Both the position numbers and the translations under genes were made by a program. A DNA stretch of 64,000 bases from positions 3,023,501 through 3,087,500 of the forward strand of contig NZ_CP136628.1 of the NCBI RefSeq assembly GCF_032918005.1. Reading direction: 5' to 3'. The notes beneath the pieces are model-generated. The model did not search any database. It was given only the letters and a program-made list of their open reading frames with translations, and was not told where the DNA came from. This document shows positions 1-64,000 of this stretch, one piece after another (position 1 is the stretch's first letter; every line of letters starts with the position of its first letter). The stretch comes from Bradyrhizobium sp. NDS-1 (GTDB lineage: Bacteria > Pseudomonadota > Alphaproteobacteria > Rhizobiales > Xanthobacteraceae).

Positions 1-80
1 AGGAGCGCTTGCGACGAAGCAATCCAGGCTGTCTCCGTGGAGGCAGTCTGGATTGCTTCGCTATGCTCGCAATGACGGGG
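1..80. repeat. Palindromic intergenic repeat, family A (left end cut)
   Basis: The segment carries inverted arms GAAGCAATCCAG and CTGGATTGCTTC and ends in CTCGCAATGACGG. The same unit recurs at 2127-2209, 3426-3541 and 17087-17204. The expected left arm (CATTGCGAGG) lies outside the window. It would fold into a long hairpin as RNA. The rest of 81-262 holds no gene I can support. Confidence 0.85.
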
Positions 81-262
81 AAAGAGCGGAAATCCCGCCT
101 CAAAACCGTCGGTAACCGGCGACCACGGTTCCCTCGCGCATCCGGCCAACCCCCCGCCAAATATGGGCTTTTGCCACATCCCCGCGACTGAGGGCCGCAG
201 CCATAGGTCCCGAAACCGGCTTCACTTTTCGGGAAGTCTGCCCATCTTAGGAGCACGTCCCC

Positions 263-1258
263 ATGCCGGGGATTTGGGAAACGCACATGAAGCTCTCGCT
301 ACGCTCCCGCAATCTCTTCAAGACGATGGCCGTCGTGCTGGCGCTTGCGCTGCCGACTGCGCTGGCGATCTCGTCCGCCGATGCGCGCGTCGGCGGAGGC
401 GGCTCGTCGGGTTCACGCGGCTCGCGCACCTATTCGGCTCCGCCCCCGACCACGACGGCGCCCGGCTCGGCCTCGCAATTCAATCGCACCTACACCCAGC
501 CGGGTGCAGGGATGAACTCGGCTGCTGCCGCGCCCGCGCGTGGCGGCATGTTCGGTAAGGCTGGCGGCTTCATGGGCGGCCTTGCGGCCGGCTTCCTGGG
601 TGCCGGCCTGCTCGGCATGCTGTTCGGCGGCGGCCTGTTCGGCGGCCTCGGCGGCCTGTCCTCGATCCTGGGCCTGATCATCCAGATCGTGCTCGTGGTG
701 CTGGTGGTGCGGCTGGCAATGTCCTGGTGGCAGCGCCGTCACACGCCGCAGCCGGCTTACGCCAATGCCGACGCTGGCGCAGCTCCCGGACCGCAGCCGA
801 ACCAGCGCAGCGGCCTCGGCGGCTTCGGCTTCGGCGCCAATGCCAATAACGCGCCGCTCGAGATCAAGCCTGACGATTACGAGTCGTTCGAGCGTCTGCT
901 CGGCGAGATCCAGGCCGCCTGGTCGAACGAGGACGTGGCCAAGCTGCACACGCTCGCGACGCCGGAGATGGTGTCCTATTTCGAGCAGGACCTCGCCCAG
1001 AACCGGACGCGCAACGTCGTCAACAAGGTGACCGACGTCAAGCTTCTGCAGGGCGACCTCGCCGAAGCCTGGCGCGAAGGCGAGACCGACTACGCCACGG
1101 TGGCGCTGCGCTTTGCGCTCACCGACAAGACGCTGGACCGCAACAGCGGCACGGTCGTCGCCGGCAGCGAGCAGCCGGGCGAAGTCACCGAGGTCTGGAC
1201 GTTTGCCCGGCGGCCCGGCAGCGGCTGGGAATTGTCGGCGATCCAGCAGACCAACTGA
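263..1258 (+). CDS. Exported/membrane Tim44-like domain protein
   Basis: A 331-residue protein. The first 40 residues contain a signal-like hydrophobic stretch ending near ADA. A Ser/Pro/Thr-rich linker follows, then a Gly-rich hydrophobic block (about 95-128) and a strong membrane span (about 135-152). The C-terminal 130 residues look like a Tim44-like domain, the fold used by mitochondrial import Tim44 and by bacterial inner-membrane proteins of unclear role. AGGAG at 249-253 supports the ATG at 263; an ATG at 287 (MKLSLRS) is an alternative with a cleaner signal peptide. A strong terminator follows directly, so it is probably monocistronic. The function beyond the domain is unknown. Confidence 0.8.
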   Translation: MPGIWETHMKLSLRSRNLFKTMAVVLALALPTALAISSADARVGGGGSSGSRGSRTYSAPPPTTTAPGSASQFNRTYTQPGAGMNSAAAAPARGGMFGKAGGFMGGLAAGFLGAGLLGMLFGGGLFGGLGGLSSILGLIIQIVLVVLVVRLAMSWWQRRHTPQPAYANADAGAAPGPQPNQRSGLGGFGFGANANNAPLEIKPDDYESFERLLGEIQAAWSNEDVAKLHTLATPEMVSYFEQDLAQNRTRNVVNKVTDVKLLQGDLAEAWREGETDYATVALRFALTDKTLDRNSGTVVAGSEQPGEVTEVWTFARRPGSGWELSAIQQTN

Positions 1259-1279
1259 TCGCTCGCGGAGTGAGAAACC

Positions 1280-1310
1280 AAGGCGCCGTGCTTCCGCACG
1301 GCGCCTTTTT
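1280..1310 (+). terminator. Rho-independent terminator
   Basis: AAGGCGCCGTGC and GCACGGCGCCTT form a 12-bp perfect stem around a TTCC loop, followed by a T-run. It lies 21 bp after the Tim44-like gene. Confidence 0.95.
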
Positions 1311-1402
1311 CATTGCGGCGTCTGGTATCGCCGCATCGGAATAAGCAGGCCCGCTTCGGGTTGACATGAGGCGGCCAACGACAAACACAACGGGAGGACA
1401 AC

Positions 1403-2098
1403 ATGATCCGCATCGACAGAACCGTGACGATTTCGGGCCTTGCGCTGGCCAAGGCCGTATTTGTAACGGCCTTGCTGGCGGCGCCATCGGCGCAAGCGCA
1501 GTCGGCCGACATGACGTTCTTCGTGACCTCCAGCGGCCCGGGCAAGGGCGCCGATCTCGGCGGCCTCGAGGGAGCCGATGCACAATGCCAGAAGCTTGCC
1601 CAGGCCGGCGGCGCCGGTTCGAAGACCTGGCGCGCCTATCTCTCGACGCAGGCCGCCGACGGCAAGCCGGCCGTCAATGCCAAGGACCGCATCGGCAAGG
1701 GACCGTGGCAGAACGCCAAGGGCACGGTGATCGCCAAGGACGTTGCCGAACTGCACGGCGCGGCCAACAACCTCACCAAGCAGACGGCGCTCAGCGAGAA
1801 AGGGGAGGTCATCAACGGCGCCGGCGATACGCCGAACCGGCACGACATCCTGACGGGAACGCAACCCGACGGCACCGCGTTCGCCGCCGGTGACGACAAG
1901 ACCTGCAAGAACTGGACGTCGAGCACGCAAGGCGCCGCGGTCGTCGGCCATGCCGATCGGCGAGGCCTGCGCGACGACGAACCGTCGAAGTCCTGGAATA
2001 GCTCGCACCCCTCGCGGGGTCCCGAGGGCGGCTGCTCGCAGGCCGATCTGAAGAGCACCGGCGGCGACGGCTTGCTGTATTGTTTTGCCGCGAACTGA
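1403..2098 (+). CDS. Secreted lectin-like protein
   Basis: A 231-residue protein with a Sec signal peptide (hydrophobic core AKAVFVTALLAAPSAQAQ, probable cleavage after AQA near residue 32). The mature part begins with a conserved MTFFVTSSGPGKG segment and contains Cys near residues 54, 168, 211 and 227, likely paired in disulfides. Proteins of this type in Bradyrhizobium are commonly annotated as 'lectin' or collagen/endostatin-like; that is recalled, and sugar binding cannot be shown here. GGGAGGAC lies 8 bp before the ATG. No operon partner; a palindromic repeat follows. Confidence 0.7.
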   Translation: MIRIDRTVTISGLALAKAVFVTALLAAPSAQAQSADMTFFVTSSGPGKGADLGGLEGADAQCQKLAQAGGAGSKTWRAYLSTQAADGKPAVNAKDRIGKGPWQNAKGTVIAKDVAELHGAANNLTKQTALSEKGEVINGAGDTPNRHDILTGTQPDGTAFAAGDDKTCKNWTSSTQGAAVVGHADRRGLRDDEPSKSWNSSHPSRGPEGGCSQADLKSTGGDGLLYCFAAN

Positions 2099-2126
2099 GT
2101 TAAGGGCGCGAAGCTCTTTCCGCTCG

Positions 2127-2209
2127 CATTGCGAGGAGCGAAGCGACGAAGCAATCCAGAGTCTTTCCGCAGAGCAGTCTGGATTGCTTCGCTTGCGCTC
2201 GCAATGACG
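2127..2209. repeat. Palindromic intergenic repeat, family A
   Basis: Starts CATTGCGAGG and ends CTCGCAATGACG, with internal arms GAAGCAATCCAG and CTGGATTGCTTC. Same family as 1-80, 3426-3541 and 17087-17204. Confidence 0.9.
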
Positions 2210-2302
2210 AGCGGGTTGCGCGAACGCTCCGTCTCACTCTGACGGAACCCCGAGCCGCATGCTACATTGGTCCGTACGCGTTCACGTTCACGGACCTCTC
2301 TC

Positions 2303-3007
2303 ATGAAATACGAGCTCTACTACTGGCCCGAGATCCAGGGCCGCGGTGAATATGTGCGGCTGGCGCTGGAGGAAGCGGGCGCCGCTTACGTCGACGTCGC
2401 GCGCGGACCGCGCGGCACGGCTGCGATGATGAAGATGATGGACGCGAAGGGTACGCCACCCTTTGCGCCGCCGTTCCTGAAAGCGGGCAAGCTCGTCATC
2501 GGCCAGACCGCCAATGTCCTGCTCTATCTCGGCGCTCGCCACGGGCTTGCGCCCAAGACGGAAGCCGGCCGGCTCTGGGTGCACCAGCTTCAGCTCACCA
2601 TCAGCGACCTCGTGGTCGAGATCCACGACACGCATCATCCGCTCGGGCCCTCGCTCTATTACGAGGACCAGAAGCCGCCAGCGAAGAAGCGCACTGCCGA
2701 TTTCTGGAGCGAGCGCGTGCCGAAATATCTCGGCTATTTCGAACAGCTTCTCGACGAGAATGGCGGTGCCTATGTCACCGGCCGCAGGCTGACCTATGTC
2801 GATCTGTCTCTGTTCCAGATCGTCGCGGGGCTGCGCTATGCCTTCCCCAAGCGCATGACGGCGTTCGAGGCGGACATTCCGGGTCTCGTCAGCCTGCACG
2901 ATCGGGTCGCCGCGCGGCCGAACATCAAGGCCTATCTCGAAAGCCGACGCCGCATTCCCTTCAACGAGCAGGGCATCTTCCGTCGCTATCGCGAACTGGA
3001 TGGTTAG
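2303..3007 (+). CDS. Glutathione S-transferase
   Basis: A 234-residue cytosolic GST. The N-terminal thioredoxin-like domain opens MKYELYYWPEIQGRGEYVRL, the Tyr-rich pattern of sigma/alpha/mu-type GSTs, with a glutathione-site segment GQTANVLLYLG near residue 71. The all-alpha C-terminal domain holds the Asp-containing GRRLTYVDLSLFQ box. It would conjugate glutathione to electrophiles or isomerise substrates; the substrate is unknown. The start at 2303 is preferred because family homology begins there; in-frame upstream codons at 2267 add only an arginine-rich tail. It stands alone between two repeats. Confidence 0.85.
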   Translation: MKYELYYWPEIQGRGEYVRLALEEAGAAYVDVARGPRGTAAMMKMMDAKGTPPFAPPFLKAGKLVIGQTANVLLYLGARHGLAPKTEAGRLWVHQLQLTISDLVVEIHDTHHPLGPSLYYEDQKPPAKKRTADFWSERVPKYLGYFEQLLDENGGAYVTGRRLTYVDLSLFQIVAGLRYAFPKRMTAFEADIPGLVSLHDRVAARPNIKAYLESRRRIPFNEQGIFRRYRELDG

Positions 3008-3056
3008 CCGAAGGTCGGTGCAGCGTTCCGGCGTACCATGTGCGGACGCGCGAACG

Positions 3057-3077
3057 GCCCGATCGACCGGATCGGGC
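3057..3077. terminator. Hairpin, possible terminator
   Basis: GCCCGATC and GATCGGGC form an 8-bp stem with a 5-nt loop between the convergent GST gene and the small gene at 3100. There is no T-run on either side, so termination is only inferred from position. Confidence 0.4.
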
Positions 3078-3099
3078 GCTTCAGCTTCGGCAGGCCTGA

Positions 3100-3273
3100 T
3101 CAGGCGAGCTGATCGATCCGCGTGCCCTGACCCGGCGGCAGCGGCGCAGGCGGCTGCGGCTTGAAGGTCGGATTCTCGTCCTTGACCTTGGTCTGATCGT
3201 CCTGCTGCCTGGTCGTGTCGTAGTTCGGAACCACGATCGCGATCGGCGGCGGCGCTACGGTAGAAACCTTCAT
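3100..3273 (-). CDS. Small proline-rich hypothetical protein
   Basis: Encodes 57 residues from MKVSTVAPPPIAIVVPNYD to a proline-rich tail (PQPPAPLPPGQG). There is no signal peptide, membrane span or recognised domain; it is probably disordered. I recall similar short proteins in Bradyrhizobium. An upstream in-frame start at 3291 would add six residues. Regulation and partner are unknown. Confidence 0.55.
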   Translation of the reverse strand: MKVSTVAPPPIAIVVPNYDTTRQQDDQTKVKDENPTFKPQPPAPLPPGQGTRIDQLA

Positions 3274-3425
3274 CCGCAAATCCTCACACATGGAAGCAAT
3301 TCAGCCTGCGCCGTGAGGAGCGAAAATTCCTTCAAGGCAATCGCTAAAATGCGAGGGATTTGGCGCGGCAAGACGGGTCGTCTCCCGCACGTGCCGTTCA
3401 CGCGAGACACCACGACATCTCTCCG

Positions 3426-3541
3426 CGTCATTGCGAGGAGTTCGCGACAAAATTGCGAAGCAATTTTTGCGCTGATGCGACGAAGCAATCCAGTCCCTCC
3501 GCGGAGACAACTGGATTGCTTCGCTTCGCTCGCAATGACGG
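3426..3541. repeat. Palindromic intergenic repeat, family A (long form)
   Basis: Begins CGTCATTGCGAGGAG and ends CTCGCAATGACGG, with an extra inner inverted pair AAAATTGC/GCAATTTT and the GAAGCAATCCAG/CTGGATTGCTTC arms. The same long form is at 17087-17204. The 3292-3611 stretch holds nothing else I can support. Confidence 0.9.
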
Positions 3542-3611
3542 TGCATGTGGCAGGCAGCGTCGCGCCACACGTGCACCGTGTCGGCAGCAAGTGTGGAGGA
3601 AAAGAACCCGC

Positions 3612-4085
3612 CTATTCGTCCTTGCCGCGCGTGATGGCGATCGACGCGTCCTTCTTGGTGCGGGTGCACTCCATGTTGAGCCGCCGATAACGCATGCTAA
3701 CCTTGTCGCCGCGCAGCAGCCCCATCCGCTTTAGGCAGCGTGTCGCGCCCGTCGTGGTGTCGTCCTTGGTCACGGTGAAGACGATCGCGGCCATCGACCC
3801 CACCAGCGCATAGAATTCCGGAGTCGGCTTGCGATCACCCTTGGCGTAGAGCTCGATGGTATATTTGTCGCCGCGGCAGCCGACCGACAGCTCCTTGGCC
3901 GCCGGGTGCGTCAGGTAAACCACGTTGGCCGCGCGGAAATTCACCTTGAGCCGGTCGACCTGGTTCGCCAGCTCCTTGGCGCTGTCATCGCAGCGGTCGG
4001 CACGCGCGGGCGAGGCGAGGGTCACAAGGCCGGTGATGGCGGCGGCGACCAGGATCGCGCCGCGGACGTTCAGTTTCAATGTCAT
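3612..4085 (-). CDS. Exported hypothetical protein
   Basis: A 157-residue protein with a clear Sec signal peptide (MTLKLNVRGAILVAAAITGL, cleavage probably after SPARA). The mature region has Cys near residues 32, 71 and 118 and a basic C-terminus. No domain recognised. The start at 4085 is set by AAGGGG about 10 bp upstream; upstream in-frame codons to 4208 would bury the signal peptide behind an arginine-rich leader. It is divergent from the fumarase gene and the role is unknown. Confidence 0.65.
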   Translation of the reverse strand: MTLKLNVRGAILVAAAITGLVTLASPARADRCDDSAKELANQVDRLKVNFRAANVVYLTHPAAKELSVGCRGDKYTIELYAKGDRKPTPEFYALVGSMAAIVFTVTKDDTTTGATRCLKRMGLLRGDKVSMRYRRLNMECTRTKKDASIAITRGKDE

Positions 4086-4294
4086 GATGAAAAGCCCCTT
4101 AGCGCCCGCATTCAACCGTCGTCGCGTCCGGAGTGCAAGGGCGGGCGCGGGCCTTTCCACGTGCTGTACCAATGCCTTCCTGAGCCCGGGCTTATCTCCC
4201 CTATGCACGCCGTTCCCTTCCCTTTCCGCTCAAAATGGGCTTAGAACGCTTCTATGCCGAGGCCCCGCGAGGCCCAAAACCCCGAGATCCGCCC

Positions 4295-5953
4295 ATGAAC
4301 GCTCCGACCGCCTTTCCCGACCAGTCCAAGCCGGTTCCGCCCTACAAGCACACCCCGCTGTTCCCGCTGGGCAAGGACGAGACGCCCTACAAGAAGATCA
4401 CGGCCGAGGGCGTCCGGGTCGAGAAGGTCCTGGGCAAGGACATGCTGGTGGTGTCGCGCGAGGCGCTGCGGGCGCTGTCGGAGGCGGCCTTCGGCGACAT
4501 CAATCATTACCTGCGGCCCGGCCATCTGAAGCAGCTCCGCGCCATCCTGGAGGATGGCGAGGCGAGCCCGAACGACAAGTTCGTCGCGCTGGACTTTTTG
4601 AAGAACGCCAATATCGCCGCCGGCGGCGTGCTGCCGATGTGCCAGGACACCGGCACTGCGATCATCATGGGCAAGAAGGGCTGCAACGTCATCACCGACG
4701 GGGACGACGAGGCTGCGCTGTCGGAAGGCGCGCGCGATGCTTACCTGCGCCGCAATCTGCGCTATTCGCAGGTCGCGCCGCTCTCGATGTACGAGGAGAA
4801 AAACACCGCCAACAACATGCCGGCGCAGTGCGAGATCTACGCCGAGGGCGATGACGCCTACAAGTTCATGTTCATGGCGAAGGGCGGCGGCAGCGCCAAC
4901 AAGAGCTTCCTGTTCCAGGCGACGCCTTCGGTTCTGACCAAGGACCGGCTGCTGGCCTTCCTGAAAGAGAAGATCCTCACCCTCGGGACCGCGGCGTGCC
5001 CGCCCTATCACCTCGCCATCGTGATCGGCGGCACCTCGGCCGAGCTGTGCATGAAGACGGTGAAGCTCGCTTCCGCGCGCTATCTCGATGCGCTGCCGAC
5101 ACACGGCTCGCCCGATGGCAACGCTTTCCGCGACGTCGAGATGGAGAAGGAAATCCACAAGATGACGCAAAGCCTCGGCGTCGGCGCGCAGTTCGGCGGT
5201 AAATATTTCTGCCACGACGTGCGCGTGATCCGCATGCCCAGGCACGGCGCCTCGCTGCCGATCGGGCTCGGCGTGTCCTGCTCGGCCGACCGTCAGGTGC
5301 TCGGCAAGATCACCAAAGACGGCGTCTATCTCGAGGAGCTCGAGCACAACCCGGCACAGTACCTGCCTGAGGTCGAACAACAGGCGCTCGGCGGCGAGGT
5401 CGTCAAGATCGACCTCAATCAGCCGATGAAGGACATCCTGGCGACGTTCTCGAAGCATCCGATCAAGACGCGGGTCTCGATGACGGGCACCATGATCGTG
5501 GCGCGCGATTCCGCCCATGCCAAGCTGCGCGAACGGCTGGAGAGGGGCGAACCGCTGCCGGATTATTTCAAGAACCATCCGGTCTACTATGCCGGCCCCG
5601 CCAAGACGCCCGAAGGCTACGCGTCCGGTGCGTTCGGCCCGACCACGGCCGGCCGCATGGATTCTTTCGTCGACCAGTTCCAGGCTGCCGGCGGCTCGAT
5701 GGTGATGGTGGCCAAAGGCAATCGCGCCCCGGCCGTGCGCGAGGCTTGCAAGAAATATGGCGGCTTCTATCTCGGCTCGATCGGCGGCGCCGCGGCGAAC
5801 CTTGCCGAGCACTGCATCAAGAAGGTCGAGGTGCTCGAATATCCCGAGCTCGGCATGGAAGCGATCTGGCGCATCGAAGTCGTCGACTTCCCGGCCTTCA
5901 TCATCGTCGACGACAAGGGCAACGACTTCTTCAAGGAGTTGAACCTGGGCTAG
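4295..5953 (+). CDS. fumA: Class I (iron-sulfur) fumarate hydratase
   Basis: A 552-residue enzyme hydrating fumarate to L-malate in the TCA cycle, cytosolic. It is the oxygen-sensitive [4Fe-4S] class: three cysteines fit the cluster ligands, in [31 protein letters not shown] and [11 protein letters not shown]. The C-terminal half carries the beta-domain motifs [10 protein letters not shown] and [19 protein letters not shown]. Length matches fused-subunit class I fumarases of about 550 residues. The start at 4295 ([10 protein letters not shown]) agrees with the family; an ATG at 4235 would add 20 residues with no similarity. The gene symbol follows general usage; other genomes call it fumB or simply class I fumarase. 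Confidence 0.95.
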
Positions 5954-6010
5954 CTCTTCGCTCGCCCATGCTTGGGGCGAGACGACTGGCTTGGGCGCAG
6001 CTTGCCTGCG

Positions 6011-6145
6011 GCGCATCCTTCGAGACGCCCGCCGTTGGCGGGCCCTCAGGATGAGGGCGGAGTACGCGGTCGCGGCCAAGAACACTGACGCAGCTCAGCC
6101 TCATCCTGAGGAGACCGCGAAGCGGTCGTCTCGAAGGACGAGGCG
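6011..6145. repeat. Palindromic intergenic repeat, family B
   Basis: Two facing units: CATCCTTCGAGACG...CCTCAGGATGAGG and CCTCATCCTGAGG...CGTCTCGAAGGACG. Each holds its own small inverted pair (CGCCCGCC/GGCGGGC and ACCGCGAAGCGGT). The same family is at 61545-61680. It lies in the 260-bp gap between fumA and the gene at 6213. Confidence 0.9.
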
Positions 6146-6212
6146 CTTGCTCAGCCCTCGCCACGCGTACCTGCAGACCGCTCTGCCGCTGCGGAGCGAG
6201 GTAATCAGATGC

Positions 6213-7139
6213 TTAGCTGCAATTCGTGACCTGGTTCGAGCACAACGCGCGCCACCAGCCGCGGACGCCGTCATGGCTCTCGACGAGCCCCCAATATCCG
6301 CTGCAGGCGAGAAGCCGTTTCGGGCCGCCATCGGCATCGACCGGGCCGCCGAGCTCGCGCTGGGCGGGCGTCCATTTGGCGTCGACGAAGGGCGCCTGAA
6401 ACAGCCCACCCGCACGTGCGGAGCCATTGGCATAGCTGGCGCCGACCTTGTTGGCCGCGACCCAGCCGCGCCCGGCATAGGGCTTTGGCGCGTTGCGCGG
6501 ATATCGTTTCTCGTCCTCGTAGTCCTTGCCCGGCGGCTTGGCGCCTTCGATCAGGAACCAGCCATCCCGGAAGCCGATGATGCGGAATTCCGTCAGCCAG
6601 CCGCCCTCGGGCGTGTTCTCGGTGCCGCCCAGCTTCAGCCGGTAGGGCGGCGGCAAGGTGCCGAGCACGCGCGCCTTTACCGAGGGCTCCGCGCGCACGT
6701 TGAGGCCAGCAGGATCCTTGTCGATGGACCACGCGCCAAGAGCGCAGGGCTCGGTGCCCTCGGGCAGGGTTTTGCGCTTTGCCGCGAGCTCGGCGTGCAG
6801 TTGAGCGAAATCTGTCTCGTCGTCGTCAGGGGCCGGCTCGGAGCGCGACTTCAATTCGGCTGAGACCGCGCGGGTTGCATCCGGGGTCAGCGTGACGACG
6901 AGACTTTGACGCGCAGCGAATACGCTGGCCGGAGTCTTCGGATCGTTCGATGTTGCGGGATAGACGGCGAGGTAACCCGTCGTGCCTTCGGTTCGATAAG
7001 CCGTGCCGCCAACATAACCAGCGGGAACGAAGGCGAGCGCGCTTGCGCGCCACGCCGGTTCGTTGTCGTCCGCAATCGCCGCTTGTGTCGCGACAGAGAG
7101 GATCGTTGCCGCGACGAAGCGAAGCCAATGCATGCTCAT
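6213..7139 (-). CDS. Periplasmic protein with bacterial SH3-like domain
   Basis: A 308-residue protein with a Sec signal peptide (FVAATILSVATQAAIA, cleavage near residue 23). The middle contains a bacterial SH3-type segment starting at PAGLNVRAEPSVKARVLGTL near residue 150 and continuing through the GGWLTEFRIIGFRDGWFLIEG strand. Such domains usually bind cell-wall peptides or act as protein-interaction modules. Cys pairs occur in the N-terminal flank and near the C-terminus (residues about 138, 280, 301 and 307). It lies 14 bp downstream of the small gene at 7154-7450, probably in one transcript. The ligand is unknown. Confidence 0.7.
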   Translation of the reverse strand: MSMHWLRFVAATILSVATQAAIADDNEPAWRASALAFVPAGYVGGTAYRTEGTTGYLAVYPATSNDPKTPASVFAARQSLVVTLTPDATRAVSAELKSRSEPAPDDDETDFAQLHAELAAKRKTLPEGTEPCALGAWSIDKDPAGLNVRAEPSVKARVLGTLPPPYRLKLGGTENTPEGGWLTEFRIIGFRDGWFLIEGAKPPGKDYEDEKRYPRNAPKPYAGRGWVAANKVGASYANGSARAGGLFQAPFVDAKWTPAQRELGGPVDADGGPKRLLACSGYWGLVESHDGVRGWWRALCSNQVTNCS

Positions 7140-7153
7140 GCAACGCGAGGGCG

Positions 7154-7450
7154 TTACGCCCGCGCGCCCGTGAACGGGAAGCTGCCCATGGGGCCGATGC
7201 CCATCTCGCCGCTGATGTTGTCGCCCGAGACGGTACCGGTGAATTCGAGCGTGAGCGGCATCGGGTTGGTGATCGAGACCTTCCAGGAGACGTTGTCGCC
7301 GGAGACGGTGCCGTCGAAGATCTCGGCGGTATTACCTTCCGCGCCTTGCGTGCCCGTGAGCGTGCCGCCCGCAGCCTTCAGGCTCAACGTCGCCTGGCGC
7401 TCGCCCATCGGCGTCGTCATGGTCAGATTCCAGTTGCCGTCCACGGCCAT
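7154..7450 (-). CDS. Small conserved hypothetical protein, beta-rich
   Basis: A 98-residue protein with no signal peptide and strongly alternating strand pattern (WNLTMTTPMGERQATLSLKA, GTVSGDNVSWKVSI, GTVSGDNISGEMGI). The two GTVSGDN repeats suggest a small beta barrel or sandwich. I recall similar proteins in alphaproteobacteria as hypothetical only. GGGAGACGGGA directly before the ATG fixes the start. It heads a likely two-gene operon with the SH3-like gene. Confidence 0.6.
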   Translation of the reverse strand: MAVDGNWNLTMTTPMGERQATLSLKAAGGTLTGTQGAEGNTAEIFDGTVSGDNVSWKVSITNPMPLTLEFTGTVSGDNISGEMGIGPMGSFPFTGARA

Positions 7451-7556
7451 TCCCGTCTCCCGAACAATCCCGGCGGACCGCGACGATCCGCGGCCAGTCC
7501 TGAGGCGAGCCTATAACCCAACTCGGCGCGGCTGCCTAACCCTGCATGGGAGGCAT

Positions 7557-8111
7557 TTAAGCGCGGGCAGCGGCACGCCGGCGGCTGCTGACGATGAGGC
7601 GCAGAACGACGTATTGGAGGGCAAAGGCCAGGATCTTGCCACCGCCCGCGACGACCGTGAGATAGAACGCCCACAGCTTCAGATCGCCCGTGGAGGCGAC
7701 CACGATCATGCCGGCGCCGATCACGAACATCAGCGCCGCCCAGGCATAGCCCGCGGCGGTCACATATTCCGGAACCGTCTCGACGACGATCGGCGGCATG
7801 TAGCGCAGCATCCAGCCGCGCTTGAGCATGATGAGGCCGATCGCGAAATGCGCGATCGCGGGCTTTGCCAGCATGAAGCGGGCATCGTTGGTGAGCAATG
7901 TGATCGCGCCCAGTCCAACGACGAGCGCGAGGCTCGCATAGGTCATGTAGTTGAGCTGCTGTCCCTTGACGCGGGCATAGATCACTTGCGCGAACGCGCC
8001 GGCGATCGCCACCGCCGTCGCCAGGACGATATTGTCGGTGATGAGGTAGACGGCCAGGAAGAGGATGGCGGAGAAAAGATCGGAGCCGAGACGGGCAAAT
8101 ACGTCTTTCAT
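7557..8111 (-). CDS. YciB/IspA-type inner membrane septation-like protein
   Basis: A 184-residue integral membrane protein with about five hydrophobic spans, opening MKDVFARLGSDLFSAILFLA. The span pattern and segments such as WMLRYMPPIV and YVTAAGYAWAALMFVIGAGM fit the YciB (intracellular septation protein A) family, linked in E. coli to envelope synthesis and division. The start at 8111 has AGGATCACG before it; a TTG at 8141 is possible. The C-terminus is Arg-rich. An operator-like element (8278-8307) lies about 170 bp upstream and suggests control by the TetR regulator at 10194, which is inference. Confidence 0.6.
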   Translation of the reverse strand: MKDVFARLGSDLFSAILFLAVYLITDNIVLATAVAIAGAFAQVIYARVKGQQLNYMTYASLALVVGLGAITLLTNDARFMLAKPAIAHFAIGLIMLKRGWMLRYMPPIVVETVPEYVTAAGYAWAALMFVIGAGMIVVASTGDLKLWAFYLTVVAGGGKILAFALQYVVLRLIVSSRRRAAARA

Positions 8112-8277
8112 CGTGATCCTGTTCAGCGGGGCGTTGGGCAATGCGCGGGTGGATCTACCATACTTGGTCCGGCGATACTCGGGATATCACTTTGTGAACA
8201 GATGGCCCTCTTGCGGGCGGCGAAAGCGGCCGCGAGGCCCCAGGCCGGGATGCTACCCGCCAACACCGATGCGGCCG

Positions 8278-8307
8278 GTCAAGCGCAATCTTTACAGTGT
8301 CAAAATG
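8278..8307. promoter_or_regulatory. Third copy of the TetR operator-like element
   Basis: The 29 bp at 8278-8306 match 10146-10174 at 26 positions in the same orientation. Both contain ATCTTTAC-N3-GTCAA(A/T)AT, a degenerate form of the perfect palindrome ATCTTTAC-N3-GTAAAGAT at 10103-10121. It lies upstream of the leftward yciB-like gene and overlaps the 3' end of the small gene at 8292. Confidence 0.55.
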
Positions 8308-8549
8308 ATGTAGGCAGCCTGCAAGAGCTCAATCGCAGCGAGCGCTTGCTCGGATGCCTCCTCGGCGATGGCAGCCCAGGGCAGACGAGAGAGAACCGGC
8401 AGCGTGCCGGCGAACAGGATGCCGGCGACGAGCAAGATGCCGCCGTTGAAGATTGGCTGTCCGTCCGGCGGCCGCCGCACCATCTGCGGCGTGAGCGCGG
8501 CGCAGGTCAGGACGAGGACGGCCAGGCAATCTGCAGTGATCGAGGGCAT
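8292..8549 (-). CDS. Small membrane protein, hypothetical
   Basis: An 85-residue protein with two likely membrane spans (ADCLAVLVLTCAALT and GGILLVAGILFAGTLPVL) and an amphipathic Ala/Glu-rich C-terminal segment. No family recognised. The start at 8549 is preceded by a weak AGAAGAG. It lies downstream of the carotenoid oxygenase across a palindromic repeat, and its stop codon lies inside the operator-like element at 8278-8307. Confidence 0.45.
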   Translation of the reverse strand: MPSITADCLAVLVLTCAALTPQMVRRPPDGQPIFNGGILLVAGILFAGTLPVLSRLPWAAIAEEASEQALAAIELLQAAYIILTL

Positions 8550-8560
8550 GTGAAACTCTT

Positions 8561-8687
8561 CTGTCATTCCGGGCGAGGCGAAGCGTCGAGCTACGGTGCG
8601 CAATTGCACATCTGAGAATCCATTTCGCTACGCGTAATGCTGCCAATGGATCCGGGCTCGCGACTTCGTCGCGCCCCGGAATGACAG
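8561..8687. repeat. Palindromic intergenic repeat, family C
   Basis: Terminal arms CTGTCATTCCGGG and CCCCGGAATGACAG with an inner inverted pair AATCCATT/AATGGATC. It fills the gap between the small membrane protein and the carotenoid oxygenase, ending 3 bp from the oxygenase stop codon. Confidence 0.8.
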
Positions 8688-8690
8688 CTC

Positions 8691-10088
8691 CTATGCCGCC
8701 CCCACCCAATTGCCGTGAAAACCATCGGGCACGCGGTGGCCGAGCTGCACCAGCGCGACGGGTCCCGCCTCGACATCGGTGGCGTTGAACACGGCAAGGT
8801 CGCTGCGGTTCTCCCGCGCGCGCCAGACCACCGCCAGCAGCCAGCCATCGCCCTCAGTCGCATCCTTCGATCGTTCGACGAATACCGGCTCGGAGATGGT
8901 GTCGCCGGCCGGCAGCAGATAATGGCCGAGCCGCCGGCCGTAGCCGTCGACATGGACGACGCCGGAGAGCGCGCCGAACATCGCCAGCCGCGGGTTGGCG
9001 CAGGCGTACCAGCCGTGACGGTTTCTCAGCCCGGCGCGGCGGTCGTCGATGCGCGGGAATTCGCCGGTGAGATCGTCCAGATAGGTCTGCTGGAAGCGGT
9101 CGGTATTGCCTGAGAGGTCGAAGGTCCAGCGGCAATGCCGGGCGCGCGACTTCTCCGGATCGGTTGGACGGCCGTCGGGATGGGGAAACAGCGGCGCCTC
9201 CTCGAACTGCATGACGTCGGCGACGATGCGGTTCCCGTCCTCCCACGCATTCATGACGTGGAAGACGTAGCAGGCCTCAGCTCGAAACCAGACGATCTCC
9301 TTGGTCGTGCCGCTCCGCTTCATCACGCCGACATAGGCGCCCTTGTCCGGCTCCCAGGCATAGGGGGGCCGTCCGCTCATTGCGCGCTCCATGCTGCCGG
9401 TAATGGGGAGGATCGGAAACAGCACGTGGTTCGCGGTGACGATGAAGTCGTGCACCATGCTGGCATAGGGCGCCTCGAACCGCTCGATGCGCGTCGCCTT
9501 GCCGGAGGCATCGATCGAGCCGTAGGAGAGGGCAGGCGTCAGCGGACCTGCCGCGTTGTAGCCGAAGAACACCAGCTCACCGGTCACAGGGTCGATCTTC
9601 GGATGCGCCGTGAAACTGCCGGCGACGCGTCCCTGGTAATCGTGATAGCCGCGCGTTGCCAGCGTGCCCGGCTCGATCTCGGTCGGCAGATGCGCTTCTT
9701 CAAGCGCCAGCAGCTTGCCGGCATGGAAGATGATGTTGGTGTTGGCAACGCCGCCATCGGTGAGATCGGCGGGAGCATCCGGCAGCTTGCGGCCGAAGCC
9801 GCCGAACAGGGCGCGGCCGGCATCATGCTCGGCGAGCCATTTCGGCGTGCGGACCCAGCGATTGCGATAGCTGGCGCGGCCGTTCTCGAGATGGAAGGCG
9901 TGCAGCATGCCATCGCCGACGAACCAATGCGCGCCGGGAGATTCGAACTGCGGATTGGGGCCGTTGCGATAGAGCACGCCGTTCAGCTCGCGCGGCAATT
10001 CGCCGATGATCTTCAGGAAGGGCGCGTCCGCTTCGAACGGGATCGGCGCGATATTGTTGCGGCGCTCGGTGACGGAGTCGTGCTGCAC
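8691..10088 (-). CDS. Carotenoid cleavage oxygenase family protein
   Basis: A 465-residue non-heme iron dioxygenase of the carotenoid/lignostilbene cleavage family. The four Fe(II)-binding histidines are visible at about H162 (TAHPKID), H213 (MVHDFIV), H277 (VFHVMNAWEDG) and H458 (GFHGNW). The N-terminal segment GVLYRNGPNPQF is also family-typical. It would split a conjugated C=C bond in a carotenoid, apocarotenoid or stilbene; the substrate is unknown. GGAGG precedes the ATG. Its promoter carries a perfect palindrome (10103-10121) over the transcription start, and the divergent TetR gene is the obvious regulator. Confidence 0.9.
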   Translation of the reverse strand: MQHDSVTERRNNIAPIPFEADAPFLKIIGELPRELNGVLYRNGPNPQFESPGAHWFVGDGMLHAFHLENGRASYRNRWVRTPKWLAEHDAGRALFGGFGRKLPDAPADLTDGGVANTNIIFHAGKLLALEEAHLPTEIEPGTLATRGYHDYQGRVAGSFTAHPKIDPVTGELVFFGYNAAGPLTPALSYGSIDASGKATRIERFEAPYASMVHDFIVTANHVLFPILPITGSMERAMSGRPPYAWEPDKGAYVGVMKRSGTTKEIVWFRAEACYVFHVMNAWEDGNRIVADVMQFEEAPLFPHPDGRPTDPEKSRARHCRWTFDLSGNTDRFQQTYLDDLTGEFPRIDDRRAGLRNRHGWYACANPRLAMFGALSGVVHVDGYGRRLGHYLLPAGDTISEPVFVERSKDATEGDGWLLAVVWRARENRSDLAVFNATDVEAGPVALVQLGHRVPDGFHGNWVGAA

Positions 10089-10102
10089 GGCATATCCTCC
10101 CT

Positions 10103-10121
10103 ATCTTTACATCGTAAAGAT
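10103..10121. promoter_or_regulatory. TetR-type operator, perfect palindrome
   Basis: ATCTTTAC-ATC-GTAAAGAT, two 8-bp arms with a 3-bp spacer. It lies just downstream of the -10 of the oxygenase promoter, so a bound repressor would block transcription start. Confidence 0.8.
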
Positions 10122-10150
10122 TAGATAGCGCCGATTGCCGCATCAGTCAA
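10122..10150 (-). promoter_or_regulatory. Sigma-70 type promoter of the carotenoid oxygenase
   Basis: On the minus strand TTGACT (10150-10145), a 17-bp spacer, and TATCTA (10127-10122). Spacing is ideal and the element sits about 40 bp before the oxygenase start. Confidence 0.7.
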
Positions 10151-10155
10151 GCGAA

Positions 10156-10187
10156 ATCTTTACACTGTCAATATTGCGTCATATAGC
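10156..10187 (+). promoter_or_regulatory. Promoter and second operator of the TetR gene
   Basis: TTTACA (10159-10164), a 17-bp spacer and TATAGC (10182-10187). The -35 is embedded in ATCTTTAC-N3-GTCAATAT (10156-10174), an imperfect copy of the operator, which suggests autoregulation. The ATG at 10194 is only 7 bp past the -10, so the transcript may be leaderless. Confidence 0.6.
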
Positions 10188-10193
10188 TTGCAA

Positions 10194-10925
10194 ATGACCA
10201 AGACCGACACCAAGAGCGACACCGCGCGAAGCTCGCGCGCCCCCAGAAGAGCGGCCTCGATCGCGGCACCGCGTGCACCACGCCGCGCGGGAAGCGCGAA
10301 GACCGAGACGCCGTACCATCACGGCGCCCTGCGCGAGGCGCTGCTCGAGGCCGCCGAACGGGTGCTGGAACGCGATGGGCTCGCCGGTCTCACATTGCGC
10401 GCCGTGGCGCGCGAGGCGGGCGTCTCGCATGCCGCCCCCACCCATCACTTCGGCGACCTCACCGGGCTGCTGAGCGAGCTTGCGGCGATCGGCTTCCGCC
10501 AGTTCAACGACGCGATGGCTGCCTCGTCCAATGCCGCCTCCACGCCGCTCGAGCATGCGCTGGCGCGCCCGAAAGCCTATGTTGCCTACGCGCAGGCTCA
10601 TCCCGGCATGTACGGCATCATGTTCCGCACCGAGCGGCTCGATTATTCCAGGCCCTCGCTGCACGAGGCGGCCGAAGCCTCCTTCGCCGGACTTGCGAAT
10701 GCGGTCGGCATGATGCGGCAGGAGCAGATCAGCGGCGACGCGCTGACGCTGAACCAGGGCGCCGCGATCGCACGGGCCTGGTCCATGGTCCACGGCTTCA
10801 CCACGCTTCTGCTCGACGGCCGACTGAAGGATATTCTGGAGCGGCTGCCGGAAGGAACCACGGCCGAGCGGCTCCTGGAGGCGATGCTGACCGCGCCCGT
10901 TACGGCGAAGCTGCCGAGCTGCTGA
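10194..10925 (+). CDS. TetR/AcrR family transcriptional regulator
   Basis: A 243-residue regulator. After an Arg/Ala-rich, probably disordered N-terminal 38 residues comes the TetR helix-turn-helix, recognisable from REALLEAAERVLERDGLAGL through EAGVSHAAPTHHFGDLTGLL. The rest is an all-helical ligand and dimerisation domain. It is divergent from the carotenoid oxygenase, and operators in the gap suggest it represses that gene and itself. An in-frame TTG lies two codons earlier. The ligand is unknown; an oxygenase substrate or product would fit. Confidence 0.85.
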   Translation: MTKTDTKSDTARSSRAPRRAASIAAPRAPRRAGSAKTETPYHHGALREALLEAAERVLERDGLAGLTLRAVAREAGVSHAAPTHHFGDLTGLLSELAAIGFRQFNDAMAASSNAASTPLEHALARPKAYVAYAQAHPGMYGIMFRTERLDYSRPSLHEAAEASFAGLANAVGMMRQEQISGDALTLNQGAAIARAWSMVHGFTTLLLDGRLKDILERLPEGTTAERLLEAMLTAPVTAKLPSC

Positions 10926-10971
10926 TCGACGGACCTGCGCAACTCTTGCCGTGATCAGGCGTTGACGCCGC

Positions 10972-11607
10972 ATGGCAAAAACAGCTCGTGCTCCCTGGAA
11001 ACGCTCGAATCCCCGCAAGCGGGCCGGCAAGTCCTCAAAGCATCTCAGTCCCGCGCAGAAATCGGCGGCAAAAGCGCGCGCCCGCCGCGCTGGTCGCTCT
11101 TATCCCAACCTCGTGGACAACATGCGCATGGCAGCGAAGAAGAAATCCTCCAAGACCAAGAGCTCCAAGAAAACTTCAAGGTCGAAAACGTCAAAAGAAA
11201 AGTCGAAGACGTCTGCGAAGAAGACCCGCAAGCGCACCACGAAGAAAGCCAAGACCCGCAAGCGCAGCGCATCCGCGCGCGAAAGGGATCCACGCGGCGG
11301 CCTGACCGCGGCGGGCCGCAAGGCGTTTGCGCGCAAGCAGGGCGCCCAATTGCGGCCCGGCGTCACCAAGAAGGAATCAGAGATGACGCCACAGGAGATG
11401 CGGCGGAAAGGCAGCTGGGCCGTGCGCTTCTATGGCCGCACGAAACTGCCGCCGCTGGTCGATGCGGAGGGGCAGCCGACCCGCCACGCATTGTCGGCGC
11501 ATGCCTGGGGCGAGCCGGTTCCGAAAACGGTGGCGGCGGCGCGGCGCATCGCGGCCAAGGGAGAACGGCTGCTGGCGCGCTATCGGCGCGCCAAGGCGAG
11601 AGGCTAG
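10972..11607 (+). CDS. Lysine-rich basic protein with C-terminal DUF6321-like domain
   Basis: A 211-residue, extremely basic protein. Residues 1-105 are Lys/Ser/Arg-rich low-complexity sequence (KKKSSKTKSSKKTSRSK) resembling histone H1 tails. The C-terminal 100 residues are a compact conserved segment (DPRGGLTAAGRKAFARKQGA, WAVRFYGR, HALSAHAWGEPVP) of the type I know as DUF6321. Nucleic-acid binding is likely from charge, but no catalytic motif is seen. It lies 46 bp after the TetR gene and under 1 kb from a SET-domain protein gene with a similar tail. Confidence 0.7.
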   Translation: MAKTARAPWKRSNPRKRAGKSSKHLSPAQKSAAKARARRAGRSYPNLVDNMRMAAKKKSSKTKSSKKTSRSKTSKEKSKTSAKKTRKRTTKKAKTRKRSASARERDPRGGLTAAGRKAFARKQGAQLRPGVTKKESEMTPQEMRRKGSWAVRFYGRTKLPPLVDAEGQPTRHALSAHAWGEPVPKTVAAARRIAAKGERLLARYRRAKARG

Positions 11608-12212
11608 CGCATCGTCGCGAGCTCGACGGCGCGGCCGCGCGTGCCGATGATCTTCACCTCGTCCTTGCCGCAGGTGAAGCCGCGGGCGAGATCGTCGGCG
11701 GCCTTGCGTGCGAGCTCATTGGCGGTGGGATTGGCGGCCGCATCGACATAGGCGACATGGCAGACCGCGCCCGGCGGCAGTCGGGTCACGACCAGCATGG
11801 CCCTGGTGTTCGGCCGCCCCTGCTTGTCGGGATCGCTGCTGTCGGCGATATGCCAGCGCTGGATGATCGCGAACGGCTTTGCGTCCATGGCGCGCCATTC
11901 GATGGTCGTCTCGGAAGAATTGAACGGGCCGAACCAGACTTGGGCCGCAGGTTCCTCCGCCGCTTTCTTGCGGTTGCGCCCGACGGAGACGATTTCGCGA
12001 AGATCGTCCTCGGCGATCAGCACCATGAGACCGTCCTTGCCCGGACAGATGCGCGTCGTGCTGCCGTCGAGCTCGCTGGGCTTGCCGATCTGGCGGCAGT
12101 TCTTTGGCGCCGTCGAGGTGTAGGTGCTGCCCATGGATTGGGCGCTGGCGCTGTTGAGCCCGATACAAATCATCAAGGCAGCGAGGCCAGTGCGGGTGAA
12201 GTGGTTCATCAT
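11604..12212 (-). CDS. Exported hypothetical protein
   Basis: A 202-residue protein with a Sec signal peptide (MMNHFTRTGLAALMICIGLN, cleavage after SASAQ). The mature chain holds Cys in pairs (KNCRQIG/RICPGKDG and AVCHVAYVD/FTCGKDE), suggesting two disulfides. No family name recognised. Two adjacent ATGs (12212, 12209) can start it; the codon at 12245 would add charged residues ahead of the signal. Its stop overlaps the convergent lysine-rich gene by 4 bp. Confidence 0.6.
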   Translation of the reverse strand: MMNHFTRTGLAALMICIGLNSASAQSMGSTYTSTAPKNCRQIGKPSELDGSTTRICPGKDGLMVLIAEDDLREIVSVGRNRKKAAEEPAAQVWFGPFNSSETTIEWRAMDAKPFAIIQRWHIADSSDPDKQGRPNTRAMLVVTRLPPGAVCHVAYVDAAANPTANELARKAADDLARGFTCGKDEVKIIGTRGRAVELATMR

Positions 12213-12373
12213 GAGGGCTTTGACGGTACGGGAACTTCGTACCATCAGACGTCTTCATTGTGGGCAAGGTTCAAACAGGGGCGGGATATACCTGACAGCG
12301 GCGCGGAATCGTTCTAGAAGAGCGGATTCGCTTTGGGCCCTCCAGCCTCGTTCGCGTCCTCCTTTATTTGATC

Positions 12374-12943
12374 ATGCCAGCCACATCGTCGAACAAACCC
12401 TATCGCGTCGGCCGCTCCAAGACCGGACTCGGCCTCTTCGCCACCAAGCCGATCAAGAAGGGCACCCGGATCATCCGCTATTACGGACCGATCCTGGATT
12501 CGCGGATTCCCGCCCACGACGAGATCGAGAACAAATATCTGTTCGAGCTCAACGGGCGCTGGACCATCGACGGCTCGGTGCGCAAGAACCTCGCCCGCTA
12601 CATCAACCATTCCTGCCGTCCCAATGCGGAATCCGACGTCCGCCCGCGCGAGCGCAAGGTCTTCATCCGCGCGATCAAGAACATCGAGCCGGGCGACGAG
12701 ATCAACTACGATTACGGCACCGACTATTTCAAAGCCTATCTGAAGCCGATCGGCTGCAAGTGCGACTCCTGCGAGAAGAAGCGCAAGAAGCTGCGCGCCG
12801 AAGCGCGGGCGGAAGCCGCCAAGGTGAAGGCGCGCAAGGCCAAGAAGGTGGTCGCCAAGGCTTCGAAGACCAAAGCCGCCGCCAAAAAGAAGAAGCTCAA
12901 CGGCAAGCACTTCGCCGGCAAGGCCGGCCGGGCCAAGGTGTAG
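12374..12943 (+). CDS. SET-domain protein lysine methyltransferase with lysine-rich tail
   Basis: A 189-residue protein. Residues 8-125 form a SET domain: N-terminal GLGLFATKPIKKG, the catalytic pseudoknot ARYINHSCRPN (about 74-84) and GDEINYDYG (about 107-115). A post-SET CKCDSC zinc motif follows (about 128-133). The last 55 residues are a Lys/Ala-rich, histone-H1-like tail. SET enzymes transfer methyl groups from S-adenosylmethionine to lysine side chains; the bacterial target is unknown. The ATG at 12374 is chosen over a TTG at 12368. It stands alone; no SD is obvious. Confidence 0.85.
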   Translation: MPATSSNKPYRVGRSKTGLGLFATKPIKKGTRIIRYYGPILDSRIPAHDEIENKYLFELNGRWTIDGSVRKNLARYINHSCRPNAESDVRPRERKVFIRAIKNIEPGDEINYDYGTDYFKAYLKPIGCKCDSCEKKRKKLRAEARAEAAKVKARKAKKVVAKASKTKAAAKKKKLNGKHFAGKAGRAKV

Positions 12944-13015
12944 CGCTTCTTTCGTGGTCTGACAGCGTCAGGATCGCCGCGAATGAGCTGATGCGGGTCC
13001 CTTCTCGCGCCCTGC

Positions 13016-13546
13016 TCAGTCCTCGTCCTGCCACCTGCGCAGATCTGTCTGGTCATGATAGGCCATGCGGTCCGGCGTGGTGATGAATTCCATCGTCGTG
13101 CCCCATGGCATGCGGCAGTAGCAGACCTTGTTTCCAGGACCTTTCTCGGTTGCATAGGGAATAGCGCGCGGCGCGGTGAGAGGAGTGCCTCCCGCCTTCG
13201 CGAAGCGCTCGACCGATGCGTCGATGTCGTCGGTGTAGAGAGCGAAGTGCGTGATGCCGAGGTCGCTCGCCCGGATCGGCTTTGCTTGCTCGGGACCGTG
13301 CATCTCGAAGAGCTCGATATCGGGTCCGGTGCCGATCTTGACCATCGCCTGCGCACGCACGACCGTTCCGGGAAAAGCGCCGACGGCCCGTTCGAATTCG
13401 GGTCCGTGCCGCGGCGGATCCGGCGGTCCGAAGGACTGGTAGATCACCTGGCCGCCGAAAGCTTCCACCAGGAACGATTTTGCTGCTTCGATGTCGGGCA
13501 CCGTGATGCCGATATGATTGACGCCGCGAATGACGGGTGCAGTCAT
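13016..13546 (-). CDS. VOC family protein (glyoxalase/dioxygenase superfamily)
   Basis: A 176-residue vicinal-oxygen-chelate fold protein. The first module begins GVNHIGITVPDIEAAKSFLV, with a candidate metal-binding His, and the second includes LGITHFALYTDDIDASVERF. The C-terminal GTTMEFITTPD supplies a plausible Glu ligand. Members act as glyoxalases, dioxygenases or isomerases; which applies is not visible. AAGGAG lies 8 bp before the ATG. Together with the hydrolase and SDR upstream on the same strand it may form a small catabolic operon controlled from the SDR/LysR gap. Confidence 0.8.
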   Translation of the reverse strand: MTAPVIRGVNHIGITVPDIEAAKSFLVEAFGGQVIYQSFGPPDPPRHGPEFERAVGAFPGTVVRAQAMVKIGTGPDIELFEMHGPEQAKPIRASDLGITHFALYTDDIDASVERFAKAGGTPLTAPRAIPYATEKGPGNKVCYCRMPWGTTMEFITTPDRMAYHDQTDLRRWQDED

Positions 13547-13648
13547 GACAGTCTCCTTTGCTGTTTAATCGATCCATCGCGATCGCTGCGGTGCAATTCG
13601 CGGCAGCCTCGCGATCCGCCCGGCCCAAGACGGCGCGGGCGCTGAGTT

Positions 13649-14497
13649 TCAATTGGCCTTGAGGAAATCGATCAGGGCGGCTGCGACTTCATCCGGCCGC
13701 TCGTCCGCGACATAGTGGCTGCATCGCGCGATCGAGCCGCCCCTCACATTGGTGGCGAACTCCTTGAGCATCGGCACCATCTGAGCGCCGAACCGCTGGT
13801 CCCCACCCAGGCCAAGCACCGGTATCTCGAGCGGTTGCTTCTTGTACGCGAGCGCAGTCGCATGATCGGCGGCGAGCGTGCGGTACCATTCCATGCCGCC
13901 ACGCGTGCGGCCAGGAAGCGCCATCGCCTTAGCGTAGATCTCGATGTCCGCCGGGTTGAAGGTGCTGTGATCGTAGAACCGCTCTGCCATGAAGGTCGAA
14001 ACATAGTCATATTCACGGCCATGAATCAGGCGCTCGGGTAAGTCCCGGTTCATGTGGAAGCTGAAGTGCCAGAGCCTTGCGGTCGTCGCTTCCCATCCGG
14101 TCCAGCCGGGAAGCGGAACGTCGAGGACGGCCAGGTGGGTAACGGCCTCTCGATGGATGGCGGCCTGCGGCAAGGCAACCATTCCGCCGATGTCATGTCC
14201 GCACACGGCGTAGCGTTGGTGCCCAAGGGCAACCATCACTTCATGCGCGTCGCGCGCCATCGTCGCCTTGTCATAGCCGTCGAGGGGGCAGTCGGAAAAG
14301 CCCGCGCCGCGCAGGTCCATGGCGACCACGCTGAAATGCTCGGCTAGCAGCGGCATCACTTTGTGCCATTCCCACCATGTTTCCGGCCAGCCGTGAAGCA
14401 GAAGGATCGGCGGGCCTGAACCCCCCGTCACGGCGTTGATCTTGATGCCATTCACCGGCACCAGCTGCTGGGTAAACCCGTTCAAAGCTGCGATCAT
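13649..14497 (-). CDS. Alpha/beta hydrolase, epoxide-hydrolase-like
   Basis: A 282-residue alpha/beta hydrolase. The oxyanion segment LLHGWPETWWEWH and the nucleophile elbow GHDIGG (Asp nucleophile) follow the pattern of epoxide hydrolases and haloalkane dehalogenases. The HGWPETW start favours epoxide hydrolase. The catalytic His is probably in RCSHYVADERPDEV near the C-terminus. Cytosolic, no signal peptide. It lies between the VOC and SDR genes on the same strand with gaps of 102 and 47 bp, so co-transcription is likely. Confidence 0.85.
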   Translation of the reverse strand: MIAALNGFTQQLVPVNGIKINAVTGGSGPPILLLHGWPETWWEWHKVMPLLAEHFSVVAMDLRGAGFSDCPLDGYDKATMARDAHEVMVALGHQRYAVCGHDIGGMVALPQAAIHREAVTHLAVLDVPLPGWTGWEATTARLWHFSFHMNRDLPERLIHGREYDYVSTFMAERFYDHSTFNPADIEIYAKAMALPGRTRGGMEWYRTLAADHATALAYKKQPLEIPVLGLGGDQRFGAQMVPMLKEFATNVRGGSIARCSHYVADERPDEVAAALIDFLKAN

Positions 14498-14544
14498 GAT
14501 CGCTTCCAGTCAGATGGGTGTCAGATAGAGCGCGTGCACAGCGC

Positions 14545-15369
14545 TCAGGGCTGGTCGAAATCAGTGGCGATCGTGATGTCACGCCAGGCGTCGATGTCAC
14601 TGCGGAAGGCCGCCAGCTTTCTCTCGGCGATCGCGTGCGCGGCGGGGCCGAGCGGCAGATGGAGCGGGGAGTCCTCGGCGTCGACGGCCTGCAGGATCAC
14701 CGCGATCGCCTTGTCGGGATCGCCCGCCTGATTGCCGTTGCTGGTTTCGCGATAGTGTTTGCGTGAGCTTGCGGCATATTCAGGCATCTCGTTGGCCGCC
14801 ATCATGATCGATCGGCCAAGGAAATCGGTGCGAAACGGCCCGGGTTCGACGACCAGCACGCGGACTCCGAACGGCTTCAGCTCGCCGGCGAGCGCTTCGG
14901 AAATTCCTTCCACAGCAAACTTGGCGGCGTGGTAATAGCCTCCGCCGCCGCGGCCCTCGATACCCGCACCGGACGACATGTTGACGATCGTTCCGCCCGA
15001 ACGTCGTAAGACGGGTAGCGCGGCTCTGGTGGTTTCGATCAGACCGAAGACGTTTACATCGAACATCGGCCGATATTCTTCGGGCGTGCCTTCCTCGATC
15101 GCGCCGAACAGTGCGTAGCCGGCATTGTTCACGAGCACGTCAAACCCGCCAAATGTCTCGACCGCCTTCGCAACCGCTGCCTTGGCTGCCGCCGCATCGG
15201 TCACGTCGAGTGGCAAGGTGATCATGCGGCCGCCGAAAGGCTCAGCCATTGCCCGGATCGATCTGACATTGCGGGCCGTCGCTATAACCCGATCGCCGCG
15301 CTGGGCTGCAGCGAGCGCGAGCCGCTGGCCGAAGCCGCTTGAGCAGCCTGTGATGAGCCAGGTTTTCAT
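14545..15369 (-). CDS. Short-chain dehydrogenase/reductase (SDR)
   Basis: A 274-residue classical SDR. The nucleotide-binding motif TGCSSGFG (TGxxxGxG) lies near residue 8, NNAG near 83, and the catalytic Ser with YxxxK appears as MSSGAG then YYHAAKFAVEG. An NAD(P)H-dependent oxidation or reduction of an alcohol or ketone is expected. The start at 15369 has GGAGAAGTT before it; an upstream codon at 15411 would add 14 residues. It is divergent from a LysR gene with a LysR-type box in between, so it is a probable LysR target. Confidence 0.85.
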   Translation of the reverse strand: MKTWLITGCSSGFGQRLALAAAQRGDRVIATARNVRSIRAMAEPFGGRMITLPLDVTDAAAAKAAVAKAVETFGGFDVLVNNAGYALFGAIEEGTPEEYRPMFDVNVFGLIETTRAALPVLRRSGGTIVNMSSGAGIEGRGGGGYYHAAKFAVEGISEALAGELKPFGVRVLVVEPGPFRTDFLGRSIMMAANEMPEYAASSRKHYRETSNGNQAGDPDKAIAVILQAVDAEDSPLHLPLGPAAHAIAERKLAAFRSDIDAWRDITIATDFDQP

Positions 15370-15454
15370 AACTTCTTCTCCGAGTTGTTTCACCCACGCA
15401 GCCGCCCTCATGGGGGCGGAATTCCCAGAAGGACGCGCTTCGGACGATGGCGGG

Positions 15455-15472
15455 AATCTAGCTGCTTAGATT
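15455..15472. promoter_or_regulatory. LysR-type binding box (T-N11-A)
   Basis: AATCTA-GCTGCT-TAGATT: two 6-bp inverted arms around 6 bp, containing the T-N11-A core. It lies in the gap between the divergent SDR and LysR genes. Confidence 0.6.
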
Positions 15473-15529
15473 TGTTCGTTAAGTGATGTTCCTGTACTCT
15501 CGGCGTTCAGTTTTGTGTGGGTGGTCGCG

Positions 15530-16384
15530 ATGGAATGGAGTGACGTCAGAATCTTTCTTGCTATTGCGAGATCCGGCACGCTCGGAGGCGCCGCGCGTTC
15601 GCTTCGGACAAGCCATCCGACCGTCGGCAGGCGCCTTCGCGCACTCGAGCAGGCAATCGGTCACACGCTCTTCCAGCGCACAGCGGACGGTCTTGTTCTG
15701 ACCGATGAGGGCCACGGAATCATCGCGCTGGCCGAGCAAATGGAAGAAGGCGCGCTGGCCATGGAGCGCCGGCTTGCGGGACGGGAGCAGAATCTCAAAG
15801 GCAATCTGCGCATTTCATCAACGGACTGGTTCGGGGCCTATGTCCTGCCTCCCATTCTGGCGGATTTCTCGAACGCATACCCCAATGTCGACGTTGAAAT
15901 CCTGACCGGCACGCGCCGGTTCAGCCTCGCCCAGCGGGAGGCCGAAGTCGCTTTTCGTGCCGTTCCGTTCGACACTGCCGATGTGATCCAGCGGCGGCTC
16001 TTCAGGCTCGAATACGGCGTCTACATCGCGGAGGAGGCGGCTGATCCCAAATATGGCGATGGGGCTGGTTTCCGGCTGATCGCGCCATCCACGCCCCACT
16101 TCCCCGACATCGCGTGGCTCATCGAGAGTTTCCCCAACGCAAGACCGCTCCTGCGATCGAACAACCGCAACGTCCAGGGACGCATGTGCAGGGAAGGCGT
16201 CGGCATCGCTGTCCTGCCCCGCGTCGTCGGCAATCAGATCCCTGGTATCCGTCGACTGGATCTGCCGACGCTGCCGCCAGCGCGAGACATTTGGATGGGA
16301 TACCACCGAGACCTACGGCGTCTTGGGCGTCTTCGCGCGTTCATTTCGACGGTATCGGACCATCTCGTGAACGCAGCCGCATAG
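15530..16384 (+). CDS. LysR family transcriptional regulator
   Basis: A 284-residue LTTR. The N-terminal winged helix-turn-helix runs from MEWSDVRIFLAIARSGTLGG to QRTADGLVLTDEG. The remainder is the effector-binding periplasmic-protein-like domain (LKGNLRISSTDWFGAYVLPP onward). The start at 15530 puts the HTH at the usual distance; a GTG at 15515 is possible. It is divergent from the SDR-hydrolase-VOC genes and shares with them a T-N11-A box, which suggests it controls that operon. The inducer is unknown. Confidence 0.88.
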   Translation: MEWSDVRIFLAIARSGTLGGAARSLRTSHPTVGRRLRALEQAIGHTLFQRTADGLVLTDEGHGIIALAEQMEEGALAMERRLAGREQNLKGNLRISSTDWFGAYVLPPILADFSNAYPNVDVEILTGTRRFSLAQREAEVAFRAVPFDTADVIQRRLFRLEYGVYIAEEAADPKYGDGAGFRLIAPSTPHFPDIAWLIESFPNARPLLRSNNRNVQGRMCREGVGIAVLPRVVGNQIPGIRRLDLPTLPPARDIWMGYHRDLRRLGRLRAFISTVSDHLVNAAA

Positions 16385-16539
16385 CACGGCACGACCCGTC
16401 GGGCAAAACACCCCAAACCCGTCAATCCCTCCCGACAAAAATATATCGCTTTTCCGAATTTCGGATTTGTGGCATACGTCTTCCATCCCGGCCCTCCCAG
16501 AGGGGCGCTTCGCGATCGTCACGAGATGCGGGCCGGGGT

Positions 16540-17010
16540 GCGGTGGACGCGGTAGCGCCGGCGCGATTGGCGTGAGGACAGGGACGGGCGACCGTTGAGT
16601 CCCGGCACAACGCGCATACGACACGGCGCGGTCACAGCGGTTTGGTCAATGGTCCGGGGTGCGCACACTAAGCCCCGGACGCTGAGGCCAGGCCGTCCGC
16701 GGACGGAGAAGTCGTGTGGTCCCGACGCCCGGGGTTCTGGCGTCAAGGCTTGCGGTGATGCGGCGGCCCGACCGGGTACGTGCATCAGCCATCCGCGAGG
16801 CGACGGGGGCAATAGTGCAACGCTCCCCGAGGAGAGCACGAAGGACACCGTTAAAACCATCCGCGCAGGGAAGGCCGGGCGACCGGCATCACCTGTAGTC
16901 CAGCCCGTGTGCATTTTTCTTGTACACGGACTCGGGTGCCGCCGGCGCCCGGCCTTCCCTGCGCCCTTTGGCTATCAAGGGGCGCTGAGCGACAGCAAGC
17001 CTTGGGCGAA
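16540..17010. repeat. Structured non-coding repeat element
   Basis: No credible gene lies between 16385 and 17311. This part holds a perfect 19-bp inverted repeat (16863-16881 with 16946-16964, arm GCGCAGGGAAGGCCGGGCG) enclosing a second hairpin (CCGTGTGCA with TGTACACGG). I recall near-identical blocks in many copies in Bradyrhizobium genomes, where spurious 'hypothetical proteins' are annotated across them. It is followed by a family A palindrome at 17087. Whether it is transcribed as a stable RNA is unknown. Nothing is seen in 16385-16539. Confidence 0.6.
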
Positions 17011-17086
17011 ACGCGCCGCGAGACTGCGGAGGCGCGTCTGTAAGTTTAACTGAGAGTGGTAAGAATGCCGACGATGCACCTTGCTC

Positions 17087-17204
17087 CGTCATTGCGAGGA
17101 GCTCAGCGACAAAATTGCGTAGCAATTTTGCGCAGATGCGACAAAGCAATCCAGGCTGGTTCCGTAGAGGCAATCTGGATTGCTCCGCTACGCTCGCAAT
17201 GACA
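17087..17204. repeat. Palindromic intergenic repeat, family A (long form)
   Basis: Begins CGTCATTGCGAGGAG, ends CTCGCAATGACA, with an inner AAAATTGC/GCAATTTT pair and AAGCAATCCAG/CTGGATTGCT arms. Same long form as 3426-3541. Confidence 0.9.
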
Positions 17205-17311
17205 TGGAGAGGCGAGCGCCACGCGGGTGCTGTTGTGCCCCGGACGCGGCGTCCTTCGGCTCTGCGCCGCAACGCCAAAAGCGTTGCAGCGCGTCCGGGA
17301 CACGGGAGCCA

Positions 17312-17710
17312 TCACGCCGCGACCGCAGTCCCGCTCTTGCGCCATCCCACATATTGCAGCTCGGCGAACACGCCGGTGGCGATGGCCTGCGCCACGACCA
17401 TCAGCTCGCCTGCAAGGTTCGGCGACACCGCGCCGGACAGCAGCAGGCCGATGCTGCCGACCGTCCATGCGGCGTTGCCGATGATGACGAGGAGCAGGAG
17501 CGGCTTCGGCACCGCGGCGCGCGAGGCGAGCCAGCCGACCAGCGCCGTATAGGCGATCAGGAACAAGCCGGTCTCGCGCAGCAGCGCCTCGGGTAGGCTG
17601 AACAGCGCCGCGAAGGCGCCTGCGCCAAAAGTGAATCCGAGCGCGGCGACGCCGCTGAAGACGGCATCGGCGAGCAGGGCGCGGCGCAGGAAGGTGGATG
17701 CTTCGATCAT
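17312..17710 (-). CDS. Four-helix integral membrane protein, hypothetical
   Basis: A 132-residue protein with four hydrophobic spans (for example LLLLVIIGNAAWTVGSIGLL) and short loops. It resembles small DoxX/DUF-type membrane proteins but carries no diagnostic motif I can name. The start at 17710 is supported by AAGGAG 8 bp upstream. It is downstream of the small gene at 17746 on the same strand, probably one operon divergent from the MmyB-type regulator and sharing its operator. Confidence 0.65.
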   Translation of the reverse strand: MIEASTFLRRALLADAVFSGVAALGFTFGAGAFAALFSLPEALLRETGLFLIAYTALVGWLASRAAVPKPLLLLVIIGNAAWTVGSIGLLLSGAVSPNLAGELMVVAQAIATGVFAELQYVGWRKSGTAVAA

Positions 17711-17745
17711 CGTGGTTCTCCTTGGTTGAGGTTGGGGAAGGGACG

Positions 17746-17976
17746 TCAGCGCAATCCGCGCCACCAGGCGCGGACGAGGCGGGCGAGGCGGTACGGACAG
17801 AGGCTCCTGCCGACGCCGTGCTCGAAGGCGATGACCCGCGCGACGACATAATCGCCGGTCGAATGCACGAGCGGCTCGGGCATGTTGAGACTGCGCGCCA
17901 GCATCCGGGTTGCGAATGCCATCGCCCAGGGCACGACGTGGTCTGCGACGGTCCGGTAGAGCAGCAGCGCGATCAT
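17746..17976 (-). CDS. Small hypothetical protein, basic C-terminus
   Basis: A 76-residue protein beginning MIALLLYRTVADHVVPWAMA, with one weak hydrophobic stretch and an Arg/Trp-rich end (RLVRAWWRGLR). No family recognised. AGGAG lies 6 bp before the ATG at 17976; an ATG two codons earlier overlaps the SD. It is the first gene leftward of the palindrome at 18026, opposite a regulator gene, so regulation by that protein is plausible. Confidence 0.55.
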   Translation of the reverse strand: MIALLLYRTVADHVVPWAMAFATRMLARSLNMPEPLVHSTGDYVVARVIAFEHGVGRSLCPYRLARLVRAWWRGLR

Positions 17977-18025
17977 GGTCATCTCCTGTTGCAACCGAAG
18001 ATGCGCCGACCCGCGGGCCAATTCG

Positions 18026-18042
18026 ATTACCTCGCGGGTAAT
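18026..18042. promoter_or_regulatory. Palindromic operator between divergent genes
   Basis: ATTACC-TCGCG-GGTAAT, perfect 6-bp arms. It lies 36 bp before the MmyB-type XRE gene and 50 bp before the leftward operon. I recall ATTACC-N5-GGTAAT as a motif found with MmyB-type regulators. Confidence 0.6.
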
Positions 18043-18077
18043 GGAAGGGCCGAAATCTGCGTGGTAGGTTTTGGGTC

Positions 18078-18899
18078 ATGAACGCACATGCATCCACGGC
18101 CCAGGCCGAACGTAGCCAGCCGATCCATATCGGCGATCATTTGCGCGAATGGCGGCAGCGCCGCCGCATGAGCCAGCTCGATCTGGCCGGTGAGGCCGAG
18201 ATCTCGGCACGTCACCTAAGCTTCGTCGAGACCGGCCGCGCTGCGCCCTCGCGCGACATGGTGCTCAGGCTCGCCGAGCGTCTCGACGTGCCCCTGCGCG
18301 AACGCAACGTGCTGCTGGTCGCCGCCGGCTACGCGCCGGCATTCCCGCAGCGCCAGCTGGAGGATCCGGCCTTGAAATCAGCCCGCCAGGCGATCGACAT
18401 CGTCCTCAGGGCGCACGAGCCCAATCCCGCGCTGGCAGTGGACAGGCACTGGAACCTGATCTCCGCCAATCGCATGGTGGCGCCGCTGCTCGAGGGCATC
18501 CCGCAGCGTCTGCTCGGCCAGCCGCTCAACGTGCTGCGGCTCGCCTTCCATCCGGAGGCGCTGGCATCTCGCACCGTCAATCTCGCGGAATGGTGCGGGC
18601 ACCTGTTGGAGCGGCTGCACCGGCAATGCGAGGCGACCGCCGATCCCGAGCTGATCAAGCTCTACAACGATCTGAAGAGCTATCCCATTCCGGCGCGCTC
18701 GGCGCCGCTGTCGAGCGACAATGTCGCGATCCCGTTCAAGCTGCGACATCAGGGCGAGATCCTCAGCTTCTTCTCCACCACCATGGTGTTTGGCACGCCC
18801 GTCGACATCACGCTGTCGGAGCTGGCACTGGAGACCTTCTTTCCGGCGGACGAGCGCACCGCCGAACGGCTGAAGCACATGGCGACCGCTTTGCCATAG
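18078..18899 (+). CDS. XRE family regulator with MmyB-like C-terminal domain (1 of 2)
   Basis: A 273-residue protein. Residues about 15-80 are an XRE helix-turn-helix (LREWRQRRRMSQLDLAGEAE, SFVETGRAAPSRDMVLRLAE). The rest is a MmyB-type ligand domain (PNPALAVDRHWNLISANR near residue 115), a PAS-like fold that binds fatty-acid-like ligands in studied members. It faces a palindrome and two small leftward genes. A paralogue follows 40 bp downstream in the same direction. Confidence 0.85.
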   Translation: MNAHASTAQAERSQPIHIGDHLREWRQRRRMSQLDLAGEAEISARHLSFVETGRAAPSRDMVLRLAERLDVPLRERNVLLVAAGYAPAFPQRQLEDPALKSARQAIDIVLRAHEPNPALAVDRHWNLISANRMVAPLLEGIPQRLLGQPLNVLRLAFHPEALASRTVNLAEWCGHLLERLHRQCEATADPELIKLYNDLKSYPIPARSAPLSSDNVAIPFKLRHQGEILSFFSTTMVFGTPVDITLSELALETFFPADERTAERLKHMATALP

Positions 18900-18939
18900 C
18901 GGCGTTTACAGGCGGGAGCGGCCCCCGCATAATCTGCCG

Positions 18940-19764
18940 ATGGACACACGATCCTCCCGGCCCTTACGGCCGGTCAACCCGGTCGGCGATCTCCTGCGCG
19001 CCTGGCGCATGCGCCGCGCGCTAAGTCAGGCGGAGCTGGCGTTCGAGGCCGGCATCTCGGTCAAGCATCTGAGCCATGTCGAGACCGGCAAGGCCGCGGC
19101 GAGCCGAGACATCCTGTTGCAGCTCGCATCCGCTCTGGATTTATCCCTGCGCGACCGCAACGCGCTGCTCGAGGCCGGCGGCTTCGCCCGGCAATATGGC
19201 GAGCGCGATCTCGCCGCGCCCGAGCTTGCCGATGCGCAGCGCGCCATCGATCTTCTGCTGCGACGGCACGAGCCGTTCCCCGCGATCGTGACCGACCGGC
19301 GCTGGAACGTAAAGCAGGCCAATCGCGCCGCCTCGCGCCTGATGACCATGCTGCTCGGTTCTGAGCGCATGCAGCGGCCGCTCAATCACATGCGCATGTT
19401 TCTCGCGCCGAACGAGCTCAAGCCTTTCGTCGAGAACTGGCCGACTGTTGCGGCAGCGCTGCTTGCGCGGGCGCGCCATGAAGCGATGGCCGCGCCGCTC
19501 GATGAGGCCCTGCAATCGACCTGGCGCGAATTGATGCGCTTGCCGGAGCTTCCCATGCTTGGGATCGAGGACAACGCCGTGCCGGGACCGCTCTGCGAGG
19601 TGCGCCTGCGCAAGGGCGAGGTCGGCATCGGCCTGATTGGCGCGGTGCTGACGCTCGGCACGCCGCAGGACGTGACGCTGCAGGAGCTTCGTGTCGAGAT
19701 GTTCATGCCTGTTGATGCCGTATCCGAGGCCGCCCTGATCGCGCTCTCGGCTCAGGACGCCTGA
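18940..19764 (+). CDS. XRE family regulator with MmyB-like C-terminal domain (2 of 2)
   Basis: A 274-residue paralogue of the preceding gene with the same two-domain layout: HTH (LLRAWRMRRALSQAELAFEA, HVETGKAAASRDILLQLA) and MmyB domain (PFPAIVTDRRWNVKQANR). The two are clearly related but well diverged, so this is an old tandem duplication. No separate operator was seen in the 40-bp gap, so it is probably co-transcribed. Its 3' end overlaps the convergent thioesterase gene by 13 bp. Confidence 0.83.
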   Translation: MDTRSSRPLRPVNPVGDLLRAWRMRRALSQAELAFEAGISVKHLSHVETGKAAASRDILLQLASALDLSLRDRNALLEAGGFARQYGERDLAAPELADAQRAIDLLLRRHEPFPAIVTDRRWNVKQANRAASRLMTMLLGSERMQRPLNHMRMFLAPNELKPFVENWPTVAAALLARARHEAMAAPLDEALQSTWRELMRLPELPMLGIEDNAVPGPLCEVRLRKGEVGIGLIGAVLTLGTPQDVTLQELRVEMFMPVDAVSEAALIALSAQDA

Positions 19765-20552
19765 GCTTGCATGGCGTCGCGTCGTTCAAAGCTCATGGCC
19801 TGCATCACCTCCGCGAACGGCCCCTTGAGGTCGCTCAGTGTTGCCGTGGTGAGGCCCGCGCCGTTGGCACCGACGCGTGTGGCGGCACGGATCAGGATCC
19901 ATTCGCTCTCCGGCGGACGAAAAAAATAGAGGCTGATCTCCGGGTTGATGAAGGTCCATTCGCGCATGTCGACGATCTGCGCGACGCCGCTGGAAAAGTC
20001 CGCGGCCTGCACCGCCTGCAACAGCGGCGTGTTCGGCTCGCCCTCGACCAGCGGCGAGTCGAGCCGCATCCAGGCGGCCGCCGGGCCCGGCTTTTCCAGC
20101 GCGCCCTCGATCAGCCGCACCGACACGTTTTGGAAATAGCGGCTCCATTTCTGCGCGAAGGCCGGCGGCGGGACGCCCGCCTCTGGCGCCTTGTCGGCCG
20201 CCGCTTGCCTCGCAAAGGGATCGACGGGCGAGCCTGCGCTCGGCGCCGTCAGCAGCGCGGTGCAGCGGCCGATCTCGGTCTCGCCGTCCATCAGCCGCAC
20301 ATGCAAGGTCTTGGCCTTGCGGCCGTCGCGCAGCAATTCGCTGATGGTCCTGAAGGCGCGCAGGCCTGCCGGCCGCCACAGATCGAAGGTCAGGCGCCGC
20401 ACCGCGAAGCCGGATTCGGCGGCGAGACGCTCGACCTCGCGGGTCATGAGCGCAGTGGTGGCGCTTCCCTGCAACATGTCCGGCGACCACGGACCGCCGG
20501 CGTGCTCCGTGGCCCGGAACTGATGGCCTTCCGGCCTGAAAATGGCGCTCAT
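19752..20552 (-). CDS. Acyl-CoA thioesterase-like double-hotdog protein
   Basis: A 266-residue protein read as a TesB-like double-hotdog thioesterase: the N-terminal half has GGPWSPDMLQGSATTALMTR and VRRLTFDLWRPAGLRAFRT, the second half AAWMRLDSPLVEGEPNTPLL then SGVAQIVDMREWTFINPEIS, which includes the Asp/Gln-type active-site region. It would hydrolyse an acyl-CoA. GAGGAGACACC before the ATG fixes the start. The next gene (FrnE-like) is divergent across a 167-bp gap without other features. Confidence 0.75.
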   Translation of the reverse strand: MSAIFRPEGHQFRATEHAGGPWSPDMLQGSATTALMTREVERLAAESGFAVRRLTFDLWRPAGLRAFRTISELLRDGRKAKTLHVRLMDGETEIGRCTALLTAPSAGSPVDPFARQAAADKAPEAGVPPPAFAQKWSRYFQNVSVRLIEGALEKPGPAAAWMRLDSPLVEGEPNTPLLQAVQAADFSSGVAQIVDMREWTFINPEISLYFFRPPESEWILIRAATRVGANGAGLTTATLSDLKGPFAEVMQAMSFERRDAMQAQAS

Positions 20553-20719
20553 TGCGGTGTCTCCTCGGCTGCATCGTGGCCGCGAGTATCCGGGCCGGCG
20601 GGACCTGTCGCAATAACCGCAGAGGTGAAGTCGTGAGCCATGCAGGACCGGTGCCTTGCGTCGTGTCCGGTTCGGCTTATCTTCCGGCGAACCCGTATTG
20701 CCCGAAGGAGGCGCCTGAC

Positions 20720-21385
20720 ATGAGCACGCTCAAACCGCTCCAGATCGACGTCGTCTCCGACGTGGTGTGCCCCTGGTGCTATATCGGCAAGCACCGGATC
20801 GAGAGCGCGCTGGCGCTCGTTCCGGACGTTCCGGTCAAGCTCAATTTCCGCCCGTTCTTCCTCAATCCCTGGGTGCCGCGCGAGGGCATCAGCCGCGAGG
20901 CCTACCTCACCCAGAAGTTCGGCTCGGTCGAGGCCTACAAGGGCATTGCCGGACGCGTGGTCGCGGCCGCGGGCGAGGAGGGGCTCGTCTACAAGCCCGA
21001 GCTGGTGGCACGCCAGCCCAACACGACCGATTGCCATCGCCTGATCCTGTGGGCCGAGGCGATCGGCAAGGCGCCCGAGATGAAGCAGCGCCTGATGGAG
21101 CTGTATTTCCGCGACGGCGGCGATCTCACCGATGTGAACGTGCTGGTGCAGGCGGCCGCCGATGTCGGCCTCGATGCCGACGACGTGCGCAAGCGCCTAG
21201 CCACCGACGACGACGTCGCGCGCGTCTCGGCCGACGCACAGGAAGCCGCCGAGAAGGGTATCTCCGGCGTGCCCACTTACGTCTTCGCGCAGAAATACGC
21301 CGTCTCCGGCGCGCAGGATCCGAACCTGCTCGCCCGCGCGATCCGCGAGGTCTCGGCAGAGATCAACGCACAGGCGGCGGAGTAG
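20720..21385 (+). CDS. DsbA family oxidoreductase, FrnE-like
   Basis: A 221-residue cytosolic protein (no signal peptide) with a thioredoxin fold and helical insertion. The redox motif CPWC lies near residue 18 (VSDVVCPWCYIGKHRIE), and the cis-Pro loop is GISGVPTYVFAQKYAVSGAQ near the C-terminus, typical of FrnE/2-hydroxychromene-2-carboxylate isomerase-like proteins. It is probably a disulfide oxidoreductase. GAAGGAG 9 bp before the ATG at 20720 fixes the start; an upstream frame to 20552 is non-homologous. The 3' end overlaps the convergent GNAT-like gene by 23 bp. Confidence 0.88.
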   Translation: MSTLKPLQIDVVSDVVCPWCYIGKHRIESALALVPDVPVKLNFRPFFLNPWVPREGISREAYLTQKFGSVEAYKGIAGRVVAAAGEEGLVYKPELVARQPNTTDCHRLILWAEAIGKAPEMKQRLMELYFRDGGDLTDVNVLVQAAADVGLDADDVRKRLATDDDVARVSADAQEAAEKGISGVPTYVFAQKYAVSGAQDPNLLARAIREVSAEINAQAAE

Positions 21386-22562
21386 CTTTCGCTGATTTGC
21401 GGAGCCGGCGAACCATACGTCGTGCAGCCTCATGCGCGGCGTTGACGCCGACCAGCGCTCCATGGACGAGCGCGACCACCGGATCGTGCCGCCGCAGCGG
21501 GATCAGCACGTCGCCGACCGCGAAACGCCCGCGCCAGATCGGGTTGATCATGGGGTGGTCGGCGCTCGCGGTGGAATCCGCGCTGGCGATGGCGGGATCG
21601 GCGCAGAGATGGCGGGTGAGGTCGAGCGTGAGCTGCACGCCCGGTGAATATCTGGCAAAGCGCTCGTCGATGCCGAGCTTGAAGAAGAACGCGCGATCCT
21701 GATGGCGCAGCACGATGCCGGCGGCAATCGGCGTCGTGCCGGCGCGAAGCGTGATGATCTCGCACTGCGCGGTCTCTGCCAGCGCCGGGACGGCGCGGCG
21801 AATGAAGGTCGCATCGCCCGCATGCCGGACCAGTGCGGTGCCGCGCTCGCCCTTCCAGCCGCTGGCTTCGAGCCGCAGGAATGTTTCGAGCGCGGACCCG
21901 ATCTCGTCAGGCCGGCGTGCGACGTCGAACGTAACAGGGCCGCGCTGTTCGAGGCGATGGCGCAGGCGCCGCAGCTCCTTGAGCTTCTTGGCGCCGAGTG
22001 CATCGCGCAGTAGCGTTTCAGCATCCTGCGCCGCGTCGAGGCAGGCGCGAATGTAGGAGGAAAGCACGCGCGGCTTCAGGCCATCGCGGCTCAGGACCTG
22101 CCTGAGTGCATTCATCGCAGCACCGTCGAGCGCGACGTCGTTCAGCACGAGCGCATGCGCGCCGACCGCGCGCGCCTGCTGCAACAGAGCCGCGGCCGCC
22201 TCGATCGGCGCGTCGCGGTCGATCAGCGGACTGCACAGCGTGCCGTAGGGATACGCGCTCACCAGCGCGGGCAGGGGGATCTTTAGGGCCCGCCACAGCG
22301 AGATCACCGGCATCAGCCCGATCAGCCGCGCCGAAGAACTGTCGAATGCGGGCAGTGCCGAGGCTTTGGTGCGGCCGCGCGCGGTTGCGCTGACGGCGAG
22401 TTCCCAGGCAGGCAGGTAATATCCGTTCGGCTCGACGGCGCGTTGCGCGAGTGCGCGCCATTGGCCTGGGTCGATCGTCGCGAGCGGAACGCACGCACTC
22501 GCGGCGTCGGCATGCCTTGCCGATGCCGGCTTGATCGCCGCCTGCTGCGCGATGTCGGCCAC
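21363..22562 (-). CDS. GNAT-like N-acetyltransferase (BioF2/CelD-type)
   Basis: A 399-residue protein with a FemAB/BioF2-like acetyltransferase domain in the C-terminal half: ALGAKKLKELRRLRHRLEQ, FLRLEASGWKGERGTAL, IAAGIVLRHQDRAFFFKLGI and ARYSPGVQLTLDLTRHL. Related proteins (CelD-like) act in polysaccharide or lipid modification. No membrane span or signal peptide. The start is a GTG at 22562 with GGGGACGACGGGAC upstream. Neighbours on both sides are convergent or unrelated; the 165-bp gap to ccoG holds only a small hairpin. Confidence 0.75.
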   Translation of the reverse strand: MADIAQQAAIKPASARHADAASACVPLATIDPGQWRALAQRAVEPNGYYLPAWELAVSATARGRTKASALPAFDSSSARLIGLMPVISLWRALKIPLPALVSAYPYGTLCSPLIDRDAPIEAAAALLQQARAVGAHALVLNDVALDGAAMNALRQVLSRDGLKPRVLSSYIRACLDAAQDAETLLRDALGAKKLKELRRLRHRLEQRGPVTFDVARRPDEIGSALETFLRLEASGWKGERGTALVRHAGDATFIRRAVPALAETAQCEIITLRAGTTPIAAGIVLRHQDRAFFFKLGIDERFARYSPGVQLTLDLTRHLCADPAIASADSTASADHPMINPIWRGRFAVGDVLIPLRRHDPVVALVHGALVGVNAAHEAARRMVRRLRKSAKATPPPVR

Positions 22563-22727
22563 GTCCCGTCGTCCCCAATCACGCGGGCTGAGCCCGTGTT
22601 ACGCTGCTCATCCTTAGCGCAAAGAATGGAAAATACCGTTGGGACGCCGCTTCAATTCGAGCGGTAGTATTAACGTTTCGTTGAGCATGTGGCGGCAGGC
22701 CGCTGGATGCGCAGTGGATTGCGGACG

Positions 22728-24167
22728 TCATTGATCGCCCGGCAAGAAATGGTCGCGGGCGGTTGCCCGTCCGCCGCTGGCGGTGTCGGTGATGGCGATG
22801 TCGACGTCGCGCGAGGTCTTGGGCAGGTCGCTGGGACCGACCTGGACCGACAGCCTGACCTCGCGGGTCTGGTCCTGGCCAACCTCGACGATCGGCTTGC
22901 CGTCCGAGCCGGATTCGATACCGGCGACGCGAATGGTCGCGCCGGGCAGGCCGGAAATCTCGAGCGTAAACGATCGCTGCGCGCCCTTGTTGAGGATGCG
23001 CACGGTATAGTCGTTGCGCACGCCGCCGTCCGAGAGCTGGACGAAGAGGGGATTGCGCTCGTGCAGCACGTTGACCTCCATCGTCGCGCGGGTGGCGAGC
23101 GTATAGAGCATGATGCTGCCCACGAGGGTGATGGCCGCGGCGTAGATCACGGTGCGCGGGCGGACGATGCGATAGATCGGCGGCTTGCCGTCGCGCCGGC
23201 GCTGCATGTTGATGTCGGTGTCGTAGCCGATCAGCCCCTTGGGCCGGCCGATCTCGCTCATCACGTTGTCGCAGGCGTCGATGCACAGGCCGCACTGGAT
23301 GCAGCCGAGCTGGATGCCGTGGCGGATGTCGACGCCGGTCGGGCAGACATTGATGCACTGGTGGCAGTCGACGCAATCGCCGGCGAGATCGCCCTGCGCG
23401 CGCGCGGCGTCCGCCTTCTTCACCGACATGCGCGGCTCGCCGCGGTCGCGTCGATAGGTGACGTTGAGCGCCCATTCGTCGGTCAGAGCCGCCTGGATGC
23501 GCGGCCATGGGCACATGTAGATGCACATCTGCTCGCGCGCGTGGCCGGCAAAGACATAGGTCGTTGCGGTCAGGATGCCGATCCAGAGATAGGCGATGAA
23601 CGGGGCCTCGAAGGTGGCGAGCTCCTTCACCAGCGTCGGCGCGTCGGCGAAATAAAGCACCCAGGCTCCGCCGGTCCACCACGCGATCATGATCCAGAGG
23701 AAATGCTTCAGCGCAACCTTCCGGATATGGTCGAACGTCCAATAGTGCTTGTCGCCCTGCATGCGCTCGCGGCGGTCGCCCTCGACCCAACGCTCCACGG
23801 CATAGAACAGGTCGGTCCACACCGTCTGCGGGCAGAGATAGCCGCACCACAGCCGTCCCGCGACCGCGTTCATCAGAAACAGAGCCATCGCCGCGAGAAT
23901 GAGCAGGCCGGTGAAGTAATAGACCTCCTGCGGCCACAGCTCGATGAAGAAGAAATAGAAGCGGCGATGCGGCAGGTCGATCAACACGGCCTGGTCGGGC
24001 AGGCCGGGGCCGCGGTTCCAGCGTACGAACGGCAGGAGATAATAGACCCCCAGCGTGACACAGAGGATCGCCCATTTAATGCGGCGGAACGGCCCGTGGA
24101 CCGACTGGGGATAGACCTTTCTGCGCTTCTCGTAGAGAGGTCCCTCGATGAAGGTGTCGTCGGTCAT
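22728..24167 (-). CDS. ccoG: Cytochrome c oxidase accessory protein CcoG (FixG-like)
   Basis: A 479-residue membrane ferredoxin-like protein. It has membrane spans near residues 33-52, 85-105 and 155-200, the conserved WCGYLCPQTVW motif, CIYMCPWPRIQ, and a double [4Fe-4S] block (CVDCHQCINVCPTGVDIRHG and CIQCGLCIDACD). The periplasmic C-terminus is Ig-like. CcoG assists cbb3-type oxidase assembly, as a Cu(II)-reducing factor. No ccoNOPQ or ccoHIS genes are near; instead it is the last gene of sqr-trxC-DUF2892-ccoG. A second, canonical copy elsewhere in the genome is likely but cannot be checked here. Confidence 0.92.
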   Translation of the reverse strand: MTDDTFIEGPLYEKRRKVYPQSVHGPFRRIKWAILCVTLGVYYLLPFVRWNRGPGLPDQAVLIDLPHRRFYFFFIELWPQEVYYFTGLLILAAMALFLMNAVAGRLWCGYLCPQTVWTDLFYAVERWVEGDRRERMQGDKHYWTFDHIRKVALKHFLWIMIAWWTGGAWVLYFADAPTLVKELATFEAPFIAYLWIGILTATTYVFAGHAREQMCIYMCPWPRIQAALTDEWALNVTYRRDRGEPRMSVKKADAARAQGDLAGDCVDCHQCINVCPTGVDIRHGIQLGCIQCGLCIDACDNVMSEIGRPKGLIGYDTDINMQRRRDGKPPIYRIVRPRTVIYAAAITLVGSIMLYTLATRATMEVNVLHERNPLFVQLSDGGVRNDYTVRILNKGAQRSFTLEISGLPGATIRVAGIESGSDGKPIVEVGQDQTREVRLSVQVGPSDLPKTSRDVDIAITDTASGGRATARDHFLPGDQ

Positions 24168-24203
24168 GGCAAATTCCCCCGCATCACAACTGCGTCGGCG
24201 CGT

Positions 24204-24407
24204 TCAGGAGAACGCGCAGCCGCTGCTCAGGCCCAGCTTCCTGAACACGATCGCCGCCGGGCAGAAGCCGGTGATCGAGGCCTGCAACATGTTCAAACCG
24301 GCGAAGGCCGTCAGCAGGTACCAATATGCATTCACGTAGGTGCCCAGTGCGAGACCGAGCAGGACGACGCATCCCGCAAAGGCTAGGACGGCTTTATCGA
24401 CATTCAT
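24204..24407 (-). CDS. DUF2892 (YgaP-type) membrane protein
   Basis: A 67-residue protein with two membrane spans and the family-typical ITGFCPAAIVFRKLGLSSGC segment carrying two Cys. Members occur alone or fused to rhodanese domains (as in YgaP) and are commonly found in sulfur-handling operons. AAAGGAG 8 bp before the ATG fixes the start. It is 16 bp downstream of trxC and 36 bp upstream of ccoG on the same strand, clearly one operon. Confidence 0.88.
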   Translation of the reverse strand: MNVDKAVLAFAGCVVLLGLALGTYVNAYWYLLTAFAGLNMLQASITGFCPAAIVFRKLGLSSGCAFS

Positions 24408-24423
24408 GGCAGGCTCCTTTTGC

Positions 24424-24867
24424 TTACGAACGGTTCAGGTTGGCTTCGGTCCAGGCGACGATGCTGCGCGCATCCATCGCGCCGGATTGGCGGGCGATCT
24501 CACGGCCACCGCGCATCAGCAGCAGCGTCGGAATTCCGCTGATGTTGAGGCGCGAGGATAGAGCGGGTGTGTCGTCCGAATTCAGCTTCAGAAGACGCAC
24601 GCCGGGTTCGAGCTGTTGCGCCGCGCGCTCGAACATCGGGGCCATGGCGCGGCAGGGACCGCACCATGGCGCCCAGACGTCGATCAGCACGGGGATGTCG
24701 CTGCCGGCGACATGGCGATCGAAGCCGGTCTCGTCCACGTCGATCGGCCGGCCCGTGAACATCGGCTGATGACAGGCGCCGCAGCGCGCGCCTTGCGGCG
24801 TGCGATCGGCGGGCAGGCGATTGATGCGCCGGCAATGTCCGCAGACGATCTGGCGTGTCGTGCTCAT
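24424..24867 (-). CDS. trxC: Thioredoxin TrxC (thioredoxin 2)
   Basis: A 147-residue thioredoxin with the N-terminal zinc-ribbon of the TrxC type (CGHCRRINRLP and CGACHQPMF, residues 9-12 and 29-32), then a thioredoxin domain with WCGPC at 68-72 and the cis-Pro loop SGIPTLLLMRGG. It reduces protein disulfides, and may reduce persulfides in this context. Its ATG overlaps the stop of the upstream sqr gene as ATGA, indicating translational coupling. Second gene of the leftward divergon arm. Confidence 0.93.
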   Translation of the reverse strand: MSTTRQIVCGHCRRINRLPADRTPQGARCGACHQPMFTGRPIDVDETGFDRHVAGSDIPVLIDVWAPWCGPCRAMAPMFERAAQQLEPGVRLLKLNSDDTPALSSRLNISGIPTLLLMRGGREIARQSGAMDARSIVAWTEANLNRS

Positions 24868-26150
24868 GTGCCTGTTCGGACCTCCTTGATCTTGGCGATG
24901 TTCAGCCTGTCGAGCAGGAAGCGCTCGTAGAACGGCTCGCTCTCGCCGCGCCGCATCTTGCGCAGGAAGTATTTCTCGAAGGCGACCTTGGCGAGGTGCA
25001 CCCATTCGCCCTTTGAGGACCAATTGACGTTGCGCGGCGGAATCTGCGGCTGCGCCAGGAAGGCAACGCCGGAATCGCCGAAATCGGCGAGGCAGATCGC
25101 GTTCCAGGTAGGCTGCGCCGTCGCCGCCTTGCCGCGCAGCAGGGCGCCGATGTTCATCGCGGTCGCCGTCACCATGGATTCGATCATGAAGCCAGTCTTG
25201 GGAACGCCGACCGGCACCGGCGTCGCGCCGACCGGCGCGATCGCAACGCAGACACCGACCGCAAAGACGTTGGGGAAGGTTGGATTCTGCTGATGCTTGT
25301 CGACGATGACAAAGCCGCGCGGATTGGTCAGATTCTCGATGCCGCGCACCGCCTCCACGCCGCGAAAGGCGGGCAACATCATCGAATAAGCGAAAGGCAG
25401 CTCATGAGCCTTGCGGGACGTGCCGTTGTCGGAGAACTCTTCCACCGTCATCAAGCCTGGGGCGACATTGTCGACGCGGGCGTTGGTGATCCACTTGATG
25501 TGCTTCTCACGCATCTCGCTTTCCAGAAGGCCCTTGGTGTCCCCGACGCCGTCGAGACCGAGATGTCCGATATACGGCTCCGAGGTGACGAACGTCATCG
25601 GCACCCGGTCTCGTAGCTTCCGTCTGCGCAGCTCCGTTTCGAGGATGAAGAGAAACTCGTAAGCCGGCCCGAAGCAGGAAGCGCCCTGGACAGCGCCGAT
25701 CACGATCGGGCCGGGATTGGCCGCGAGCTTCTCGAACGCGTCTCTCGCATGCGTGGCGTGATCGACGTGACAGATCGATTGGGTGTGGCCTTGCGGGCCG
25801 AGGCCGGGGACTTCGTCGAATGCGAGTTCGGGACCGGTCGCGACGACCAGATAATCGTAGTCGATCGACGTCCCGTCGCCGAGTTCGACACGGTTCTCGG
25901 TCGGGTGGACGCGCTTTGCGCCCTGCGTCAGCAGCCGCACCCCCTTGCGTTTCATGATGTCCGCGAGATCGATCTCGATCTCTTCGCGCTTGCGCCAGCC
26001 GACTGCCACCCAGGGATTCGAAGGCACGAAATGATAGACCGCGCCTTGCGAGATGACGCTGAGGCGGTCCTCCTTTCTCAACTGGGGTAGCAATTCATAG
26101 GCCATCAGCGTTCCGCTCAGACCGGCTCCGACTACGACAATCTCCGCCAT
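24864..26150 (-). CDS. sqr: Sulfide:quinone oxidoreductase-like FAD protein
   Basis: A 428-residue flavoprotein. The N-terminal FAD motif is VVVGAGLSGTLMAYEL; the second nucleotide region is YDYLVVATGPEL; Cys residues fit the SQR redox pair (GASCFGPAYEF near 160 and AVGVCVAIAP near 345). The C-terminal KTGFMIESMVTATAMNI is typical of SQR. It would oxidise sulfide to a persulfide or polysulfide and pass electrons to quinone at the inner membrane. Flavocytochrome c-type or NADH dehydrogenase-like alternatives are less likely. GGAGG 5 bp before the ATG fixes the start. It is controlled from the 26209-26249 palindrome. Confidence 0.85.
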   Translation of the reverse strand: MAEIVVVGAGLSGTLMAYELLPQLRKEDRLSVISQGAVYHFVPSNPWVAVGWRKREEIEIDLADIMKRKGVRLLTQGAKRVHPTENRVELGDGTSIDYDYLVVATGPELAFDEVPGLGPQGHTQSICHVDHATHARDAFEKLAANPGPIVIGAVQGASCFGPAYEFLFILETELRRRKLRDRVPMTFVTSEPYIGHLGLDGVGDTKGLLESEMREKHIKWITNARVDNVAPGLMTVEEFSDNGTSRKAHELPFAYSMMLPAFRGVEAVRGIENLTNPRGFVIVDKHQQNPTFPNVFAVGVCVAIAPVGATPVPVGVPKTGFMIESMVTATAMNIGALLRGKAATAQPTWNAICLADFGDSGVAFLAQPQIPPRNVNWSSKGEWVHLAKVAFEKYFLRKMRRGESEPFYERFLLDRLNIAKIKEVRTGT

Positions 26151-26208
26151 GGGTACCTCCGTTGGACCAAGTTGCTCCGCCGGTTCAGTTCCGGCTGTCA
26201 TGCGACGC

Positions 26209-26249
26209 TTGACGATATATTCATATTTGCGTATATACGCAACTATGAA
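26209..26249. promoter_or_regulatory. Overlapping divergent promoters with ArsR/SqrR-type operator
   Basis: Rightward: TTGACG (26209-26214), 17-bp spacer, TATATA (26232-26237). Over it lies a 30-bp palindrome at 26220-26249: perfect inner TTGCGTATATACGCAA (26227-26242), one mismatched pair, then outer arms TTCATA and TATGAA. On the minus strand TTGCGT, 17 bp and TATATC give the sqr promoter. One bound repressor would shut both directions. Confidence 0.8.
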
Positions 26250-26565
26250 AATAAATGCCGACATCATGGAGCGGGCGGCGGATCAGGCGAGCGAGTTGCT
26301 GAAGGCGCTCTCCAATCGCCATCGCCTTCTCATCATCTGCCAGTTGATCGACGGCGAGCGGTCGGTCGGCGAACTGGCCGAGTTCCTTGGACTGCGCGAT
26401 TCCACGGTCTCCCAGCATCTTGCGCTCCTTCGCAAGGATGGCCTGGTCGCATCCAGGCGCGATGCGCAGACGATCTTCTATTCGATCGCCAGCGAGCCGG
26501 CCCGCGAAGTCCTGAAGACGCTTTATCAGGTGTTCTGCGCGCCGAAGTCCGCAAGGACGAAGTGA
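26245..26565 (+). CDS. ArsR family regulator of the SqrR/BigR persulfide-sensing type
   Basis: A 106-residue winged-helix repressor. The HTH is LAEFLGLRDSTVSQHLALLR. Two cysteines, C32 (LLIICQLIDG) and C98 (YQVFCAPK), sit where SqrR and BigR have the pair that forms a tetrasulfide bridge with reactive sulfur. No metal-binding CVC box of classical ArsR is present. The ATG at 26245 lies 8 bp past the predicted -10 and inside the operator, implying a leaderless transcript; the ATG at 26266 is the alternative. It is divergent from sqr and 103 bp upstream of an efflux operon, and probably represses both. Confidence 0.88.
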   Translation: MKINADIMERAADQASELLKALSNRHRLLIICQLIDGERSVGELAEFLGLRDSTVSQHLALLRKDGLVASRRDAQTIFYSIASEPAREVLKTLYQVFCAPKSARTK

Positions 26566-26668
26566 AGGCTACTCAAGTGCGGACGGACGCGCCTTGCGCG
26601 AGATCAACGCGCCGTCGCCCGATGTCGATGAAATGAGAGGACCGCCGCGGCGCGGTGTGGTGAAGTAG

Positions 26669-27691
26669 ATGAGGACACGGATGCGTCCCTTGCAATATCC
26701 GGCATGCCTGTGGCTTCTGGCCGCCTGGGCGACGATCGGAATTCCGGCGGGGTCGGCTGCGGCCGCCGCAACGCTCACCGTGGCGCAGCAGCAGGTTATC
26801 GACGAGAAAGCCGTCTTCGCGACGGTCGAGAGCATCAGTGTGGTTCCCGCCCGAAGCCGCATCGGCGGGACCGTGGTTCAGCTCAAGGTGCGGGAAGGGG
26901 ATCGCGTTACCGCGGGCCAAGTCATTGCGGCGATCGGCGACGAGAAGCTCGTCCTCCAGATGAAATCGCTCGATGCGCAGATCGAGGCGCTGCAGGCACA
27001 GGCCAAGCAGGCGCAGCTCGACTTCACCCGGACCGAAGGTCTGGTCGAGCGGGGCATCCTGCCGCGCGTCAAGCTCGACGAGCAACGCACGGCGCTCAAC
27101 GTCGCCGACAACGGCTTGCGCGCCAGGACCGCGGAGCGCGCCGTCATCAACGAGCAGCTCAACCAGGGACAGGTGCTTGCGCCGACGGACGGGCGCGTGT
27201 TGAAGCGGTTGATCACCGTCGGATCCGTCGTGCTTGCCGGCGATCCGCTCGTGACGGTCGCCGAGCAGAACTTCAAGCTGCGGCTGCGCGTACCGGAGCG
27301 TCACGCACGCTCTTTGAAGGCCGGCGACAAGATCCGCGTCGATGGCGCGGAGTTGGCGGGAGAAGCCTCGAAGCGCGGCGTGATCGACCTCGTCTATCCC
27401 CAGATCGAGGAGGGGCGCGTCATCGCGGACGCGACCGTCGAAGGGCTGGGTGAATATTTTGTCGGGGATCGCTTGCGGGTGTGGATCGCTGGCGGCGCGC
27501 GGCCGGCCTTCGTCATTCCCTCGAGCTATGTGACGACCAGGTTCGGCATCGACTACGTCCAGCTCCGGAAAGGCAGCGAGACGATCGACGTGCCGGTGCA
27601 GCGCGGTCGCGACATGCCGACGCCTTCGCTTCCCGACGGGCTCGAAATCCTGTCCGGCATCGGGGCCGGCGATCAACTGGTGCAGCCGTGA
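26669..27691 (+). CDS. RND efflux periplasmic adaptor (membrane fusion protein)
   Basis: A 340-residue adaptor with a Sec signal peptide (WLLAAWATIGIPAGSAAAAA). The split lipoyl-like hairpin is visible as IGGTVVQLKVREGDRVTAGQ and QGQVLAPTDGRVLKRLITVG, separated by an alpha-helical hairpin (about 100-160) rich in Gln and Ala. A beta-barrel domain follows. No lipobox. It couples an RND pump to an outer-membrane channel. Its stop overlaps the GTG of the pump gene (GTGA). The gene lies 103 bp after the ArsR-type regulator and is probably under its control. Confidence 0.88.
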   Translation: MRTRMRPLQYPACLWLLAAWATIGIPAGSAAAAATLTVAQQQVIDEKAVFATVESISVVPARSRIGGTVVQLKVREGDRVTAGQVIAAIGDEKLVLQMKSLDAQIEALQAQAKQAQLDFTRTEGLVERGILPRVKLDEQRTALNVADNGLRARTAERAVINEQLNQGQVLAPTDGRVLKRLITVGSVVLAGDPLVTVAEQNFKLRLRVPERHARSLKAGDKIRVDGAELAGEASKRGVIDLVYPQIEEGRVIADATVEGLGEYFVGDRLRVWIAGGARPAFVIPSSYVTTRFGIDYVQLRKGSETIDVPVQRGRDMPTPSLPDGLEILSGIGAGDQLVQP

Positions 27692-30600
27692 ATCTCGGTC
27701 TGTCAGGACGGTTGACCCGGTCGACCATTGCATCGCCGCTGACGCCGCTGTTCCTGATCGGGGCGCTCGTCGTGGGGCTGATCGCCGTCGTGGTGATTCC
27801 GCGCGAGGAGGAGCCGCAGATCAGCGTTCCCATGGTGGACATCCGCGTCAACGCCGACGGCCTGCGCGGGCCGGACGCGGTGGAGCTGGTGAGCAAGCCG
27901 CTGGAATCGATCGTCAAGGGCATCGACGGCGTCGAGCACGTCTACAGCCAGACCGAGGATGACCGCGTGATGGTGACCGCGCGCTTCCTGGTCGGCACCA
28001 AGTTCGAGGATGCCATCCTCAGGGTCCACGAGAAAATCCGCGCCAATCTTGACCGCATTCCCGTTGGCATTCCCGAGCCGCTGATCGTAGGGCGGGGCAT
28101 CAATGACGTCGCGGTGACGGTGCTGACGCTGTCGCCGAAGCCGGAAGCGGCCAGCCGCTGGACCGACAAGGACCTCTATGAGCTCGCCGACAAGCTGCGC
28201 GCGGAGCTGATGAAGGTCGACGACATCGGCCTGACCTACATTTCCGGCGGCACCGCGCAACAGATCCGGGTCGAGCCCGATCCGGAGAAGCTGTCGCTGT
28301 TCGGCGTCACGCTGCAGCAGCTCGTGGCCAAGGTAAAGGACGCCAACCGCTCGTTTCTGGCCGGGCAGGTCCGCGATGCCGGCATCGTGCGGAGCGTCGC
28401 GGCGGGACAGACGTTGTCCGGCATTCCCGATATCGGGCTGTTGCTGATCACGAGCCGCGACGGCCGGCCGGTCTATGTCAAGGACGTCGCCTCCGTCGTC
28501 GTCGGCCCGAGCACCGTCGAGCATCGCGTCTGGACGGAAGCACGCGATGCCGCCGGACAGTGGGCGCGTACGCCCGGCGTCAGCCTGGCGCTGGCCAAGC
28601 GGGCGGGCGCCAACGCAGTCGTCGTGTCCGAGAACATCGCTGAACGCCTCGCGGCGTTGAAGTCGCGCCTTCTTCCCGAAGACATCCAGGTGACGGTGAC
28701 GCGCGACTACGGCGAGACCGCCAACGAGAAGGCCAACGAGTTGCTGTTCCACCTCGGACTCGCGACGATCTCGATCGTGGTGCTGATCGCGGTCGCGATC
28801 GGCTGGCGCGAGGCGCTGGTGACCCTCGTCGTGATTCCCACGACGATCCTGCTCACGATGTTCGCTGCCAATCTGATGGGCTACACGATCAACCGCGTCA
28901 GCCTGTTCGCGTTGATCTTCTCGATCGGCATTCTCGTCGACGACGCCATCGTCGTCGTCGAGAACATCGCGCGGCACTGGGCCATGCGCGACGGCCGGCC
29001 GCGCCTGCAGGCGACCATCGAGGCGGTGGCGGAGGTCGGAAACCCCACCATCGTCGCGACGTTGACCGTGGTCGCCGCGCTGTTGCCGATGCTGTTCGTG
29101 TCGGGCCTGATGGGCCCCTATATGGCGCCGATTCCGGCCAACGCGTCGGCGGCCATGCTGTTCTCGTTCTTCGTCGCGATGGTGGTCGCGCCCTGGCTGA
29201 TGCTCAAGCTTGCCCCAAAAGGCGAGGTCGCCTCGGCGCATGCGGGGCACGATGAAGGACGGCTCGGCCGGCTGTACCGGCGCTTCGCCTCGCCGATCGT
29301 GCGGAGCAAGCGGTCGGCCTGGATATTCCTGCTCGGCGTCGGCATCGCAACGCTGCTGTCGATGACGCTGTTTGCGACCAAGTCGGTGACGGTCAAGCTT
29401 TTGCCGTTCGACAACAAGTCCGAGATCGCGGTTGTCGTGGACCTGCCGGAAGGGGCGAGCCTGGAGGCGACCGAGCGCACGCTGTTCGGCGCGGCCGAGA
29501 TCGCCCGGCAATTGCCGGAGGTCACCTCGCTGCAATCCTATGCCGGCACGCCGGCCCCCTTCAATTTCAACGGCCTGGTGCGGCATTACTATTTGCGCCA
29601 GAGGCCCGAGCTCGGCGAAGTGCAGGTCAACCTGGCCGCGCGTGGCGAGCGCAGGCGCGCCAGTCATGAGATCGCGCTCGAACTGCGTGAGAAGCTGAAG
29701 GCGCTCGATCCGCCCGCGGGCACCAGCGTCAAGGTGGTCGAAGTGCCGCCCGGGCCGCCGGTGCTTTCGACGCTGCTCGCCGAGGTCTACGGTCCCGACG
29801 CGACCACGCGCCGTGCGGTCACGGCCGAGCTCAAGAAAGTCTTCGCAGAAGTCCCGTTCATCGTCGATATCGACGATTCCGTCGGCGAGAAACGGCCACG
29901 GCTGCGGCTCTCGATCGACCAGGACCGGCTCGAATTCTTCGGCGTCGAGCAGCGCGACGTCTACGACACCATCCAGGCACTGTTCGGCGGCATCTCGGTC
30001 GGCTACTCGCATCGCGGTGAGGACCGCAACCCGATCGAGATCGCGGTGCATCTCGGAAAGCGCGATCTGGTCTGGGACGAGGCTCTGGCCTCCACGCCGG
30101 TGCCGGCCAACACATTGCCCGGCAGCAAGACGGTCGTCGAACTCGGTCAGGTCGTGAAGGCGACCATGGAGGAGGGCTCGCCGACGATCTTCCGCCGCGA
30201 CGGGCGCTTCGCCGACATGGTGATGGCCGAGCTCGCCGGACGCTTCGAGGCGCCGCTTTACGGCATGCTCGCGGTTGCCGATCGTGTCGATGCCCATGAC
30301 TGGGGCAAGCTGCCGAAGCCGGCGATCAGCCTGCATGGCCAGCCGTCGGACGAGTCGCGTCCAACGCTGCTGTGGGACGGCGAATGGGAAATCACCTGGG
30401 TCACCTTCCGCGACATGGGCGCAGCGTTCGGCGCCGCCATTCTCGGCATCTACGTGCTGGTCGTGGCCCAGTTCAGGAGCTTCCGTCTGCCGCTCGTCAT
30501 CCTGACGCCTATTCCGCTCACGTTGATTGGCATCCTGGTCGGGCACTGGCTGCTGGGTGCGCCGTTCACCGCGACCTCGATGATCGGCTTCATCGCGCTG

Positions 30601-30912
30601 GCCGGCATCATCGTGCGCAACTCGATCCTGCTGGTCGATTTCATCAGGCACAGCGGTGGGGATGGGAAGTCGCTTCGCGAGGTGGTGCTGGAGGCCGGAG
30701 CAGTCCGCTTCAAGCCGATCCTGCTCACCGCGCTCGCGGCCATGATCGGGGCTGCGACCATCCTGCTCGATCCGATCTTTCAGGGATTGGCGATCTCGCT
30801 CCTGTTCGGGCTTGCGTCATCGACGCTGCTCACAGTGCTGGTAATCCCCGCGATCTATATCGCCTTGCGCGCGCCACGCGAGGCCGCTTCGACCACTGCC
30901 AGATCCAGCTAG
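27688..30912 (+). CDS. RND family efflux permease
   Basis: A 1074-residue inner-membrane pump, usual AcrB-family length. The first span is followed by PREEEPQISVPMVDIRVNAD; TM4 carries the proton-relay pair in SIGILVDDAIVVVENIARH. A second half repeats the layout with a large periplasmic loop (about 560-860). It uses the proton gradient for export; the cargo is unknown, though the setting suggests sulfur species or electrophiles. The start is a GTG at 27688 overlapping the adaptor stop by 4 bp. No outer-membrane factor gene is nearby. Confidence 0.92.
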   Translation: MNLGLSGRLTRSTIASPLTPLFLIGALVVGLIAVVVIPREEEPQISVPMVDIRVNADGLRGPDAVELVSKPLESIVKGIDGVEHVYSQTEDDRVMVTARFLVGTKFEDAILRVHEKIRANLDRIPVGIPEPLIVGRGINDVAVTVLTLSPKPEAASRWTDKDLYELADKLRAELMKVDDIGLTYISGGTAQQIRVEPDPEKLSLFGVTLQQLVAKVKDANRSFLAGQVRDAGIVRSVAAGQTLSGIPDIGLLLITSRDGRPVYVKDVASVVVGPSTVEHRVWTEARDAAGQWARTPGVSLALAKRAGANAVVVSENIAERLAALKSRLLPEDIQVTVTRDYGETANEKANELLFHLGLATISIVVLIAVAIGWREALVTLVVIPTTILLTMFAANLMGYTINRVSLFALIFSIGILVDDAIVVVENIARHWAMRDGRPRLQATIEAVAEVGNPTIVATLTVVAALLPMLFVSGLMGPYMAPIPANASAAMLFSFFVAMVVAPWLMLKLAPKGEVASAHAGHDEGRLGRLYRRFASPIVRSKRSAWIFLLGVGIATLLSMTLFATKSVTVKLLPFDNKSEIAVVVDLPEGASLEATERTLFGAAEIARQLPEVTSLQSYAGTPAPFNFNGLVRHYYLRQRPELGEVQVNLAARGERRRASHEIALELREKLKALDPPAGTSVKVVEVPPGPPVLSTLLAEVYGPDATTRRAVTAELKKVFAEVPFIVDIDDSVGEKRPRLRLSIDQDRLEFFGVEQRDVYDTIQALFGGISVGYSHRGEDRNPIEIAVHLGKRDLVWDEALASTPVPANTLPGSKTVVELGQVVKATMEEGSPTIFRRDGRFADMVMAELAGRFEAPLYGMLAVADRVDAHDWGKLPKPAISLHGQPSDESRPTLLWDGEWEITWVTFRDMGAAFGAAILGIYVLVVAQFRSFRLPLVILTPIPLTLIGILVGHWLLGAPFTATSMIGFIALAGIIVRNSILLVDFIRHSGGDGKSLREVVLEAGAVRFKPILLTALAAMIGAATILLDPIFQGLAISLLFGLASSTLLTVLVIPAIYIALRAPREAASTTARSS

Positions 30913-30922
30913 CGAGGCTCCG

Positions 30923-31279
30923 ATGGACAAGAACTTCGTCGAAATCACCAGGAATATCTCGGCCAACCTGAAAAAGCTGCGGAGCGACATTCCCGATACG
31001 ATGAAGGGATTTGCCGCACTCGCCCAGGCCGCCACGCGTGACGGGGCGCTGGACAAGAAGACCAAGGAACTGATCGCGCTGGCACTCGGCGTCGCCGCGC
31101 ATTGCGACGGCTGCATCGGCTTTCATACCGAGGCGCTCGTCAAGCTCGGTGCAACGCGCGAAGAGATCGAGGAGACGCTCGGCATGGCCGTGTATATGGG
31201 CGGCGGGCCGTCGCTGATGTATGCAGCCGATGCGATCGGGGCGTACGAGCAGTTCCAGCAGCAAGCCGCTTCCGATTGA
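30923..31279 (+). CDS. Carboxymuconolactone decarboxylase / AhpD-like protein
   Basis: A 118-residue protein of the CMD/AhpD family with the redox motif CDGC followed by His (AAHCDGCIGFHTEALVKLGA, near residue 59). AhpD-type members reduce peroxiredoxins or act as alkylhydroperoxidases. Start set by AGGCTCCG upstream and by family length. It follows the RND permease by 10 bp and closes the rightward arm of the divergon; a thiol-peroxidase role would fit reactive sulfur stress. Confidence 0.88.
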   Translation: MDKNFVEITRNISANLKKLRSDIPDTMKGFAALAQAATRDGALDKKTKELIALALGVAAHCDGCIGFHTEALVKLGATREEIEETLGMAVYMGGGPSLMYAADAIGAYEQFQQQAASD

Positions 31280-31306
31280 GCTGCGCGCGGATGTCCGACG
31301 TGAAGA

Positions 31307-31331
31307 GGACCGGACGACGATCGTCCGGTCC
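31307..31331. terminator. Hairpin terminator between convergent genes
   Basis: GGACCGGACGA-CGA-TCGTCCGGTCC, an 11-bp perfect stem between the AhpD-like gene and the leftward gene at 31353. It lacks a clean T-run, so Rho-independence is uncertain. Confidence 0.65.
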
Positions 31332-31352
31332 CCTTGCCTTACCTCTTGGTCA

Positions 31353-31685
31353 CTACCAGTAGCGGTCGCCGACACCCACGCCGACGCTGACGCCAGGCGC
31401 GCGAATGCCGACGCCGGCGCGCGGGCCATCGTCATAATGGCGATGATAGGTCCGGCGCTCGTAATAGCGATCGCGCGGCATGTAATTGTAGGAATCGCGC
31501 ACGATCACGCGCGAACCGCCGCGTGTGCGATAGCAGCGGCCGTCGTCGTCGCAGACAAGCCGTACTTGCTGGACCAGATCCGGATTGGCGTACTCGCTGC
31601 TCGTGTAAATATCGGACGCCTTCGCACTCGACGTGGCTGCCAGAGCGCCGACGCCCGCCAAAAGCGCAATCGTGAATGTCTTCAT
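31353..31685 (-). CDS. Exported hypothetical protein, Arg/Tyr-rich
   Basis: A 110-residue protein with a Sec signal peptide (MKTFTIALLAGVGALAATSS, cleavage after AKA). The mature part has a Cys pair (LVCDDDGRCYRTRGG), an Arg/Tyr-rich middle (MPRDRYYERRTYHRHYDDG) and a Gly/Val-rich tail. The pattern is typical of small periplasmic or surface proteins in Bradyrhizobium. GAGGAGGACAGG before the ATG fixes the start. Function unknown. Confidence 0.65.
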   Translation of the reverse strand: MKTFTIALLAGVGALAATSSAKASDIYTSSEYANPDLVQQVRLVCDDDGRCYRTRGGSRVIVRDSYNYMPRDRYYERRTYHRHYDDGPRAGVGIRAPGVSVGVGVGDRYW

Positions 31686-31792
31686 CCTGTCCTCCTCGAA
31701 ACTGCCCTCGGCGGTAACAAGAAGGGGAGGCGGCGATCGTTCCCCGCCGCGATGCTGGTTTTTCCCGGAACTGGCCGTTTTTGCGGCGGTTC

Positions 31793-32197
31793 CTAGATCG
31801 GCTCGTAAGTCTCGCTCCCGCAGATGTCGTCGGCTTCCGCTCGCCGGCGGTCGACGACCTTTCCGCCTGTGATCGTGACGATGTAGGTCTGGGCACCTAG
31901 CGAAGTGCCAGTCGCGGAAGTGAGTTGCGCGCGGACGCAGGAGGTCCAGCCCGGTCCGCGCACCTCACGATGAGGTGGGGCGACGTGCACCTCGCGCGGA
32001 TAGGAGGTGCTCAAGAAGACGACATCGATCTGCTCGCGTACCACGCGCTTGACGTCGGGAGGCGCTTCGGGAGGCGGCTGCTCGGCCTCCTTCATACGCA
32101 TGAACTCGGGCACCGGCGCGCGGCTATCGGCAACGCCGCAAGCACCGAGCGCGAGCGATCCGGCGAACAGCGCCGCATGAGCAATAATCCGCAACAT
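31793..32197 (-). CDS. Small lipoprotein, hypothetical
   Basis: A 134-residue protein with a lipoprotein signal: MLRIIAHAALFAGSLALGAC, lipidated Cys at 20 (lipobox LGAC). The mature part includes a Pro-rich linker (EQPPPEAPPDVKR) and two further Cys (TSCVRAQ and DICGSETY) likely disulfide-bonded. No family recognised. The start at 32197 puts the lipobox at the proper distance; an upstream codon at 32221 adds eight residues. Confidence 0.65.
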   Translation of the reverse strand: MLRIIAHAALFAGSLALGACGVADSRAPVPEFMRMKEAEQPPPEAPPDVKRVVREQIDVVFLSTSYPREVHVAPPHREVRGPGWTSCVRAQLTSATGTSLGAQTYIVTITGGKVVDRRRAEADDICGSETYEPI

Positions 32198-32348
32198 CCG
32201 TGAAGATCCCCTGCGGGCCAACAGATAGACACGAATGCGATCCGGCGAAGTCCCTGCCGATCAAAATTTGCTGAAGCCTTGGAACCGGCGGCATTGCTAT
32301 TCCGCGATTGCCGGCTAGTTTGTACCCCACACGAAGGGGATTGCACCG

Positions 32349-32573
32349 ATGAGGATTTTGGTCATAGCGACCGCCATGCTGGCACTGACGGCCGCCTCGG
32401 TGCAGGCGCAGGGCCGGCGGCATCCGCCTGAACCGGCCAAGCCGGCGGACAACAAGCCCAAGGTCGACGAGAACGCCTACAAGGCCGCGCTCGAGCGCAT
32501 TCCCGAACCCAAGGACAAGTACGACCCGTGGGGCGGAGCCCGTCCGAACGAACCTGCCAAGAAGCCGAAGTAG
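32349..32573 (+). CDS. Small exported protein, DPWGG family member 1
   Basis: A 74-residue protein with a Sec signal peptide (MRILVIATAMLALTAASVQA). The mature 54 residues are Pro/Lys-rich and hold AYKAALERIPEPKDKYDPWG. The pattern YK-x2-L-x2-IP-x2-K-x3-DPWGG-x-R also occurs in the protein at 34393-34686, so the two are distant paralogues. AAGGGG lies about 11 bp before the ATG. Function unknown; the short conserved core suggests a binding peptide more than an enzyme. Confidence 0.65.
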   Translation: MRILVIATAMLALTAASVQAQGRRHPPEPAKPADNKPKVDENAYKAALERIPEPKDKYDPWGGARPNEPAKKPK

Positions 32574-32741
32574 AGCTGGTTCGGACGTTTCGATTCCCGC
32601 CCATCGTCGCGCCTGCGACGGCTTATTCGAGAAGCGACGAGGTGCCCGCGATCGGCGTGCTTGCACGGCGTCGCCGTCGTCGTTGGCGTGATCATCATCG
32701 TGTTGTGGATGCGATACGAACGTTCGTTCACATCGTGCGCG

Positions 32742-32984
32742 TTATTGCACGAAGGCGAGGCCGACGCGCTTGTCACTGCGCCAAACTGTGCGACAATTCC
32801 GCACGAAATCGTCGCACGCGATCGAGAGCGTGAACGATTGCGGCAACGTGAGGGGGGCGTCGAGGTCGATGGCCGCGCCGCCCGCCGACATGTTTCGCAC
32901 GGTGCAACGAATGCCGCTGTTTTGAAAGGTGATCGTTCCACCCTTGAAAACACGGTGACGCTGTGCAGCACGCTTCTCGATCAT
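32742..32984 (-). CDS. PilZ-domain protein
   Basis: An 80-residue stand-alone PilZ domain. The c-di-GMP signature is present in two parts: RAAQRHRV (RxxxR, near residue 4) and NMSAGGAAIDL (D/N-x-S-x-x-G). It would bind cyclic di-GMP and relay it to a partner; the partner is not evident. The start at 32984 is the most compact; an upstream codon at 33023 adds 13 residues. It stands alone with no operon. Confidence 0.8.
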   Translation of the reverse strand: MIEKRAAQRHRVFKGGTITFQNSGIRCTVRNMSAGGAAIDLDAPLTLPQSFTLSIACDDFVRNCRTVWRSDKRVGLAFVQ

Positions 32985-33169
32985 CGGCGTCGATCCATTA
33001 CGATGATTGTGAAAATAGTGCATGGAAATTACGTTGAACTAAACTCAATACCGGCGCTACTTGCACGTCGCTTCAGACTTTGTTTACGACGTTGGAGCGG
33101 CCAGTCACTTCCCGCCGACTTTAGGACCAAGTCTTTCTTTTATGGCGTTACGCGCCGATGGAGATTCCG

Positions 33170-33463
33170 ATGAAGACCACGCTTTCGATCTTGCTCGCCG
33201 CCGCGTTCTCGCTGTCGTCGATGCCCGCCCACGCCGTCAAGTGGGACCTGTCGACCATGAGCTGCAAGCAATTCCTCGAAAGCGGCGAAGACAACATTCA
33301 GGTCGTGCTGACCTGGATGGACGGGTGGTACAAGGGTGACGAGGACAACGCGATCATCGACACCGACGTGTTCATCGAGAACGCCAAGAAATTCGGTGCC
33401 TATTGCGGAAAGAATCCAACCGCCAGCATCGTCACCGCGGCCGACGAAGTGCTCGGCAAGTAA
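33170..33463 (+). CDS. HdeA/HdeB family acid-stress chaperone-like protein
   Basis: A 97-residue periplasmic protein. A Sec signal peptide (MKTTLSILLAAAFSLSSMPA, cleavage after AHA) is followed by an HdeA-type domain with its two Cys (MSCKQFLES and GAYCGKNP) forming the expected single disulfide, and a conserved WMDGWYKGDE core. HdeA proteins prevent aggregation in the acidified periplasm. GGAG 6 bp before the ATG at 33170 is chosen over an ATG at 33158. A terminator follows. Confidence 0.85.
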   Translation: MKTTLSILLAAAFSLSSMPAHAVKWDLSTMSCKQFLESGEDNIQVVLTWMDGWYKGDEDNAIIDTDVFIENAKKFGAYCGKNPTASIVTAADEVLGK

Positions 33464-33524
33464 CCTTTGAAATTTGCGGACGCAATCGCGTTCTTGTTTC
33501 TTGCTTCGACACGATCGTGATGGA

Positions 33525-33565
33525 GAGCCGCGCTGCGCCTTGCGCTCACGCGGCTCGCTTTTTTA
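33525..33565 (+). terminator. Rho-independent terminator
   Basis: GAGCCGCG and CGCGGCTC (33525-33532 with 33549-33556) form an 8-bp stem followed by GCTTTTTT. It lies 62 bp after the HdeA-like gene. Confidence 0.85.
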
Positions 33566-33574
33566 TGCCGATGC

Positions 33575-34039
33575 TCAGCCCGGCAGCATCGCGAACGCGC
33601 TCGACACCATGGCCACAGGCTTGTTGTCGCCAGCCGAGAGCAGCGTGACGCGGCCAAAGCTCATGGTGCGCCCGAGCCGCACCACGCGCGCGTCCGCCAG
33701 CACGTCCATCGAGGACGCCGCGCGCATGAAATGCGTGGTCTGGTCGACCGTGGTCATCGGGCGATAGCCGCGATTGGCAGCGAGGATCGCGATCACCATC
33801 GCGGTGTCGGCAAGCGCCATCAGGGCCTGGCCGCAGACCACGCCGCCGTTTCGGCACAGCCGCTCCGAAAACGGCATGCGCAGGACCGCACCCGGCTGCC
33901 AGTCCGGCAGATCCGCCGGCTGTGTATGCTCGATGCGCTCGACCGTGAGGTTGAGATCCTGGACCCAGGGCGCAAAAACCTCGCCGAGGATGCGTTTGGC
34001 GTCGGACAGGCCGAATTCGGCGTCTGGCTGCATTTGCAT
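33575..34039 (-). CDS. PaaI-type hotdog thioesterase
   Basis: A 154-residue single-hotdog thioesterase. The core is GGVVCGQALMALADTAMVIA, the long helix with its catalytic Asp, followed by MTTVDQTTHFMRAASSMDVL and MSFGRVTLLSAGDNKPVAMV. It hydrolyses an acyl-CoA; substrate unknown. AGGAGAG upstream favours the ATG at 34039 over one two codons later. It faces the terminator of the HdeA-like gene. Confidence 0.82.
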   Translation of the reverse strand: MQMQPDAEFGLSDAKRILGEVFAPWVQDLNLTVERIEHTQPADLPDWQPGAVLRMPFSERLCRNGGVVCGQALMALADTAMVIAILAANRGYRPMTTVDQTTHFMRAASSMDVLADARVVRLGRTMSFGRVTLLSAGDNKPVAMVSSAFAMLPG

Positions 34040-34174
34040 TGCTGTCGCACTCTCCTGTATTGCCTGATGTTTCGGCCCATTGTGCGCGCATCGACGCTGC
34101 AAAGTCACCCGGTCCCGTCGGCTTGAAAATGCCTGACTTGGGCCGATATGATGCCCCGCTCGGGTAGGGGATGG

Positions 34175-34309
34175 ATGATGTTGCGCCGGTGTGTCCTGGT
34201 CTTCTCTATGGTCGCGCTCGGCCTCTCGCTGAGCGGGTGCACCAAGTGCGGTCCGATCTGGGACGATTGGCTGCATGGGCCCAAATCGTGCCGGTCGGAT
34301 CGGCACTAG
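34175..34309 (+). CDS. Very small lipoprotein (44 residues)
   Basis: Encodes MMLRRCVLVFSMVALGLSLS then GC with a lipobox (LSGC, Cys at 22) and only about 22 mature residues, TKCGPIWDDWLHGPKSCRSD plus two. The Cys and Trp pattern suggests a disulfide. I recall near-identical mini-lipoproteins in Bradyrhizobium. It is short but has a full signal, a GGGG SD 6 bp upstream and a stop at 34307. It lies 83 bp before the DPWGG-family gene. Confidence 0.6.
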   Translation: MMLRRCVLVFSMVALGLSLSGCTKCGPIWDDWLHGPKSCRSDRH

Positions 34310-34392
34310 CGGACCCCGGGCGGCCCTGGCGGCCGCGCAAGGATGACCTGGCGCGGGCGATCCGTGCCTCATGGATGATCAAGGAGTGGACG

Positions 34393-34686
34393 ATGAAGCT
34401 TTTCCGTTTGGCCGCGGTGCTGGCCGTGGTCGCGGGACCTGCCTATGCGCAGTTGCCCAATATCAATCTGATGCAGGACGCTCCGAGCAAGTCCCCCGAG
34501 GAGAAGGCGGCGGAAGCCGAGCGTGACAGGGCCTACAAGGAAACGCTGAAGAAGATTCCGGATACCAAGGCGTCCAACGATCCCTGGGGCGGCATGCGCT
34601 CCGATCCGCCGAAACAGCCGGCGGCGCCGAAGGCCTCGGCTGCGACCAGCGCGCCGAAGAAGAAGTCCGGCACGGCCGCCAACTGA
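34393..34686 (+). CDS. Small exported protein, DPWGG family member 2
   Basis: A 97-residue protein with a Sec signal peptide (MKLFRLAAVLAVVAGPAYAQ). The mature part has a charged helix (SPEEKAAEAERDRAYKETLK) running into KIPDTKASNDPWGGMRSDPP, then a Pro/Ala/Lys-rich tail. The AYK-x2-L-x2-IP...DPWGG core matches the protein at 32349-32573. AAGGAG at 34381-34386 fixes the start. Function unknown. Confidence 0.68.
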   Translation: MKLFRLAAVLAVVAGPAYAQLPNINLMQDAPSKSPEEKAAEAERDRAYKETLKKIPDTKASNDPWGGMRSDPPKQPAAPKASAATSAPKKKSGTAAN

Positions 34687-34793
34687 TCGCATGGCCCGAT
34701 CTGGGGCTGCAATGGCGCCTCCGATTGGGACTCCTCTTCATCCGATCCGCTCCCTACATTTGGCCGAGCGTATTGCGTAGAGGAGGGCACGAC

Positions 34794-35048
34794 ATGGCCG
34801 ATCGTCCGCGGGACCTCGCCGAGCGGATGGCGCGCCGGCGCAAGCTGGCCGGCAAGCCCGGCCAAACAGTCGGCGACGGCTATCTGCGCGAGACCTTCAC
34901 GCTGCCGCGCGCGGCGGCGCGGGAGCAGGCGCAGGCCTTCTTCGCCCGCTATCCCAAGGCCGGCTATATGAGCGCGGTCGAGACCTGGCGTGAACTGCCC
35001 GGCGGCGACATCGAATTCACCATGCGGCGGCTGCCCAGCGCGGACTAA
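34794..35048 (+). CDS. Small conserved hypothetical protein
   Basis: An 84-residue cytosolic protein (MADRPRDLAERMARRRKLAG... to TMRRLPSAD), basic at the N-terminus and with a compact beta-alpha C-terminal half (AYMSAVETWRELP-like segment GYMSAVETWRELPGGDIEFT). No family recognised. AGGAGG 9 bp before the ATG at 34794 supports it; an in-frame codon at 34725 lies before the SD. Function unknown. Confidence 0.6.
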   Translation: MADRPRDLAERMARRRKLAGKPGQTVGDGYLRETFTLPRAAAREQAQAFFARYPKAGYMSAVETWRELPGGDIEFTMRRLPSAD

Positions 35049-35072
35049 AGCCGGCTCGACCCGAACGCGGTG

Positions 35073-35306
35073 CTAGTCGAGGGTTTCGGCAACGATGCGG
35101 ATCCGGAACACGGGTTCCTTGGCCTCGTCCAGCAGCTCCATGTGCCATTCGGAATTTTCCTGGAGCTTGCGGGCAAGGCCGGCGGTCATGTCGGCGCAGA
35201 CATTGGTCATTTCTTTCCAGGCCGAATCGCGATCGGCAAATTCCGTCGCCTGGTCGGCGCAGCCGGAATAACGGCCATTCCGGATTCGAAAGAAATAGAG
35301 TGGCAT
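35073..35306 (-). CDS. DUF6894-like small protein
   Basis: A 77-residue protein opening MPLYFFRIRNGRYSGCADQA, then a helix with DSAWKEMTNVCADMTAGLAR and a closing strand PVFRIRIVAETLD. This is the layout of the DUF6894 family, abundant in Bradyrhizobium and of unknown function. The start at 35306 matches the family; 15 extra upstream residues to 35351 are not conserved. Confidence 0.75.
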   Translation of the reverse strand: MPLYFFRIRNGRYSGCADQATEFADRDSAWKEMTNVCADMTAGLARKLQENSEWHMELLDEAKEPVFRIRIVAETLD

Positions 35307-35426
35307 GGCGGGCACCGATAGCGCGCGTGATGGCCTCGTCCCCAAGGCCATGGGCGCGCGTAGTCCAATCCCAAACCCGCGTCAGATCAATTCCGGGCGG
35401 CTACGGATCAGGCCGCCGCAGCGATT

Positions 35427-35627
35427 TCATCCGGCCGGTTGAGGCGGCGTTTCGGCCGATCGCTTCAGCTCCCGATCGATGCGCAGCTGCACGCGCCGGA
35501 TCGCGAGCAGGTCGATTTTCGTCTCGGTCCTGCCGGTCTTGATCTGCTCGCCGATGCGGAACTGCCACTGCCAGATTCCGGGAATCGCCGTCTTGGCGAC
35601 GGTGAACTCGATGCCCCTGTGATTCAT
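35427..35627 (-). CDS. Small hypothetical protein
   Basis: A 66-residue protein (MNHRGIEFTVAKTAIPGIWQ... ). The first half looks like a short three-stranded sheet (WQWQFRIGEQIKTGRTETKI), the second a charged helix (RRVQLRIDRELKRSAE). No family recognised. GGAGG 6 bp before the ATG at 35627 supports the start. It follows the DUF6894-like gene in transcription order from a separate promoter region. Confidence 0.6.
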   Translation of the reverse strand: MNHRGIEFTVAKTAIPGIWQWQFRIGEQIKTGRTETKIDLLAIRRVQLRIDRELKRSAETPPQPAG

Positions 35628-35878
35628 GGTGACCTCCACGATTCACGTCCACGATTGGAAACATGCTGGTCGTCATAATATTCCCGGACAAGCAAATTCC
35701 GTCAGGGGAACTGTCGGATCCCCGTGGTTCTCCGACCATGAACAGAGTTCCTGAGCTGCGTCCCGGTTGCGTCGTGCACATCGAGACCCCGCCCGGCGGT
35801 TCCCGCCGGGTCCCGTGCCCTACGAGCTGCGGCATGTGCCTTGCTTGGCCTGATGGCGGCAAGCAACATGGGCCCGTC

Positions 35879-36136
35879 ATGCTCGGCATTCCCCGCCGCT
35901 ACAGTCACTTCGTCTTCGGAATCATCCAGTCCGGACTGACCTCGCTGATCGCGGCGGGGATCGCCAGCTTTCCAGCGGGCAGCGCGATGATCTTCATCGG
36001 GCACTGGATGGTGTCGTGGCTGATCGCCTGGGCCGCGATGTTGCCGATCGTGCTCATGGCGGCGCCCGCGATCCGCGCCTTCGCTCTGCGTCTGACGCGG
36101 GAGGACAGCGAACCGCGCGCCGGCAGCCAAGCATGA
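35879..36136 (+). CDS. DUF2798 family membrane protein
   Basis: An 85-residue protein from MLGIPRRYSHFVFGIIQSGL with two membrane spans separated by PAGSAMIFIGHWMVSWLI, the DUF2798 layout. An open frame extends upstream to 35663 and includes a Cys motif (PTSCGMCLAWPDGG), so a longer form starting at 35738 or 35663 cannot be excluded; the family length favours 35879. No clear SD. A hairpin follows the stop. Confidence 0.6.
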   Translation: MLGIPRRYSHFVFGIIQSGLTSLIAAGIASFPAGSAMIFIGHWMVSWLIAWAAMLPIVLMAAPAIRAFALRLTREDSEPRAGSQA

Positions 36137-36141
36137 AAAAA

Positions 36142-36169
36142 GCCCCGCCTGGGGCGTGCCGGGCGGGGC
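36142..36169 (-). terminator. Rho-independent terminator, minus strand
   Basis: GCCCCGCC and GGCGGGGC form an 8-bp stem; on the minus strand it is followed by TTTTTT. It also lies just past the stop of the rightward DUF2798 gene, so it may work in both directions. Confidence 0.7.
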
Positions 36170-36419
36170 AGAGAGTTATTGGAGGCCGAGGTGCTGGGCT
36201 TGCAACACCAGAGCCGCATCATCCTAGCGGGCTCCGCTTACGGCAGCCTGACGGTGCGCCAAATTTCCCCGGGCCCGATTCCGAGGCCGCAGACTGGCCC
36301 CGCGCCCGTCCCAATTTCGACATCCGTTCGCACAACTGCAGACACACAGGTCGGCAAGATTTCAAACCGTTCGGCGCAGCCATGGGGGAAACGTGGCACG
36401 CCGGCAACGGGGTGGCATC

Positions 36420-36509
36420 ATGGATAACGTAGAGCGGTCATTTGCCGCCGCGACAGCGGCTGGCTTCGTGGTGCTGGTGATCGGCCTCGTGCTGCTGGCG
36501 CTGCTGTAG
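36420..36509 (+). CDS. Possible 29-residue membrane peptide
   Basis: ATG at 36420 opens MDNVERSFAAATAAGFVVLV and continues as a single membrane span (IGLVLLALL) to TAG. GGGGTGG lies about 6 bp before the start. A short charged head and one span are typical of real small membrane proteins, but length alone cannot exclude chance. A GC-rich hairpin follows at about 36525-36560. Confidence 0.35.
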   Translation: MDNVERSFAAATAAGFVVLVIGLVLLALL

Positions 36510-36742
36510 GGCACGCGGACGGCGGCCGGGCCCCGCGACGATCGGGCGGGGCCTGCGGCCATTCTCGAAAATTGGGAAAACAACCCCATGCACAGTCGGG
36601 GGCATGGGAGTTTCGCTGATCCTTCAGTAGCTTAGCGGTAGTGTTTGGATACCGTTGCGTTCGCCCCGCGAGCCTGACGCGTCTTGCGACGGGGCGATTC
36701 TCGCCTTGCCGGAAGTGAGCGATCGCTTCTGCGGCCGGGGCT

Positions 36743-36910
36743 CTAGTGGATCTTGATGTCGTCGAGGGGAAGATGAAGCTCGCTGGCGCGCTCTTCGCGA
36801 TCCCTCTTGCGAAACTCGTTTTCCTTGCGCTCGAACTTGATCAGCTCCTCATGCGCCGCCTCCAGCAGCGGATTGCGCCTGATCGTTTCGCGGTGCTTGT
36901 CTTCGGTCAT
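36743..36910 (-). CDS. Small charged helical protein (55 residues)
   Basis: Encodes MTEDKHRETIRRNPLLEAAH then a highly charged helix (EELIKFERKENEFRKRDREE) ending SELHLPLDDIKIH. Predicted to be nearly all helical and cytosolic. Codon use is like neighbouring genes, and the protein reads as a real product despite its size. No family name recognised. The 36510-36742 gap holds a GC-rich hairpin and nothing else. Confidence 0.55.
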   Translation of the reverse strand: MTEDKHRETIRRNPLLEAAHEELIKFERKENEFRKRDREERASELHLPLDDIKIH

Positions 36911-37062
36911 GACTGAAGTCCCCAGAGTTGCGGTCTCACCCTGGAGAAGGCCGGAGACCGCGAAAAGTTCGGTGCCAGAGGATTGCGGAATTATGACGGC
37001 GCAAGGCAGCTCGCCCTTGATGCGCGTCAGCCTCGGTCCGAAAGGACGTCGCGGCTGCGCGG

Positions 37063-37263
37063 CTATTTCGGCGGTTGCAGTCCGGGGGATTTGACCCAGT
37101 CGTGCAGATGATTTGCCATCTCGGCTTCGCGCGCCTTCTTGAGCAGGGCGTCCCTTTCAGGGCCGGGCGGAAGCCGGGAGGCGTCCTCCTTGACCTGTTT
37201 CACCCATGCGGAGAGCCGGTCTTGAAGGGTCAGTTGCTGCTTGAAACGTCGTCGCTTGATCAT
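37063..37263 (-). CDS. Small conserved hypothetical protein
   Basis: A 66-residue basic protein starting MIKRRRFKQQLTLQDRLSAW and ending HLHDWVKSPGLQPPK. I recall close relatives across Rhizobiales with the same head and the same SPGLQPPK tail, always annotated hypothetical. AGGGG lies about 8 bp before the ATG at 37263. Cytosolic, mostly helical. Function unknown. Confidence 0.65.
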   Translation of the reverse strand: MIKRRRFKQQLTLQDRLSAWVKQVKEDASRLPPGPERDALLKKAREAEMANHLHDWVKSPGLQPPK

Positions 37264-37429
37264 GGCACGCCCCTGTCCGCGCGAGCACGGCGGGAGCGCC
37301 ATCGGCTTCTCGTCACCGGGAGCAGCCGGGGTCCGTGCGGTGATGATGGATTAGGATCCATAAAAGGAACGGCGTCTGTTCAATTGTGCGCACAGGACGC
37401 TCCGAGAGTGAAAGGCCCGGTGCTGTCCT

Positions 37430-37628
37430 GATTGGGACACCCGCAGAGGGGAAATGGGACACTCCTCCCATTAAGGAAAAAGTGGCAATTCCACTTGATT
37501 CTAAGGCAGGGCCGAATCTACTTTCGGTCTCGCCGGGGCTGGCATTTCAGCACGAACATTCATTGCAACCGGCAAGGGGCTACCGCACAGGTGGCCCCTT
37601 TCGATTCCGACACCCGCAGAGTGGGATT
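37430..37628. repeat. Direct repeats resembling IS-end fragments
   Basis: GATTGGGACACCCGCAGAG (37430-37448) and GATTCCGACACCCGCAGAG (37603-37621) match at 17 of 19 positions, with a further GGGACACT at about 37456. Multiple short repeats of this kind are seen at ends of IS21-family elements; no IS21 gene remains. The 37264-38132 gap holds no convincing gene; it also has a GCCGCC-AACCGA-GGCGGC hairpin near 37752 like the one at 41739. Confidence 0.4.
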
Positions 37629-38002
37629 AGGGCGCAATGAGGAGGGACAATGAGGCGACCTACACGTGGTCGTTTTCATCGTCACGGCCCGTGATGACGA
37701 CGTTGCGGACACAAATCAGCGGGATCGCGAAGGCAATTCAAAATGAAAGAAGCCGCCAACCGAGGCGGCCTTGCTTCACGGAAAAACGCCACCCGCCTAA
37801 TCTGTGTCGCGGGCAGCGGCTTCCCAGCCCCGGGTGGGTTTGCAAAACCCCGGTGGGTTAGGAATTGCACATCCTCATCATGTGGTCTGAGCAAAATTGC
37901 TCACACTGACGATCCATATTCCCGCCCGCAACGTGTTCCGTTGGGTCCAAATTCCTTGATCCACCCAAGGGTCGGGCACAAAACGAAAGCCGGTACTGGC
38001 CG

Positions 38003-38036
38003 AAATAGGCCACTCGCAAATGCAAAATAGGCCAGT
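38003..38036. repeat. AGGCCACT repeats, left edge of island
   Basis: Two units, AAATAGGCCACT (38003-38014) and AAAATAGGCCAGT (38024-38036). Three similar units in the same orientation lie at 42171-42225 on the other side of the island. The common orientation argues against simple inverted IS ends. Confidence 0.45.
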
Positions 38037-38132
38037 CAACTTGCCCGCCGCCCCCATTGCTGCGTTCGAAAGATTCGGCGACTCAACCACAGGCGGCTAT
38101 AAACGTGTAGTTGTTCTGGGGAGGCGTGGGCA

Positions 38133-38840
38133 TTGCTTGCCGGAGACGATCTTTCAATCGTGCTGTTTTTTATTGGTACGGGCGTTAGCTTTGGGTGCGC
38201 TGGAATGAGTGCAGCCGGTTGGAAGCACCCAGCCTTAATTTCCGGACTATTCGGGATTGCAGCTATATGCATGGCTCTTGGGATGGCTTGGAACGCCGTC
38301 AAAGAGGCCTCACCTCCAGCAATTACTGGCGCGATTCATCAAATCGCGACAAATCCCGTGTCGTGGTTCGCGATTTTGGTTCTGACCGCGGCGGCATCAA
38401 TCATGTTGCCTAAGCGAAAAACAGATCAACAAATGATTCCTCAGCTTGAGAAATCAGAGGGCATCGAACAAGCCAATCCAGTCGGGGTTAAACCTGCTGT
38501 GGCGGTGGCCGCCCAGAGGATATTTATTGACGCTAGTCCCGAATTTCTGCTCAACCTGTACAAAGATAAGACGTCGCTCCAAGGCGACGCGTTGGCGGCC
38601 AATTATTTAGGAAAATGGATATCCGTCACCGGCGAGGTTGCCGACATTTCCGAAATTATGGGCCACTACATCATCGTCATTCTTTTCGTCAACCGTAAGA
38701 TGGTCTCGGCGACGTTCCTGACGGAATTCAGAGACCACATCTCTCATATTACGCAAGGCGCCAAAATCACGGTTCGAGGAGAGCTTCACGCGATAGACAC
38801 TATCAGCGTCAAAATTAGACAATGCGAGCTGGTTAGCTAA
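38133..38840 (+). CDS. Membrane protein with C-terminal OB-fold-like domain
   Basis: A 235-residue protein. Three hydrophobic spans cover residues 8-95, a linker follows, then a domain from SPEFLLNLYKDKTSLQGDAL through YLGKWISVTGEVADISE to ITVRGELHAIDTISVKIRQC. The 'YLGKWISVTGEV...ITVRGEL' spacing resembles tRNA_anti-like OB folds. The start is a TTG at 38133 with GGGGAGG upstream. Base composition is lower in GC than core neighbours, consistent with transfer. Possibly an envelope-stress or phage-related accessory protein; the function is not known. Confidence 0.6.
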   Translation: MLAGDDLSIVLFFIGTGVSFGCAGMSAAGWKHPALISGLFGIAAICMALGMAWNAVKEASPPAITGAIHQIATNPVSWFAILVLTAAASIMLPKRKTDQQMIPQLEKSEGIEQANPVGVKPAVAVAAQRIFIDASPEFLLNLYKDKTSLQGDALAANYLGKWISVTGEVADISEIMGHYIIVILFVNRKMVSATFLTEFRDHISHITQGAKITVRGELHAIDTISVKIRQCELVS

Positions 38841-38842
38841 GA

Positions 38843-38858
38843 CCGCGCTTATGCGCGG
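38843..38858. terminator. Hairpin between convergent genes
   Basis: CCGCGC-TTAT-GCGCGG, 6-bp perfect stem overlapping the end of the transposase gene and 3 bp past the stop of the membrane protein gene. Confidence 0.55.
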
Positions 38859-39751
38859 CCACCTTGAATTACCACGAACTTCCGGCGCCGATCTGGCGGG
38901 GTCTCCGTGGGCAGCGCGGGCGCCACAGCGAGCGCAGCATCCACAAGCTGCGCAATGGTCCAAGCCCTGTCGGCCAGCCCCAGTGCCTTCGCTGGGGTCG
39001 TGCGCAGGGCTTCATGGACGCGGCACAGATTGTAATGCGCAACGTACAGCGCGACGGCGGCAACGTGGTTGTCCAGCTTCTTGCTAAAGCCGTTCGTGAG
39101 GCGGGTGAACCGACGCGACGCCATGCGCAGCGAAAGGTTCTGGCGTTCAACGTAGCTGGTTGAAACGTACTGCTCGGGATCGCCCGATACTACGTCACGG
39201 CTTACAGCTACTACGGCGGCGGGCGAGTAGCGGCCCTGCGCTTCCTTTACCAGATGGGTTACGCTGTAGGTCTTTACGATCACGCCATGGGAAGCGTCCG
39301 GGCCGAAGGCGTCGCGGATTGCTACCCGGTAGGGGTGGAAGCCGTCCGTGCTGATCTCCGGCTGGCCGATCACGCGCTGGCGCAGGTCGTGTAGGAAGTC
39401 CATCGTGCTTTCGGCATTCCGCTTGCCGACGCCCCAGCTAATGATTGCCTTCTGCGTCCCGGCCATGCCGATGAAAACGTACTGATCACCCTTGGCGTTG
39501 ATCTCGTGACGCTGGACGTTCTTTTGCTTCTTGCCGACGAAGCTCCAAAGCTCGTCAAGTTCAAGGCGTTCGGTGCGGACGCCGACCATGATGCGGTCGT
39601 GCAGCTCCATGCAGCCCATGCCGACACGGAGGGCCAGGCTGGCGACGGTGCCACGGTTGACGCCGGTAAGACGCGAGGCGGTACGGATGCCGACGCCCTC
39701 GCAAAGGGCGGCAATGACTTCAACTTGCTTATCTCGGGACAGGACGTTCAT
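38849..39751 (-). CDS. IS1-like DDE transposase
   Basis: A 300-residue protein with an N-terminal HTH (LCEGVGIRTASRLTGVNRGT) and a DDE core: ELDELWSFVGKKQKNV (first Asp), STDGFHPYRVAIRDAF (second Asp) and VERQNLSLRMASRRFTRLTN (Glu-type third position). The LDELWSFVG and ERxNLxxR patterns are those of IS1-type InsB. Terminal inverted repeats were not found by eye, so the element may be a remnant or domesticated. It marks the 37-42 kb region as mobile or accessory. Confidence 0.8.
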   Translation of the reverse strand: MNVLSRDKQVEVIAALCEGVGIRTASRLTGVNRGTVASLALRVGMGCMELHDRIMVGVRTERLELDELWSFVGKKQKNVQRHEINAKGDQYVFIGMAGTQKAIISWGVGKRNAESTMDFLHDLRQRVIGQPEISTDGFHPYRVAIRDAFGPDASHGVIVKTYSVTHLVKEAQGRYSPAAVVAVSRDVVSGDPEQYVSTSYVERQNLSLRMASRRFTRLTNGFSKKLDNHVAAVALYVAHYNLCRVHEALRTTPAKALGLADRAWTIAQLVDAALAVAPALPTETPPDRRRKFVVIQGGRA

Positions 39752-39911
39752 GAGGGCGCAATCCTCGTTTTGGATTGGCCCCGGCGGACTCTAGAAAATA
39801 CGCCTTCCAGGGCGTATATTCTGATTTGGTCGTCCGGCCCGGGGCGCAATCTCGGGTTCGATGGCTAGGGATCGGCAGCGTTCCAGCGCCGTCGGTCCCG
39901 CTAATTCTCGG

Positions 39912-39984
39912 CTGCCCTGCCGGGATTAGAACCCGGACCTCTCCGCGTGTAACAGCGAGCGTCCTACCATTAGACTACAGGGCA
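39912..39984 (-). tRNA. tRNA gene with 8-nt anticodon loop, anticodon uncertain
   Basis: The minus strand gives acceptor TGCCCTG/CAGGGCA (7 bp), D-arm GTCT-AATGGTA-GGAC, T-arm CCGGG-TTCTAAT-CCCGG and a discriminator G. The anticodon arm is odd: CTCGC/GCGGA with one mismatch and one wobble around the 8-nt loop TGTTACAC. Readings are TAC (Val-like, with an inserted base) or GTT (Asn-like). No CCA is encoded. It is either a decayed tRNA or an unusual functional one. The rest of 39752-40387 holds a terminator and a GTGCCG-CTTCGCAA-CGGCAC hairpin near 40329, but no gene. Confidence 0.7.
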
Positions 39985-40184
39985 CCTTTTCGAAGCCGCA
40001 TCGTCCAACCGATGCGGCTTTTTTGTTTGTATGTTTCCAATCCCAGCAAGTCAAGCAATGTTTGGTTTTGTGAGTGGATTTACGACTAGAATGGTATCTC
40101 TATTTTTGGTGGGAAGATTTCCACACAGGTGGCCTGTGGATAGAATAGTAACGCTTGATTGAGGTTTGGTATCGTGCAATAAAA

Positions 40185-40218
40185 AGGGCGCGCAGGATTC
40201 ACGGTCCTAGCGCGCCCT
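40185..40218 (-). terminator. Rho-independent terminator, minus strand
   Basis: AGGGCGCGC and GCGCGCCCT form a 9-bp stem with an inner AGGA/TCCT pair; the minus strand continues in TTTTT. No leftward gene ends here that I can support, so it may protect the tRNA/transposase unit or be a relic. Confidence 0.8.
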
Positions 40219-40387
40219 ATGTCCTCACCCGGTCAAGAGCAGAGGAGGTTGCGAAGAAGATGACGGTCCAACAAGCGAGTGGGGGTCCGTGACCCCTTAT
40301 GACCCGCCTACAAGGGCGTCTTTGCTTTGTGCCGCTTCGCAACGGCACTCTTAATCCTATAGCACATAGGTGCGTTGGGAGCAACAA

Positions 40388-40912
40388 ATGTCTGACGAAT
40401 CTAAGGGAATCGACCCTTACGAGACGGTCTTGGCTGATCTCTACGCGAAGCGCGATCAGATTGCGCAAGCTATTGCCGCCATTGAAGGGCTGCGCGGCGG
40501 CGCCATGGGCGGCAGTTCTAATGCCGGTGGCGCTGCTCCGTCGGGAGGGGCTTCAAAGCCGAATAATGGCTCTCTGGATCACCCCGGGGCTCTCCTGGGC
40601 ATGTCTATCGTTGACGCGGCGAAAGCCCTACTTGCACACAAGCGAACCCCACTAAAGAATCCCGATTTCGCCGCCATGTTCAAGGCTGGCGGCCTTCACA
40701 TGAACTCTAAAGAGCCCGCGAACACCATTGGATCGGTGCTGACCCGTCGTATGACTGAGGTTGGTGACGTGGTGAGAGTGGGGCGCGGGACTTGGGGCCT
40801 GAAAGAATGGTACCCAAACCGAAGCTTCAAGGTGAAGGACGACGAAAAGAAGGACGATAAGAAGCCTCAACAAGAGCCCGGGAAGATCGGGCTTGATGCC
40901 GCGCTGGAATAA
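40388..40912 (+). CDS. Winged-helix (HARE-HTH-like) protein
   Basis: A 174-residue protein. The N-terminal 45 residues form a coiled-coil-like helix (DPYETVLADLYAKRDQIAQA), then a Gly/Ser-rich linker. A winged-helix domain covers about 65-145: SIVDAAKALLAHKRTPLKNP, PANTIGSVLTRRMTEVGDVV, RVGRGTWGLKEWYP. That is the pattern of HARE-HTH domains, found in RNA polymerase delta and in proteins tied to restriction or DNA modification. A Lys/Asp-rich tail follows. It lies 34 bp before the PBECR-like nuclease gene, with a GGCCGCC/GGCGGCC hairpin between, and may be its partner. Confidence 0.65.
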   Translation: MSDESKGIDPYETVLADLYAKRDQIAQAIAAIEGLRGGAMGGSSNAGGAAPSGGASKPNNGSLDHPGALLGMSIVDAAKALLAHKRTPLKNPDFAAMFKAGGLHMNSKEPANTIGSVLTRRMTEVGDVVRVGRGTWGLKEWYPNRSFKVKDDEKKDDKKPQQEPGKIGLDAALE

Positions 40913-40946
40913 GAAAGAGGCCGCCCAATGAGGCGGCCCATCGGTT

Positions 40947-41348
40947 ATGGCAAAGCACAGTCCCTCCAAAAACCCTGATTTGATTATCGGGCCGCTGCCG
41001 GTGGCAGCGGTCAATAAGACGTTGGGGACGGAGATTGATGCAGGAGATGTCATATTGACCCGGGGCGCTCAGCGCCACGCGAATAAACGCCACCCCCAAG
41101 ACTATCCTAAGTGTTTGCCGCACCTTGCAAGTGTGATCGCGAACCCCCGCTATATCGGAGACGATCACAACAATAGCGGTATCGAGATTTGGGGGTATGT
41201 AGCAGCTCTTGGAGCGCTGGTTTTAGTCGCGGTCGAATTGGTTCCCGACGAAAACGGCTGCTATCAGATATCAAGTTTTTATATGGTGTCTGAGAAGAAG
41301 GCTAACGCCAGGCGATTGAAGGGTTTCTTGAAGGTCGTGGTAGTCTAA
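40947..41348 (+). CDS. PBECR-like (phage barnase/EndoU/colicin/RelE fold) nuclease
   Basis: A 133-residue stand-alone domain. The pattern VILTRGAQRHANKRHPQDYP, then LASVIANPRYIGDDHNNSGI, LVAVELVPDENGCYQISSFY and VSEKKANARRLKG fits the PBECR class of BECR-fold nucleases known from phage proteins and polymorphic toxins. The His residues in QRHANKRH and the SSFY strand are candidate active-site groups. It would cut RNA if active; the target is unknown. No signal peptide or delivery domain is present. A strong terminator follows directly. Confidence 0.65.
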   Translation: MAKHSPSKNPDLIIGPLPVAAVNKTLGTEIDAGDVILTRGAQRHANKRHPQDYPKCLPHLASVIANPRYIGDDHNNSGIEIWGYVAALGALVLVAVELVPDENGCYQISSFYMVSEKKANARRLKGFLKVVVV

Positions 41349-41351
41349 CTG

Positions 41352-41383
41352 AAAAGGGCTCCGATGCAGATCGGAGCCCTTTT
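41352..41383. terminator. Bidirectional Rho-independent terminator
   Basis: AAAAGGGCTCCGAT and ATCGGAGCCCTTTT, a perfect 14-bp stem with a 4-nt loop, immediately after the PBECR-like gene. A/T ends make it work in either direction. Confidence 0.95.
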
Positions 41384-41756
41384 AGTATACTTTCGGGAAA
41401 TTAGATTTGCTGGGATGCCCACACCCAGATCTCTTCGCCGATTGCTCGACTACTTTGCCTGACGAACGTTCGATCATCAGGCGCGTGAGGAGGCCGTTCT
41501 CACCTCAAAACTCGCTTCCCGTTGGACAACCCTCGCATAGCGGTTTTGTTTCCGCAAGGCTGAAGTAGCCCAAAACAGTGACACTTTGGTTACTTTTGCC
41601 GGGGAATTTGTGCCAAAAGTCCGGCTTCAGGTTCGATATAAGGATGAAATCTCGGAATTCCACCCCGAAACGGACCTATTTGCAGGTCCCTGCAAAGTTA
41701 CCCTCCGAGGTAACGGACTGGGTGAGACACACAGGGGGCCGCCAACTGAGGCGGCC
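41384..41756. other. Gene-free stretch in the island
   Basis: I see no supportable gene here. It contains a GTGACACTTTGG segment near 41578 and, at 41739-41755, a GGCCGCC-AACTGA-GGCGGCC hairpin like the one near 37752, which may be a terminator. Confidence 0.5.
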
Positions 41757-41909
41757 TTACTTTTTCGGAGGAGGCTCTAGCCTGCTAGCAAGCAGCAACC
41801 ACGCCTCAGCCGAGTTTTGGAGCGCCGTCTTTCGGCGGCCAATATTACGCTCAGCCTGCGCTAGCTGTTCGGCGGCCTTCTGTCTGCATTCGTCCGCGGT
41901 AAAATTCAT
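41757..41909 (-). CDS. Small helical protein (50 residues)
   Basis: Encodes [20 protein letters not shown] then [20 protein letters not shown] and a short basic end, a continuous amphipathic helix. I recall similar short proteins (MNxTxxECRxKAxEx) scattered through Bradyrhizobium genomes, function unknown. The hairpin at 41739-41755 lies just past the stop. It is shorter than usual annotation cut-offs. Confidence 0.6.
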
Positions 41910-41975
41910 GCCGCGATTAGATCTACTTCGGCGCGGCTTGTCTGGTCAAAACAGGACACCATGCTGAGGGGGGGG

Positions 41976-42104
41976 TCAATGCTCCTTGCGGAGCTTCCTG
42001 ATAAGCGCCTTTTGATCGTCGATATGCTCTTGCACGACCTGCCGAGCTTCGTCGGTCCGCTGATCGTCCGCGGGCTTCTTCTGTGGCGGACCCTCGTTGC
42101 TCAT
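41976..42104 (-). CDS. Small charged protein (42 residues)
   Basis: Encodes MSNEGPPQKKPADDQRTDEA and a charged helix RQVVQEHIDDQKALIRKLRK before the stop. GGAATGCAACG precedes the ATG. The composition is typical of real short Bradyrhizobium proteins, but no family name is known to me. It lies divergent from recA. Confidence 0.5.
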   Translation of the reverse strand: MSNEGPPQKKPADDQRTDEARQVVQEHIDDQKALIRKLRKEH

Positions 42105-42170
42105 CGTTGCATTCCATCAGCGTTGATCCGGTAAGGATTGATTCACCTCAACGATTTGAGTTCCGTTTTC

Positions 42171-42225
42171 AAATCAGGCCACTCCCAAAATCAAACTAGG
42201 CCACTGCGCTCGGAAACAGGCCACC
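42171..42225. repeat. AGGCCACT repeats, right edge of island
   Basis: AAATCAGGCCACT (42171-42183), AAACTAGGCCACT (42193-42205) and AAACAGGCCACC (42214-42225). They end 18 bp before the recA SOS box and match the pair at 38003-38036 in the same orientation. Confidence 0.5.
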
Positions 42226-42242
42226 GCCACGAAAGCCCAAAA

Positions 42243-42275
42243 GAACATATTGCGAACCTAGAACAAATAGGGTAC
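42243..42275. promoter_or_regulatory. SOS (LexA) box of recA
   Basis: GAAC-ATATTGC-GAAC at 42243-42257 is an exact alphaproteobacterial GAAC-N7-GAAC LexA box. A weaker second site, GAAC-AAATAGG-GTAC, lies at 42261-42275. Both are 75-107 bp before the recA start. Confidence 0.85.
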
Positions 42276-42349
42276 ATTGCTTTTGTCGACGAGCCGCCTC
42301 GCAACCGTTTGTCCCTCACGCGAATCCTCGCCATAAGGAGCACGACCCA

Positions 42350-43438
<1,089 letters not shown>

Positions 43439-43468
43439 GTCTTAACGCGAAGGTTTTTCGCGAGGAGC

Positions 43469-43518
43469 GGGCGCTGAAGACGTTGAGTTGCCGACGTCGT
43501 CAGCGCCCGTTTCGTTTT
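43469..43518 (+). terminator. recA terminator
   Basis: GGGCGCTGA (43469-43477) and TCAGCGCCC (43500-43508) with an inner GACG/CGTC pair, followed by GTTTCGTTTT. Confidence 0.85.
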
Positions 43519-43540
43519 GCATGAGAGGGGCCTGCCGACC

Positions 43541-44542
43541 ATGAAGCGCGTGATCCTGACGAGTTCGTCCGGCGTCAGCCTCGCGCTCGCGGATCGTGCT
43601 GACTTGGTCATTCCCTTCATCTATCGCTTCGTTTCGGGGCCACTTCCGTCAGCTGGCCATCTCAACGGTTATCTCGCCTGGCGCGAGTCCAGGACATGGT
43701 ACGATGAGATGCACTGGTCGGATTGCGTTCCCGTCCGCTATTCGCTCCTTCTCAGGCGACAGGATCGAGCTGGCGCGTTGCTCTGGGTCTGCGAGAATTA
43801 CGGGGTCGATGTCATCGAACTGTGGTTCGACTCCGAACCAAACAGTCAATTGCAGCTGGTCTGGATCCTCGATTACCTGCGTTCCAAACCACCATCCGCC
43901 ACTGAGAAGCTGCGGTTGCGACATGTCGATTTCGACCTGCGCGGAGCCGACCCAGCCGCGCTTCGTCTGCGCGACGTGCAGGAGTTCGATCTGGCAGAAA
44001 GCGATTTTGCGATCGCCAGCATGGCCTGGGAGGCTTACCGTGCGCCGACGCCAGAGCTTTGCGCCGGGCTGCTCGGCAGACAGCTCGGCAGTTTGCGTTT
44101 TCTGAAGCCTGCCATGGAAGACCTGCTCGCAGAGTTGCCTTCAACGACGGGACTGGGGGCGACCGAGACGCGGCTTATCGAACTCATCGCAACAGGGCAC
44201 AATCGTACCGATGAACTATTTCGGCCGGGTGCTCTGGGGACGGGGATGTTCGATCGATGGGAGTTGGGCGCGCTGCTCGAAGGACTTGCATTCGGCCCTG
44301 CGCCAGCGATCGCGGGTCTGGACGCCAAGCTGGCGACACTCGATCCGGACAACGCGCGCAGTCGCAACGCCGCCTATCGCCGGAGCCGCCTGTCGCTGAC
44401 CGAATTCGGCAAAGCGGTTCTGGAGGGCCGGGAGGATTTCCGCCGTCATAATCCGATCAGACGCTGGTGGGGCGGCACGCTCCTCACCAACGAACGGCTC
44501 TGGCGTTGGGATGGGCAAAGGCGAGTGTTGGTTGCGCCTTAG
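43541..44542 (+). CDS. DUF1835-like protein
   Basis: A 333-residue cytosolic protein starting MKRVILTSSSGVSLALADRA. It contains IPFIYRFVSGPLPS, VIELWFDSEPNSQLQLVWIL and LLAELPSTTGLGATETRLIE; the 'ELWF..EPN.QL' and 'LPS..GLG.TE' segments are those I associate with DUF1835 proteins, which lack a known activity. Start at 43541 is preferred over 43517 because similarity begins there. It has no operon partner; the GC-rich repeat at 44559 follows. Confidence 0.6.
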   Translation: MKRVILTSSSGVSLALADRADLVIPFIYRFVSGPLPSAGHLNGYLAWRESRTWYDEMHWSDCVPVRYSLLLRRQDRAGALLWVCENYGVDVIELWFDSEPNSQLQLVWILDYLRSKPPSATEKLRLRHVDFDLRGADPAALRLRDVQEFDLAESDFAIASMAWEAYRAPTPELCAGLLGRQLGSLRFLKPAMEDLLAELPSTTGLGATETRLIELIATGHNRTDELFRPGALGTGMFDRWELGALLEGLAFGPAPAIAGLDAKLATLDPDNARSRNAAYRRSRLSLTEFGKAVLEGREDFRRHNPIRRWWGGTLLTNERLWRWDGQRRVLVAP

Positions 44543-44558
44543 GTCGGGACCGTAGGAT

Positions 44559-44650
44559 CGTAGGGTGGGCAAAGGCGCGCAAGCGCCGTGCCCACGATCT
44601 TTCACCGCATATGGAGGTGGCGGGCACGCTTGCGCTTTGCCCACCCTACG
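44559..44650. repeat. Palindromic intergenic repeat, family D
   Basis: Arms CGTAGGGTGGGCAAAG and CTTTGCCCACCCTACG (16 bp, perfect), with inner GCGCGCAAGCGC-type and GTGCCC/GGGCAC pairs. It separates the DUF1835-like gene from gcvP. Confidence 0.9.
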
Positions 44651-44666
44651 AAACCTCCGTCGTGTC

Positions 44667-47546
44667 CTACTCCGCGGCTTGCGCGTAATCGCTCACCGGC
44701 GGGCAGGAGCACACGAGGTTACGGTCGCCATAGACGTTGTCGACGCGGCCCACCGGGCTCCAGTATTTATCGGTGCGCGAGCTGCCCGCGGGGAAGCAGC
44801 CCTCGGCGCGGGTGTAGGGGCGATTCCAATCGTCGCCCGCGATGTCGTGCACGGTGTGCGGGGCGTGGCGCAACGGCGAGGCTTCGATCTTGAAGCGGCC
44901 GGCTTCGACCTCGGCGATCTCTTTCCGGATCGCGATCATGGCGTCGCAAAAACGATCCAGCTCGGCCTTCGATTCCGATTCGGTCGGCTCGATCATCAGC
45001 GTGCCCGGCACCGGGAAGCTCATGGTCGGCGCGTGGAAGCCGTAATCGATCAGGCGCTTTGCGATGTCGTCCACGGTGACGCCGCTTGTCGTCTTCAACG
45101 CACGCGGGTCGACGATGCATTCATGCGCGACGCGGCCCCTGGCGTTCTTGTAGAGCACCGGGAAGTGCGGATCGAGCCTTGCCGCGATGTAGTTGGCGTT
45201 GAGGATTGCGATCTCGGTGGCGCGCTTCAGGCCTTCGCCGCCCATCATCAGGATGTAGATGTAGGAGATGGTCAGGATGGAGGCCGAGCCGAACGGTGCG
45301 GCCGAGACCGGGCCGACAGGCGCGTCGCCTTGCGTCGCCGGATGACCGGGCAGGAACGGCGCGAGGTGTGCCTTGACGCCGATCGGGCCCATGCCGGGGC
45401 CGCCGCCGCCATGCGGGATGCAGAAGGTCTTGTGCAGATTGAGATGGCTGACATCGGCGCCGTAATCGCCGGGCCTGGAGAGGCCGACCTGCGCGTTGAG
45501 GTTGGCGCCGTCGAGATACACCTGGCCGCCATGGCCGTGCACGATGTCGCAGATCTCGCGAATGTGCTCCTCGAACACGCCATGGGTCGAGGGATAGGTG
45601 ATCATGACCGCGGCGAGGTCGTTCGAATGCTTCTCGGCCTTGGCGCGGAGATCATTGACGTCGACGTCGCCGTTCTTCTCGCAGGCGACCACCACCACGT
45701 CCATGCCGACCATCGCGGCCGAGGCCGGATTGGTACCGTGGGCGGAGGAGGGGATCAGGCAGATCTTGCGATGGCTTTCGCCGCGCGAGGCATGATAGCC
45801 GCGGATCGCGAGCAGCCCGGCATATTCGCCCTGCGCGCCGGAGTTCGGCTGCAGCGAGATCGCGTCATAGCCGGTGATGTCGCACAGCCATTTTTCCAGC
45901 CGGGCGAACAGCGCGTGATAGCCCTTGGCCTGCTCGCGCGGAACGAACGGATGCAAGCTCCCGAACTCCGGCCAGGTCAGCGGCATCATCTCGGTGGTCG
46001 CGTTCAGCTTCATGGTGCAGGAGCCCAGCGGGATCATCGCGCGGTCGAGCGCGAGATCGCGGTCACTCAGCTTGCGCATGTAGCGCAGCATCTCGGTCTC
46101 CGAGCGATGCGCGTGGAACACGGGATGGGTGAGGAAAGCGGTGGTGCGCTTCAACTCGTCCGGCAGCGCTTCGCGCGTCTCGGCATCGATCTCGGCATAG
46201 GCGAGCTTGCCGCCGAAGGCGCGCCAGACCGCTTCGACCGTCGCAGGCGTGGTGGTCTCGTCGAGCGCGATGCGCAAGGCGGGGGCGCCGACGCCGAGAT
46301 TGATCTTCTCGGCAGCCGCGCGCGCGACGATCTCGGCGCGCTTGGCGCCGGCATCGACGCTGAGCGTGTCGAAGAAGGTGTCGCTATCAGGCGCAAAGCC
46401 GAGCTTGCGTAAGCCGGCCGCGAGCACGGCCGCGCGGCGATGCACGTTGCGCGCGATCTGCGTCAGGCCCTCGGGGCCGTGATAGACCGCATACATCGAG
46501 GCGATCACGGCGAGCAGCACCTGCGCGGTGCAGATGTTGGAGGTCGCCTTCTCGCGGCGGATATGCTGCTCGCGGGTCTGCAGCGCGAGGCGATAGGCCG
46601 GCATTCCACGGGAGTCCACGGAGAGGCCGACGATGCGGCCGGGCAGCGAGCGCTTTAGCGCATCGCGCACCGCCATATAGGCCGCGTGCGGTCCGCCATA
46701 GCCCATCGGCACGCCAAAACGCTGCGCGGAACCGATCGCGATGTCGGCACCCAGCTCGCCGGGCGAGGCGAGCAGCGTCAGCGCCAGCAGGTCGGCGGCG
46801 ACGATCGCGAGCGCGCCCTTGGCCTTCAGTGCGGCGATTGCGGGCCTGAGGTCGCGCACTGCGCCTGACGAACCCGGATATTGCAGCAACGCGCCGAGTA
46901 CATCGGCCTTGTCGAGATCGGTGAGGGGATCGCCGACGACCAAACTCCAGCCCAGCGGCTCGGCGCGGGTGCGCATCACGGCGAGCGTCTGCGGGTGCAC
47001 GTCCTTGTCGACGAAGAAAGCCTTTGCCTTCACCTGCGAGTGCCGCTCGGCCAGCGCCATGGCTTCGGCGGCAGCGGTGGCCTCATCGAGCAGCGAGGCG
47101 TTGGCGACGTCGAGCCCGGTGAGATCGCAGATCATGGTCTGGAAGTTGAGCAGCGCTTCCAGCCGGCCCTGGCTGATCTCGGGCTGGTAGGGCGTGTAGG
47201 CGGTGTACCAGGCCGGATTTTCGAGGATGTTGCGCTGGATCACCGCGGGCAGGATGGTGCCTGAATAGCCCTGGCCGATCAGCGAGGTGAAGACCTGGTT
47301 CTGGCTTGCGAGCTCGGTCATATGCGCGATCGCCTCGGTCTCGCTGAGCGGCTTGCCAAGGTCGAGGGGGGCGGCCTGCCGGATCGAGGCCGGCAGCGTC
47401 TCCGCCATCAAGGCATCGACGCTCTTTGCGCTGACGGTTTCGAGCATTGCGGTGACGTCGCGCGCCGAGGGGCCGATATGGCGGCGAACGAAACTTGCGG
47501 CGGTGTCGCCGTTGGTCTTGCGGTGCGCGGTCATCGCTTGCTCCAT
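44667..47546 (-). CDS. gcvP: Glycine dehydrogenase (decarboxylating), P protein
   Basis: A 959-residue homodimer-type P protein with both halves fused. The PLP lysine is in [17 protein letters not shown]; the N-terminal half begins [17 protein letters not shown], and Gly-rich loops are intact. It decarboxylates glycine and passes the aminomethyl group to lipoylated GcvH. ATG at 47546 and ATG at 47534 (preceded by GGAG at 6 bp) are both possible. It is the last gene of gcvT-gcvH-gcvP, 5 bp from gcvH, controlled by the glycine riboswitch at 49136-49307. Confidence 0.97.
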
Positions 47547-47551
47547 CGTCC

Positions 47552-47920
47552 TTAAGCCGTATGTGCCTTGTAGGCGGCTTCATCCATGAGACCGCCGAGC
47601 TCGCTCTTGTCGGCAATCCTGATCTTGAAGAACCAGGCCTTGCCCTGCGCGTCCGAGTTCACCAGCGCCGGCTCGGCGGCGAGCTCGGCATTGGCCTCGA
47701 GCACCTCGCCGGCCACGGGCGCGTAGACGTCGGAGGCGGCCTTCACCGATTCCACGACGGCGGCGGCTTCCGCCTTCTTCAGCGCGCGGCCGACCTTGGG
47801 CAACTCGACGAACACGACGTCGCCGAGCTGCTGCTGGGCATAGTCGGTGATGCCGATAGTGGCGACATCGCCGTCGATGGCGAGCCATTCATGGTCGGAG
47901 GTGTACAGCGTCGTGGTCAT
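47552..47920 (-). CDS. gcvH: Glycine cleavage system H protein
   Basis: A 122-residue lipoyl carrier. The lipoylated lysine is in [20 protein letters not shown] near residue 64, and the [13 protein letters not shown] strand precedes it. It shuttles the aminomethyl group among P, T and L proteins. It lies 10 bp after gcvT and 5 bp before gcvP. Confidence 0.97.
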
Positions 47921-47930
47921 TGTCTCGTCC

Positions 47931-49073
47931 TCAGCGTTTGTAGGTGTTTTTCACGAAGGGCATGGCGGCGACTGCGAGCGGCAGTCGCTGGCCGCGCACC
48001 TCGGCGAACAGTTTGGTGCCGAGCGCGCTCAGGTTCGTGGGCACGTAGCCCATCGCGACCGGCGCATTCAGGCTCGGGCCGAAACCGCCCGACGTGACTT
48101 GTCCGATCGGCTCGCCTGCCGTCTCGTCGGCAAACAGCAGCGCGCCCTCGCGCACCGGGGCGCGGCCGAGGGCGAGCAGGCCGATGCGGCGGCGGGATGC
48201 ACCACGATCGAAATGGGCCAGGATCTTGTCCGCACCCGGAAAGCCGCCGGCGCGCGCGCCGCCGGTGCGGCGACTCTTTTGCACCGACCATTCCAGCGCC
48301 GCTTCGACCGGCGTCGTGGTGGTGTCGATGTCGTGGCCGTAGAGGCAGAGCCCGGCTTCCAGCCGCAGGCTGTCGCGCGCGCCGAGGCCGATCGGCAGCA
48401 CGTCCGGATTTTCCAGCAGCATCCTGGCGAGGCGCTCGGCATCCGCAGCGGGGACGGAAATCTCGAAACCGTCCTCGCCAGTGTAGCCGGAGCGCGAGAC
48501 GAAGCAGGCAATATCGGCAACCATGCGCGGACCGGCATCCATGAATGTCATGGACGGCGCCTCTGCACATAATTTCGCCAGCGCCGTCTCCGCCTTCGGG
48601 CCCTGCAGCGCGATCAGCGCGCGGTCGCCAAGAGAATCGATGACGCAATCGTTCGAGAGATTCGCGCGCAGATGCGCCTCGTCTTCGGCCTTGCAGGCGG
48701 CGTTGACGACCAGGAACAGGTGGTCGCCGAAATTGGCGACCATGAGATCGTCGAGAATGCCGCCATCTTCATTTGTGAACTGGGCGTAGCGCTGCCGCCC
48801 CGGCGCGATCGCCACGATATCCTGCGGCACCAGCCGTTCCAGGGCGCGGGCGGCGTCCTCAACCTTGCCGGACTTCGGCCGGAGCGCGAGCTGGCCCATA
48901 TGGGAGACGTCGAACAGGCCGGCGGAGGCCCGGGTATGGAGGTGCTCCTTGAGCACGCCCGCGGGGTATTGCACGGGCATGTCATAGCCCGCGAACGGCA
49001 CCATCTTGCCGCCCAGGGAGACATGAAGCCCGTGAAGGGGCGTACGTTTCAGGGAGTCTTGGTCGTGCGCTAG
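47931..49073 (-). CDS. gcvT: Glycine cleavage system T protein (aminomethyltransferase)
   Basis: A 380-residue aminomethyltransferase. The N-terminal [30 protein letters not shown] and [14 protein letters not shown] segments are the folate-binding and active-site blocks; the C-terminal barrel has [19 protein letters not shown]. It transfers the methylene group to tetrahydrofolate. Start at 49073 ([10 protein letters not shown]) is preferred; an in-frame codon at 49139 lies inside the riboswitch. First gene of gcvTHP. Confidence 0.96.
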
Positions 49074-49135
49074 CATCTTGGAGGGCCCTCGGCGGTTCCC
49101 CGGGGACGATTCCCCGACGGACACCAGTCGAAGCC

Positions 49136-49307
49136 CCATCTGTCGCTGTGCCTGAGAGTATTATCCCGTCGGCGGACGCAGTCCGGGTCTAGACCCGTCG
49201 GCGCCTCTTTCCAGATGCTGTCAAAGCCACGCGGTCCTTTTGCCTGAGAGTTTCCGGGGCGGTTGCTCCTTCGGCGCCGGCTGCCTAAAGCCGGTCTCTC
49301 CCGACGT
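49136..49307 (-). promoter_or_regulatory. Tandem glycine riboswitch
   Basis: On the minus strand the first aptamer runs from GTCGGGAGAGACC through GCCGAAGGAGCAACCGCC to AACTCTCAGGCAAAAGGACC; the second has GGAAAGAGGCGCCGACGGG and ATACTCTCAGGCACAGCGAC. Both carry the conserved CTCTCAGGCA core and a G-rich GAGA helix. In this class two aptamers joined by a short linker sense glycine and usually turn gcvT expression on. It ends about 60 nt before gcvT. Confidence 0.93.
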
Positions 49308-49535
49308 GGCCGTACGATACAGATGGGTACAGACCACAGGGCGGCCAAGCCTGTCAACGCGACTTCCGTGCCTTTCAACCGGATTGCGCTGATGTGGCAA
49401 CCCTATGATCTCCTTGCACAGTTTCTGGACAGCGAAGCTGGCCTTGTCTAAAAGCGCTTTGGCCCGCAGATATCAGCCTTAACGTTACGGTTTTGATGGC
49501 GAGAAGCGGGTCCAAGCACACCCGATTGGATGAAC

Positions 49536-52214
49536 ATGAGCGGCGTCAACGAGATCAGGTCGACCTTTCTGAACTTCTTTGCCGAGAACGGCCACGAGAT
49601 CGTGTCGTCCTCGCCATTGGTGCCGCGCAACGACCCGACATTGATGTTCACCAATGCCGGCATGGTGCAGTTCAAGAACGTCTTCACCGGCGTCGAGAAG
49701 CGGCCCTATCAGCGCGCCACCACCTCGCAGAAATGCGTGCGGGCCGGCGGCAAGCACAACGACCTCGACAATGTTGGCTACACCGCGCGCCATCTCACCT
49801 TCTTCGAGATGCTCGGCAACTTCTCGTTCGGCGACTATTTCAAGGAGCGGGCGATCGAGCTCGCCTGGACGCTGATCACCAGGGAGTTCGGGCTCAAGAA
49901 GGACAAGCTGCTGGTCACCGTCTACCACACCGACGACGAGGCGGCAGGCCTGTGGAAGAAGATCGCGGGCTTCTCCGACGACCGCATCATCCGCATCCCG
50001 ACCTCGGACAATTTCTGGGCGATGGGCGACACCGGCCCGTGCGGCCCGTGCTCGGAGATCTTCATCGACCGCGGCGAGCACATCTGGGGCGGGCCTCCGG
50101 GCTCGCCGGAAGAGGACGGCGACCGCTTCCTCGAATTCTGGAACCTGGTGTTCATGCAGTACGAGCAGGTGACGAAGGAGGAGCGCGTGCCCCTGCCGCG
50201 TCCCTCGATCGACACCGGCATGGGCCTGGAGCGCATGGCCTGCATTCTGCAGGGCGTCGAGAGTGTGTTCGAAACCGATCTGTTCCGCCATTTGGTCGAT
50301 GCGACGTCGTCCGCGCTCGGCAGCGGGCCGAACGAGCAGACCGTGGCCTCGTTCCGCGTCATCGCGGACCATCTGCGTTCCTCGGCCTTCCTGGTCGCGG
50401 ACGGTGTGCTGCCCTCGAACGAGGGCCGCGGTTACGTGCTGCGGCGGATCATGCGCCGCGCGATGCGCCATGCGCAGCTGCTAGGTGCGAAAGAGCCGCT
50501 GATGCATCGGCTGGTCTGGGCGCTGGTGCGCGAGATGGGCCAGGCCTATCCCGATTTGATGCGCGCGGAGAATCTGATCGAGGAAACGCTGCGGCTGGAA
50601 GAGACCCGCTTCCGCAAAACGCTGGTGCGCGGCCTTGCCATCCTCGACGAGAGGAGCGCGTCCCTGAAGAAGGGCGACATGTTCGACGGCGACGTCGCCT
50701 TCACGCTCTACGACACCTACGGCTTCCCGCTGGACCTGACGCAGGACGCGCTGAAGTCGCGCGGCATCGGCGTCGACCAGGCCGCGTTCACCGACGCGAT
50801 GGAGCGCCAGAAGGCCAAGGCGCGCGAGTCCTGGAAGGGTTCTGGCGAGGCGGCTTCCGAGGCGATCTGGTTTCCGCTGCGCGAGAAGCTCGGTGCCACT
50901 GAATTCCTGGGCTACGAGACCGAGAGCGCCGAGGGCGTGGTGTCCGCGCTGGTGAAAGACGGCGCCGAGGTGACGAGCCTCAAGACCGGTGACACGGGCG
51001 CGATCGTGCTGAACCAGACGCCGTTCTACGCGGAGTCCGGCGGCCAGGTCGGCGATACCGGCGTCCTCACGGGCGAGGGCGGCATCAAGTTCCGCGTCGC
51101 CGACACCCAGAAGAAGCTCGGCGATTTCTTCGTGCATGTCGGCACCGTCGAGAGCGGCGAGCTGAAGCTCGGCACCGCGCTGCAGCTCGAGGTCGATCAT
51201 TCCAGGCGCTCCTCGATCCGCGCGCATCACTCGGCGACGCATCTCATCCACGAGGCGCTGCGCCAGGTGCTCGGCGATCACATCGCCCAGCGCGGCTCGA
51301 TGGTCGCGCCCGATCGTTTGCGCTTCGACTTCGTGCACCCGAAGCCGATCACGGCGGAAGAGCTTGCGCGCATCGAGGACATCGCCAACGACGTGGTGCT
51401 GGAAAATGACGAGGTCACCACCCGCGTGATGGGCGTCGACGAGGCCCGCGAGGCCGGCGCGCGCGCTTTGTTCGGTGAAAAATACGGCGACGAGGTCCGC
51501 GTCGTCTCGATGGGCCGGACCGCGCGCGAGCGTGGCGCCAACGCGCTCGGCTGGTCGGTCGAGCTCTGCGGCGGCACCCATGTGCGGCGCACCGGCGACA
51601 TCGGCCTGATCACGCTGACCGGCGAGAGCGCGGTTGCCTCCGGCGTGCGCCGCATCGAGGCGCTCACCGGCAACTACGCGCGAAAACACGCCAACGAGAC
51701 CATGGCGCTGGCGAAGACCGCGGCAAACGAGCTGCGCACCTCGCTCGACGACGTGCCGGCGCGCATCACCGCGCTGATGGAGGAGCGCAAGAAGCTCGAG
51801 CGCGAGCTCTCCGACGCCCGCAAGAAGCTGGCGATGGGCGGAGGTGCATCCGCGAGCAACGGCGCAGCCGCGGGCGTGCGCGAGGTCGGCGACGTCAAGC
51901 TGATGGCGCGTGCGGTCGAGGGCATCGAGATGAAAGATCTCAAGAGCCTGGCCGACGAGGCCAAGAAGCAGATCGGATCCGGCGTGGTCGCCATCGTCGG
52001 CGTCACCGAGGACGGCAAGGCCGGTGTGGTGGTCGGCGTCACCGCCGATCTCGCCGCGCGCTTCAACGCCGTGAACCTGGTGCGCATCGCCTCCGAAGCG
52101 CTCGGGGGCAAGGGCGGCGGCGGCCGGCCCGACATGGCGCAGGCCGGCGGCCCCGACGGGGCCAAGGCGACCGAGGCGTTAGCTGCGATCGAAAAAGCCA
52201 TGGCCGGCGCTTAA
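49536..52214 (+). CDS. alaS: Alanyl-tRNA synthetase
   Basis: An 892-residue class II synthetase. The aminoacylation core has [40 protein letters not shown] and [13 protein letters not shown]. The editing domain is marked by [13 protein letters not shown] and [13 protein letters not shown], both with zinc-ligand residues intact, and the C-terminal C-Ala domain includes a Gly-rich [16 protein letters not shown] motif. It charges tRNA-Ala and clears Ser/Gly. The ATG at 49536 is preferred to one two codons earlier. The 49310-49535 gap holds no feature. Confidence 0.97.
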
Positions 52215-52219
52215 GGATC

Positions 52220-53440
52220 ATGCGCCCCAGTCCGCGCGGACATGGGCTTCCCGATCCCAATATGAGGGATCGCCTCTATGAATTGCTGGAGCACGATCCG
52301 CTGGCCTATTCAGTCGGATCGCGCTTCATCCAGATCATCATCGGCGTCATCGTGCTCAATGTGGTCGCGATGATCCTCGCCTCGGTGCCGGAGCTGGACG
52401 CTCAGTTCGGCACGCTGTTCGCGGCCATCACCATCCTGTCCGTGATCGTGTTCGCGCTGGAATATGCCGCGCGGCTGTGGACCGTGGCGGGCCACACCCA
52501 GCGCAAGGCGTCCGCGCTGTCCGACCGGCTCGGCTACGCCTTCTCGGCGCTCGGCATCATCGATCTCATGGCGTTTCTGCCGGCCGTGATCGTGCTCGCC
52601 ACCGGGGGGCATGCGACGCTGGCGGCCCTCGGCGTGCTGCCGTTCTTCAAGCTGATACGGTACTCCCCGGCGATGCGCTCGCTGCTTGCCGCCGTGCATG
52701 CCGAGCGGCGGGCGCTGATCGGCTGCATCGTCATCCTGATCGGCGCGGTCCTGACCTTCGCCTCGCTGCTCTACGCCATCGAGCGCGACGTGCAGCCGGA
52801 CAAGCTCGGCACCATCCCGCAGGCGATGTGGTGGGCGATCGTGACGCTCGGCACCGTCGGCTATGGCGACGTCGTGCCGGTGACGCCGCTCGGCAAGCTG
52901 ATCTCCACATTCGCCATCATCAGCGGCTTCGCCATGATCGCGCTGCCGGTCGCGATCATCTCGACCGCGTTCGCCGAAGAGGTGAAGCGGCGTGATTTCG
53001 TCGTCACCTGGGGCATGCTGGCGCGGGTGCCGCTGTTCTCGCATCTGTCGGCGGCGGAGATCGCCGACATCATGCGGCTGCTCCGCGCGCGCACCATCGA
53101 GCAGGGCGAGATTCTGGTGCGGCGGGGCGATGTGGCCTCGTCGATGTATTTCATCACCGCCGGCGAGGTCGAGATCGCGCTGCCGAGCCAGCATGTGCGG
53201 CTCACCGACGGCACTTTCTTCGGCGAGATCGCGCTGCTGCACAAGACAAAGCGCAGCGGCACGGTGACGGCGATACGAAAGACCCGGCTCCTGGTGCTCG
53301 ACGCCCAGGACTTTCACGCCCTGATCGAACGCATGCCGACGCTCGCCGACCACGTTCACACCACCGCCAAGGCAAGGCTTGCCGACACCGGCGATCTCGC
53401 GCTGGCGGAACTGGCGCAGGGGGACGAGGGAGGCCGCTGA
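52220..53440 (+). CDS. MlotiK1-like cyclic-nucleotide-gated potassium channel
   Basis: A 406-residue six-TM channel. The selectivity filter is TVGYGD (near residue 213), preceded by the pore-helix segment IPQAMWWAIVTLG, as in Mesorhizobium MlotiK1. A C-linker follows and a cyclic-nucleotide-binding domain with FFGEIALLHKTKRSGTVTAI, including the conserved Arg for phosphate. The voltage-sensor S4 is poor in Arg, as in MlotiK1. It starts 5 bp after the alaS stop with AAGGA upstream; an ATG at 52262 would drop 14 residues. Probably read together with alaS. It faces icd. Confidence 0.9.
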   Translation: MRPSPRGHGLPDPNMRDRLYELLEHDPLAYSVGSRFIQIIIGVIVLNVVAMILASVPELDAQFGTLFAAITILSVIVFALEYAARLWTVAGHTQRKASALSDRLGYAFSALGIIDLMAFLPAVIVLATGGHATLAALGVLPFFKLIRYSPAMRSLLAAVHAERRALIGCIVILIGAVLTFASLLYAIERDVQPDKLGTIPQAMWWAIVTLGTVGYGDVVPVTPLGKLISTFAIISGFAMIALPVAIISTAFAEEVKRRDFVVTWGMLARVPLFSHLSAAEIADIMRLLRARTIEQGEILVRRGDVASSMYFITAGEVEIALPSQHVRLTDGTFFGEIALLHKTKRSGTVTAIRKTRLLVLDAQDFHALIERMPTLADHVHTTAKARLADTGDLALAELAQGDEGGR

Positions 53441-53458
53441 AGCGGTCCGAAAAAGCAA

Positions 53459-53484
53459 ACGGGCCGCGCTGTCGCGCGGCCCGT
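53459..53484 (-). terminator. icd terminator
   Basis: ACGGGCCGCGC and GCGCGGCCCGT, 11-bp perfect stem with a TGTC loop. On the minus strand TTTGCTTTTT follows, so it terminates icd; it also separates the convergent channel gene. Confidence 0.9.
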
Positions 53485-53519
53485 GATGTCCGGCCCAGTC
53501 GGGCGGAATTGCGGACGGC

Positions 53520-54734
53520 TTAAGCCGCCAGCTCCTTGGTCAGGTTCTCGGCGACCTTGTCGAGGAAGCCGGTGGTCGAGAGCCAGCGCTGGTCGGCACC
53601 GACCAGCAGCGCGAGATCCTTGGTCATGTAGCCGGCCTCGACGGTGTCGACGCAGACCTTCTCCAGCGTGTTGGCGAACTTGGCGAGCTCGGCATTGTTG
53701 TCGAGCTTGGCGCGGTGGGCGAGGCCACGGGTCCAGGCGAAGATCGAGGCGATCGAGTTGGTCGAGGTCTCCTTGCCCTTCTGGTGCTCGCGGTAGTGGC
53801 GGGTCACCGTGCCGTGGGCGGCTTCGGCTTCCACGGTTTTGCCGTCGGGAGTGAGCAGGACCGAGGTCATCAGGCCGAGCGAGCCGTAGCCCTGCGCGAC
53901 CGTGTCGGACTGCACGTCGCCGTCGTAGTTCTTGCAGGCCCAGACATAGCCGCCGGACCATTTCAGCGCCGAGGCCACCATGTCGTCGATCAGGCGGTGC
54001 TCGTAGGTCAGGCCCTTGGCCTCGAATTCCTTCTTGAACTCGCGGTCGTAGATGTCCTGGAAGATGTCCTTGAAGCGGCCGTCATAGACCTTCAGGATCG
54101 TGTTCTTGGTCGAGAGATAGACCGGGTAGTTGCGCAGCAGGCCGTAGTTCAGCGAGGCGCGGGCGAAGTCGATGATGGAGTCGTCGAGATTGTACATCTC
54201 CATGGCGACGCCGGCGCCCGGAGCCTTGAACACTTCCTTCTCGATCACGGTGCCGTCCTCGCCGACGAACTTCATCGTGAGGGTGCCCTTGCCGGGGAAC
54301 TTGAAGTCGGTGGCGCGGTACTGGTCGCCATAGGCGTGGCGGCCGATGATGATCGGCTTGGTCCAGCCGGGAACCAGACGCGGCACGTTCTTGCAGATGA
54401 TCGGCTCGCGGAAGATCACGCCGCCGAGGATGTTGCGGATGGTGCCGTTCGGCGACTTCCACATCTGCTTGAGGTTGAATTCCTTCACCCGGGCTTCATC
54501 AGGGGTGATGGTGGCGCACTTGACGCCGACGCCGACCTTCTTGATGGCTTCGGCGGCGTCGATGGTGACCTGATCGTTGGTGTGGTCGCGGTATTCCATG
54601 CCCAGGTCGAAGTAGAGCAGCTCGACATCGAGGTACGGATTGATCAGCTTGTCCTTGATGTACTGCCAGATGATCCGGGTCATCTCGTCGCCATCGAGCT
54701 CGACGACGGGATTGGATACCTTGATTTTTGCCAT
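53520..54734 (-). CDS. icd: NADP-dependent isocitrate dehydrogenase
   Basis: A 404-residue enzyme of the eukaryotic-like IDH subfamily, converting isocitrate to 2-oxoglutarate. Motifs: [40 protein letters not shown] with the substrate Ser, [20 protein letters not shown] and [17 protein letters not shown] for NADP. Start at 54734 ([10 protein letters not shown]) agrees with the family; an ATG at 54776 would add 14 residues. It is divergent from trmJ across a 340-bp gap. Confidence 0.97.
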
Positions 54735-55075
54735 GATCGGGGAAGCCTCTTGGGAACGGCGCTTTCGGCGCGCCACGGGAATATCCGCCGCCTCTTAGCA
54801 CCGCCGGGCGGCGGGCGAAAGCCAAGGGATTATGCACTTTTAGCTCATCCAGCTTGCCGGGATTGGGGGGCGGGCGGCGGCTCTCGCCCGGCCGCCGGGG
54901 GCACGTTCCCTGCGATTTCAAAAACCGAATCTAACCCCGTTATTTCCCTTGAGAATTTTGTCAGGACAGGCAAACGACAGGCGAACGGGACGAGGCCGTC
55001 GGCAAGCGGCGGCTTGAATCAATTCCCAAGGCGGCCTTGCCAAGGCCTTGAGACGTAGAGTGAAAGCGAAATCAG
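54735..55075. other. Divergent icd/trmJ intergenic region
   Basis: 341 bp without a gene. It holds GC-rich inverted segments (CCGCCGGGCGGCGG near 54805 and GGCGGGCGGCGG...CCGGCCGCC near 54870) and a small AAGGC-GGCCTTGCC-type hairpin near 55030. I see no clear -35/-10 pair or operator. Confidence 0.5.
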
Positions 55076-56284
55076 ATGTCGGGGACTGACAAGAGCAAGG
55101 CGGGTTTGTCCCTCGACGGTCCCATCGTCATCCTGGTCGAGCCGCAGCTCGGTGAGAACATCGGCATGGCCGCGCGCGCCATGGGCAATTTTGCGCTAGG
55201 CGCCTTGCGCATCGTTAACCCCCGGGATGGCTGGCCCAACATCGCGGCCCAGCGCGCCGCGGCCGGCGCCGACCATATCCTGGAAAGGGTCGAACTGTTC
55301 GACACGGTTCAGCAGGCCGTCGCCGACCTCGACCTGCTGTTCGCCACCACGGCGCGCCCCCACGACCAGGCCAAGCCCGTGGTCGGGCCGGAGGCCGCGG
55401 CGAGCGAGATCGCCGGGCACGTCGCGACCGGCGGCAGGTGCGGCATCCTGTTCGGCCGCGAGCGCTGGGGGCTGACCAACGAGGAGGTCGGGCTCTCCAA
55501 CCGCATCATCACGTTCCCGGTCAATCCAGGCTTCGCCTCGCTCAACCTCGCCCAGGCGGTGCTGCTGGTCGGCTATGAATGGTTCAAGCGGGCCACGTCA
55601 GGCGAGCTGCCGCACGCCATGCCGGAGCGCTCCGAGCGTGCCTCGCAGCACCAGATGCAGGCCTTCTTCGACAATCTCATCCGCGAACTCGACAAGGTGG
55701 AGTTTCTGCGACCTGCCGAGAAGCGCGACACCATGCTGGTGAACCTGCGCAACATCTTCAGCCGGATGGAGCCGACCAAGCAGGACATGCACACCCTCCA
55801 TGGAGTCGTCATGGCGATCGCCGAGGGGCGCAAGGGCCCGGCCAAGGGCGGCGTGCTCGACGGCGAGCAGGCCACGCGCCTGCGCGCGCTGCTGGCCGAG
55901 CACGGCCAGGGCGGCGGTGTGCCCGACAGTGGCTCGACCGTGCGCGGCCTCGCCCGCCTGCTTCGCCGCAACCCGACTGATGCCGAGCGCCTGCTCTGGC
56001 AGGCCCTGACTCGCGACCGCCGCTTTGCAGGCCAGTTCAAGCGCCAAACCCCGGTGGGGCGGCACATTCCGGATTTCGTCTCGTTCCCGCATCGGATCGC
56101 GATCGAGCTGGTCAACCCGGGCGAGGGCGAGGCGATCGCAGCCGACCGCGCGGGGCGGCGGACGTGGCTGGAAGCGCGGGATTATCGGGTGCTCGACATT
56201 CGCGCTGCAGATGTGGAGCGGGATCTTGAGGCGGAGCTGGTGCGGCTGCAGAGGATGATGGCGGAAAACACAGACATTCCGTAG
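55076..56284 (+). CDS. trmJ: TrmJ-type RNA methyltransferase fused to a DUF559 domain
   Basis: A 402-residue protein. Residues 15-240 are a SPOUT methyltransferase of the TrmJ/LasT group: VILVEPQLGENIGMAARAMG, GILFGRERWGLTNEEVGLSN and INFPVNPGFASLNLAQAVLL-like FPVNPGFASLNLAQAV knot. It methylates the 2'-O of residue 32 in tRNAs. Residues 290-395 form a DUF559 (Vsr-like) domain: LLRRNPTDAERLLWQAL, FKRQTPVGRHIPDFVSF and ARDYRVLDIRAADVERDLE. D333 and E344 are kept but the next acidic residue of ELDG is ELVN. Usual TrmJ is about 250 residues, so this is a fusion. Divergent from icd. Confidence 0.85.
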   Translation: MSGTDKSKAGLSLDGPIVILVEPQLGENIGMAARAMGNFALGALRIVNPRDGWPNIAAQRAAAGADHILERVELFDTVQQAVADLDLLFATTARPHDQAKPVVGPEAAASEIAGHVATGGRCGILFGRERWGLTNEEVGLSNRIITFPVNPGFASLNLAQAVLLVGYEWFKRATSGELPHAMPERSERASQHQMQAFFDNLIRELDKVEFLRPAEKRDTMLVNLRNIFSRMEPTKQDMHTLHGVVMAIAEGRKGPAKGGVLDGEQATRLRALLAEHGQGGGVPDSGSTVRGLARLLRRNPTDAERLLWQALTRDRRFAGQFKRQTPVGRHIPDFVSFPHRIAIELVNPGEGEAIAADRAGRRTWLEARDYRVLDIRAADVERDLEAELVRLQRMMAENTDIP

Positions 56285-56463
56285 GGCAAGGAGTTCGCGC
56301 GCCGTCGCAACCCACTGTTTGTACCGCCAGTTGATGCAGACGTGTTGAGTTGTCCTGGCGAACGGCACTTGAGCGCGGTCCAAAGGCCATCCGTCCCATT
56401 GATACATGTCAAGGAACATGGAACCCCCCTCGCTACGCTTTGGGGCAGCAGGGAGGGTTCGAT

Positions 56464-57903
56464 ATGTCAATTGACCGTCGCCAAGCGCTGGCCGTGTTCA
56501 GCGCCGCCGCATCGTCGCTTGTGATGTCCCGCGCGGCACGTGCCGAGTTTGACGGTCCTGTCGTCAGGGCACTGGAGGGAGGCGAAGATTTCTGGCTCGC
56601 CCAGGACGCCTATATCTATGGCTATCCGCTTGTCACGATGGAAATGACCCGCCGCGTGATGACCAACGTCGCGACGCCGCAGGGCACGCGCGCGCCGATG
56701 GGGCAATTCGTCAAGCTGCGCAAATACCCTGATGCCAGCTTCAAGGACGTCACCGCACCCAACGCAGATACCCTTTACACGACCGCCTGGATCGACGTCG
56801 GAGACGAGCCCTGGGTCCTGAGCATGCCTGATATGAAGGACCGTTATTTCCTGTTTCCGATGCTGGACGGCTGGACCAACGTCTTCCAGGTCCCGGGCAA
56901 GCGCACCACCGGCACCAAGGCGCAGACCTACGCGATCACCGGCCCTGGCTGGAAGGGAACGCTTCCCGCCGGTGTCAAGGAATACAAATCGCCCACGAGC
57001 ATGGTGTGGATTCTGGGCCGAATTTATTGCACCGGCACGCCGGAAGACTACGCGGCCGTGCATGCGGCACAGGACGAGTTCAAGCTCTTCCCTCTCAGCG
57101 CGTACGGCAAGTCCTATACGCCGCCGGCAGGCAAGGCCGATGCGTCGATCGACATGAAGACGGCCGTTCGCGATCAGGTCAACCGCATGGACGCCGCCGC
57201 CTATTTCACTCTTCTGGCGCTATTGATGAAGCGCAATCCGCCGGCCGCCGCGGATACGGCTGAGGTCGCCAAATTCGCGAAGATCGGTCTTGTCCCCGGC
57301 AAGGATTTCGACGCGAGCAAATTCGATGCTGCCTTCGCCAAGCGGGTCCCGCAGGTGGCATTCGACCGCATCATGCTCCAGTTCAAGGTCAACAAGGCGA
57401 TCAGGAATGTCAACGGTTGGGCCTTCGACGCTGAAGCCGGCGTCTACGGCACCAATTACTTCAACCGCGCCCTGGTCACGGCCATCGGCCTTGGCGCCAA
57501 CCGAATTCAGGATGCGTGCTATCCGACATCGCAGAAGGACGCCGACGGGAAAGAGTATGTCGGCAGCAACAAGTACGTCATGCGCTTTCCGAAGGGGCAG
57601 CTTCCTCCGGTCGGCGGCTTCTGGTCGCTGACGATGTATGACGAGCACTATTTCTTCGTTGCCAATCCGATCAACCGCCAGTCGATCAGCGCCCGCCAGA
57701 ACCTCAAAGTCAATCCGGACGGTTCGGTCGACCTCTACATCCAGAAGGACAATCCCGGCTCCGACAAGGAGAGCAACTGGCTTCCTGCGCCCGCGGGCAA
57801 GTTCGTGCTGATGTTGCGGATGTACTGGCCCAACGAGAAGTCGCCTTCGATCATCAACGGGACCTGGAAGCCGCCGCCGGTCCGGCAGGTGACGAGCACC
57901 TAG
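56464..57903 (+). CDS. Tat-exported DUF1254/DUF1214 protein
   Basis: A 479-residue protein with a twin-arginine type signal (DRRQALAVFSAAASSLVMSR, cleavage after ARA). DUF1254 covers about 50-180 (DAYIYGYPLVTMEMTRRVMT, APNADTLYTTAWIDVGDEPW, MPDMKDRYFLFPMLDGWTNV). DUF1214 covers about 350-470 (ANRIQDACYPTS, GSNKYVMRFPKGQLPPVGGF, MLRMYWPNEKSPSIINGTW). These periplasmic proteins are common in soil bacteria and have no agreed function. AGGGAGGG about 7 bp before the ATG at 56464 fixes the start. The 56285-56463 gap shows nothing. Confidence 0.88.
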   Translation: MSIDRRQALAVFSAAASSLVMSRAARAEFDGPVVRALEGGEDFWLAQDAYIYGYPLVTMEMTRRVMTNVATPQGTRAPMGQFVKLRKYPDASFKDVTAPNADTLYTTAWIDVGDEPWVLSMPDMKDRYFLFPMLDGWTNVFQVPGKRTTGTKAQTYAITGPGWKGTLPAGVKEYKSPTSMVWILGRIYCTGTPEDYAAVHAAQDEFKLFPLSAYGKSYTPPAGKADASIDMKTAVRDQVNRMDAAAYFTLLALLMKRNPPAAADTAEVAKFAKIGLVPGKDFDASKFDAAFAKRVPQVAFDRIMLQFKVNKAIRNVNGWAFDAEAGVYGTNYFNRALVTAIGLGANRIQDACYPTSQKDADGKEYVGSNKYVMRFPKGQLPPVGGFWSLTMYDEHYFFVANPINRQSISARQNLKVNPDGSVDLYIQKDNPGSDKESNWLPAPAGKFVLMLRMYWPNEKSPSIINGTWKPPPVRQVTST

Positions 57904-57920
57904 GGCCCTACAAAATCTTC

Positions 57921-57990
57921 GTAGCCCGGATGGAGCGGAGCGTAATCCGGGACGTTGTCACCGCATTCCGCTTCGCTGCATGCGGGCTAC
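57921..57990. repeat. Palindromic intergenic repeat, family E
   Basis: GTAGCCCGGATGGAGCG and CGCTGCATGCGGGCTAC are near-perfect inverted arms of 17 bp, with inner AGCGTAATCCGG/CCGCATTCCGCT. It separates convergent genes. Confidence 0.88.
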
Positions 57991-58003
57991 AAGACAAGCG
58001 CGA

Positions 58004-58657
58004 TCACACCGTCTCCAGCTGCTCCGCCGCCCGCTTCTTCTTCGCCTTGGACTGCCCGAGCAGCGGGCCTGCCGTGAGTGCCGCCGTATCGGCGACGGCC
58101 GGATCGCGCGAGATCATGGCGGCGACGATCGCGCCATCGATGATGAGGCCGAGCTGGTGCGCGAGCACTGCGGGCTCGGCCGATCCCAATTCACTGGCGA
58201 GCTTCTCGATGTGGCCGAGCACGATCTTCTTGTGCTTCAGCGCGATGCTGCGGAACTGTTTTGCGTCCTTGTCGTGCTCGCCCACCGCATTGATGAAGGG
58301 GCAGCCGTAGAAGCGCTCTTCCGCGAACCAGCTCTTCAGCGCCGGGAAGATGCGCGTCAGTTTCGCCTGCGCGTCGCCGCCGCCTTCTTCCATGGCGCCG
58401 ATGAACCAGTCGCGCCATTGCTTGCCTTCGCTCTCGAGCACGGCGTTGACGAGATTGGTCTTGGAGCCGAACAGTTTATAGAGCGTGGTCTTGGCGGTGC
58501 CGGCCTCCTCGATGATGGCATCGATGCCAGTGGCGTTAATGCCGTTCTTGCAGAAGAGGTGCGTGGCGGCATTGAGCAGGCGCCCGCGCGCGGATTCGTC
58601 GTCGCCGGCACCGGCGTGCGGCGAACTGGATTTCTTCTTCGATGACGTCTTTGCCAT
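58004..58657 (-). CDS. TetR family transcriptional regulator
   Basis: A 217-residue regulator. After a Lys/Ser-rich head comes the HTH (GRLLNAATHLFCKNGINATG, EEAGTAKTTLYKLFGSKTNL) and a ligand domain with a C-terminal Lys-rich tail. The segment SWFAEERFYGCPFINAVGEH resembles TetR_C regulators. Start at 58657; a TTG at 58666 is possible. It is divergent from the OsmC operon and palindromes lie in the gap (58764-58775; 58857-58868), so it may repress that operon. Confidence 0.85.
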   Translation of the reverse strand: MAKTSSKKKSSSPHAGAGDDESARGRLLNAATHLFCKNGINATGIDAIIEEAGTAKTTLYKLFGSKTNLVNAVLESEGKQWRDWFIGAMEEGGGDAQAKLTRIFPALKSWFAEERFYGCPFINAVGEHDKDAKQFRSIALKHKKIVLGHIEKLASELGSAEPAVLAHQLGLIIDGAIVAAMISRDPAVADTAALTAGPLLGQSKAKKKRAAEQLETV

Positions 58658-58763
58658 AGGCTGCAACTTACTCGCAGCTGCGCGGCATCATCAAGCCGCA
58701 TCTCTTTCGCGCCGAAAAGATTCGCATCGGCGAACCCATCTGCATCGCCTTTGAGCAGAGCCC

Positions 58764-58775
58764 GACTGATCAGTC
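58764..58775. promoter_or_regulatory. Palindrome in the TetR/OsmC gap
   Basis: GACTGATCAGTC, a perfect 12-bp palindrome midway between the divergent TetR and OsmC genes. A candidate site for the TetR regulator. Confidence 0.4.
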
Positions 58776-58832
58776 TGCAGGCAGCGCCCCTTAAGCGGCT
58801 CCAATCCCTCGCATTTCCTTTTCGGCCCGCTT

Positions 58833-58848
58833 TGGCACGTCCTATGCA
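58833..58848 (+). promoter_or_regulatory. Sigma-54 promoter of the OsmC operon
   Basis: TGGCAC-GTCCT-ATGCA: GG and GC of the -24/-12 elements are 10 bp apart as required, with a single departure (ATGC for TTGC). It lies 55 bp before the OsmC start. The near-palindrome GACCG-TT-CGGTA (58857-58868) covers the expected start of transcription and may be an operator. Confidence 0.65.
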
Positions 58849-58903
58849 AGGAAACAGACCGTTCGGTATCCTACCGATTTCCACTTCTGCGAGGGAGAAG
58901 AAG

Positions 58904-59446
58904 ATGACTGCCGTCGTTCAAAAGACAGTGCTGACGGGGTGCCTCGCGCCCATCGACAAGAACGGCCTCGAGCAACTGATCGCGAGCGGCAAGGCCAATC
59001 CGAAGGTCGTCAAGACCTTGAAATGCAAGACGGTTGCGGAGGGTAAATTCCGCCACGCCAACTACATCCGCAATCTGCCGCCCTACATCGTCGACGAACC
59101 GCCGGGGCTGCTGGGCGACGATACCGCGCCCAATCCGTCCGAAGCCTCGCTCGCCGCGCTCGGCTCCTGCCTCGCGGTCGGCCTGCACGCCAACGCCGTG
59201 CACCGCGGCTGGATCGTCAACAAGCTCGAGCTCGAGCTCGAAGGCGACCTCAACATCACCGCGGTCTGGGGCACCGGCGATACTTCGGACAAGCCGGTCG
59301 GCTTCACCGATGTGCGCGTCAAGGTCGACATGGAATGCGAGGGCATCGCGCAGGACGAGATCAACGCGCTGGTCGCCCACGTGAAGAAATGGTCGCCGGT
59401 CGCCAACACCTTCACCCGGCCGGTCAATCTCGAGGTCGGCATCTAG
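58904..59446 (+). CDS. OsmC family protein
   Basis: A 180-residue OsmC-type protein with NPSEASLAALGSCLAVGLHA, which has the conserved catalytic Cys of the GSC motif near residue 87, and a C-terminal EGIAQDEINALVAHVKKWSP region. OsmC/Ohr proteins reduce hydroperoxides; Cys1 is present, and whether a second redox Cys serves is unclear (C13, C38, C139 exist). GGGAGAAG before the ATG at 58904 fixes the start. It heads an operon with an acyl-CoA dehydrogenase-like gene 35 bp downstream and a rhodanese gene. Confidence 0.85.
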   Translation: MTAVVQKTVLTGCLAPIDKNGLEQLIASGKANPKVVKTLKCKTVAEGKFRHANYIRNLPPYIVDEPPGLLGDDTAPNPSEASLAALGSCLAVGLHANAVHRGWIVNKLELELEGDLNITAVWGTGDTSDKPVGFTDVRVKVDMECEGIAQDEINALVAHVKKWSPVANTFTRPVNLEVGI

Positions 59447-59481
59447 CCGAGAGCAATCACGACACGGTGCGGGAGACGATC

Positions 59482-60594
59482 ATGGGTTCACTGGCTTTAT
59501 CGCGGGTCGACGTTCTGGATCAGCCCGCACCGTCCATTGCAGGTGAGGTGGCGCGGATCGCGCGGGAGCAACTCGCGCCGCTCGCGGTCGGCATCGACGA
59601 CGGTTCGGTCTATCCGGCCGAGGTGCTGCGTGCGTTCGGCGCGGTCGGCGCCTGGGGCAGTCACGTGCCGCACGAAGGTCCCGCCGATCTGCGCTGCGCG
59701 ATCCAGGCGATGGCGGCGATCGGGGAGGTCTGCGGCGCCACGGCCTTCATGGCCTGGTGCCAGAACACGCTGGTCTGGTACGCGGCGAATTCCACCAACG
59801 TGAAGCTGGCCAAGCGTTTTGGCGATGCATTCTCGACGGGGCGCGTGCTCGGTGGCACCGGTCTCTCGAATCCGATGAAGAGCTTTTTCGGCATTGAGAA
59901 GCTCAAGCTGAAGGGGCGCAAGGTCGAGGGCGGCTACGTCGTGCGTGGCGCGCTGCCCTGGGTCTCCAACCTCGGTCCCGACCATTATTTCGGCACCATC
60001 TTCGAGCGCGAGGACGACGAGGGCACCGTCATGTTCCTCGCCGACTGCTCGGACCCCGCGATCACGCTGACGCCGTGCAAGCCATTCATGGCGATGGACG
60101 GCACCGGCACCTATGGCGTGCAGTTCCGCGACGCCTTCGTGCCGGACGAACTGATCCTCGCCGATCCCGCCGGCCCCTTCGTGAAGAAGATCCGCGCCGG
60201 CTTCATCCTGCTGCAGGCCGGCATGGCGCTCGGCCTCATCAAGGACTGCATCAACATCATGGACGAGGTCGACGGTTCGCTCGGCCACATCAACCGCTAT
60301 CTGCCGCAGCAGCCGGTGCATTTCCGCGAGCTCGCCGCCGAGCTCGAGGCCGAGACCATGGCGCTGGCACGCGATCCCTACAACGAGGAGGAGACCTACT
60401 GGCGCAAGGTGATCGCGCTCAGGCTTCGCGCGGGCGAGGCCAGCGTCGCGGCGGCGCATGCGGCGATGCTGCATTGTGGCGCCCGCGGCTACTTGAAGAG
60501 CCACCGCGCGCAGCGGCGCCTGCGCGAGGCCTATTTCGTCGCGATCGTCACGCCGGCCACCAAGCAGCTGCGCAAGATGCTCGCCGATTTCTGA
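59482..60594 (+). CDS. Acyl-CoA dehydrogenase-like flavoprotein (SfnB/DszC-like possible)
   Basis: A 370-residue protein with acyl-CoA dehydrogenase fold: N-terminal helices, a middle beta domain (GGTGLSNPMKSFFGIEKLKL, MAMDGTGTYGVQFRDAFVPD) and C-terminal helices. The usual catalytic Glu region is not obvious, so it may be a flavin-dependent monooxygenase of the SfnB/DszC type rather than a dehydrogenase; this is inference from its setting among sulfur genes. GGGAGACG 3 bp before the ATG at 59482 supports the start. Second gene of the OsmC operon. Confidence 0.8.
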   Translation: MGSLALSRVDVLDQPAPSIAGEVARIAREQLAPLAVGIDDGSVYPAEVLRAFGAVGAWGSHVPHEGPADLRCAIQAMAAIGEVCGATAFMAWCQNTLVWYAANSTNVKLAKRFGDAFSTGRVLGGTGLSNPMKSFFGIEKLKLKGRKVEGGYVVRGALPWVSNLGPDHYFGTIFEREDDEGTVMFLADCSDPAITLTPCKPFMAMDGTGTYGVQFRDAFVPDELILADPAGPFVKKIRAGFILLQAGMALGLIKDCINIMDEVDGSLGHINRYLPQQPVHFRELAAELEAETMALARDPYNEEETYWRKVIALRLRAGEASVAAAHAAMLHCGARGYLKSHRAQRRLREAYFVAIVTPATKQLRKMLADF

Positions 60595-60658
60595 GTTCCA
60601 AACCTTAGAGCTCTACGAGTCCACCCGAAGACCCACCAACCTCAACGGAGAGGCTGCC

Positions 60659-61537
60659 ATGACTGACGTTCTGATCACTGCCGTCGAACTCGCCGATCTC
60701 TTGAAGACCGAGCCGTGTGTCGTCATCGACACCCGCAATCCCGATGCTTACGCCGCCGGGCACCTGCCGGGCGCCGTGAACGTGCACGAGATCTTTACGT
60801 TCCTCGCGACCTCGACGCCGGAAGGCATGGCCGAGCTCAAGACGAAATTCGCCGATGCGTTCGGCGCTGCCGGCCTTTCGGGCAAGGAGACGGCGGTGGT
60901 CTACGAGCAGTCGATGAACTCCGGCTTCGGCCAGTCCTGCCGCGGCTATTACCTGCTCACCATGCTCGGCTATCCCAAGGTGAAGGTGCTGCATGGCGGC
61001 TTCGACGCCTGGTCGGGTGCGGGCTTCCCGGTAACCAAGGAGGTGCCGATGCCGGCGAAGGCGTCGTTCGCGATCGTGCCCGAAGCCGGCGAGATCCTGA
61101 TCGACGCCAAGACCATGCTCGCCGCCGTCGGCAAGCCCGGCATCGCGATCCTCGACGTCCGCGACGTCGACGAGTGGATCGGCGACAGTTCGTCCCCGTA
61201 CGGCAAGGATTTCTGCCCGCGCAAGGGCCGGATTCCGGGCGCCGTGTGGCTGGAATGGTATCGCATGATGAAGCCTACAGCCGAAGGCCCGCGCTTCAAA
61301 TCCAAGGACGAGATTCTGGCGGAATGCGCCACCGTCGGCATCTCGCCGACGACGCCGGTCTACCTCTACTGCTTCAAGGGCGCGCGCGCCTCGAACACGT
61401 TCCTGGCACTGAAGAACGCAGGCGTGAAGGACGTGCGGATGTATTTCGGCTCCTGGAACGAATGGTCGCGCGATCCGTCGCTGCCGATCGAGCAGGGGCT
61501 GCCGATGGCACCGGGTGTGACGACAAAGGCGGCCTGA
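60659..61537 (+). CDS. Double-rhodanese sulfurtransferase
   Basis: A 292-residue protein of two rhodanese domains. The first (1-130) opens VVIDTRNPDAYAAGHLPGAV but has YEQSMNSGFGQSCRGYYLL where the active-site loop should be, so it is probably inactive. The second (150-280) has CFKGARASN near residue 240 with the persulfide Cys. It resembles 3-mercaptopyruvate/thiosulfate sulfurtransferases. GGAG about 10 bp before the ATG. Third gene of the OsmC operon; the family B repeat follows. Confidence 0.88.
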   Translation: MTDVLITAVELADLLKTEPCVVIDTRNPDAYAAGHLPGAVNVHEIFTFLATSTPEGMAELKTKFADAFGAAGLSGKETAVVYEQSMNSGFGQSCRGYYLLTMLGYPKVKVLHGGFDAWSGAGFPVTKEVPMPAKASFAIVPEAGEILIDAKTMLAAVGKPGIAILDVRDVDEWIGDSSSPYGKDFCPRKGRIPGAVWLEWYRMMKPTAEGPRFKSKDEILAECATVGISPTTPVYLYCFKGARASNTFLALKNAGVKDVRMYFGSWNEWSRDPSLPIEQGLPMAPGVTTKAA

Positions 61538-61544
61538 GCGCGCG

Positions 61545-61680
61545 CCTCGTCCTTCGAGACGACCGCTTCGCGGTCTCCTCAGGATGAGGCTAAGCGGCAC
61601 CGGTGTCTGTTGATACTGTTGCCGCGCACTCCGTCCTCATCCTGAGGAGCCCGCCTAAAGCGGGCGTCTCGAAGGATGGG
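61545..61680. repeat. Palindromic intergenic repeat, family B, entering a coding end
   Basis: CGTCCTTCGAGACG...CCTCAGGATGAGG and CCTCATCCTGAGG...CGTCTCGAAGGATG, as at 6011-6145. Its right part overlaps the last codons and stop (61655-61657) of the leftward sigma-54 activator gene. Confidence 0.9.
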
Positions 61681-63601
61681 CCGATTGCGGACGAGGCGCG
61701 ATCCCAAGCGCCTTGATCCGCGAGGCCAGCGTGGTCGGCTTGATGTCCAGCATCTCCGCCGCGCCGCCGGGACCGAACACTTTCCCTGTGCAGGCTTCGA
61801 GTGCGGCGAGGATGTTGGCGCGCTCGTAGTCGCGCATCTCGGACGAGGTCATGACGGTCGGCCGTGCATCGGCCTTCTGGCGTGCCGTGCCGATCGTGGG
61901 CTGCGCGCCGGAGGAGTCCGGCAGGTCGATTCGCAAACGGCCGTTCTGCGACAGGATCGCGGCGCGCTCGATCACGTTCTGCAGTTCGCGGACATTGCCG
62001 GGCCAGTCGTAGCGGGTGAGCCGCCGCGCATCGCCTTCCGACAGACGCAGGTTGGATTTCAACGCCTTGCTCTCGCGCGTCAAAAAATGCTGGGCGAGCA
62101 GGGGGATGTCCTCGCGCCGTTCGCGCAGAGGCACCGTCTCGATCGGGAATACGTTGAGGCGGAAATAGAGGTCCTCGCGAAAGCGACCGCGCTGGACCTC
62201 CTGCTTGAGGTCGCGGTTGGTCGCGGCGATGACGCGGACGTCGACGGCGCGCGTGCGTTCCTGGCCGACGCGCTCGAAATTGCCCTCCTGCAGCACGCGC
62301 AGCAGCTTGCCCTGTAATTCGAGCGGAATTTCGCCGACCTCGTCGAGGAACAGCGTGCCGCCGTCGGCGAGCTCGAACCGGCCGATGCGGTCGCGCGTTG
62401 CGCCGGTGAAGGCGCCGCGGACATGGCCGAAGAACTCGCTCTCGAACAATTCCCGCGGGATCGCCGCGCAGTTGACGCGGATCAGCGGCCGGTCGCTGCG
62501 GGTGGAATCCTCGTGGATGGCGCGCGCGATCAGCTCCTTGCCGGTACCGGACTCCCCGGTGATCATCACCGCCGCCGTGGTCGGCGCCACCAGCTTGACC
62601 TGGCGCAGCGTCTTCTGGATCGCCTCGCTTCCACCGATGATGCCGCGCGGATTGGTCTCGATGCGGATTTCCTCCTGAAGATAGGCATTCTCAAGTTCGA
62701 GCCGCTCGCGCAGGCGGTCGACCTCTGCTAGCGCGGCATGCAGCTTCTCGTCGGCCTCGCGCCGCTGGCTGACATCGCGAAACACGACCACGGCGCCGAC
62801 CACGACGCCGCGGTCGCGGATCGGCGTGGACGTGTATTCGACCCACGCCGGAGAACCGTCCTTTCGCCAGAATACTTCGCCGTCGACCTGGTGCACGGCG
62901 CCGTCGCGGAACGCCGCGTAGATCGGGCAATCATGGTTGTGATAGTGCCGGCCGTCGTGGTGAGTGTGGTGCACGATCGGATGGATCTCCTTGCCGACCA
63001 GCTCCTCGGCGGTCCAGCCCAGCATGCGTTCGGCCGCGGGATTCACGAAGGTGGTCTTGCCCTCGGCATTGACGCCATAGATGCCTTCGCCGGCGGCGCG
63101 CAGAATCAGCTGGTTCTCGCGCTCGATGTCCTGGAACACGCGCTCGACCCGCTGCCAGGTCGCGATCCCACCTCGCATGTGGTCCTCGGCGGCGGCATCG
63201 ACATTGCGGCGGCGGCGCGCCTCGAGATCGGTGAGGACGAGCAGCACCAGGGTACGGTCGCCGTGGCTGACGAGGCAACCTGACGTTTCGAGCCGGAGCT
63301 CCTGGCCAGTGGCGTACCGAGGGGCCAGCGCCGTGGTCCAGTAGGCGCCCTTGTGCAGCACGGCCTGGGTGAACACGGTGAGTGCGGGAAGCTGGCCGTT
63401 GTGAAGCGTGCTGGCCTTGGTCTGCCGCAACAGGGCTCGGTCGTAGCCGAGCAGGGAGCAGGCGGCCGGATTGGCATCGATGATCTGGTCGCCGTAGGGG
63501 TCGACCAGCAGCGTCGCCTCGACGGAGGACTCGAAGGCCGCAATTCGTGGGTCGATGGTCCGGGCCGCGTCGTCGTGGCCAGGCATTGGCGTCGTTGCCA
63601 T
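61655..63601 (-). CDS. Sigma-54-dependent activator, PAS-PAS-AAA+-Fis
   Basis: A 648-residue regulator. PAS 1 covers about 20-125; PAS 2 about 165-280 with a His-rich loop ([18 protein letters not shown]). A linker coiled coil follows, then the AAA+ domain with Walker A GESGTGKE (about 349-356), GAFTGA (about 396-401) for sigma-54 contact and [12 protein letters not shown] as Walker B. The C-terminus is a Fis HTH ([20 protein letters not shown]). No receiver domain, so the PAS domains sense the signal. Start at 63601 with GAGAT upstream; a codon at 63661 would add 20 residues. The final PSRRPL comes from a palindromic repeat. Divergent from the gene at 63761. Confidence 0.92.
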
Positions 63602-63653
63602 TGCGAAATCTCGTAATTCGGCTACGAATTTTCGTATATCACGATTTTTCGTA
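63602..63653. promoter_or_regulatory. Three tandem palindromic sites, probable enhancer (UAS)
   Basis: TGCGAAATCTCGTA (63602-63615), TACGAATTTTCGTA (63623-63636) and CACGATTTTTCGTA (63640-63653). The shared pattern is TACGAA-A/T-TTCGTA. Centres are 21 and 17 bp apart. They lie 75-125 bp before the sigma-54 promoter at 63712, the usual enhancer distance, and directly before the activator's own start. Confidence 0.65.
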
Positions 63654-63711
63654 GCGACCAAGCTTCACTGAAAGCGTTGCGTCATCAATGCCGTGGACGG
63701 CAGAGCCGCCG

Positions 63712-63727
63712 TGGCATGCTCCTTGCG
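63712..63727 (+). promoter_or_regulatory. Sigma-54 promoter of the gene at 63761
   Basis: TGGCAT-GCTCC-TTGCG matches the -24/-12 consensus TGGCAC-N5-TTGC with one change. It lies 33 bp before the start codon, downstream of the tandem palindromes. Confidence 0.75.
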
Positions 63728-63760
63728 TAATTCCTCCTGCAACGACGCGCAGGAGGTCCG

Positions 63761-64000
63761 ATGTCCACGTTCGACAATCCGTTCGATCCCAACCGCAACC
63801 TCCGTGATGGCTGCGCCTGTGGCCAGCATCGCTCGGCAGCCGAGCACGAGCAGGCGACCACGGCGCTTCGCTGCGAGCCGGCCGAGAGCGAGGACAAACG
63901 CTACGAGGGCGTCGTTGCCTCCGCCGTCATGCGCGCGATGTTTCCGCAGGACGTGGCGCGGCGCGCCTTCCTGAAATCGGTTGGTGCCTCCACCGCGCTT
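63761..64000 (+). CDS. Tat-dependent substrate-binding protein, NrtA/SsuA-like (3' truncated by window)
   Basis: The frame stays open to the window end, giving the first 80 residues. The Tat motif ARRAFLKSVGAS sits at residues 66-77, after an unusually long 65-residue head that contains DGCACGQHRSAAEH (Cys at 18, 20 and 38). I recall this layout in nitrate/sulfonate/taurine-type ABC transporter substrate-binding proteins of Bradyrhizobium, but the binding domain itself is outside the window. AGGAGG 5 bp before the ATG, and the sigma-54 promoter 33 bp upstream, support the start. Presumably first gene of a transporter operon. Confidence 0.65.
   Translation, partial: MSTFDNPFDPNRNLRDGCACGQHRSAAEHEQATTALRCEPAESEDKRYEGVVASAVMRAMFPQDVARRAFLKSVGASTAL

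Follow-up and report, generated by a model that had tools for sequence, protein, structure and literature searches.

We propose, at about even odds (a probability of roughly 0.5), that the right-hand end of the window, the 64,000-nucleotide stretch of Bradyrhizobium sp. NDS-1 analysed here, belongs to a two-unit cyanate island in which an OsmC-family protein, a flavoprotein with the acyl-CoA dehydrogenase (ACAD) fold and a rhodanese (the trio) make cyanate, most likely from thiocyanate. A conserved set of genes that accompanies cyanase and is apparently able to make cyanate provides a testable answer to where the cyanate degraded by cyanase in soil bacteria comes from, of relevance to plant-associated bacteria and plasmids.

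The left unit encodes the OsmC-family protein (58904..59446, + strand; PF02566, 69.6 bits), the flavoprotein (59482..60594, +) and a double-domain rhodanese (60659..61537, +; PF00581, 125.5 bits in two stretches). It is followed by a gene for a PAS-AAA+ sigma-54 activator (61655..63601, − strand; PF00158, Sigma54_activat, 247 bits, with PAS domains) and by the first 240 bases of cynA (63761..64000, +), which encodes a Tat-type NrtA/CmpA-like substrate-binding protein and continues beyond the window. Profile matches thus place the OsmC protein, the ACAD-fold flavoprotein, the double rhodanese and the PAS-AAA+ activator where an earlier sequence-only reading had put them. The Fis-type helix-turn-helix of the activator is visible by eye and has no Pfam listing at E ≤ 1e-3. 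The listed activator open reading frame begins at a TTG (63661) and would swallow three sites described below, which a start at the ATG at 63601 keeps intergenic. In the trio, Cys89 of OsmC is invariant (alignment A3, 11 sequences), as is Cys238 in the C-terminal catalytic loop (CFKGAR) of the rhodanese (9/9, alignment A4).

The flavoprotein has the ACAD fold (PF02771, 30.2 bits; cut-off 22.9), and a fold search placed ordinary ACADs at the top, with isovaleryl- and short-chain enzymes at 13–21% identity among the 50 matches listed. Same-fold monooxygenases were not among these 50 matches, which excludes nothing, and group D flavin monooxygenases of the HsaA/DszC type have only weak sequence links to the flavoprotein (2rfq, 5lvu). 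The TEPxxGSD-type segment of acyl-CoA dehydrogenases reads SNPMK here. At the positions that we take to be those of the catalytic glutamates, all 10 aligned sequences have VTP (Thr357) in place of YEG, in a register that past residue 355 continues the HMMER alignment by eye, and in the window flavoprotein Ile precedes Arg238, leaving the isovaleryl-type position without Glu. As aligned, the flavoprotein is without the catalytic glutamate of acyl-CoA dehydrogenases; Cys84 and Cys93 are invariant. The gene set thus defines an ACAD-fold subfamily that the plasmid records read label 'acyl-CoA dehydrogenase' and for which the usual mechanism is not expected. It shares its superfamily with the SfnB-type sulfur-acquisition oxidoreductases (TIGR04022, cut-off 430.9 bits). 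The sequence-only reading had called it SfnB-like, an assignment ruled out by the absence of any TIGR04022 match to the window protein at E ≤ 1e-3; a distant, AhpD-linked cousin (L142) reaches 46.6 bits.

The sequence past the window end (locus L001, genome positions 3081501-3101500) contains the rest of the right unit. In L001 coordinates, cynA, the first gene of cynABD-cynS, extends to 7143 and is followed by cynB (to 8131) and cynD (8136-9059), both identified from the open reading frame listing and family matches, and by the cyanase gene cynS (9075-9563; TIGR00673, 154 bits, cut-off 113; PF02560). The permease of the importer scores 232 bits with TIGR01183, over its cut-off, and the substrate-binding protein is close to NrtA (2g29). 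A cyanase gene therefore lies downstream of an NrtA-type ABC importer, with a sigma-54 activator gene divergent from cynA and a -24/-12 promoter before cynA, as in cynF-cynABDS clusters. The presence of cynABD-cynS past 64000 makes cyanate, rather than sulfonates or sulfones, the substrate axis, a result close to the one that the sequence-only reading had itself named as refuting its proposal of sulfone or sulfonate use. The Tat substrate-binding protein that it had noted is present and is the CynA of this cluster.

In Pseudomonas pseudoalcaligenes CECT5344, CynF occupies the equivalent position, divergent from cynABDS (PMC6627978), and the activator of the window may, by gene position, be regarded as a CynF-type orthologue. 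According to the accessible text of that paper, the two clusters share a sigma-54-type activator divergent from cynABDS, a sigma-54 promoter before cynA, an ABC importer and cyanase. The cyn neighbours in CECT5344 differ from those in the window, being glutamate synthase, hemE and IS4 transposase genes, and the paper's main text has no mention of OsmC, acyl-CoA dehydrogenase, sulfurtransferase or rhodanese (PMC6627978).

Both transcription units begin with a -24/-12 sigma-54 promoter, before osmC at 58833..58848 (+; TGGCACGTCCTATGC) and before cynA at 63712..63727 (+; TGGCATGCTCCTTGC), as had been predicted. The pattern TGGCAYGNNNNWTGC, composed after both sites had been seen, matches nowhere else in the 64 kb (0.20 matches expected; at least two in 1 of 100 shuffles). 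A match to the osmC promoter, with variable spacer, recurs at a constant place in 92 of 92 loci scanned; the scan took the best match per 260 bp with no shuffled control, so that the constant place is the evidence. The three predicted TACGAA-N2-TTCGTA-type sites are also present, at 63602..63615 (TGCGAAATCTCGTA), 63623..63636 (TACGAATTTTCGTA, perfect) and 63640..63653 (CACGATTTTTCGTA). With up to two mismatches, TACGAANNTTCGTA matches these and one stray position (32715) in the window, four observed against 0.55 expected, a number reached in 0 of 100 shuffles. Of the stretches from cynF to cynA, all 39 longer than 116 bases contain CynF-type sites, at least three in 38 and two in L116; the 16 of 55 stretches without a site are all of 116 bases or less, short because estimated gene starts cut them.

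The osmC promoter appears to be under different control. The sequence-only reading had one activator serving both promoters, and noted a looser copy of the site at 58712-58726. That copy exists in the sequence, but it has more than two mismatches and is, by eye, only partly conserved; as a conserved activator site it was rejected, given that CynF-type sites at up to two mismatches occur in 0 of 100 osmC upstream regions. CynF is also absent from 29 of the 79 genomes of the window's genus that carry the flavoprotein, and the osmC promoter is kept in loci without it; CynF is therefore not its only activator, which sets aside the single-activator proposal. Among nine outgroup regions, loose sigma-54-like matches precede the module in L038, L040, L042 and L140, and none was found in L037 (where the stretch is largely intragenic), L039, L041, L139 or L142.

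A TetR-family gene (58004..58657, −; PF00440, 49.5 bits) and a conserved inverted repeat (58852..58869, unstranded; AAACAGACCGTTCGGTAT) were both overlooked in the sequence-only reading. Of 109 flavoprotein loci, 101 have a TetR gene divergent from the module. The repeat lies over the predicted transcription start of osmC, has no other match in the genome when one mismatch is allowed, recurs 5–9 bp past the -12 element in 97 of 100 loci and is a perfect palindrome, ATACAGAACGTTCTGTAT, in three. This near-palindrome probably serves as operator for the divergently encoded TetR protein, which would bind it. The conservation counts are not independent, as the loci are mostly from one genus and some are from the same genome (e.g. 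L002 and L089); 91 of 97 upstream sequences are distinct.

A possible enhancer site of osmC is an NtrC-like box, TGCATC-N5-TGAGCA, at 58741..58757 (+), which we offer as a lead. It has three mismatches to the enterobacterial consensus. In 79 of 97 loci, mostly of one genus, the best such match falls 90–94 bp upstream of the -24 element; the best match has at most three mismatches in 71 of 97 regions, against 9% of single-base shuffles. As a control, no NtrC site within three mismatches was found in the 320 bp upstream of three P-II genes from this genome; one of these regions has TGCCCGACGCATGAGCA, with four. The NtrC reading of the box is accordingly weak, and NtrC as the activator working at osmC is a guess.

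The association of the trio with cyanase is genuine. Among 117 genomes of the window's genus, 79 have the flavoprotein and 113 have cynS. Cyanase occurs in 77 of the 79, on the same contig as the flavoprotein in 74 (1.8–19.8 kb apart, start to start) and on separate contigs of fragmented assemblies in the other three. The module that had been suspected is thus borne out and conserved, with the flavoprotein gene and cynS no more than 20 kb apart on a shared contig in 74 of 79 flavoprotein genomes. Many loci form single runs, either OsmC-flavoprotein-rhodanese-CynABDS without CynF or OsmC-flavoprotein-rhodanese-CynS without a transporter. In a sample of the order outside the genus, cyanase is present in 7 of 8 flavoprotein genomes and in 43 of 234 without the flavoprotein (Fisher p 7.6e-5, relatedness ignored). 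OsmC-flavoprotein-cyanase runs also occur on plasmids of Acetobacter, Marinobacter and Caballeronia. Several observations count against the main reading: cynS was not seen nearby in three of six plasmid loci inspected, cyanase was not found in the outgroup genome G682 with OsmC and the flavoprotein, and it is distant from the module in G680, G486 and G640. Azospirillum has an OsmC of this kind with no flavoprotein beside it, and in G772 and G974, which have no cyanase, a distant relative of the flavoprotein is accompanied by an AhpD-like gene where OsmC would be. The search for relatives covers the best 80 of 572, nearly all from the window's genus.

We hypothesize that in the right unit CynF, acting on the three sites with sigma-54 polymerase, would drive cynABDS, so that cyanate could be imported and then split by cyanase to ammonium and CO2. 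In the left unit, TetR on the start site would block the osmC promoter, and its release, with a nitrogen-linked activator (conceivably NtrC), would allow the osmC, flavoprotein and rhodanese genes to be expressed. The flavoprotein, with OsmC as a thiol partner, would then oxidise a small C/N/S anion, and would pass cyanate, the inferred product of the trio, to cyanase. Thiocyanate is plausibly the substrate, on the basis of chemistry and gene neighbours. Sulfur may be involved, as the module is accompanied by a rhodanese or, in relatives, by a Blh-like (persulfide-dioxygenase-like) protein; the sulfur would pass to these as sulfane sulfur. The window has the rhodanese in place of the Blh-like metallo-beta-lactamase (MBL) protein of L042, which scores 383 bits with the C-terminal part of the Blh sulfurtransferase/dioxygenase model (NF040641), under the 625-bit cut-off and with the N-terminal part missing.

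We tentatively entertain the fuller scheme, which we consider less probable than not: a second, flavin-based conversion of thiocyanate to cyanate and sulfane sulfur, unrelated to thiocyanate dehydrogenase (TcDH) or thiocyanate hydrolase, using OsmC and a Glu-less ACAD-fold enzyme that in some lineages would receive electrons from rubredoxin or ferredoxin. The sulfur would go to rhodanese or a persulfide dioxygenase, and the cyanate to cyanase. The genes for this scheme occur in 79 of 117 sampled genus genomes and on alpha-, beta- and gammaproteobacterial plasmids. The electron partners in relatives are rubredoxin and its reductase, or a ferredoxin reductase with or without ferredoxin; no such gene was found at the genus loci read, including beside the trio of the window, which counts against the main reading. 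The available text of PMC6504805 describes TcDH loci in Thioalkalivibrio, Guyparkeria and Thiohalobacter. As proposed for the trio, TcDH yields cyanate and zero-valent sulfur and is accompanied by a putative sulfur-acceptor protein; the loci include a sigma-54 activator, as in the window, and two halophiles have cyanase in their genomes (PMC6504805). TcDH is a Tat-exported copper beta-propeller (PMC6504805), whereas the candidate here is a presumably cytoplasmic ACAD-fold flavoprotein with OsmC, and the TcDH family is not listed for the module's proteins. According to the same source, cyanase does not reliably mark the use of thiocyanate (PMC6504805), which counts against thiocyanate. In the open-access literature we found no experiment or enzyme assay on the trio, and no joint occurrence of cyanase, rhodanese and OsmC, of cyanate, rhodanese and OsmC, or of thiocyanate, OsmC and acyl-CoA dehydrogenase; thiocyanate and OsmC do occur jointly in six papers, which by title concern other subjects.

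It is unlikely that the trio instead handles cyanide, with the flavoprotein converting it to cyanate or the rhodanese to thiocyanate and cyanase clearing the product. Rhodanese chemistry would suit this, as would the setting in G640, with the OsmC and flavoprotein genes close to those for cytochrome bd and to a Nit1C-like nitrilase cluster. However, HCN crosses membranes, and the ABC importers that accompany the module in L037-L039, L041 and L139 suit an anion. Persulfide-dioxygenase-like partners indicate sulfur release, and in the strain of PMC6627978 the pathways that assimilate cyanate and cyanide are reported to be independent of each other.

OsmC relatives are thiol peroxidases, and this kinship, with the tight linkage to cyanase, would fit a trio that protects from or repairs cyanate damage (carbamoylated thiols) and produces no cyanate. 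We consider this improbable, as the redox partners appear catabolic, as does the second importer that some relatives have, and 36 of the 113 cynS-bearing genus genomes have no flavoprotein match.

Use of sulfonates or sulfones under one SfnR-like activator, as the sequence-only reading had it, would fit the rhodanese, the ACAD fold and the substrate-binding proteins beside OsmC in L037, L139 and L156, which match SsuA models below cut-off; it is very unlikely given the downstream cynS, the lack of an SfnB match to the window flavoprotein, an activator missing from 29 of 79 flavoprotein genomes and a run in the window without any listed sulfonate or sulfone oxygenase family. It is just as improbable that trio and cyn genes are adjacent by chance or shared mobility and functionally uncoupled: the trio does occur without cyn genes nearby in L036 and L117-L120, and related clusters lie on plasmids, but single runs recur in several classes with their partners swapped, and the association holds outside the genus.

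The trio of genes for an OsmC protein (58904..59446), an acyl-CoA dehydrogenase-fold flavoprotein (59482..60594) and a double rhodanese (60659..61537), all on the + strand, is predicted to be coupled to a cyanase, to which we assign a probability of roughly 0.85. All five proteins named in the sequence-only reading, these three plus a sigma-54 activator and a Tat substrate-binding protein, were confirmed in the window (G000:C1:3023501-3087500), which comes from a single-contig genome of 7.65 Mb. Among solved structures, the Tat substrate-binding protein is closest to proteins that transport nitrate and bicarbonate. Past 64000, where the sequence-only reading had pointed, its gene is followed by three more (locus L001), for a permease, an ATPase and a protein of 162 residues. 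This last protein is a cyanase (TIGR00673 at 154 bits, the cut-off being 113; both cyanase Pfam domains are also present), and the set amounts to cynABD-cynS next to a divergently oriented sigma-54 activator gene of the CynF type (below, CynF). A published study of Pseudomonas pseudoalcaligenes CECT5344 describes cynF-cynABDS in this same layout, with the activator divergent from cynABD-cynS (PMC6627978); because the arrangement here matches it, the right half of the island is already known. The coupling of the trio to cyanase was not found in the open-access literature searched, subscription journals being outside its scope. Next to cynS lie two further genes (L001 9550-11456), of the PEP-mutase and LysR families, which many genus loci keep beside it.

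Among 117 genomes of the genus, cynS occurs in 113 and the flavoprotein in 79 (main matches at 76-100% identity), with both present in 77 of these 79. They share a contig in 74, at 1.8 to 19.8 kb from start to start, and lie on different contigs in three, all fragmented assemblies; the two genomes without a cynS match (G045 and G097) are incomplete. Since 36 of the 113 cynS-bearing genomes have no flavoprotein match, the trio is not required by cyanase. We surveyed 114 loci, which overlap between collections and come mostly from one genus, and the flavoprotein exceeded 40% identity in 109. The commonest architecture is the trio, cynF on the opposite strand, and cynABDS (29 loci), followed by the trio leading directly into cynABDS without cynF (23 loci). 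Seven loci encode OsmC, flavoprotein, rhodanese and CynS but no transporter, an arrangement that favours an intracellular supply of cyanate by the trio. In four loci (L113, L115, L116 and L035), a CynA-like binding-protein gene, separate from cynABDS, lies directly 3' of the rhodanese gene, and its product may bind a different anion.

Outside the genus the flavoprotein family is sparse: at least 2 of 337 genomes in a class sample (source genome counted), at least 13 of 249 in an order sample (five of which belong to the genus) and at least 16 of 398 in a phylum sample, all lower bounds given that 5 to 8 candidates were scored per genome. Among order-sample genomes from other genera, seven of the eight that have the flavoprotein also have cyanase, vs 43 of the 234 without the flavoprotein (Fisher p 7.6e-5, uncorrected for relatedness). 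In these seven, the cyanase gene is no more than 10 kb away from that of the flavoprotein in four (G305, G517, G578, G619) and elsewhere in the genome in three (G680, G486, G640); OsmC neighbours the flavoprotein in all eight. Two loci (L038, L139) read ABC genes, OsmC, flavoprotein, rhodanese, CynS, with an additional ferredoxin reductase and 2Fe-2S ferredoxin in L139; L037 keeps this order but places a DsbA-fold protein and ferredoxin reductase before CynS. Another form (L040, L042, L140) comprises a GAF-type sigma-54 activator, OsmC, flavoprotein and a rubredoxin-reductase fusion, joined in L040 and L042 by a metallo-beta-lactamase-fold protein resembling the bifunctional sulfurtransferase/dioxygenase family Blh (383 bits in L042, under the family cut-off). 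On plasmids, 25 of 28 flavoprotein records also contain OsmC, as genus totals rather than by record-by-record matching. OsmC adjoins the flavoprotein in all six plasmid loci read, and cynS is within the run in three (Acetobacter, Marinobacter, Caballeronia) and not in the run in the other three (Pseudosulfitobacter, Rhodobacteraceae SC52, Methylocystis). The Caballeronia plasmid, unannotated and read by blastp, encodes an activator, OsmC, flavoprotein, rubredoxin reductase, CynABDS and an MBL protein. Plasmids of Neisseria and Moraxella have the flavoprotein but not the trio-type OsmC, again by genus totals. A distant flavoprotein relative is paired with an AhpD-like protein, not OsmC, in genomes without cyanase (L142 9369-11137, where an ABC transporter is also present, and L141 8786-10521).

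Both proposed sigma-54 promoters, at 58833 (osmC) and 63712 (cynA), are present and are the sole window matches to TGGCAYGNNNNWTGC (0.20 expected), a pattern composed after both sites had been seen. The three activator sites reported before cynA (63761, + strand) were likewise recovered, as three of four window matches to TACGAANNTTCGTA at up to two mismatches fall within a stretch of 52 bases upstream of it, and 0.55 matches would be expected in the whole window. The minus-strand activator gene probably starts at ATG 63601, because a start at TTG 63661 would make the three repeats part of its coding sequence. An isolated TACGAACGTTCGTT, differing from the activator site at one position, lies at 32715-32728, about 31 kb from the array.

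The idea that one activator serves both promoters was not borne out. CynF was not found in 29 of the 79 flavoprotein genomes of the genus (E ≤ 1e-150, 10 candidates scored per genome), and was again absent from 11 genus genomes and the incomplete G045 when all candidates were scored at E ≤ 1e-100; the osmC promoter is kept in nine loci from CynF-less genomes (L002, L003, L007, L008, L012, L013, L014, L021, L143). Every one of the 39 cynF-cynA stretches exceeding 116 bases has CynF-type sites, 38 with a three-site array of identical spacing and L116 with two sites; one of these loci, L016, has no trio. Of 100 osmC upstream regions, none has such a site when up to two mismatches are allowed, and two do at three mismatches. 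These sites predict that CynF acts on cynA. Because they lie before cynA and not osmC, and the osmC promoter is kept without CynF, there are two regulatory units; CynF is quite likely not the sole activator of osmC, and another would be needed at least where CynF is missing.

Expression of osmC is very probably sigma-54-dependent. A -24/-12 match with a variable spacer lies 52-72 bases upstream of its start codon in 92 of 92 regions scanned (three architecture groups, OsmC at ≥70% identity), and as the scan was without a shuffled control, the weight rests on this constant place. Just 3' of the element, an ACAGA-n-CGTTC-n-GT repeat occurs in 97 of 100 osmC upstream regions (one degenerate), as the perfect palindrome ATACAGAACGTTCTGTAT in three; the window's version (58852..58869) is a unique match in the genome at one mismatch. 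The regions without it (L037, L038, L139) have OsmC inside runs starting with ABC genes, and in L038 a sigma-54-like promoter precedes the first gene of the run. We read the repeat as a putative TetR operator positioned to block initiation, because a TetR gene (58004..58657, minus strand) is divergent from the trio unit in 101 of 109 loci. An NtrC-like box 90-94 bases before the osmC -24 element in 79 of 97 loci, against a poor control, is only a lead as a candidate NtrC site. Upstream of the TetR gene, a DUF1254/DUF1214 protein is encoded at 56464-57900 and retained in the same-species locus L015.

Recurring in the module are a small-anion importer, a thiol protein, a flavoprotein lacking the usual dehydrogenase base, an acceptor for sulfur, and cyanase, accompanied in some lineages by redox feed genes. 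The simplest compound that would require all of them is thiocyanate (SCN-). As the substrate it is a tentative choice, less likely than not. The known copper-enzyme thiocyanate route yields the same products as proposed for the trio, and its loci likewise encode a sigma-54 activator and a candidate sulfur-acceptor protein (PMC6504805). Cyanide stays a serious rival as what the module handles, because in G640 the module is near cytochrome bd and nitrilase-cluster genes, its ABC-OsmC-flavoprotein run (L041 6875-9332, L149 370-7409) lying between the cytochrome bd oxidase genes and the nitrilase cluster. We take this cluster to resemble Nit1C, which serves cyanide assimilation.

The window has a single tRNA call, a tRNA-Cys whose anticodon is ACA (39910-39984, minus strand); it may be degenerate or misread.
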